Source of the DNA: Candidatus Aenigmatarchaeota archaeon
GTDB taxonomy: Archaea > Aenigmatarchaeota > Aenigmatarchaeia > Aenigmatarchaeales > Aenigmatarchaeaceae
Length of the DNA stretch: 32,666 nucleotides
NCBI GenBank assembly: GCA_021163145.1
Contig: JAGGXH010000001.1
Coordinates: forward strand, 1-32,666
Direction of reading: 5' to 3'
Shown here: positions 1 to 32,666 of the stretch, piece by piece
Layout of the letters: each line of letters opens with the position of its first letter
How positions within the stretch are numbered: position 1 is the stretch's first letter
Notes under the pieces: generated by a model
Seen by the model: the letters and a program-made list of their open reading frames with translations, nothing else
Databases searched by the model: none
Told to the model about the DNA's origin: nothing
Program-made: the position numbers and the translations under genes

Positions 1-397
1 ACTTGATATAATGTGCCATCTGTTCAAAATTAGAATGTCCTACACTATCATAGAAGCATGCAGGACTCCAAAAATGACCTTTCTGAAATGATCTGTTTCT
101 TAACCATGGGTTTTCTCTAAATAATTCATAAGATGATCTTCCCTTGAATAACTGAACAGCCTGTGAAATACTGTGTTTATGTCCAATATCAACTAACATA
201 TGAACATGATCAAGTCCAAATGATAATTCAAGTATTCTAAATCCATATTTCTCTGCTGTTTTCTGAAAACTCTTCAAACAGCATCTTTTTATTTTAGGAA
301 AATAAAATATTTTATGTCTATACTTTGGAATAAAGCATAGATGAAACACTGCTCTTCCAATTGAAGAGCTTGAGTGTTTATAGCTAACGCTATACAT
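1..397 (-). mobile_element. tnpA: IS200/IS605-family Y1 (HUH) transposase TnpA, 3' end truncated by window edge
   Basis: Translated minus strand from ATG at 395-397: MYSVSYKHSSSSIGRAVFHLCFIPKYRHKIFYFPKIKRCC...FGLDHVHMLVDIGHKHSISQAVQLFKGRSSYELF...FWSPACFYDSVGHSNFEQMAHYIK. HUH motif (HVH) and the helix with the candidate catalytic Tyr (HYIK) are present. Not in the ORF track because it runs off the edge. Confidence 0.9.
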
Positions 398-409
398 ATT
401 ATCAACTCC

Positions 410-452
410 AGCAGCAGTCTTCCTTGGCAGATAAATCTGCGTGACTGCTGCT
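410..452. repeat. imperfect hairpin just upstream of tnpA
   Basis: Arms AGCAGCAGTC (410-419) and GACTGCTGCT (443-452), with inner stem GCAGAT/ATCTGC (427-432/435-440). Confidence 0.8.
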
Positions 453-502
453 ATTATTTTCTATGTGGACATTGATAGAAAAGAATTATGCAGAATATGA
501 AT

Positions 503-523
503 CCACTGCCTAAAGGCAAGTGG
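503..523. repeat. probable IS200/IS605 left-end recognition hairpin
   Basis: CCACTGCC TAAA GGCAAGTGG: stem with one bulged A, on the 5' side of the minus-strand tnpA, as expected for a TnpA left-end hairpin. Confidence 0.65.
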
Positions 524-606
524 AATTAAAGTTTAAATATTTTGAAAAAATTTATAAAAATATAAACTGGAATATAATGTCTAAAAAACTATTATATCTC
601 TACAAA

Positions 607-2034
607 TCACTTTAATTTTAAGAACAATCTTGCAAGATCAGAATCATGTTTTTCAAAAACTTTTAGAAATTTAAGTAAAAACACGTAAACAACAGATGAT
701 ACTAAAACAAATAGTATTGAATATAATAAATTAAAGCCATAATTACTAATTAAATAAATAAGTAATGCAAATATTATCATTGCAGGAATAGAATTAATTA
801 ATTTCTTTGAAAACAATTGCCCCATTATTTTATATGAACCAATTGATAAAAATATTAAAATTATTATTTGGCTTAAAAAATATGAATAACTTATTCCAAC
901 TGGTCCAAATGCATAATAAAATGGTATAGATAAAATAATAGTCATAAATGATGCAACTGAAATATAAATAAGTCGTAAAACATGTTTACCATATGCATAT
1001 AAAGAAGTTAACAATATTAGATTAATACTAAGCAGCATAAATGCTGGTATCATAAAAGGGAAAAATATGTTTGCATCAATATAAGACAAATTATAAATCT
1101 TTAATATCAATTGTTTTGAAAAAATTATAATGAAGATACAAAGAGGCAACAAAAACAAAGCTATATTTTTTAATGATATTTGGATTATCTTTCTAGCACG
1201 ATTAATTTTATTTCTTGCAAAAAGTTGAGAAAGATAAGGAAGTAGAACACCTGTAACTATCAATGGAATAGATAATATTACTTGTCCAAAGATAATTGAA
1301 ACACCAAATAATCCTGCTTGATTCATATCAAATATACTAAATATTAATATCCCACTTTGTATAAGCAACCACATTGCAGATGAAAAAAATGCAGCAGATA
1401 TACCAAAAGCATAAAATTCTTTTTTAACTGGTAATGTATTTTTTACATTAAAATGTTTATTAAGATAAACTCCAGTAGCCAATATAAATATTATAAACCC
1501 AATTACCCAGCCTGCAAGTGCACCGGTTGCACCAAATCCATATGAAACAAGCATAATTGGAATAATCAATCTAAATATTTGTGAACCAGAATCAGCAATA
1601 AACATAGTTAAAAATTTCTTTAATCCTTGCAACACTCCTTTAAGCACAAGAGTAAGTGATCCAAACACTATCATAAGAGCTAATAATACAAATGCCTGTA
1701 TAATTTCTGGATCAGAATAAACATAAAACGATACTATTGTTAAAATAAATGAAAACAAAACAGATACTATTATAACCTTTTTAAGAGAATATACTATATA
1801 TGTTCTAATTTTATTTTTTCCAACAATTGGTAAAAATCTTGCAAGTGCCTCATTAAATCCAATAGATGTTAGTGGTGAAAGCACAGTAAATAATCCAACT
1901 GATGTCATCATTACACCATATTGTAATGGTGTTAACATTTTTCCAATTATAATATAAAACAAATATCCTATTATTGATATTAATACAATATCTAAAAAAT
2001 AATATCTGAGATCTGAAACCATTTTCTCTTTCAT
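607..2034 (-). CDS. polysaccharide/lipid flippase (MOP/MATE, Wzx-like)
   Basis: 475 aa, multiple hydrophobic segments, oligosaccharide flippase-like N terminus (LISIIGYLFYIIIGKMLTPLQYGVMMTSVGLFTVLSPLTSIGFNEALARFLP). ATGA overlap with upstream gene. Confidence 0.8.
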   Translation of the reverse strand: MKEKMVSDLRYYFLDIVLISIIGYLFYIIIGKMLTPLQYGVMMTSVGLFTVLSPLTSIGFNEALARFLPIVGKNKIRTYIVYSLKKVIIVSVLFSFILTIVSFYVYSDPEIIQAFVLLALMIVFGSLTLVLKGVLQGLKKFLTMFIADSGSQIFRLIIPIMLVSYGFGATGALAGWVIGFIIFILATGVYLNKHFNVKNTLPVKKEFYAFGISAAFFSSAMWLLIQSGILIFSIFDMNQAGLFGVSIIFGQVILSIPLIVTGVLLPYLSQLFARNKINRARKIIQISLKNIALFLLPLCIFIIIFSKQLILKIYNLSYIDANIFFPFMIPAFMLLSINLILLTSLYAYGKHVLRLIYISVASFMTIILSIPFYYAFGPVGISYSYFLSQIIILIFLSIGSYKIMGQLFSKKLINSIPAMIIFALLIYLISNYGFNLLYSILFVLVSSVVYVFLLKFLKVFEKHDSDLARLFLKLK

Positions 2035-2585
2035 TTACTCAGCTCCTTTTCTATAACTTCAAATATATCAAAATAATATTGCCCATGTGGAACATATTTT
2101 TTTGAAAGTTCTGGATCTTTAAGATCTTTTTCCAATTGTTCAATTGAAACAAATTTTACTTTCTCAACTTCTTTATCTTTGAACTTAAGCTTTGATGCAT
2201 CCTCATCAAATCTAAAGAGGTATATATAATCAAATTCCTTGTTGTGATAATTTATCTCATTAACATGCTTCTCGAATTTTCTAATACCAATAAACTTTAA
2301 TTTTGATAAATCAACTTTAATTCCAAGCTCTTCTTCTAATTCTCTGATAGCTGTTTGTTCAGGTGTTTCCCCTGCAGAAATATGACCAGCAGTTGAAATA
2401 TCCCACATTCCTGGCCAATAATCTTTATCTTCTGCTCTTTTTTGTAATAATATTTCTCCTTTTGAATTATATATCCAAATATGAACAGCTGAATGCCATA
2501 ATCCTTGTTCATGTATTTCTTTTTTATTCTTTTGAATACCTGTTTTATTTCCTTGTTCATCTAATACATTTAATAATTCTGCCAT
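2031..2585 (-). CDS. Nudix hydrolase (IDI/YfcD-like)
   Basis: Nudix box GHISAGETPEQTAIRELEEELGI matches GX5EX7REUXEEXGU; N terminus LLNVLDEQGNKTG. Confidence 0.88.
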   Translation of the reverse strand: MAELLNVLDEQGNKTGIQKNKKEIHEQGLWHSAVHIWIYNSKGEILLQKRAEDKDYWPGMWDISTAGHISAGETPEQTAIRELEEELGIKVDLSKLKFIGIRKFEKHVNEINYHNKEFDYIYLFRFDEDASKLKFKDKEVEKVKFVSIEQLEKDLKDPELSKKYVPHGQYYFDIFEVIEKELSK

Positions 2586-3205
2586 TAAATTACCTTGTTT
2601 CTAATTAAAAAATCTTTCACAGCTTCAAATATTTTTTTGTGACCTTCTGCATTTGGATGCAAACCATCGTCAAGCAAAAATTTTTCATAATCAATTTTTA
2701 GCCATTCATCGAATAAATCTAAAAATAAAATTTTTTCTCTGTTGCAAATCTCCTTCATTAAATTATTATATTTTTCTAGACTAGTATTATAAAAATATTC
2801 AGTTGGGCTCCATATTGTTGGAGTTGTTTTTGATTCTACACAAGGTAAATTTCCAATAAATATAATTTCTTTCGTAAATTTTTTACAAATATCTATTATA
2901 TTCTTTATATTATCCTTAAATTTATCTATTGGTATTTCTACACTATTTTCAGTTATATTATTGTATCTTGCATCATTTGCACCTATTCTTACAATAATTA
3001 TATCTGGGTTTCTTGCTTTACATTCAGTATCTATTCTTTCAAATAAACCGGTACTTGTTTCTCCTCCTATACCTAAATTAAAAATACTTGCTTCTTCTTT
3101 AAGATTCAGGAATTTTCTTAACATCCTCACCCAATCATCAAATTCTAAATATATTTCATCTGATACTAAACTATCTCCGAACACACATACCCTCATTTTA
3201 AACAC
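2585..3205 (-). CDS. SGNH/GDSL-type esterase/lipase
   Basis: Block I VFGDSLV, GGETS, block III IVRIGANDAR, block V DGLHPNAEGH. Confidence 0.88.
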   Translation of the reverse strand: MFKMRVCVFGDSLVSDEIYLEFDDWVRMLRKFLNLKEEASIFNLGIGGETSTGLFERIDTECKARNPDIIIVRIGANDARYNNITENSVEIPIDKFKDNIKNIIDICKKFTKEIIFIGNLPCVESKTTPTIWSPTEYFYNTSLEKYNNLMKEICNREKILFLDLFDEWLKIDYEKFLLDDGLHPNAEGHKKIFEAVKDFLIRNKVI

Positions 3206-4096
3206 CTAAAATATCCAATCATTATCAAATATAATTCTTTTTGGAACCAAAAATGGCAAATGATATCCCATAAACATACCAATTTTCATAATCATTTTTG
3301 AAAGGAATATCTTTGGCTCGAAAAATTTTCTTAATTCTTTATTGTATTTTTTCAAATCTGGATAAGTTCTTAATAAAATATTTGCAGATTCAAGCCCCCA
3401 TATAAGGCCTCCACCAGAATGTACTTTGCAAAGACCTGCTGCATCGCCAACAAGTGCAATTTTATCTGAGACATAAAGACCAATTGGAATTTTTGCAGCA
3501 CATATCTTTCCTTGTATCTTATGAACTTTATCAAAATATTTTTTAGCAGTATTAATTTCCTCAATAACTCCATATTCAATTTCATTTGCTCTTGGAAATT
3601 CCCATGCAAATCCATTTTTTAATGGTTTGATATTTATTTGATTTGATTTCTTTTTTCCTTTTTTTCTTATATATATTGCTAATCTTGTTTCTGGAATACT
3701 AAATCTAGAACTAGCACCATATGCACCAACAATAAAATCAAATCCTTTTAGTTTGTCAATTGATTTTACTTCTTTTTTAACAAATTTTACACCAGCTTTT
3801 TTTGCTAAATTTTTAACATATTGATTTAATTTCTTTCGATTTACAACAATTAAATCTGGTTCTACATCTAATATTATTGTCTTCTTTGGAAAATGTATAT
3901 TAATGCAATCAAATTCATTTTCTATTAATGATTTGTTTTTAGGTATATAATCCCATATTCTTTTCGACACTAGTCCAGAACATATATGTTTCCCATGTGT
4001 TTGTCTCTCAAATATTGTTACATTTTCGCCTTTTTTTGTAAGTTTCCACCCTGTATAAAGTCCTATTGTTCCACCACCAATTATTGCAATTTTCAT
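3206..4096 (-). CDS. geranylgeranyl reductase family FAD-dependent oxidoreductase
   Basis: N-terminal Rossmann GGGTIGLYTGWKLTKKG; ALVGDAAGLCKVHSGGGLIWGLESA typical of the GGR family. Confidence 0.82.
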   Translation of the reverse strand: MKIAIIGGGTIGLYTGWKLTKKGENVTIFERQTHGKHICSGLVSKRIWDYIPKNKSLIENEFDCINIHFPKKTIILDVEPDLIVVNRKKLNQYVKNLAKKAGVKFVKKEVKSIDKLKGFDFIVGAYGASSRFSIPETRLAIYIRKKGKKKSNQINIKPLKNGFAWEFPRANEIEYGVIEEINTAKKYFDKVHKIQGKICAAKIPIGLYVSDKIALVGDAAGLCKVHSGGGLIWGLESANILLRTYPDLKKYNKELRKFFEPKIFLSKMIMKIGMFMGYHLPFLVPKRIIFDNDWIF

Positions 4097-4169
4097 AAAA
4101 ACACCATATACTTTAAATATGTATCGTTCAATATAAATATATAGATATAAAAATTACAGTTGATGTGTT

Positions 4170-4475
4170 ATGACTTATTTGGACCCATGGTGCATAGTAG
4201 AACCTGAACCAGATATACCAACACCAACAAAAAAAGATATATATGATTTCCTTAGACCTGAATTAAAAAATATTTATAATCTATTAAATTCTAGAAATAA
4301 TGGTGAAGGATATACGGCAAACCAAATTTCAGAGATGTTAAAAATAGATATTAATAGAGTAAGATCTCATCTTACTTTCTTATATGTTCCTTGTGGCCTT
4401 GTTGAAAAAGAAAAAAATGGGAACAATGTTGTATATTATAAAGTACCCTTGCTTGATAACGAAGAAACTTCTTAA
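4170..4475 (+). CDS. small winged-helix transcriptional regulator
   Basis: EGYTANQISEMLKIDINRVRSHLTFLYVPCGLVEKEKNGNNVVYYKV: ArsR/MarR-like wHTH. Confidence 0.65.
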   Translation: MTYLDPWCIVEPEPDIPTPTKKDIYDFLRPELKNIYNLLNSRNNGEGYTANQISEMLKIDINRVRSHLTFLYVPCGLVEKEKNGNNVVYYKVPLLDNEETS

Positions 4476-4496
4476 AAACCATAAGAAAGCATATTC

Positions 4497-4505
4497 TTTA
4501 AATAT
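4497..4505 (+). promoter_or_regulatory. candidate TATA box of secF
   Basis: TTTAAATAT about 21-29 nt before the ATG at 4526, consistent with a leaderless archaeal transcript. Confidence 0.5.
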
Positions 4506-4525
4506 ATATCATCTAATATAAATTT

Positions 4526-5344
4526 ATGAATTATAGATTGTTATTAGTAATACCTTTATTACTTTTAATAGCTAGTTCTGGAATATTATTTCTAAAATCA
4601 TCATCAGGAACACTTAATCTCGATATTGATTTTAAAGGCGGAACACAATTAACTGCAGAAACAAAAACACAGATAAATGCTAAAAATATAGAAAATATAT
4701 TAAAAGATTATAATGTAAATGTAAGAACTGGAAGAGGATTTAAGTCATATACTTTAATAATAGAATTTGATTCAGATATTAAAGCATCAGATGTTATTGA
4801 AAAGCTTGCTGAAAATGGTTATGATCTAGATTATTCAATACAAACAATATCACCATCTCTTGGAGAATCGTTCTTTAAACAATCTAGAATTGCATTAACA
4901 CTTGCATTTATCTTTATGGGAGTTGTTGTATTTATTTTGTTTAAAAAACCACTACCGTCAATGTATGTAATTCTTGCAGCATTTGCTGATATTGTAGAAG
5001 CTCTTGTTTTTTCACAATTACTTGGAATTAAATTATCATTAGCTACATTTGCAGCTTTGTTATTAACACTAGGTTATTCTGTTGACACAGATATTTTATT
5101 AACAACACGTGTACTTAAAAGAGAAGGAGAACTTAATGAAAAAATAAAAACAGCATTCAATACAGGAATTACTATGTCAACAACAACATTAGCAGCAATG
5201 ACAGCATTATATTTCCTAACAACATCAATTGTAATCAAACAAATTGCATCAATATTATTAATTGCACTGATTGCTGATTTAATTAATACATGGATGATGA
5301 ATGCTGTATTATTAAGATGGTATATGGAGAGGAGAATCAAATGA
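4526..5344 (+). CDS. secF: protein-export membrane protein SecF
   Basis: LDIDFKGGTQL, FILFKKPLPSMYVILAAFADI, LLTLGYSVDTDILLTTRVL. Confidence 0.92.
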   Translation: MNYRLLLVIPLLLLIASSGILFLKSSSGTLNLDIDFKGGTQLTAETKTQINAKNIENILKDYNVNVRTGRGFKSYTLIIEFDSDIKASDVIEKLAENGYDLDYSIQTISPSLGESFFKQSRIALTLAFIFMGVVVFILFKKPLPSMYVILAAFADIVEALVFSQLLGIKLSLATFAALLLTLGYSVDTDILLTTRVLKREGELNEKIKTAFNTGITMSTTTLAAMTALYFLTTSIVIKQIASILLIALIADLINTWMMNAVLLRWYMERRIK

Positions 5345-7005
5345 AAATATTAAAAAATTGGAAAATATTTGTATTAATATTTTTCGTAATTTTAGCAATA
5401 ATCTCAATTATACCAAGTTCAAAGACTGGAGTTATAGTAAGATCTGTTTCATATGATTCTCCATTATATGGAAAAATAAAGGAAGGTGAATACATTACAT
5501 GGATAAATGAAAAAACAATAGAAACACCAGATGATTTTTATGCTTTTTCAAACTTTACTGGAATGTTAAGATTTATGCATAATGGTCAACTTGATCTAGC
5601 AGAAATAAAAACACCTAGTTTAGGTGTTGTTGTAGATAGTGCAGATACATCTAAAATAAAATTAGGAATGGACCTTGTTGGTGGAACACGTGTACTTCTT
5701 AAACCAGAAGGAAAAAATGTTTCTGATGATATAATAGACCAAACAATTGCAACACTGCAAACAAGAATAAATACATATGGTTTAAAAGAAACAAAATTCC
5801 AAAAAGTAAAAGATATTTCTGGAAATTCATATGTTCAAATTGAAATGGCTGGTGGGTCATTAAAAGAAATAGAAGAGCTTTTGTCAAAGCAAGGAAAATT
5901 TGAAGCAAAAATAGAACAAGAAATAAAACTAACAAATAATAAAGGATTATATACACTTGAAGAGAATTATCCTGTTTCAATAATTAATAAGACATTATAC
6001 ATTAATAATAATGCTTATAATATTGGAGATTATTTTAAATTGGAAGGAATTAAATTTGAGTATGCAAATTTAACAAATAATTCAGTAATAATAACACCAA
6101 TTGTGTTTACTAGTAGTGATATAAAATCTGTATGCATGCAAGATCAACCAGGTATTTGTGTATCAAGAATAATGAAAAGAGCAAATAGTTATTCATTTAT
6201 GTTTCAACTATTTATAACACAAAATGCTGCAGAAAGATTTGCAAAATTAACGAAAAACTTAGAAACAATTGTTGATCCTAATACAGGAGAATCATATTTA
6301 GAATCAAAATTATCATTATATCTTGATAATAAATTAATAACAAAATTATCCATATCATCTGAATTAGCAGGAAGAGCATTTACACAACCATCAATCACAG
6401 GTGCAAGACCAACAAAAGAAGAAGCATTAAAAGAAAAATTAATGTTGCAAAGTATATTATCATCAGGAGAATTACCAGTAAAATTAGAAACAATTAGAGT
6501 TGATCAAATATCTCCAATGTTAGGAACAGAATTTGGAAAATCTGCATTATTAGCAGGATTAGTTGCATTAATAGCAGTATCAGGAGTTGTATTTATAAAA
6601 TATAGGAAATTGAAAATAGTAATTCCTATTATAATAACAAGTGTATCAGAGGTTATAATTATTTTAGGAGCTGCATCATGGATAGGATGGACAATTGATT
6701 TAGCTGCAATAGCTGGAATAATTGCAGCTGTTGGAACAGGAGTAGATTCTCAAATAATGATAATAGATGAATTAAGATCTAGTAAAAAAACAGTTTATAC
6801 ATTAAAACAAAGAATAAAAAGAGCATTTTTCATTATCTTTGGTGCAGCATCTACAACAATTGCAGCAATGTTGCCATTAATGTTTATTGGAATTGGTATA
6901 ATGAGAGGATTTGCAATAACAACAACAATTGGCGTTTTAGTTGGTATATTAATTACAAGACCTGCATTTGGACAAATTATTGAAAAAGTTTTAGAAAATA
7001 ATTAA
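5341..7005 (+). CDS. secD: protein-export membrane protein SecD
   Basis: LGMDLVGGTRVLL, AAVGTGVDSQIMIIDELR. The ATG at 5341 gives an ATGA overlap with secF and is preferred over the track start at 5290. Confidence 0.92.
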   Translation: MKILKNWKIFVLIFFVILAIISIIPSSKTGVIVRSVSYDSPLYGKIKEGEYITWINEKTIETPDDFYAFSNFTGMLRFMHNGQLDLAEIKTPSLGVVVDSADTSKIKLGMDLVGGTRVLLKPEGKNVSDDIIDQTIATLQTRINTYGLKETKFQKVKDISGNSYVQIEMAGGSLKEIEELLSKQGKFEAKIEQEIKLTNNKGLYTLEENYPVSIINKTLYINNNAYNIGDYFKLEGIKFEYANLTNNSVIITPIVFTSSDIKSVCMQDQPGICVSRIMKRANSYSFMFQLFITQNAAERFAKLTKNLETIVDPNTGESYLESKLSLYLDNKLITKLSISSELAGRAFTQPSITGARPTKEEALKEKLMLQSILSSGELPVKLETIRVDQISPMLGTEFGKSALLAGLVALIAVSGVVFIKYRKLKIVIPIIITSVSEVIIILGAASWIGWTIDLAAIAGIIAAVGTGVDSQIMIIDELRSSKKTVYTLKQRIKRAFFIIFGAASTTIAAMLPLMFIGIGIMRGFAITTTIGVLVGILITRPAFGQIIEKVLENN

Positions 7006-7008
7006 ATA

Positions 7009-7332
7009 TTACTTCTTTAGCTTCAAAATTGTTTCAGCAATATCTTTGGTTTCATCTAGTGTCTTTATTATTTCTTCTTCAGATGCACCAGTTTGCTCTT
7101 TGATCATATCAATGTCAGCTTGTGTAAATTCTTGTGCTTCTTTTTCAGAAATATCCCCCATTATTTGAAATGTATCTTTACCTTGCATACTTATTTTTGT
7201 AACATGAGGGTTTGAAACAACTATATTTTTATCTGGTGTCTTTATTATAACTTCTGTTGCATCTATATTTTCTGTCTTAATACCCATTTGCTTCATCATC
7301 TTTTCCATTTGCTTAGCTCCAAGATTAAACAT
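7009..7332 (-). CDS. nac: nascent polypeptide-associated complex protein (alpha-NAC), NAC plus UBA
   Basis: MGIKTENIDATEVIIKTPDKNIVVSNPHVTKISMQGKDTFQIMGD followed by UBA-like TQADIDMIKEQTGASEEEIIKTL. Confidence 0.92.
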   Translation of the reverse strand: MFNLGAKQMEKMMKQMGIKTENIDATEVIIKTPDKNIVVSNPHVTKISMQGKDTFQIMGDISEKEAQEFTQADIDMIKEQTGASEEEIIKTLDETKDIAETILKLKK

Positions 7333-7439
7333 ACTATCAATTACTATCTAATATTTATAAAATTAATTATCTATACATTAGAAATTTTCTTCCATAAGGG
7401 TAAAAACAGTTTATAATTCATATTTTCATGAAGTAAATT

Positions 7440-8624
7440 ATGTTTTACATATTAGCATCAATGTTATTAGGGGTTATTATAGGTGTAATTGCTGGATTAT
7501 GTCCTGGTATACATCCAAATACATTTGCAACAATAACATTACCATTACTTGCAGCAACCAATCCACTTTATGCATCTATATTTTTATTATCATCAACAGT
7601 TGTAAACTCATTTGTTTCAACTGTACCATCAATATTATTAGGTGCACCAGAAGATACAGATATCTTAGGAGTATTGCCTGGGCACAAAATGTTAATAAAA
7701 GGTAGAGGATATGAAGCAATTAGACTAACTGTTGTAGGTAGTATTGGAGGTGCAATTTTTTCTATAATATCATTACCAATATTTTATTTTATAATTCCAT
7801 TTCTATATAACACCATAAAACCATTTATCTCGATAATATTATTATTAATTGTAAGCTATATGATCTACATAGAAAAAGGATTTAAAAAGAAAGCATTTTC
7901 TCTTTTTATTTTTATTTTATCAGGTATTCTTGGAATTATAACACTAAATTTTTCAAATAAATTGATATTTCCATTATTATCTGGTCTCTTTGGTTTACCA
8001 CTGTTAATATTAGCAGTTTTTACTAAAACAAAATTTCCAGAAAAATTTACATTCAAATATGAAAAATTCAATTTTAGAAGAATATCATTAAATTCAATTA
8101 TTGGAAGCTTATCTGGTATAATAACTGGGTTATTACCAGGTATAGGAGCTGCACAAGCAACATTAATGACACAACAAGCAACAAAGTCAAAAAATGATAA
8201 AGATTTTCTAATGGCACTTGGTGCAGTAACAACTGCAAATGTTATTTATTCTATATTAGCTTTATGGTTAATTGGAAAAGGTAGATCAGGCATAGCAGTT
8301 GCAATATCAGAATTAATAAACATAAATATTAATTATGTGCTCCTATTTCTTTGTATTATAATCATTAGTTCTGGAATAGCAGCATATCTAACTTTAAGGA
8401 TAACAAAGCATGTAATGAACATATTGAAGAAAATTAATTATTCTTTATTAAATATATCAATAATTATCATGATATTTATAATAGGGTTTTTGTTTTCTGG
8501 AATAATTGGATTATATGTATTAATTATTGCTATGTTTATTGGGCTAATACCAAATTACGCAAATGTAAAAAGAACACATTGCATGGGATGTCTTATTATG
8601 ATAGTTTTAAGTAATTTGATATAA
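7440..8624 (+). CDS. TctA-like (DUF112-type) multispanning permease
   Basis: GLCPGIHPNTFATITLPL and the second-half repeat GLLPGIGAAQATLMTQQ. Confidence 0.75.
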   Translation: MFYILASMLLGVIIGVIAGLCPGIHPNTFATITLPLLAATNPLYASIFLLSSTVVNSFVSTVPSILLGAPEDTDILGVLPGHKMLIKGRGYEAIRLTVVGSIGGAIFSIISLPIFYFIIPFLYNTIKPFISIILLLIVSYMIYIEKGFKKKAFSLFIFILSGILGIITLNFSNKLIFPLLSGLFGLPLLILAVFTKTKFPEKFTFKYEKFNFRRISLNSIIGSLSGIITGLLPGIGAAQATLMTQQATKSKNDKDFLMALGAVTTANVIYSILALWLIGKGRSGIAVAISELINININYVLLFLCIIIISSGIAAYLTLRITKHVMNILKKINYSLLNISIIIMIFIIGFLFSGIIGLYVLIIAMFIGLIPNYANVKRTHCMGCLIMIVLSNLI

Positions 8625-8664
8625 GTTTAAAAATTTTATTGTCAATTAAATAAAAGGTGAAAAT

Positions 8665-8982
8665 ATGGAAGCAAATATATGTGAAGAATTTTGGCAAAAA
8701 GTATATGAAATAAATAACAGAATATGGATAACTGCAAAATTCCCAAAACACATTGGGTGCTGGGAACTGTATCATAGTACAAAATCTTATCATATTCAAG
8801 GAACTTATCATAGCTTACTTGAATTAATTGAAGAATGTAAAAAATTAAATTGTAGAAATATTGAAATTGGTTATAATGGAAATTATTTTGAATTAAAAGA
8901 AATTAAAAAATCTATAATAGGTATTAAAAGAAGCATAATTTTATCAGACATATATATAGAACCTGCGTTATATCATGAATAA
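8665..8982 (+). CDS. hypothetical protein (105 aa)
   Basis: ORF preceded by AAAGGTGAAA (SD-like); no recognisable family. Confidence 0.65.
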   Translation: MEANICEEFWQKVYEINNRIWITAKFPKHIGCWELYHSTKSYHIQGTYHSLLELIEECKKLNCRNIEIGYNGNYFELKEIKKSIIGIKRSIILSDIYIEPALYHE

Positions 8983-8983
8983 A

Positions 8984-11900
8984 TTACTTAATCTCTATTG
9001 TTTTTCCAATAGAACCATTTCCAGAAAAATATAAATTTCCACCACATTTTGGACAACATCCACGCAATGGTGGCCTTCTATCAGACCAATGACATTTATT
9101 ACAAACAACCGCATCAAATGAGTTTAATACCATATCTTCTGGAGAAATTGGTTTAGTTCCAGAATTTATCATATCAAACAATGTTGTTTGTTTAGAACCT
9201 TCTAATAATTCTGATTGTGAAACACCACATGTTTCAAATATTCTTTCTAGTGGTGGCAATATTTGATTTTTAATATAATATTCAGAATCTATTTCTAAAT
9301 TTTTCTCTTTAATATAATTTGGATCTTCTGCTCTTCGTGAAACAAGCTCATTTCCTTTAATTATAACATAAGGCAAACGCTGACCAACCATACTACCAAC
9401 AGTTGGGTCTCTTTTAATAATTTTTTTAGCTAACTCAACATGTGGCTGAACATTATCATATTGATCGAGTGGTTTGGTTATTCCTTTTACAACAGCAAGA
9501 TCTTCAATTGGAATAAGTCCTTTATTTAAGTCATGTATAATTTTTCTAACATATTTAGCAGCTGCCTTTGTATCACCTTCCTTAAGAATTGTCTCAAGAA
9601 CTTTTTTCATTGTCTTTGTTGTTAATGGACACCAATCTCTTCTTACAACCTCAATTCCTTTAAATGCAATTTTATCTTTCCACCCATCTGCTCTTTTTTC
9701 AAATTGCCAACCTGCATATCTTTTTTTACTTAAAATTAAAAATGTTTTAAATGCTTTTTCAAACTCAAGCTCCATTCCCTCAAGTTTTTGTGTAATAAAT
9801 TTTGCCATTTCTTCTCCTTTCTTTGCAGCTTCTTCTAAATCTGTAATATCAGTCTTAACAAATACTGAGTCAGTATTATGTAATAATATTTGTCCACAAG
9901 AATCTACAAACATATGACTATTATCAACATTTAAGTCATAGACATATCCAGAATATTTTTCTACTTTTAATTTAGCATTTATAGATTTTCTATAATTAGA
10001 ACATGTTGTTATTCTATAAGTTTTTTTATTATAATCATACCTTATAGTATATTTTTGATTTAATTGATTTAATAAAAACGACAAACCGCATATTAAATGT
10101 AAAGATTTTGTGTCATATCTGAAATTTTCTTTTTTATATTTATTAGAATATCTTGCATCTGCCCATCTAGACCCATCTCCTTTTATCATATATTCTAACA
10201 AAAGTTCTTTATATTTCTGTGGAACATGATATATAAAATCTGGTAATTTCTTGTTTTTTGATTTTTGTCCACCAAGTATTTTGAAGAAAACCGCTGCTAA
10301 TTCATTTGTCATTTGTAATTTGTATGTTTTATCTTTATATATTATATTTTTTTCTTTGCCATTATTTGTTTTATATGTTAAATTTCTTGTTTTTTTAGTA
10401 GATCTTATTATAGATGCTTTAGAGTTTTTAAACAATCTCAAGTAATCTTGTTTTATTTGTTTTAGTAATTGTTTATCAGATGAACATATGCTTGCACACA
10501 TTTTATGCTTAGTTGTTTCTATTGTTGAAGCACTTCCCTCAGATATATATAATCCAAGCAATCTACACAATGATTCAAATTCTTTAGATCTGACATAAAT
10601 AAATCTTTTAAGTTTTATTCTTTTTTTCCTCTTTGTCCACCCAAACCAAACATAATTTTTATCTTTATGAATGCATGAAATTCTTTTTTTACCTTTATAA
10701 ACTGTTGTCTTTGAATAATGTTTCAATATTTCATACAAATCTATTTTATTAATTTGTTTAACATTTGGTATTTTATCTACTCTTATCATTGATTTGTTTA
10801 ACATTTCTTTAGGTTTTGATTCAACAAAATTTCCATTTTGTAATGTTATTAAAGAATGATCTTCTGTAACTATTGTTTCTCCAAACTTCTGGTTTACTCT
10901 ATATATTTTTTTGCTTGTTTTATGTCTTATTATTTCATTTATTTTTCTCCATACTGGTTTTTTTGTTTTAGGATCAACTGAAAGAACCTTTATGGTTCTT
11001 TCTGGTATCACTATTTCTTTTTCTCCTCTTCTAAATAAATTGTTCTTATGTTCTTGGAATAGTTCTTCTATGTTTTTTATTTTAACAATATTATTATCAA
11101 TAATTGTAACAAATCTATCTTTAGTAACACTATCACCGTAGATTACTTTATAACCAAAATTTTCTTCAACTAGTTTTTTTGTTACATCAATATTATATCT
11201 TCCCCAACCTGTTATTGATGCAGCAACTTCAGGTGTAAAAAATCTTGCACCAACAAAACCAATATAGCCCCATAATGAAACCAACATTCCTTTTAATGCA
11301 TATTGTTTTGCATCCAATAATTTAAGTATTTCTTCATTTGTTTCTTTTTTCATTAAATCTTTTACCTTAAATCTTGTATCAAAATAATATCTTGCAACAT
11401 ATGGAAATATTCCTTCTCTAATATTCTTTTTAACAAATTTTGCATTAACAGGAGAAACATAATAATCATCAGGGGATATGTTTTTCTCCTCTCTTAGCAA
11501 AGTACTTGGACATATATTATAATGCATTATCATAGAAGGATACATTGATTTAAAATCTAATACAAGAATATATCCATCTTTATGTAATCCAACATCTGGT
11601 TCCAAAACAGTTGCACCCTTAAATTTGTTCGATGCTCTAGCTTTTATTGTATTTCTATCTGGTTTACATGGCATTAGTATATTTCTTTTTTTAACTTCGT
11701 GAAGCAAAGCATTTTCATGTCTTGCAGATTGTCCTGCCATAAGATCCTGAAGAGTTAATCCAGATAACTTTGACATTTCTATAAATTTATCCATATCAAC
11801 AAGTTTATGACTTATTATTAGTTCCAATACTAAATCAGAATCTGTTTGACAATATTCTGCAATTTTAGTTATTTTGTTTATATCATTACTTTTCCAATAT

Positions 11901-12913
11901 TCAAGCATTTGATTGTGATTTAAATCTTTTTTACCTTTTCCCAACAATTGATTTGCAACTGTATCTAAATTAAATCTTCTGAATTTATGAGGTTGGTCAT
12001 AAACAGAAAGATATCTTATTATATAATAAGGATCTAATAAAAATCTTCCTGTGATTGCAGTTCTTTGTGTATAACTTAAATTCTTTGTCCATGCCTTTTT
12101 TTCTGCTCTACCAATATCTGTTGGAATATTATATAATTGCATTCTCTTTAAAATATATGGAACATCGAAATTCTCAATATTATAACCAGCTAAAACATCT
12201 GGATCAAAATCTATAATAATTTCTTTGAATTTTTCAAGCATTTGTTTTTCATCTGAACACACAATAGCATTACATGTCTTATTAATTTTCTTTGTGATAA
12301 GAACAAGTTGTTTCATATTCTTATATTCAGGATAAAAAGCCATTGATATCATGATTATAGGATCAAAATTAGCATCAGGCATTCTATATTCATCTGTTAT
12401 ACATTCTATATCAAATGATAAATATCGTAGAGGTGCATTTTTAACATTTTCAATTGATGTTATTTTCTTTGCTTGGATTGCCTTACATTTTACAGTTGTT
12501 GTTCTTATAAAATTTCCTTCCACATCTATCCATTTCATAGCTCTTAGACCAGCATCAACCATATATCTATATTTATAAAGAATATCAGCTTCATATGGTG
12601 TTCCTAAGTGTTTAACAGCATTTTTTATCTCAGGTATCTTAGCTGGATTAGTACCAATTATTTTAATTACTTTTTTTGGTTTTTCTGAATATCCAATTGG
12701 TAAATATTTTTCAACTATTTCTGTTTTTAATCCCATTTTTTCTAATTCATATAATGTATCATGAATATCATTTTTTGGATCCAAATAAAAATATGGTTTT
12801 GGTCCTTTTGTAAAAACACATATTGTATTACCTATAATATCTTTACAAAACAACCTAACTACTGGTCTATTGTCCAAAAGAACATAATCAACATCAAAAA
12901 TTTGTAGTTGCAT
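8984..12913 (-). CDS. polB: family B DNA polymerase precursor containing an intein; C-terminal Zn ribbon
   Basis: Exo motifs FDIE, YNIENFD, YCQTDSD; polymerase motif A DFKSMYPSMI; motif C YGD|intein|TDS; C-terminal CNKC...CCPKC. Confidence 0.96.
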   Translation of the reverse strand: MQLQIFDVDYVLLDNRPVVRLFCKDIIGNTICVFTKGPKPYFYLDPKNDIHDTLYELEKMGLKTEIVEKYLPIGYSEKPKKVIKIIGTNPAKIPEIKNAVKHLGTPYEADILYKYRYMVDAGLRAMKWIDVEGNFIRTTTVKCKAIQAKKITSIENVKNAPLRYLSFDIECITDEYRMPDANFDPIIMISMAFYPEYKNMKQLVLITKKINKTCNAIVCSDEKQMLEKFKEIIIDFDPDVLAGYNIENFDVPYILKRMQLYNIPTDIGRAEKKAWTKNLSYTQRTAITGRFLLDPYYIIRYLSVYDQPHKFRRFNLDTVANQLLGKGKKDLNHNQMLEYWKSNDINKITKIAEYCQTDSDLVLELIISHKLVDMDKFIEMSKLSGLTLQDLMAGQSARHENALLHEVKKRNILMPCKPDRNTIKARASNKFKGATVLEPDVGLHKDGYILVLDFKSMYPSMIMHYNICPSTLLREEKNISPDDYYVSPVNAKFVKKNIREGIFPYVARYYFDTRFKVKDLMKKETNEEILKLLDAKQYALKGMLVSLWGYIGFVGARFFTPEVAASITGWGRYNIDVTKKLVEENFGYKVIYGDSVTKDRFVTIIDNNIVKIKNIEELFQEHKNNLFRRGEKEIVIPERTIKVLSVDPKTKKPVWRKINEIIRHKTSKKIYRVNQKFGETIVTEDHSLITLQNGNFVESKPKEMLNKSMIRVDKIPNVKQINKIDLYEILKHYSKTTVYKGKKRISCIHKDKNYVWFGWTKRKKRIKLKRFIYVRSKEFESLCRLLGLYISEGSASTIETTKHKMCASICSSDKQLLKQIKQDYLRLFKNSKASIIRSTKKTRNLTYKTNNGKEKNIIYKDKTYKLQMTNELAAVFFKILGGQKSKNKKLPDFIYHVPQKYKELLLEYMIKGDGSRWADARYSNKYKKENFRYDTKSLHLICGLSFLLNQLNQKYTIRYDYNKKTYRITTCSNYRKSINAKLKVEKYSGYVYDLNVDNSHMFVDSCGQILLHNTDSVFVKTDITDLEEAAKKGEEMAKFITQKLEGMELEFEKAFKTFLILSKKRYAGWQFEKRADGWKDKIAFKGIEVVRRDWCPLTTKTMKKVLETILKEGDTKAAAKYVRKIIHDLNKGLIPIEDLAVVKGITKPLDQYDNVQPHVELAKKIIKRDPTVGSMVGQRLPYVIIKGNELVSRRAEDPNYIKEKNLEIDSEYYIKNQILPPLERIFETCGVSQSELLEGSKQTTLFDMINSGTKPISPEDMVLNSFDAVVCNKCHWSDRRPPLRGCCPKCGGNLYFSGNGSIGKTIEIK
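9875..11131 (-). mobile_element. intein in PolB (pol-c site), 419 aa, with LAGLIDADG endonuclease domain
   Basis: N-extein VIYGD / SVTKDRFVTI (Ser1) ... block B VTEDHSLITL ... LLGLYISEGSA and LLEYMIKGDGSR (two LAGLIDADG motifs) ... YVYDLNVDNSHMFVDSCGQILLHN / TDSVFVKT. Frame-checked: 1257 nt. Confidence 0.95.
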
Positions 12914-12961
12914 GTTTTTGTTTATTGTTTCTAACCTTTAAATGATTTTTGATTATTAAAA

Positions 12962-13855
12962 CTATATATCCATTATTTCTCTGTTTCTTAAATTAATCTG
13001 TTTATTTAACGAAACAATACTAATTCCTTTATAATTTTTATTTATTGATTCATTGAAAACAATATCTGGAACAACATCTAATAGAAAATCAGTATTATTT
13101 ATAGAAATATATCTCTTTCTTAACAATTCAAGAGCATTATATCCAATAACAATAAGAATATTTATACCATTAATTTCAAATAAACTAACTGGCTTATTTA
13201 CAAAGTATGCATTATTAACATTCTTGTCCTCTAGAATAAATGTAAAGTCAGATTTTACATCTGGATTAAATTTTTCTGAAAAAGAAACAATAATATCATT
13301 ACTACTTAAAATTGGAACTCTTAAAGGAACATCAGGAAACATAATTTCATTTACATGAAAAATATTGTCAGAATAATAACCATTTAGAGCAATTACATCA
13401 TCAAACTTTATCTTATCCAAATAGTCTTTTGATAAACTACAATTTATCATACCTGTTTGATCTTCTACTTCAATAAATAATTCTGTATTACTAGAATCAA
13501 TTGTTTTTATCATACCTATTATAGAACATTTTGTACCATTAGATAATTTGTTTATTGAAATTAAATTGGTTATCTGGGTTTTATTAACCAATATTTGTTT
13601 TAAAAAAGCAAATCTATCATTTATTTGTTTTATAAAGTCATCTATTGTATATTTTTTTATTATTTCAAATTCTTTTATTTTCTTAAAATTAACTTGTCTT
13701 ATATATGAATCAATAATTTCTTGTGTTAATACTAATGGTCTATATTCTTTTGCTTTAGTTATAACTAATTTAATGTCATTTTTGCTCATTTTTTCCAATT
13801 TAGAGAGAGCTTCTGGCTCTATTAAAATACCAGAACCTTTTAATTCCTCTAACAT
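12962..13855 (-). CDS. truncated, apparently inactive DNA polymerase D small subunit (DP1)-like protein
   Basis: N-terminal helical region, OB fold (GTKCSIIGMIKTIDSSNTELFIEVEDQTGMINCSLSKD), IMFPDVPLR linker, C-terminal VVPDIVF...YKGISIVS resembling the DP1 VPDI.HTGHVH..YRGV..IN segment without the metal ligands. Confidence 0.8.
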   Translation of the reverse strand: MLEELKGSGILIEPEALSKLEKMSKNDIKLVITKAKEYRPLVLTQEIIDSYIRQVNFKKIKEFEIIKKYTIDDFIKQINDRFAFLKQILVNKTQITNLISINKLSNGTKCSIIGMIKTIDSSNTELFIEVEDQTGMINCSLSKDYLDKIKFDDVIALNGYYSDNIFHVNEIMFPDVPLRVPILSSNDIIVSFSEKFNPDVKSDFTFILEDKNVNNAYFVNKPVSLFEINGINILIVIGYNALELLRKRYISINNTDFLLDVVPDIVFNESINKNYKGISIVSLNKQINLRNREIMDI

Positions 13856-15054
13856 AAAAATATCTGCCCCAACATCTTTTTTAACTTTTCTTCAGTTTCA
13901 TTATTTATATTCAATGAAATAAGCTTGGTTCTCCCATATCTGCCTCTCGATACAACCTTACTGTTTAAAATACCGAATAAAACAAGCTCATTTATTAAAT
14001 CAGATATTCTTCTTGACGTTAATTGTTTTAAACCATTTTTAACACAAATTTCTTTATATTTATCTAGAATATCTGAAGTTTCTATATATCTCTTTTCTAA
14101 ATTCAAAATAGACCATAAAACAGCTTGGCTTTGTTTAGGCTGTGATTTAACAACTTCAATTATTCTATCAACATCTATTTTATCTTCTGCAGCATCAATA
14201 TCTTCTATAGATACTTTTGATTTAAGCTTTCTTTCAGCTATTTCACCTGCAACTCTTAATAGATCTAAAGCTCTTCTTGCATCACCATGCTCTTGTGCAG
14301 CTAATGCAGCACATTTTTCAATTACCCCATCTTCTAAAACATTTGGCATAAATGCTATCTCTGCTCTTTGTCTCAATATATCCTGTAATTGTATTGCATT
14401 ATATGGAGGAAATACAATTTCTTCTTCAGATAATGAACTTCTAACTCTTGGATCTAATTTTTCTATAAAATCAAGATTATTAGTAATTCCAATAATTGTT
14501 AACCTAGAATTTTTAAGATCTTCATTAATTCTAGTTAGATTATATAGTATCTCATCACCTGTTTTTTGAACTAATGTATCTATTTCATCTATTATAAGAA
14601 TAACTGTTTGGCTTTCAGAATCAAGTGCTTTAAAGAAAATATTATATATTTGATCTGTTGGCAAACCAGTAAAAGGTACATCATAACCAAATTCTCTAGA
14701 TAAACCAGCCAATAATCTATACTCAGTATCTGCTGATTTCTTCATCTTACAATTAATATATAATGTTTTTACATTAAACCCATTTATATGAGCTGCTTTC
14801 TCTAATTCAGATGTTACCATTTTAGCTAAACATGTTTTTCCTGTACCTGTTCTACCATAAATAAAAATATTACTTGGTCTTCCACCTTTTAATGCAGGTG
14901 CTAATATTCTACCAAGCTCATTTGTTTGTTCATCTCTATGTGGAATCTCCCTAGGAGTAAATGATATTGTTAATACTTGTCTGTTTGCAAATATTGGTTT
15001 ATTTTCTAAAAACTTATTAAATATATTTTGAATATCTGCCATTGGAATCACCAT
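13849..15054 (-). CDS. cdc6: Cdc6/Orc1 replication initiator (start may be the internal ATG of MADIQ)
   Basis: Walker A IYGRTGTGKT, Walker B VILIIDEIDTL, sensor IIGITNNLDF, C-terminal wHTH. Confidence 0.95.
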   Translation of the reverse strand: MVIPMADIQNIFNKFLENKPIFANRQVLTISFTPREIPHRDEQTNELGRILAPALKGGRPSNIFIYGRTGTGKTCLAKMVTSELEKAAHINGFNVKTLYINCKMKKSADTEYRLLAGLSREFGYDVPFTGLPTDQIYNIFFKALDSESQTVILIIDEIDTLVQKTGDEILYNLTRINEDLKNSRLTIIGITNNLDFIEKLDPRVRSSLSEEEIVFPPYNAIQLQDILRQRAEIAFMPNVLEDGVIEKCAALAAQEHGDARRALDLLRVAGEIAERKLKSKVSIEDIDAAEDKIDVDRIIEVVKSQPKQSQAVLWSILNLEKRYIETSDILDKYKEICVKNGLKQLTSRRISDLINELVLFGILNSKVVSRGRYGRTKLISLNINNETEEKLKKMLGQIFLC

Positions 15055-15097
15055 TTTTTCTTATGGAATATATACATGTTACCACATATAAGCTTGT

Positions 15098-15157
15098 CTT
15101 CACGTTACCCCCTTATTTCCCATGGAACTTCACGTTACCCTATTGTTTCCAATAGAA
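15098..15157 (-). repeat. two tandem ORB elements with exact 30-bp period
   Basis: CTTCACGTTACCC at 15098 and 15128, each 18 bp before a TTTCC dyad; minus strand reads TTCCATGGGAAATAAGGGGGTAACGTGAAG and TTCTATTGGAAACAATAGGGTAACGTGAAG. Confidence 0.88.
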
Positions 15158-15356
15158 GTTAACAAAACCTTCATATTACCATATAATTTATCATATTTCC
15201 ATTAGAAACCATACCACCAATATTTCCATTGGAAATAATATTTATGATACGAACCAATTATTTTTCTAGTGGAAATCAGATTAAAGACATAATATCCTAT
15301 AACAGTGTTATAATAATATATAATATCTATATATGAAATAAAAACATAAAATAATT

Positions 15357-15376
15357 TTTCCATTGGAAAACTAGGG
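15357..15376 (+). repeat. ORB element in opposite orientation
   Basis: TTTCCATTGGAAAACTAGGG. Confidence 0.8.
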
Positions 15377-15382
15377 TATGTA

Positions 15383-16102
15383 TCATTGTTTTTTATAATA
15401 TTTTAATTTATTAAGAATATTATTATTACTGATATTTGTTTTTGCAATACATATGTTCTCTATTTCACCTATTCTAGCTGCAAGATCATCTACTTTATTT
15501 GCACCTTGTAAAACCACTAATCTTGGTTTTAAATTAGTAACTTTTAGTGCCACCATCACTGTTTTACCACTATGAGACCCAAGAAATATCAGAGCTCTTT
15601 CAGTCGTTAATCCATATAATTTCACAAGTTCATTTGGAGATAAATTTAATATTGCTTTTAAACTATCTATTACAGTATAACCATATATTTTATTTTCACA
15701 TAAATCTTTTCTAACAACAATATTTGCATCTAATTTATTACAAAAACTCTTTATTTTAATAGGTGTTGTAAATTCTTTCATATCAATTATTGCTTTATTA
15801 AGTAAAGCTTTAGATGGATATATTTCAAATTCATGTATTATCTTTCCACCATTCTTTTTATCAATTTCTATCATGGATTTTACAATCTTATTAATTATCT
15901 TTATACCAGGTGATTTTCTCCTAGAATTTTCATAATCAGATATAACAGATGGCATAATATTCATATGATCTGCAAGTGTTCTCTGTGAAATACCAAATAT
16001 ATTTCTCCATTTTTGTATTGTTTTTCCAGGATCTGAACTTAAAACAATTTCTCCAGCTATTTTCTTTTCAAGATTTTCTATTGATAATTCATTTATATCC
16101 AT
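15383..16102 (-). CDS. archaeal HTH (XRE-type) transcriptional regulator
   Basis: WRNIFGISQRTLADHMNIMPSVISDYENSRRKSPGIKIINKIV; long conserved-looking C-terminal domain. Confidence 0.8.
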   Translation of the reverse strand: MDINELSIENLEKKIAGEIVLSSDPGKTIQKWRNIFGISQRTLADHMNIMPSVISDYENSRRKSPGIKIINKIVKSMIEIDKKNGGKIIHEFEIYPSKALLNKAIIDMKEFTTPIKIKSFCNKLDANIVVRKDLCENKIYGYTVIDSLKAILNLSPNELVKLYGLTTERALIFLGSHSGKTVMVALKVTNLKPRLVVLQGANKVDDLAARIGEIENICIAKTNISNNNILNKLKYYKKQ

Positions 16103-16163
16103 ATAATAGATATATTGACGTATAATTATATATAAATTATCGTTATTCTGAGCTATATGAAAC

Positions 16164-16172
16164 TTTAAATAT
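16164..16172 (+). promoter_or_regulatory. candidate TATA box for the CBS gene
   Basis: TTTAAATAT 23-31 nt before the ATG at 16195. Confidence 0.5.
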
Positions 16173-16194
16173 ATGCATTTGATTAATTTATTTT

Positions 16195-16752
16195 ATGTCA
16201 ACAAATGTCAAAGTAAAAGATGCTATGATAACAAATGTAATTACAGGATCACAAACTGAAACAGTTCAACAAATTGCAATAAAAATGAAAGAAAAAGATG
16301 TTGGTTCTATTATAATATGTGATGATTCTAAAGTTGTTGGTATAGTTACAAGAGAAGATATAGTAAATAAAGTAGTTGCTGAGAACATTAGCTCAGCTGA
16401 CTTAATTGTTAAAGAAATAATGTCACTTAATGTTGTTTCTGTTGAACCAGATGCAGATTTAACAGATGCAGCAAAAACAATGACTAAATATGGATTTGAA
16501 AGACTTCCTGTTATCAAAGATGGTAAATTAGTAGGTATTATCTCAGATAGAGAAATTGCAAAAATTTCTCCATCATTAATTGAAATATTAAGAGAAAGAC
16601 TGATGTTAGAAGAAGATCAAGGACCTGAAGATGAGCATATTGATAGAACATCTGGTATTTGTGAATTATGTGGAAACTTTTATGAAGATTTACAGCAAAT
16701 AGATGGCAAGTGGGTCTGTGAAACTTGTAAAGAAGAAGCAGCTGAAGTTTAA
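16195..16752 (+). CDS. CBS-domain pair protein with C-terminal zinc ribbon
   Basis: Two CBS repeats (VKDAMITNV..., VKEIMSLNVVSVEPDADLTDAAKTM...) then CELCGNFYEDLQQIDGKWVCETC. Confidence 0.9.
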   Translation: MSTNVKVKDAMITNVITGSQTETVQQIAIKMKEKDVGSIIICDDSKVVGIVTREDIVNKVVAENISSADLIVKEIMSLNVVSVEPDADLTDAAKTMTKYGFERLPVIKDGKLVGIISDREIAKISPSLIEILRERLMLEEDQGPEDEHIDRTSGICELCGNFYEDLQQIDGKWVCETCKEEAAEV

Positions 16753-16880
16753 AACAAATTGTTTTCTATATATAATATTTCATTTCCCACACCTTCATAT
16801 GTTTTTTCAAATTTATCTGGATCTTTGAATAGCAGAAATATATTGTTATAATATTCTTTAATTTTACTTATTAAGACCAT
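16749..16880 (-). CDS. possible small protein (43 aa)
   Basis: Manual translation MVLISKIKEYYNNIFLLFKDPDKFEKTYEGVGNEILYIENNLF*; absent from the ORF track; fills an otherwise empty gap. Confidence 0.4.
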   Translation of the reverse strand: MVLISKIKEYYNNIFLLFKDPDKFEKTYEGVGNEILYIENNLF

Positions 16881-16912
16881 ATTTAATAAATATCTTATAA
16901 CAAATATTTAAA

Positions 16913-17113
16913 ATGATAATTAAAATAAAAGTAAAAACAAATTCAGATAAATTTAAGATTATTAAACATAGAGATTATTGGTTAGTATATGTTAAATCAA
17001 AACCAGAACAAAATAAAGCAAATATTGAGATTATAAAACAATTTTCTAAGATATATGGTAAATGTAGAATATTAAAAGGATTAAAATCTAACAATAAATT
17101 AATTGAAATTTAA
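16913..17113 (+). CDS. DUF167/YggU-like protein
   Basis: IKIKVKTNSDKF...WLVYVKSKPEQNKANIEIIKQFSKIYG..RILKGLKSNNKLIEI. Confidence 0.82.
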   Translation: MIIKIKVKTNSDKFKIIKHRDYWLVYVKSKPEQNKANIEIIKQFSKIYGKCRILKGLKSNNKLIEI

Positions 17114-17697
17114 ATATAATCAACAACAAATCTTAAAGCTACGTAAATATCATTATGTATCTTATCTATTTCTATTATGTTTTGCTCTTTATCCCATTTT
17201 CCATACAAATTATTATCCAATAAATCATTTATTCCAGAAAACTCTTTTTTGTTAGTTTCTTGTGCTATTGTCTTTGGGATTATGGTTTTCTTACTAGAGC
17301 ATATTTGTGAGAAATCATCTTCTCTTAACATTCTTAATTCAAAATCATTATCCATTCTTTTACAAACACTAATATATTTTTTTACAATATTATTTAGTTC
17401 TTCTACACTATACATATATCTGTGAAGATAAATTGGTTTGTTTTTTCGAGGCACACCTTCATATGGGATTTTAGTGATTATGCACCTAGATATTTGTTTC
17501 TCTTTACTAAATACTTCTACCTTTTTGATAGGATCAAAATATTTAGTAACAATTAAACCTGTTTCATTATCATTATATACATTATCTATCATTCTTTCTA
17601 TTTTGCTTGCAATGTTGAAATCATCTATTGAAAATTTCCGTAAATAAGAGTATTCTTCAAATATTTTACTCGTATAGTCGGGTACAGCTTTAGTCAT
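17110..17697 (-). CDS. hypothetical protein (195 aa)
   Basis: ORF only; no recognised family; stop overlaps the convergent YggU-like stop. Confidence 0.65.
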   Translation of the reverse strand: MTKAVPDYTSKIFEEYSYLRKFSIDDFNIASKIERMIDNVYNDNETGLIVTKYFDPIKKVEVFSKEKQISRCIITKIPYEGVPRKNKPIYLHRYMYSVEELNNIVKKYISVCKRMDNDFELRMLREDDFSQICSSKKTIIPKTIAQETNKKEFSGINDLLDNNLYGKWDKEQNIIEIDKIHNDIYVALRFVVDYI

Positions 17698-17723
17698 AAA
17701 AACTTTATTATTACAATAAGTAT

Positions 17724-19412
17724 TTAAACTTTTCTGGTTTTAATAGCAACACCTTTTTCAAATTCTTTGATCTCATCTGAGTTCAACATAGCTTTTCCAA
17801 GTGCAATTATTTTCTTACCATCTGTAATAGCGATCTCTTCACCAGGAACAAAATCATCACATTTATCTACAAATTTTGCAAACAATGATTTACCTTCTTT
17901 AACATATTCTAGTGCTTCTTTATTGACAATAATCTTTTTCATGTTTATGTATTTAGCACCTTCTATAGTAGGTAAAAATAAACCATCGTTTGCTCTTATT
18001 GTTCCTAATAATTTTTTATTTTTCCAAATTCTTCTTATTCTACCTGTTTTTTTAGAAACCTCTACATTAAAATCAGTATTTATCTTAGAATTATATTGGT
18101 ATTTAATAATCATTTTAACAGCTTTTTTAGAATCTATTTTTATATCAAGAGGTTTTTTTGATAATAAAACAGATTGTCCAAATGGATATACTAATAATAG
18201 TTCTGGTGGTATTTTTCCAAAAGGTTTTAATAAAACATGATTTTTTGATTTTACATTTTTTAACATTTTCTTTGCTCTTATAACCTCAGGTCTATATTTT
18301 GATTCTTCACCAAGTTCAAAAAAAGCAGTTTTTTTAGTAAACAAATCTTTCTTTAAAAAATAATTTTTATGTTTTTTAAGAATATGTTTTAATGCTTCTA
18401 ACAAACTTGGGTGTGCTCTTACTCTTTGTTGAACAAGTTCCCATAATGAATTATTCTTGATGGCTTGTTTAATTGTATTTATTTCAGAGTAAGTAACATA
18501 TAAGTTATGCATTGCAAGAATTTTTTCTTTTTCAACTTGTGGCATTTGTCTTACTTGTTCTGGTGTATATGTTGAACAGATTGGGCATGAACAAGGAAAA
18601 TAGGATAAATCATTTAAATTATATGTCCCATGTTCTGTTAAATAACCATTTCTTTTAGCAGCAAGAGCATACATCGCACTATCAAATAAATCAACACCAA
18701 TTGCAATTAATAAAGAGAATATCATTGGGTGTCCAGCACCAAATGCATGAATAATTTTATTTGATGGTAGATTTTTCTTACATGTGATTATTATATCACA
18801 TAGTTCCTTGAATCTATATTGTTCCATTAAAGGAACAATTCCACCTATTGCAAATAAATCTGGATTTAATTTACTTGCTTGTTTACATGCATTTTTTCTC
18901 AAATCTAAATACATACCTCCTTGTATTGGTGCAACAAGATATTTATCAATCTTTTTTCTAGCACTTGAAATTCTTTTCATTGTTTCTTTTAATTTTATTT
19001 GTGCAATTTTTCTAGAATCTTCTGGTAAAGTAAATAAATCAACTGGTGTTATTATATCTGAACCTATTTTTTGTTGAAATTCTAATATTTGATCTTGATT
19101 TATATCTTTAATTCTTTGTGAATACATTTGATAAACTCCACTATCTGTATATATAATACCATCAAACTTTAGAAATTTATGTAAACCATCATCTAAGACA
19201 TTTTTCTTATATTTGCTTTTATCAATAATATAAGAATTTGTTATTATAATATTTGTGTTAAACTTAGATTTCATTTCTTGTGGTGATATTAATTGTATAT
19301 TAGGGTTAATAACAATACAAATATTTGGTGTTTCTATTGTTTTTTTGTTTACTGTAAACTTACATATTCTTCCAGCAGCATCTCTATTTATTAACTCTAA
19401 CATATTAAACAA
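17724..19412 (-). CDS. tgtA: archaeal tRNA-guanine (preQ0) transglycosylase with PUA domain
   Basis: TDSGVYQM, FGAGHPMIFSLLIAIGVDLFDSAMYALAAKRNGYLTEHGTYNLNDLSYFPCSCPICS (Zn site), C-terminal PUA. Confidence 0.95.
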   Translation of the reverse strand: MFNMLELINRDAAGRICKFTVNKKTIETPNICIVINPNIQLISPQEMKSKFNTNIIITNSYIIDKSKYKKNVLDDGLHKFLKFDGIIYTDSGVYQMYSQRIKDINQDQILEFQQKIGSDIITPVDLFTLPEDSRKIAQIKLKETMKRISSARKKIDKYLVAPIQGGMYLDLRKNACKQASKLNPDLFAIGGIVPLMEQYRFKELCDIIITCKKNLPSNKIIHAFGAGHPMIFSLLIAIGVDLFDSAMYALAAKRNGYLTEHGTYNLNDLSYFPCSCPICSTYTPEQVRQMPQVEKEKILAMHNLYVTYSEINTIKQAIKNNSLWELVQQRVRAHPSLLEALKHILKKHKNYFLKKDLFTKKTAFFELGEESKYRPEVIRAKKMLKNVKSKNHVLLKPFGKIPPELLLVYPFGQSVLLSKKPLDIKIDSKKAVKMIIKYQYNSKINTDFNVEVSKKTGRIRRIWKNKKLLGTIRANDGLFLPTIEGAKYINMKKIIVNKEALEYVKEGKSLFAKFVDKCDDFVPGEEIAITDGKKIIALGKAMLNSDEIKEFEKGVAIKTRKV

Positions 19413-19457
19413 TATGATTTTTTATTAAAAAAGATTTTATATTGTTATTTATATATC

Positions 19458-20081
19458 ATGTTTGAAATATTGTTTATGGGAAAAGTTCATTTTCAGGTAG
19501 GTAAATTGAGCTTTGATTTAATTATATTTGAAGATGTTTATTCTCCATTAGAAGATACAATATTGATTGCAAAACATATTCCTGAAAATTTAAATGGAAA
19601 GAAAGTATTAGAAATTGGTGTTGGTTGTGGAATATTATCTATTATTGCTGCAATACGTGGCGGAGATGTTACTGGAGTAGATATAAGTGAAGATGCATTA
19701 AAAAATACAAAATTAAATGCAGAAAAATATAATGTTGATATAAAATTAATTGAAAGTGACTTGTTTTCAAATATTAAAGGAAAATTTGATTTAATTATAT
19801 TTAATCCACCATATGTACCCTCTGATAAAAATGACAAATATCTTTCAAAAGGAATTAGATATGCTGTTTCAGGTGGATTATATGGAACTGATATAATAGA
19901 AAGATTTCTAGCTTCTTTCAAAAAACATTTAAATAAAAATGGAAAAGTATTGTTAATAATATCATCTCATAACAATATCAAACAAAAAATGGAAAAACAG
20001 GGATGGAGAAAAATTGATTCAGCAAATTTTTTCTTTGAAAAAATATATTTAATGGAATATATTTATAATTCAGCTAAATAA
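19458..20081 (+). CDS. HemK/PrmC-family N5-glutamine methyltransferase
   Basis: YSPLEDT, VLEIGVGCGILSIIAAI, NPPYVP. The start could be 19458 or the internal ATG at 19476. Confidence 0.88.
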   Translation: MFEILFMGKVHFQVGKLSFDLIIFEDVYSPLEDTILIAKHIPENLNGKKVLEIGVGCGILSIIAAIRGGDVTGVDISEDALKNTKLNAEKYNVDIKLIESDLFSNIKGKFDLIIFNPPYVPSDKNDKYLSKGIRYAVSGGLYGTDIIERFLASFKKHLNKNGKVLLIISSHNNIKQKMEKQGWRKIDSANFFFEKIYLMEYIYNSAK

Positions 20082-20632
20082 CTATCTATAATCTGTTTCA
20101 CATTTTCAATATTTTTTATTAAATCATTGCTTGCATTAACTAAACAAACATTTTTTACATCTCTATAATCATTATAATACTGTAAAAAGGCATTATTTAT
20201 TTTTCTAACATAATCAATATCTTGTTCTCCCCATGAGGTTCTTCCTCTTTTCTTTATTCTATCAAATATTATTTCATCAGGTGCATGTAAGATTATTTCT
20301 AAATCAGGTTCTTTTAAATCAAGTTTTTGTAGAATTGTCTTGAATATTTCAAGTTGATAATCATTCATGTTAGCTTTTGAATATATGTATATAGAACTTT
20401 TTCCTCTATCAGAAATATATATTCCATTATTATTCATTTGTGCTTCTTTTAAAATCATTTGTCTTAAGAACCAGCATTGTGATAAAAATATATCACCATT
20501 AGGACCTATTTTTGGTGGTGGTAATAAATTATCTTTTAATTCTTCAATAAACGTATAATGATATTTTTTAGAAAGTTCTCTGCATATACTTGTTTTACCA
20601 ATTCCATGACAACCTTCTACAGCAATATACAT
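20063..20632 (-). CDS. deoxynucleoside/thymidylate kinase-like P-loop kinase
   Basis: EGCHGIGKTS Walker A, SDRGKSS (DR motif), lid-like RIKKRGRTSWGE. Confidence 0.78.
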   Translation of the reverse strand: MYIAVEGCHGIGKTSICRELSKKYHYTFIEELKDNLLPPPKIGPNGDIFLSQCWFLRQMILKEAQMNNNGIYISDRGKSSIYIYSKANMNDYQLEIFKTILQKLDLKEPDLEIILHAPDEIIFDRIKKRGRTSWGEQDIDYVRKINNAFLQYYNDYRDVKNVCLVNASNDLIKNIENVKQIIDSYLAEL

Positions 20633-20717
20633 GAATGAAAAACTAGTGATTTTTTTATTTAAGCTTTTATTTACATAAAAATATTTGTTAGAAAAATTGT
20701 TTTAACTTGTATATCTT

Positions 20718-21014
20718 CTAAGCCTTATAACGACGAATAATTGGATATTCTTCAAATCTATAAAGTGTTTTACACTTTGGACAACCAGCTGCATAAATTT
20801 TTATTGCTCTTTCATCCAACTCCCTAATGATATTATCTGAAGCAACATCGGTACCAAGATTATCATGATAATCCATTTTTGAAATTATTAGTTTTTCATT
20901 ATTACATTCTGGTCTAGGGCATGTAAAATATTTTTCTATATGTTCATATGCTGTTTCTTGAATTTCAGGTGGTAACTCTAATACAGACAATTTATTTACT
21001 TCTTCTTCAGTCAT
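20718..21014 (-). CDS. small zinc-binding protein (CPRPEC...CPKC)
   Basis: FTCPRPECNNEKLIISKMDYHDN...YAAGCPKCKTLYRFEE. Confidence 0.6.
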   Translation of the reverse strand: MTEEEVNKLSVLELPPEIQETAYEHIEKYFTCPRPECNNEKLIISKMDYHDNLGTDVASDNIIRELDERAIKIYAAGCPKCKTLYRFEEYPIIRRYKA

Positions 21015-21036
21015 ATATTCTGTTATATGATTTATA

Positions 21037-21060
21037 TATACAGTAAAATATACAGTAAAA
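21037..21060. repeat. perfect 12-bp tandem duplication TATACAGTAAAA x2 in a divergent promoter
   Basis: Direct reading of 21037-21048 and 21049-21060. Confidence 0.85.
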
Positions 21061-21136
21061 CTTAAATACTTTTCTATAATAATAGAAAACTTTTTGAAAT
21101 TAAATGTTTTTAAAGTCTTAATTATTATTCTTAGTT

Positions 21137-22390
21137 ATGAAGCAAGAAATAATATTTCTTTCTTCAGGAAAATGTTCTTGGGGAAAATGTTTTGCATGTG
21201 GATGGGGAAAGTTAAAAGGCCCAGAACCTAATTTACATAGATTAAAGAATATTATAGATAAGAAATTTAAAAAATTGAAAAACATAGATAGATTGAAAAT
21301 ATTTGTAAGTGGATCATTTTTAGATGACAAACAATTTCCAAAATCTATAAGAAAATATATAATACAAAAAATTAAAGAAAATAATATAAAACAACTTGTC
21401 ATTGAATCACGACCAGAATTTATTTCAAATGAATCATTGTCTGATTTTAAAGGAATTGATTTATATGTTGCAATTGGATTAGAATGTGCTGATAACAAAA
21501 TATTAAAAAAATATAATAAAGGTTATACAGTTGAAGATTTTGTAAGAGCAGCTGAAATTTTGCATAAGAATAATTTTAAAGTAAGAACATATTTAATGGT
21601 TAATTTACCATTTTTAAAAGACATTAAAAAAGATTTAGATAAATCTGTTAAATTTGCAAAAAAATATTCTGATGAAATTGTGCTAATAAACACATTTCCT
21701 CATAGTGAATCAGCTTTATATGATTTATATATAAAAGGAAAATGGAAACCATTAGATAGACAACAGTTTGATAAAATAACAAAAAAATATAAGAATATTG
21801 AAAAAGATTTTGATAATTTTGCATTTATTCCAAGATTTAAACAGAAACCATTGGTAAAAGGAGCAACAAAAGAAAGTTTGTTACATCCTTATTTTGAGAT
21901 ATGGCAAGATTATATACAAAGATTTTACAAAAACCCTTCTAAAAAACCAGTACTGTTCCTTCCTTGTGCATTTAAAAAACCATATTCAAAGTCAAAATTA
22001 CACAAAGCAATATTTTCAGTTGTTAATAAAGATAAAGTGCATCCTGTTGTAATATCATCTCCAGGAGTAATACCATATGAATTTATTGACAAATATCCAT
22101 TTAATAAATATGACTGGCCAGAATGGGAAGAAACATCAGAAATAAAAAAAATATATATTCAAGTTACACAAAAAAGAATTGAAAAATATCTGAAAAACCA
22201 TAAATATAGAAAATATTATTGCTATCTGAAATATGATTCTGAAACTTACAAAGCACTTTCAAAAGCATGTAAGAAACTAAAAATAAAATTGGTGAATATA
22301 TTACCAGAACATGTTTATGAAAAAATAAAATATAGAAAAAATTCATTATCATTACCAGAAGCAACAAAATTTTTAAAGGTGTTTAAGTGA
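21137..22390 (+). CDS. RaSEA-like radical SAM domain fused to an ArcS-type (DUF5591-like) domain: putative archaeosine synthase
   Basis: Radical SAM cysteines GKCSWGKCFACGWG; IFVSGSFLDD, VIESRPEF, AIGLECADNKILKKYNKGYTVEDFVRAAEIL (RaSEA-like); then PCAFKKPYSKSKLHKAIF and VVISSPGVIPYEFIDKYPFNKYDWPEW (ArcS core-like). Confidence 0.85.
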   Translation: MKQEIIFLSSGKCSWGKCFACGWGKLKGPEPNLHRLKNIIDKKFKKLKNIDRLKIFVSGSFLDDKQFPKSIRKYIIQKIKENNIKQLVIESRPEFISNESLSDFKGIDLYVAIGLECADNKILKKYNKGYTVEDFVRAAEILHKNNFKVRTYLMVNLPFLKDIKKDLDKSVKFAKKYSDEIVLINTFPHSESALYDLYIKGKWKPLDRQQFDKITKKYKNIEKDFDNFAFIPRFKQKPLVKGATKESLLHPYFEIWQDYIQRFYKNPSKKPVLFLPCAFKKPYSKSKLHKAIFSVVNKDKVHPVVISSPGVIPYEFIDKYPFNKYDWPEWEETSEIKKIYIQVTQKRIEKYLKNHKYRKYYCYLKYDSETYKALSKACKKLKIKLVNILPEHVYEKIKYRKNSLSLPEATKFLKVFK

Positions 22391-23067
22391 GACTTGGAGT
22401 TCTTTTTTCTGGAGGAAAGGATTCAGTTTATGCAATGTATAAAGCAATGCAAGAGCATGATATAGTTTGTTTAATTACTGTTGTTTCTAAGAATCCAGAA
22501 AGTTTTATGTTCCATACACCAAATATTGAATTAACAGAGATTCAATCAAAAGCTCTTGATATACCAATTATTTCAATTGTTTCAAGTGGTATTAAAGAAA
22601 AAGAATTAGATGATTTAAAAGAAGTAATTAATCGCACAATAAAAAAGTTTAATATAGATGGGATTGTTACAGGTTCAGTTGAATCTGTTTATCAATCTAC
22701 ACGAATTCAGAAAATATGTAATGAATTAAATATCTGGTGTTTTAATCCAATCTGGCTTATTGATCAGATAGATTTATTAGAAAAAATGGTTGAAAAAGGT
22801 TTTAGGATAATTATTACTGGTGTTTTTGCACAACCATTTGATAAAAAATGGCTTGGAAGAGAGATTGATTATGAAACAATACAAGATCTTAAGGATTTAG
22901 CAAATAAATACGATATAAATCCTGCAGGTGAGGGTGGGGAAATTGAGACATTTGTGATAGATGGGCCAATATTTAAGAAAAAAATAGAAATCTTAAAAAC
23001 AAATAAGGAATATTCAGATTATTCTGGAACTCTTTTAATTGAAAAACTAAAGGTAGTTGAAAAATGA
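22387..23067 (+). CDS. dph6: diphthine--ammonia ligase (ATP-PPase, Dph6-like)
   Basis: GTG start overlapping the upstream TGA; LFSGGKDSVYA PP-loop; GIVTGSVESVYQSTRIQ; GEGGEIETFV. Confidence 0.88.
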   Translation: MRLGVLFSGGKDSVYAMYKAMQEHDIVCLITVVSKNPESFMFHTPNIELTEIQSKALDIPIISIVSSGIKEKELDDLKEVINRTIKKFNIDGIVTGSVESVYQSTRIQKICNELNIWCFNPIWLIDQIDLLEKMVEKGFRIIITGVFAQPFDKKWLGREIDYETIQDLKDLANKYDINPAGEGGEIETFVIDGPIFKKKIEILKTNKEYSDYSGTLLIEKLKVVEK

Positions 23068-23597
23068 TACTTATTGTTGATATGTGCTATAGAAAAAAAT
23101 CTCTAAGTTATTATGAATTTGTAAGACCTATTGAAGATATAGTTAAAGACAATTTTATTGTAAAGCATTTTTCTGAGTTAAAAGATTTTAATTTTTCTAA
23201 TATAGATAAAATAATCTTTTGTGGAACCGCTCTAAAAGATATAGAATATACAAAACATATTAATTTGTTTGAGTGGTTAAAAAATATTGACAAGCCTGTT
23301 CTTGGAATCTGTGCAGGTATGCAGATTATTTCTTTAGTCTTTGGTGGAGAATTAATTAAAAAAACAAAAATAGGTATGAATAAAATAGCAGTAGTTAAAG
23401 ACAACAAAATTTTAACTAAAAAAGAATTTGAAGCATATGAATTGCATAATTTTTCAACCAATGTTCCTGAAAAATTTGAAATAATTGCAAAATCTAATAA
23501 CTCTGTTGAGGCAATTAGATATAAGAATATATATGGTGTTTTATTTCATCCAGAAGTTAGAAACAAAGAAATTATTAGAAATTTTGTTACTCTATAA
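23064..23597 (+). CDS. class I glutamine amidotransferase (GMP synthase subunit A-like)
   Basis: VLGICAGMQII nucleophile elbow; VLFHPEVRNKE catalytic His/Glu; ATGA overlap with dph6. Confidence 0.82.
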   Translation: MILIVDMCYRKKSLSYYEFVRPIEDIVKDNFIVKHFSELKDFNFSNIDKIIFCGTALKDIEYTKHINLFEWLKNIDKPVLGICAGMQIISLVFGGELIKKTKIGMNKIAVVKDNKILTKKEFEAYELHNFSTNVPEKFEIIAKSNNSVEAIRYKNIYGVLFHPEVRNKEIIRNFVTL

Positions 23598-23766
23598 TTT
23601 TTACATGATATGGTTTATCACTACCTGAAACTTCTATCATTTTTGGTTTTCCCATTTTAGAATATGCAGTTTCTGGTATTGCAAATCTTTTCTTTGTTTG
23701 TGTATTCTTATAGTTGGCAATACCATTTTCAACTGACAATAGTTCAAATATTTCTTCTTTTGGCAT
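23587..23766 (-). CDS. small conserved-looking protein (59 aa)
   Basis: Manual translation MPKEEIFELLSVENGIANYKNTQTKKRFAIPETAYSKMGKPKMIEVSGSDKPYHVKIIE*; not in the ORF track; convergent 11-bp overlap with the amidotransferase. Confidence 0.6.
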   Translation of the reverse strand: MPKEEIFELLSVENGIANYKNTQTKKRFAIPETAYSKMGKPKMIEVSGSDKPYHVKIIE

Positions 23767-23791
23767 AAAATTTTTAATTATAATAAAGTAT

Positions 23792-24877
23792 TTAAATTAA
23801 CCACTTTCCATTTTTCATAACAACTTTTCCATCTACAATTATTTTTCCATCTTTTCTTAGGTCTTTTACAATATCCCAATGCAATGCAGATTTATTTGGT
23901 TGCCCACATTCTTTATATGCCATTCCAAATGCTAGATGTATTGTTCCACCTATTTTCTCATCAAACAACAAATTTTTTGTAAATTTGTTTATCTTTGGGT
24001 TCATACCTAACCCAATTTCACCAATATACCTTGATCCTTTGTCTGTATCTAACATCTTATTTAGAAAGTTTTCATTTTTATCTGCAGTTGCTTTTATACA
24101 TTTTCCATTTTTAAATTCACAATATATGTTTGTGACCTCAACTCCTGATCTAATTGCTGGATATGTAAATCTTATATAACCATTTACAGAATATTTTTGT
24201 GGAGCACCAAATACTTCTCCACCAGGCATATTTTCATGCCCATCATCAAGAACAAAACTTTTAGGGTATATTTTCATTGTTAGATCTGTATCTTTAGAAA
24301 CAATTCTAAATTCTGTTGACTTGTTTAAATAATCTCTTATTCTTTTCCATTTTTTTGAAAGCTTTTTCCAATCTAATAAACATGCATTAAAGAAGAAATT
24401 CTCGTATTCTTCTAAACTCATTTCTGCATCTTGTGCAAGCGCATTTGTTGGAAAATCCATTGTACATCTATATATCTTTGGCTTTGCATTTACAATATAA
24501 TCAGTTATTTTGTTAGTAACTTTATTTCTAATGGCGATTTTCTTTGGATCAATATTACTTAATTCTCTTGTGTTTAATGGTGATCCTATTCCTAAGAACT
24601 TTTGAGTATTTTTTACCTCATACCAATATATTTTTGGAAAATGTGTTAATTGTTCCTTAGAAGCATTTTTATAATAAAAATATGTAAGCCCAGGTATTCC
24701 AAGATGTATAGATGGATATGCACCTTTTTTCAAAACAAGCTTGTAAACTTCTTTTACTAAATCTTGTGATGGAATATCTGCAGAAATTATAACTCTTTCT
24801 CCTTTTTTTACAAATAAAGAATATTCAACAACAATTTTTGCTAGTTTTTTGATTCTTGGATCAGTCATTATAATCAC
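23792..24877 (-). CDS. M29 family aminopeptidase
   Basis: Glu/His/Asp metal-site pattern: GGEVFGAP, EIGLGMNP, GTIHLAFGMAY, LHWDIV. Confidence 0.88.
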   Translation of the reverse strand: MIIMTDPRIKKLAKIVVEYSLFVKKGERVIISADIPSQDLVKEVYKLVLKKGAYPSIHLGIPGLTYFYYKNASKEQLTHFPKIYWYEVKNTQKFLGIGSPLNTRELSNIDPKKIAIRNKVTNKITDYIVNAKPKIYRCTMDFPTNALAQDAEMSLEEYENFFFNACLLDWKKLSKKWKRIRDYLNKSTEFRIVSKDTDLTMKIYPKSFVLDDGHENMPGGEVFGAPQKYSVNGYIRFTYPAIRSGVEVTNIYCEFKNGKCIKATADKNENFLNKMLDTDKGSRYIGEIGLGMNPKINKFTKNLLFDEKIGGTIHLAFGMAYKECGQPNKSALHWDIVKDLRKDGKIIVDGKVVMKNGKWLI

Positions 24878-25516
24878 CTATATGTCTTTATTTAAATTTT
24901 TAATACCTTTTTTAGTTAATAAATACATATCTTCAATTCTTATTCCTCCAAAAGACCCATGTAAACCAGGTTCTAATGTAAATATATCACCTACTTTAAA
25001 AACATCTTTTGATTTTGGACTAATTTTTGGTTTTTGGTGAATTCTTTTTCCAACTCCATGTCCAAGTGCATATGGAAATTTATATTTTGTATGTTTCTTT
25101 AGATAGTTTCTAACAATAATATCAACTTTAGAACAAGGAACTCCTGACTTAATTTCATTTTCAGCAAGCTTTTTTGCATTTTGTATTAATTTAATTAATT
25201 TTAATTTTTTAATATCAGGGTTTATGCAAAATGTTCTAGTAACATCTGTTTTCTTATTACCAACCACAACACCAAAATCTATAATTGCAAACTGATTTTC
25301 TTTTAGTTTTTTATTAGTTGGTTTAGGATGTATTGCTTTTGCATTTATGCCAAATGAGACAATTGGTGTAAATGATAATTTTTTTGCACCTAATTGTAAT
25401 GCTTTATTTTTCATTAAATCTGCAACTTGTTTTTCTGTTATTCCAGGTTCTAATATTTTATCTAATATCTTAAAACATTGTTTTGTTATTTTAATTGCTT
25501 TGGTTAGGTCATTCAT
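24878..25516 (-). CDS. M24 family peptidase (Xaa-Pro/methionyl aminopeptidase-like)
   Basis: FTPIVSFGINAKAIHPKP, AIIDFGVVVGNKKTDVTRTF, ALGHGVGKRIHQKP, FTLEPGLHG. Confidence 0.88.
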   Translation of the reverse strand: MNDLTKAIKITKQCFKILDKILEPGITEKQVADLMKNKALQLGAKKLSFTPIVSFGINAKAIHPKPTNKKLKENQFAIIDFGVVVGNKKTDVTRTFCINPDIKKLKLIKLIQNAKKLAENEIKSGVPCSKVDIIVRNYLKKHTKYKFPYALGHGVGKRIHQKPKISPKSKDVFKVGDIFTLEPGLHGSFGGIRIEDMYLLTKKGIKNLNKDI

Positions 25517-25713
25517 AAGAATATAATTAATATTGATGCTTATATTTAACTATGATTGATATATATATGAATATATATGAATACAAATTTTATAATTATT
25601 ATATTATTATACACTAACACTATTTTAGTTAAACTTTAAATTTAATTTATCCCAACAGGTTTTGAAAAAATATAGAAAAGCAATTATTTAAGAATTGAAA
25701 AATAATAATAAAT

Positions 25714-26592
25714 ATGGAAAATAGTTACTTAAGACAGGTCTCACAATTTGGGCCATTATCAGCTTATGATATTTGGTTTATAGATTTTAATTATGATCCG
25801 AACGAATTAAAAAGACGAACATTTTGGAGAAGGACAAATATCTTTGATTATGAAAAGCAAATAAATGAAACATTTGATATAATAAAAAATACATATCATG
25901 AAAAATTATTATATTTTGGTATATGTGGAAGTTATAAAAACGGTACTCAAGATAAAAATTCAGATATTGATGTAATTTCGGTTGTTTCTTCATTAATACA
26001 AGAACCATTATATACTCATGCTGATGCAAAATTAATTGAAAAACAAGAACTTAAAAAATATTTAGAATATGGCGAACCACTTATAACAAATTTCTTTTTA
26101 AATTCTAAACCATTCTATGATATAGATAATATAGAAAATATGAAAAGCATAAAACCTGTAAAGAAAAAAGCAATACCATTTCTTTTAACAAAGGCTGATT
26201 TTTATATTGATTCAATAAAAATAATAAAACTTGTTGCTAAAAAATATGATAAAATGATAGAAAGCATAAATAAATTAAATTTAACAATCTCTACTAAAGG
26301 TTGTGCAAATATAAGAGATTTCTATCTTAAAGCTGCACTAGAAAGAATGCATTCTTCTTCAGTTTCTCTAGCAGAAGCATTACACATCAAAGAAAATGAA
26401 ATTGTTGTTGATCTGCAAGAACTTTATGAATATATTGCAAAAAAAGATGAATATATAGCAAAAACTATGAAGGAAATTAGAAATAGAAGAAAACAATGTT
26501 CAGCAAGGATAAAAAATATTACTATTCCAGAGTTTGAAGAATTTTTAAATAAAACAGAACTAAATAATAAAAAGTTAAAGAGTATGATTTAA
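25714..26592 (+). CDS. nucleotidyltransferase-fold protein with helical C-terminal domain
   Basis: GSYKNGTQDKNSDIDVISVV (GSX..GX..SDIDV); helical C-terminal half. Confidence 0.78.
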   Translation: MENSYLRQVSQFGPLSAYDIWFIDFNYDPNELKRRTFWRRTNIFDYEKQINETFDIIKNTYHEKLLYFGICGSYKNGTQDKNSDIDVISVVSSLIQEPLYTHADAKLIEKQELKKYLEYGEPLITNFFLNSKPFYDIDNIENMKSIKPVKKKAIPFLLTKADFYIDSIKIIKLVAKKYDKMIESINKLNLTISTKGCANIRDFYLKAALERMHSSSVSLAEALHIKENEIVVDLQELYEYIAKKDEYIAKTMKEIRNRRKQCSARIKNITIPEFEEFLNKTELNNKKLKSMI

Positions 26593-27380
26593 TGATAAAA
26601 ATAGGTGTACCATATTGGTATGGTGAACATCCTTTTAATAAATTTGTTAAAAAAACAATAAAGCAAAATATAGATTTTATTGAGATATCTCTTAACTATC
26701 CACATCCTGATAAAATAGGTGATATTGAAACAATAAAAAGAAAATTCAATATTGATATTTCTTTCCATTCTGCATGGGCAGATATTTCATTGTGTAATCC
26801 AATTGATAGTATCAGGAAAACATCTATTGAAATAATAAAAAACCATATCAACTTTTCTAAAAAATTCAATCCATTATATTTTGTTTTTCATCAAAGTACA
26901 AGACTACCTACAATTAAATTTGATGATATAAGAGATATTATATACAAAAATGCTATTAAAACAACAGAAAATTTATTTGAATTTGGTAATAATATTGCTT
27001 TAGAAAACATGTCATTCCCTTTATTATTCGGGAGTTCAACAGATATGTTGTTTATTCTAAATAATGAAAATGGAAATATATGCTTGGATATAGGCCATAT
27101 TGCAAAATATTGTGCAAGGACAAGAAAAAATTTTAAAGAAGAGTTTGATAAATGGATAAATATATTTAAAGAAAAAATATTGGTTGTTCATTTACATGAT
27201 TTTATTCCACCAGAAAAAGACCATGTTCCAATTGGTACAGGAAAGTTAGATATTGAATATATAATAAAAAGAATAAAGGAAACTAATTGCAAATATATAC
27301 TTCTTGAATATCATCACAATTTCAATTTTAATACATATGGTAGAGATATAACTAAAATAAGAAATATGTTAAATATTTAA
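26592..27380 (+). CDS. TIM-barrel protein of the AP endonuclease 2 / sugar isomerase superfamily
   Basis: FIEISLNYP, DISFHSAW, ALENMSFP, NICLDIGHIAKY, VVHLHDF, ILLEYHH; start overlaps the upstream stop. Confidence 0.8.
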   Translation: MIKIGVPYWYGEHPFNKFVKKTIKQNIDFIEISLNYPHPDKIGDIETIKRKFNIDISFHSAWADISLCNPIDSIRKTSIEIIKNHINFSKKFNPLYFVFHQSTRLPTIKFDDIRDIIYKNAIKTTENLFEFGNNIALENMSFPLLFGSSTDMLFILNNENGNICLDIGHIAKYCARTRKNFKEEFDKWINIFKEKILVVHLHDFIPPEKDHVPIGTGKLDIEYIIKRIKETNCKYILLEYHHNFNFNTYGRDITKIRNMLNI

Positions 27381-27431
27381 ATCTATCTTTTTAATAAAAA
27401 CAAATAGTGGTGTGATATAAAACCACACCAA

Positions 27432-28640
27432 TTATTCTTCTAAATCTTTCATCACTACTGTGTGCAATCCTTCAGGTCTTTTTATTCTTCCTTTAACATC
27501 TTTTCCAACTATCCACTGAACACCAGATTTATAACATATTTTTATCAAATTTTGATCTATTGTACCATCAAAGATTACAATATTTGGTTTTGATTCTTTG
27601 ATCATATTTCCCATTTCTTTTATTGGTACTTTTCCAAGTGGTTCAAAATCAGATGTTAAGAAAAATGCAGCTCTTGTTCCAATCAAATCATCTAAATATT
27701 TTTTAAATATTTCCTTTTTCTCAGGATCAATTATATACTTATTTGATTTTTTGCTGTTTATTTGTTTTATAGACCTAGAATTATATTTTCTTGTTGATCC
27801 TGCTTCTTCTCCTGTTTTATATTCAAATTTTGCTTGATCAACTGGAACTTTTTCTCTTAATGCTTTAAATATTTCTTTTATTGATAAATCTTCAACTTCT
27901 TTTCCTTTTGGTGCTCTTGCTACAAAATCTACATCAGTAACAGATAAAAGTTCTTTTAATATCAAATCTCCGCCTCTATCACCATCTAAAAATACTGTTA
28001 CTATCTTTGTTTTACATAGATCTATCATTTGCTTAGATACAGATGTACCACCATTTGCAATTACATTCTTTATACCAGCTTTTAATAGCTTGACAACATC
28101 TGCTCTTCCCTCAACAACAATTATTGAATCTGAGTCTGCTATAGAAGGTCCTGCAACAAGACCATTATATTCAGTAACCTCAGCTGCTCTAACTTCTTTC
28201 TTTAACTCATCACTTAATTGCTGTGTATCAGGCATGTCTTGCTCCATCATTTTTGCTAATAGTTCTTTTGCTCTATTAATTACATATTGTCTTTTTGTTA
28301 TTCTAACATCTTCTATTTTATCAACTTTTATTTTAGCATTACATGGTCCAACTCTTTCAATTGTTTCTGTACATGCTGCTAACAATGCTGTTTCAGATGC
28401 ATCTAATGAAGATGGAATAATAATTTCTCCATTAGATTTACCATTTTCTGTATTTATTATAACATCAATTCTTCCTACTCTTCCTGTTCTTTGAAGTTCT
28501 CTTAGATCCATGTCAGGACCAAGCAATCCTTCTGTTTGTCCAAATATAGCACCTATTACATCTGGTTTTTCAACAGTACCAGTAGCATGAAATTTAGCAA
28601 TTATTGTGTATTTTGAGCTTGATTGTGCTAATTTTCCCAT
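27432..28640 (-). CDS. dnaG: archaeal DnaG-type primase
   Basis: Toprim IIVVEGRADVVKLLKAGIKNVIANGGTS, VTVFLDGDRGGDLI; N-terminal YTIIAKFHATGTVEKPDVIGAIFGQTEGLLGPDMDLRELQRTGRVGRI. Confidence 0.95.
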   Translation of the reverse strand: MGKLAQSSSKYTIIAKFHATGTVEKPDVIGAIFGQTEGLLGPDMDLRELQRTGRVGRIDVIINTENGKSNGEIIIPSSLDASETALLAACTETIERVGPCNAKIKVDKIEDVRITKRQYVINRAKELLAKMMEQDMPDTQQLSDELKKEVRAAEVTEYNGLVAGPSIADSDSIIVVEGRADVVKLLKAGIKNVIANGGTSVSKQMIDLCKTKIVTVFLDGDRGGDLILKELLSVTDVDFVARAPKGKEVEDLSIKEIFKALREKVPVDQAKFEYKTGEEAGSTRKYNSRSIKQINSKKSNKYIIDPEKKEIFKKYLDDLIGTRAAFFLTSDFEPLGKVPIKEMGNMIKESKPNIVIFDGTIDQNLIKICYKSGVQWIVGKDVKGRIKRPEGLHTVVMKDLEE

Positions 28641-28658
28641 TTATTTCACCTCTTTATC

Positions 28659-28751
28659 AATTACAGAAACAGAGTTCTCTTTAAATTAGCCTTCATGGCT
28701 AATTTCTAGCAAATAAATTAATAATCATGATATGAACTCTTTTCTGTAATT
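28659..28751 (-). ncRNA. candidate structured RNA / 5' leader of dnaG
   Basis: Outer stem AATTACAGAAACAGAGTTC (28659-28677) with GAACTCTTTTCTGTAATT (28734-28751), 18 bp with one bulge; enclosed 9-bp hairpin AAATTAGCC/GGCTAATTT (28683-28705). Confidence 0.6.
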
Positions 28752-28985
28752 ATTAATTTTTTAATATTGTTATTAATTATATATAAAATATTACTTTAAA
28801 TATTTAAATACTTTATGGTAGTTAAATAACATAATAATTATTATAATTAACATTTTATGTGAGACTTATTTAAAAATATTAGTAATTTTAAAATCAAATT
28901 TTGGCGCTATTTGGCTATTAGACTTAAAATTTGAATGTTTTTGATTTTAGATAACTTTATATTACTTTGATAGTAATAGACTATT

Positions 28986-29312
28986 ATGAAAAAGAAAATA
29001 AAGCGAAATAGAACAATAAGAAGAGGAATAGATTATGTAAAACTTAGAAAAATCTGGAAAATATTGGAAATTGCAAGAGATAAAAATACATGGTTATATG
29101 TTGCGCAAATATCAAAGGTAACAAACATACATGAATCAACTATAAGATATTATTTGAACAAGTATCTAAATAGAGCAATTGAGAAAAACCCATCTATACC
29201 ACCTGGCATAAAACTAAGGCAAATACGATTAAAACCAGGAATTTTGCTAGAGAATTATATAAATGCATTGGAACATATTGAAAACAGAAAAAAATCTCTT
29301 AAAAAAACATAA
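28986..29312 (+). CDS. small winged-helix regulator (108 aa)
   Basis: WLYVAQISKVTNIHESTIRYYLNKYLNRAI HTH. Confidence 0.6.
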   Translation: MKKKIKRNRTIRRGIDYVKLRKIWKILEIARDKNTWLYVAQISKVTNIHESTIRYYLNKYLNRAIEKNPSIPPGIKLRQIRLKPGILLENYINALEHIENRKKSLKKT

Positions 29313-29643
29313 TTTTATCAGCAATTATTTCCAATTCATTTTTATATTTAGAAACTTTTCCAGTTACTGATACAACATCACCTTGTTTTAATTGCTCTGC
29401 TTCAGGTATTTTAGATTTCTTAAAAACTACTACTTTAATATCACCAGAAAAATCATATAATCTAAAAAACGTATTCCCATTTTTTCTAAATATTTGGCCA
29501 ACATTTCCCCTGATTGTTACTTTTTCTCCAAAATGCTTATTTGCTTGAGAAATATCTATTTTGTTTTCAAGATAATTTGTTATAAAATAAATTGATATAA
29601 CTCCAATAATAGCAACAATAATTGAAATTTTTAATATATTCAT
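29299..29643 (-). CDS. membrane-anchored OB-fold (tRNA_anti-like) protein
   Basis: N-terminal TM (ISIIVAIIGVISIYFI) then GEKVTIRGNVGQIFRKNGNTFFRLYDFSGDIKVVVFKKS...GDVVSVTGKVSKY. Confidence 0.72.
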   Translation of the reverse strand: MNILKISIIVAIIGVISIYFITNYLENKIDISQANKHFGEKVTIRGNVGQIFRKNGNTFFRLYDFSGDIKVVVFKKSKIPEAEQLKQGDVVSVTGKVSKYKNELEIIADKIMFF

Positions 29644-29734
29644 GATTTTGCTAATAAATAATTAGAATATAATTATTAGTTACTTATATGAGTTTAAATA
29701 TGCATTTAAATGTTTTTCGATAGTATAAATTATT

Positions 29735-30760
29735 ATGAGTAAGCAAAGGCGGGACAAAATTAACATTGAAGCAGACTATGATTTTTTAAGAAAATGCTTT
29801 AATAATGAAGATTATAATTCTGTTATTCAATATACCTATGATATATATTCTGATATTGGAGAGCCGCAGCTTACTAAATGCGAGATGAGAAAAAATAGTA
29901 AGTGTGTTAGAATATGGGATAAACAGGGAAAATTGATTACAATTAATATACCAAATAATAATGACAAGAAAACAGCAGCTTATTTTGCATATATTTTAAG
30001 CAGAATTGGAGGGGTAAATAAAAATAAAATATGTATATATACAGATGATCATATTAGAGTAACTACTAAACACAAAAAAGAACATGCAAACAAATCCTGT
30101 AAAAGAACTCTTGAACAATTAGATACTTTTTTAACAGAATATCAACAACCAAATAAAACATATATGAATAGAGAAACAGATGAAGATGCAGAGTTATTAA
30201 AAATAGCAGGTCTAGAATTTCTTTCAGAAGATATTTCAATCGATACACCTAATTTACAAGATAAACAGCCTATAAGATGGCAACAACTATCACAGAATAA
30301 AAAAGAAGACATAGAATCACTGGTGTCTCTGATAGCATATTCATCAAAAAATTTATCCTTAAGACAAATATCAGAGCATATTATGCAAAAAGCAAATGTA
30401 ATTGTTTCTATACCAACTTTAAAGAAAATAATTTCTGAAAATCAAATAAAAACAATAGCATTACAATATGATTCTCAAGAATATGCTATACTATATAATC
30501 AAGAAGATGAAGATATTAAAGATGATTATCAAATTAAAGAAGAATATATAATTAAATTAAATAATTCAGATACTTTAATAGAAAAGAGAAAGATATCAAT
30601 CGATTATGAGGAAATTCCTGAAAAAGAAGAAATAATAGTAATAGAAAATAGTCAAGAATGGCCATTTGAAGATGATCGAGATTTTATTGGTAGTTATATA
30701 CTTGAGTTCAGAGTAGATAAAAAAACAGGATTATTAAAACCAATATTAAAATATTTTTAA
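29735..30760 (+). CDS. hypothetical protein (341 aa), possible HTH-like central segment
   Basis: ORF only; SLRQISEHIMQKANVIVSIPTLKKIISENQ looks HTH-like; acidic C terminus. Confidence 0.65.
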   Translation: MSKQRRDKINIEADYDFLRKCFNNEDYNSVIQYTYDIYSDIGEPQLTKCEMRKNSKCVRIWDKQGKLITINIPNNNDKKTAAYFAYILSRIGGVNKNKICIYTDDHIRVTTKHKKEHANKSCKRTLEQLDTFLTEYQQPNKTYMNRETDEDAELLKIAGLEFLSEDISIDTPNLQDKQPIRWQQLSQNKKEDIESLVSLIAYSSKNLSLRQISEHIMQKANVIVSIPTLKKIISENQIKTIALQYDSQEYAILYNQEDEDIKDDYQIKEEYIIKLNNSDTLIEKRKISIDYEEIPEKEEIIVIENSQEWPFEDDRDFIGSYILEFRVDKKTGLLKPILKYF

Positions 30761-30791
30761 GCATATAGTCAATTCTTATACTTATATCCAT

Positions 30792-31325
30792 TTAAATAAA
30801 CTTTTTAACATATAATTTCTCATAAACAGGTCCATTAGGGGTTAAATTTGATTTAAATAATATAATAGACGAGATTTCCATTTCACCAATATAAGATTGT
30901 TCTTTAATTAATGATGTTAATTTATCTTTATTTCTATTAGATTTAACTCTACCAATTGTTAAATGAGGAACATATGATTTTTCTTCTGAAAAACCGAGTT
31001 GTTTTAATCCTTCTTTTAATAAATTATACATTTCAATTATATTTTCTTTTGGTTCTATATTTAACCACACTACTCTTATATAATCAAGTGAAGGAAAGGC
31101 TCCTGCGCCATTTATATTTACTTTAAATGGTTTTAAAGAAATTTTATTCATTATTTTTTTAATTAGATCAATTTTATCATTTTCAATATCACCCAAGAAA
31201 ATTAAATTAATATGTAAGTTTTCTTTCTCAACAAGTTTTATATCAAAATTAGAAAATCTTTTTTGGATCTTTGCAATTTTTTCCTTTAAATCATCAGATA
31301 TATCTATTCCAATAAAGCATCTCAT
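30792..31325 (-). CDS. thpR: RNA 2',3'-cyclic phosphodiesterase (2H family)
   Basis: MRCFIGIDI, two H-x-[TS/N] motifs: LHINLIFLG and VPHLTIGRVK. Confidence 0.92.
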   Translation of the reverse strand: MRCFIGIDISDDLKEKIAKIQKRFSNFDIKLVEKENLHINLIFLGDIENDKIDLIKKIMNKISLKPFKVNINGAGAFPSLDYIRVVWLNIEPKENIIEMYNLLKEGLKQLGFSEEKSYVPHLTIGRVKSNRNKDKLTSLIKEQSYIGEMEISSIILFKSNLTPNGPVYEKLYVKKFI

Positions 31326-31400
31326 ACTATATTTTACACAACAACAATATTTATATGTGATAAACTTCCTTTATTATTTACTTAACAAATTTTATAACAC

Positions 31401-31425
31401 CCAGAGCCGCGATACGGGTGATAAT
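31401..31425 (+). promoter_or_regulatory. GC-rich stem-forming leader element of nrdD
   Basis: CACCCAGAGCCGCGATACGGGTG just before the ATG at 31428; CACCC/GGGTG or CAC-CCG/CGG-GTG pairing. Confidence 0.45.
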
Positions 31426-31427
31426 TT

Positions 31428-32666
31428 ATGAAAAAAAACTTAATATCTAGGTCAGAGGTAGAAACCTTCTATATTGAAGATAAATCAAATATAAATTTTT
31501 GGTTAGCTAGAACAGAAAAATATTCTCCACAAAATGTTATTAAAGCATGTTTAAGAGCAGGTGCATCTTATGATGTTGCACAAGAGATAGCAAGAGAGCT
31601 TGATAATTATGCTGATTCTAGAATAAAAATGTCTGAAATCAGACCACTTATCTATAAATTATTATTATCAAAAGATAGACAAGCTGCTAAAAAATTTAAA
31701 GCAGGTGAAATTTATGTTGATACAAGTTTGGAAACAATAGAGGTCTTTAATAGAAACAAAATTGTAAAATCATTGATAAAAGAAACTGGATTAGATGAAT
31801 CAATAGCTGAACAAATTGCATTTGAAACAGAAAAATTTATTAAAAATTCAAATTTAGATCATGTTTCTGCTCCTCTTATAAGAGAAATAGTTAATTTCAA
31901 GTTGCTAGAACATGGATTAAAAAAAGAAAGAAATCTTTATACAAGAATTGGTATGCCAGTTGCTGATTTAACAAATTTAATAAACAGAGGCTCAAAAGAA
32001 AATGCAAATTTACAATATAATCCAGAGACAATACATAAAATAATGGCAGATTCTGTAAGTAAAGAATATACAATGTTAAAAATATTGCCACATGATATAA
32101 CTGATGCACATCTAAAAGCACAAATTCATGTACATGATATGGATTATTTTTGTATTGATGGGGAAACTCCAATATGGACAGTTAATCCAGAGCCACATTT
32201 TACAACTATTGGCAATATAATTGATGAAAAAATAAATTATAATTATTCAGATGTTGTCGTAAAAAGAACTAATATGAAAATTTTTTCAGGAATTGACGAT
32301 TCTTATCCACTTAATATAACTCATATAATAAAAAGAAGACCTATAGGAAATTTTTATAAATTAGTATTCTCAAATGGTGATTGTATAAAATGTCTAGGAA
32401 TGCACAAAATGTTTACATTAAGGTTACCATATAAAAAAATACGAACAATAAAATATTTATCAACTAAGAATTTAATAGAAAATTCAAAAGGATTCCATAT
32501 AGAAAGAAGCAAGTTTGATATCCCAAAGCAAATTACTGTGACAGATGAACTTAATTTTATTTTAAATCAGGTTCTTTATGGAAGAACAATAAAAGAAAGA
32601 ATTATATTCAGAACAGAATTTAATAATAAGCTAGAAACCGCTTTAAATAAACTTAATATACCTTAT
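31428..32666 (+). CDS. nrdD: anaerobic ribonucleoside-triphosphate reductase precursor, N-terminal part (runs off window)
   Basis: Manual translation: ATP-cone regions (VETFYIED...SPQNVIKACLRAG; IEVFNRNKIVKSLIKETG...), then HLKAQIHVHDMDYF | intein. Not in the ORF track because there is no stop before the edge. Confidence 0.88.
   Translation, partial: MKKNLISRSEVETFYIEDKSNINFWLARTEKYSPQNVIKACLRAGASYDVAQEIARELDNYADSRIKMSEIRPLIYKLLLSKDRQAAKKFKAGEIYVDTSLETIEVFNRNKIVKSLIKETGLDESIAEQIAFETEKFIKNSNLDHVSAPLIREIVNFKLLEHGLKKERNLYTRIGMPVADLTNLINRGSKENANLQYNPETIHKIMADSVSKEYTMLKILPHDITDAHLKAQIHVHDMDYFCIDGETPIWTVNPEPHFTTIGNIIDEKINYNYSDVVVKRTNMKIFSGIDDSYPLNITHIIKRRPIGNFYKLVFSNGDCIKCLGMHKMFTLRLPYKKIRTIKYLSTKNLIENSKGFHIERSKFDIPKQITVTDELNFILNQVLYGRTIKERIIFRTEFNNKLETALNKLNIPY
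32151..32666 (+). mobile_element. intein in NrdD, N-terminal part (truncated by window edge)
   Basis: After HVHDMDYF the protein continues CIDGETPIWTV (Cys1, block A) ... GNFYKLVFSNGDCIKCLGMHKMFTLRLP (block B-like) instead of the expected (C/G)TRPFCQ-type NrdD sequence. Confidence 0.85.

Follow-up and report, generated by a model that had tools for sequence, protein, structure and literature searches.

A DP1-derived protein without metal-binding motifs as the probable B subunit of a zinc-tailed B-family DNA polymerase in Aenigmatarchaeota

A gene on the minus strand of the 32,666-nucleotide stretch of DNA analyzed here (the window) very probably encodes a descendant of DP1 of PolD that serves as the structural B subunit in a two-subunit B-family replicase. 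The gene is one unbroken open reading frame (12962-13855, minus) for a protein of 297 amino acids, which homology, motif alignment, AlphaFold and Foldseek together characterize as DP1-derived and catalytically dead. A preliminary description, which gave no strand, had called it a structural B subunit rather than a nuclease, and this reading is supported by the predicted fold, by genome searches that found neither DP2 nor a second DP1, and by purifying selection in relatives. Searches of the window for Rfam families and tRNAs found none.

Judged by sequence, the 297-aa protein is a DP1 homologue, with a similarity far above chance. The NCBIfam DP1 model NF003118 matches residues 2-180 (E=1.9e-18), phmmer aligns Pyrococcus abyssi DP1 with residues 9-178 (E=2e-12), and a family profile built from 29 relatives aligns with solved DP1 chains including their phosphodiesterase domain (E=2.4e-36). 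The same profile matches POLE2 weakly over the OB fold (1.7e-4). Three domains can be delimited: an N-terminal helical domain (residues 1-55; 13691-13855, minus), a linker helix with an OB fold (residues 71-178; 13322-13645, minus; homology and AlphaFold), and a phosphodiesterase domain that has shrunk and lacks metal-binding motifs (residues 181-297; 12965-13315, minus; alignment, profile and AlphaFold). The first of these is defined by AlphaFold helices at residues 2-7, 14-22, 25-38 and 45-52 together with a weak profile match (E=0.13) to 2kxe, the solved N-terminal domain of DP1. These results confirm the helical N-terminus and OB fold that had been proposed for a DP1 homologue of this length.

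The AlphaFold model, built from an alignment of 64 sequences, has a mean pLDDT of 95.4 and a pTM of 0.86, with every residue at 70 or above. In Foldseek, P. abyssi DP1 is its best PDB match (2.3e-17); human POLE2 (1.8e-11), POLD2 (2.8e-9) and POLA2 (about 1e-7) come next. The comparison with DP1 and the eukaryotic B subunits that the preliminary description had suggested thus gives a DP1-like fold, which excludes the alternative of an unrelated protein with an OB fold. Since query-normalized TM-scores are 0.5-0.65 and rmsd is at least 5 Å, the resemblance holds domain by domain and is not tight overall. A separate 114-aa protein in the window (29299-29643, minus) carries an OB fold (PF01336, 1.5e-16) behind a hydrophobic N-terminal stretch, and also scores weakly with DP1 models.

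Alignment with DP1s of the class that are catalytically complete shows that the B subunit lacks all five metal-binding motifs (DxH, GDxxDG, GNHD, H and GHxH). EKFN stands in place of SDLH (motif I) and VIG in place of YHG. Deletions have removed most or all of the GDxVDG and GNHD blocks, and what was the GHLH loop has shrunk to NES, flanked by VPDIVF and NYKG. The remnant of the phosphodiesterase domain comprises about 117 residues. By this class alignment the ligand losses first noted from the window alone (SEK in motif I, no GDNVDG or GNHD block, NES in place of TGHVH) were essentially right. That the protein is instead a nuclease with a rebuilt, unrecognized metal site is extremely unlikely: the window protein and the rest of its family (f1) have lost all five motifs together with the loops that bore them, although SDLH and GHxH persist in families f8, f17, f21, f26 and f27, where activity may linger.

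The neighborhood points to a partner which the preliminary description had overlooked, as it had the class-wide occurrence of the arrangement and its publication in 2020. As the preliminary description had stated, the operon is tight: the Orc1/Cdc6 replication initiator (13849-15054, minus) overlaps the start of the B subunit gene by 7 bp, and 48 bp beyond its stop begins a B-family DNA polymerase (PolB; 8984-12913, minus), recognized by motifs, profiles and structure, which is the proposed catalytic partner. This PolB has 1309 aa including a LAGLIDADG intein of 419 aa (9875-11131, minus), inserted in polymerase motif C between YGD and TDS. Most relatives have PolB frames of about 890-930 aa without an intein, and a few frames reach 1246-1400 aa. 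Exonuclease motifs ExoI, ExoII and ExoIII and polymerase motifs A and C are intact in the window PolB, and the exonuclease and polymerase motifs are likewise intact in nearly all relatives. Among solved structures the PolB profile scores best with Pol delta (5.6e-58) and less well with archaeal PolB (2.8e-51); for the predicted C-terminal third human Pol delta also ranks first, with archaeal PolB close behind.

At its C-terminus the window PolB carries a zinc motif (CNKC...RRPPLRGCCPKC; 9044-9103, minus) with cysteines C1271, C1274, C1287 and C1290. These four cysteines are invariant among 17 aligned PolBs of the class, and the motif was recognized in 109 of 114 PolB proteins, several of the remainder being cut at contig ends. 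When nine DP2 proteins were searched with an HMM of the PolB tail, every one gave a match at 34-40 bits, located at the last zinc finger (about residues 1026-1064 of 1108), and the core common to tail and finger reads RRPPLSGKC; by this match the two are homologous. In DP2 and in eukaryotic polymerases, such a zinc tail is the binding site for the B subunit. From homology, the operon and co-occurrence we infer that the B subunit in the window would bind the PolB tail in a comparable way. It would grip the tail through its OB fold and what remains of its phosphodiesterase domain, much as DP1 holds DP2 and POLA2, POLD2 and POLE2 hold their catalytic subunits. PolB would carry out both synthesis and proofreading, the latter with its own exonuclease. 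We propose that, once DP2 had been replaced, the DP1 nuclease became dispensable because PolB synthesizes and proofreads, and that it then decayed.

The association between the two genes was surveyed in 160 genomes of the class, 149 outside family f12 and 11 inside it. Of the 160, 144 have a DP1-like gene, and in 129 genomes both this gene and a zinc-tailed PolB were found; in 116 of these the two share a contig and in 114 they lie within 8 kb. PolB is on the opposite strand in 31 of the 116 single-contig genomes, so co-transcription is not universal. Among 71 named public loci, a set which overlaps the 160 genomes and is not independent of them, PolB is co-directional in 56, always with DP1 before PolB, while Orc1 lies at most 100 bp from DP1 in 47 of the 57 loci that have it and is co-directional in all 57. 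A search of public genome contigs with the B subunit alone gave no match, and the organisms were named with the PolB profile instead; of the 80 PolB loci nearest to that of the window, nearly all carry the name Candidatus Aenigmatarchaeota. One single-contig genome of the class (G131, contig C1) has two DP1-like genes (458649-459605 and 706015-706929), only one of them near a zinc-tailed PolB.

Orc1 is thus the steadier neighbor, lying next to the DP1-like gene and in its direction even in loci with an inverted PolB, and this would fit a structural protein that serves Orc1/Cdc6, the helicase or the primase and whose adjacency to PolB is inherited from an old PolD operon. We consider such a role improbable, however, given the co-occurrence of a zinc-tailed PolB with the DP1-like gene in 129 genomes and the homology of the PolB tail to the DP2 finger.

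Full-length DP2 and the zinc-tailed PolB are mutually exclusive across the class: the former is present in 10 of the 11 genomes of family f12 and in none of the 149 outside it, the latter in 132 of those 149 and in none of family f12. This exclusion may reflect few evolutionary events, because the DP2-bearing state is confined to one family. The source genome of the window (725,527 bases in 68 contigs, 93.5% complete) was searched for a full-length DP1 and for DP2, a check proposed with the first reading; no second DP1 was found in it, and no DP2 with PF03833 or TIGR00354. That DP2 was merely missed by an incomplete assembly is rejected by its absence from all 149 genomes outside family f12. 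Weak DP2 matches in frames of about 900 aa were considered as DP2 remnants and rejected, since they are sited at the C-termini of PolB frames.

The same genome has two other PolB matches, both without the zinc C-terminus. One is a 375-aa PolB (contig C65, 1441-2568, minus; L247) which starts at the polymerase domain, has no exonuclease half in the same frame and is possibly a split or truncated second PolB. The other is a distant B-family polymerase of 877 aa (contig C27, 127-2760, plus; L249), possibly from a mobile element.

The missing DP2 and the shrunken phosphodiesterase domain are also what one would expect of a pseudogene that has been decaying since PolD was lost and has no present role. 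We give this explanation almost no credence. The frame is open, homologues are found across the class in the proportion given above, the model confidence is 95, the operon is tight, and the phosphodiesterase remnant has near-invariant residues (R248, P263, D264, N274, Y275 and K276). In addition, dN/dS of the DP1-like gene is 0.04-0.17 in five pairs of relatives outside family f12, calculated with YN00 and restricted to pairs with dS below 1.8, as dS is saturated in most pairs; the pairs are relatives outside the genus of the window. The dN/dS analysis that had been suggested therefore indicates strong purifying selection in relatives, and the claim that the gene does not look like a decaying pseudogene holds. 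Values for PolB are about 0.02-0.09, with dS partly saturated. The DP1-like gene evolves faster than PolB, yet under clear constraint.

Other members of the class retain more of the active site than the B subunit in the window. DP1s of family f12 are full-length and were scored as keeping all five motifs in 8 of 8 cases; the one from G036 has an insert after GDLC. Among 114 PolB-linked DP1-like proteins none has GNHD or a complete GDxxDG, 19 keep motif I, motifs I and V persist together in 12, and 79 keep no motif, though some of the 114 are contig-end fragments in which a missing motif is not evidence of loss. PolB-adjacent DP1s that keep SDxH and GHxH and have lost GNHD occur in families f8, f17, f21, f26 and f27 (for example at loci L069, L088, L091, L109, L127 and L128), and by their motif content these proteins are intermediate states of active-site loss. 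Nine of the 12 proteins that keep motifs I and V could be placed on a PolB tree of 103 proteins, where they require at least seven changes, so the active site probably decayed repeatedly. The tree, quickly built and unrooted, does not by itself tell loss of motifs from gain; for a catalytic site, loss is what one would naturally expect.

Parts of this system have been known since 2020. Kazlauskas et al. 2020 (PMC7544198) described B6 PolBs of aenigmarchaea whose C-termini carry a DP2-like zinc motif, together with a group of inactive DP1s in the same archaea, most of which have lost DP2. They proposed that the PolB exonuclease permitted DP1 inactivation, and raised the possibility that eukaryotic B subunits arose from ancestors of this kind. 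No operon, adjacency, neighborhood or truncation is mentioned in the main text of their study, and we found no later study of the B subunit-PolB pair in the open-access literature. Inactive DP1, zinc-tailed B6 PolB and DP2 loss in Aenigmarchaeota were already published; the operon linkage, the class-wide counts and the stepwise erosion are added here.

Among published systems, the window resembles the "Aenigma_GB_GCA_002789635-like" inactive DP1 and its B6-aenigma1 PolB (PMC7544198) in belonging to the same phylum, in the inactive DP1, in having no DP2 and in the single DP2-like zinc motif of the PolB C-terminal domain. B6-aenigma1 belongs to the delta-like PolB clade (PMC7544198), as the window PolB may, its profile scoring best with Pol delta. 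The window differs from the published aenigmarchaeal system in the phosphodiesterase domain, of which about 117 residues remain, and in the intein of its PolB; the present analysis also counts linkage and stepwise motif loss. DP1 of P. abyssi PolD (5ihe, 6hmf, 8ppt) shares domain order and homology with the B subunit, is its closest solved fold and is also encoded next to Orc1, whereas the B subunit has no metal-binding motifs, is 297 aa long against about 450-660 aa for archaeal DP1, and comes from a genome where no DP2 was found. Heimdallarchaeal B10 PolB with its DP1 (Kazlauskas et al. 2020) is likewise an archaeal PolB with a metal-binding C-terminus and a DP1 relative, but B10 is a different PolB group; its C-terminal domain clusters apart, and one member may have a DP1 that is still active (PMC7544198).

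The Aenigmatarchaeota would be cellular archaea with a eukaryote-like replacement, and within a single class their DP1 active sites have reached different stages of decay; in this pair a proposed route to the eukaryotic combination of PolB and dead DP1 is directly testable. POLA2, POLD2 and POLE2 are dead DP1 descendants, and the B-family polymerases they serve have C-terminal domains that carry zinc or an iron-sulphur cluster. It is conceivable, if rather unlikely, that the ancestor of Pol alpha, delta and epsilon has a surviving relative in this pairing of PolB and dead DP1, the graded members of which record the passage from proofreader to scaffold; the likeness to the eukaryotic holoenzymes would then be kinship and not an independent parallel. 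The B subunit resembles POLA2, POLD2 and POLE2 in its dead phosphodiesterase domain and in being encoded with a B-family polymerase. At 297 aa, however, it is cut down further than these proteins (about 430-530 resolved residues), and the PolB tail has one zinc motif where the eukaryotic polymerases have CysA and CysB.
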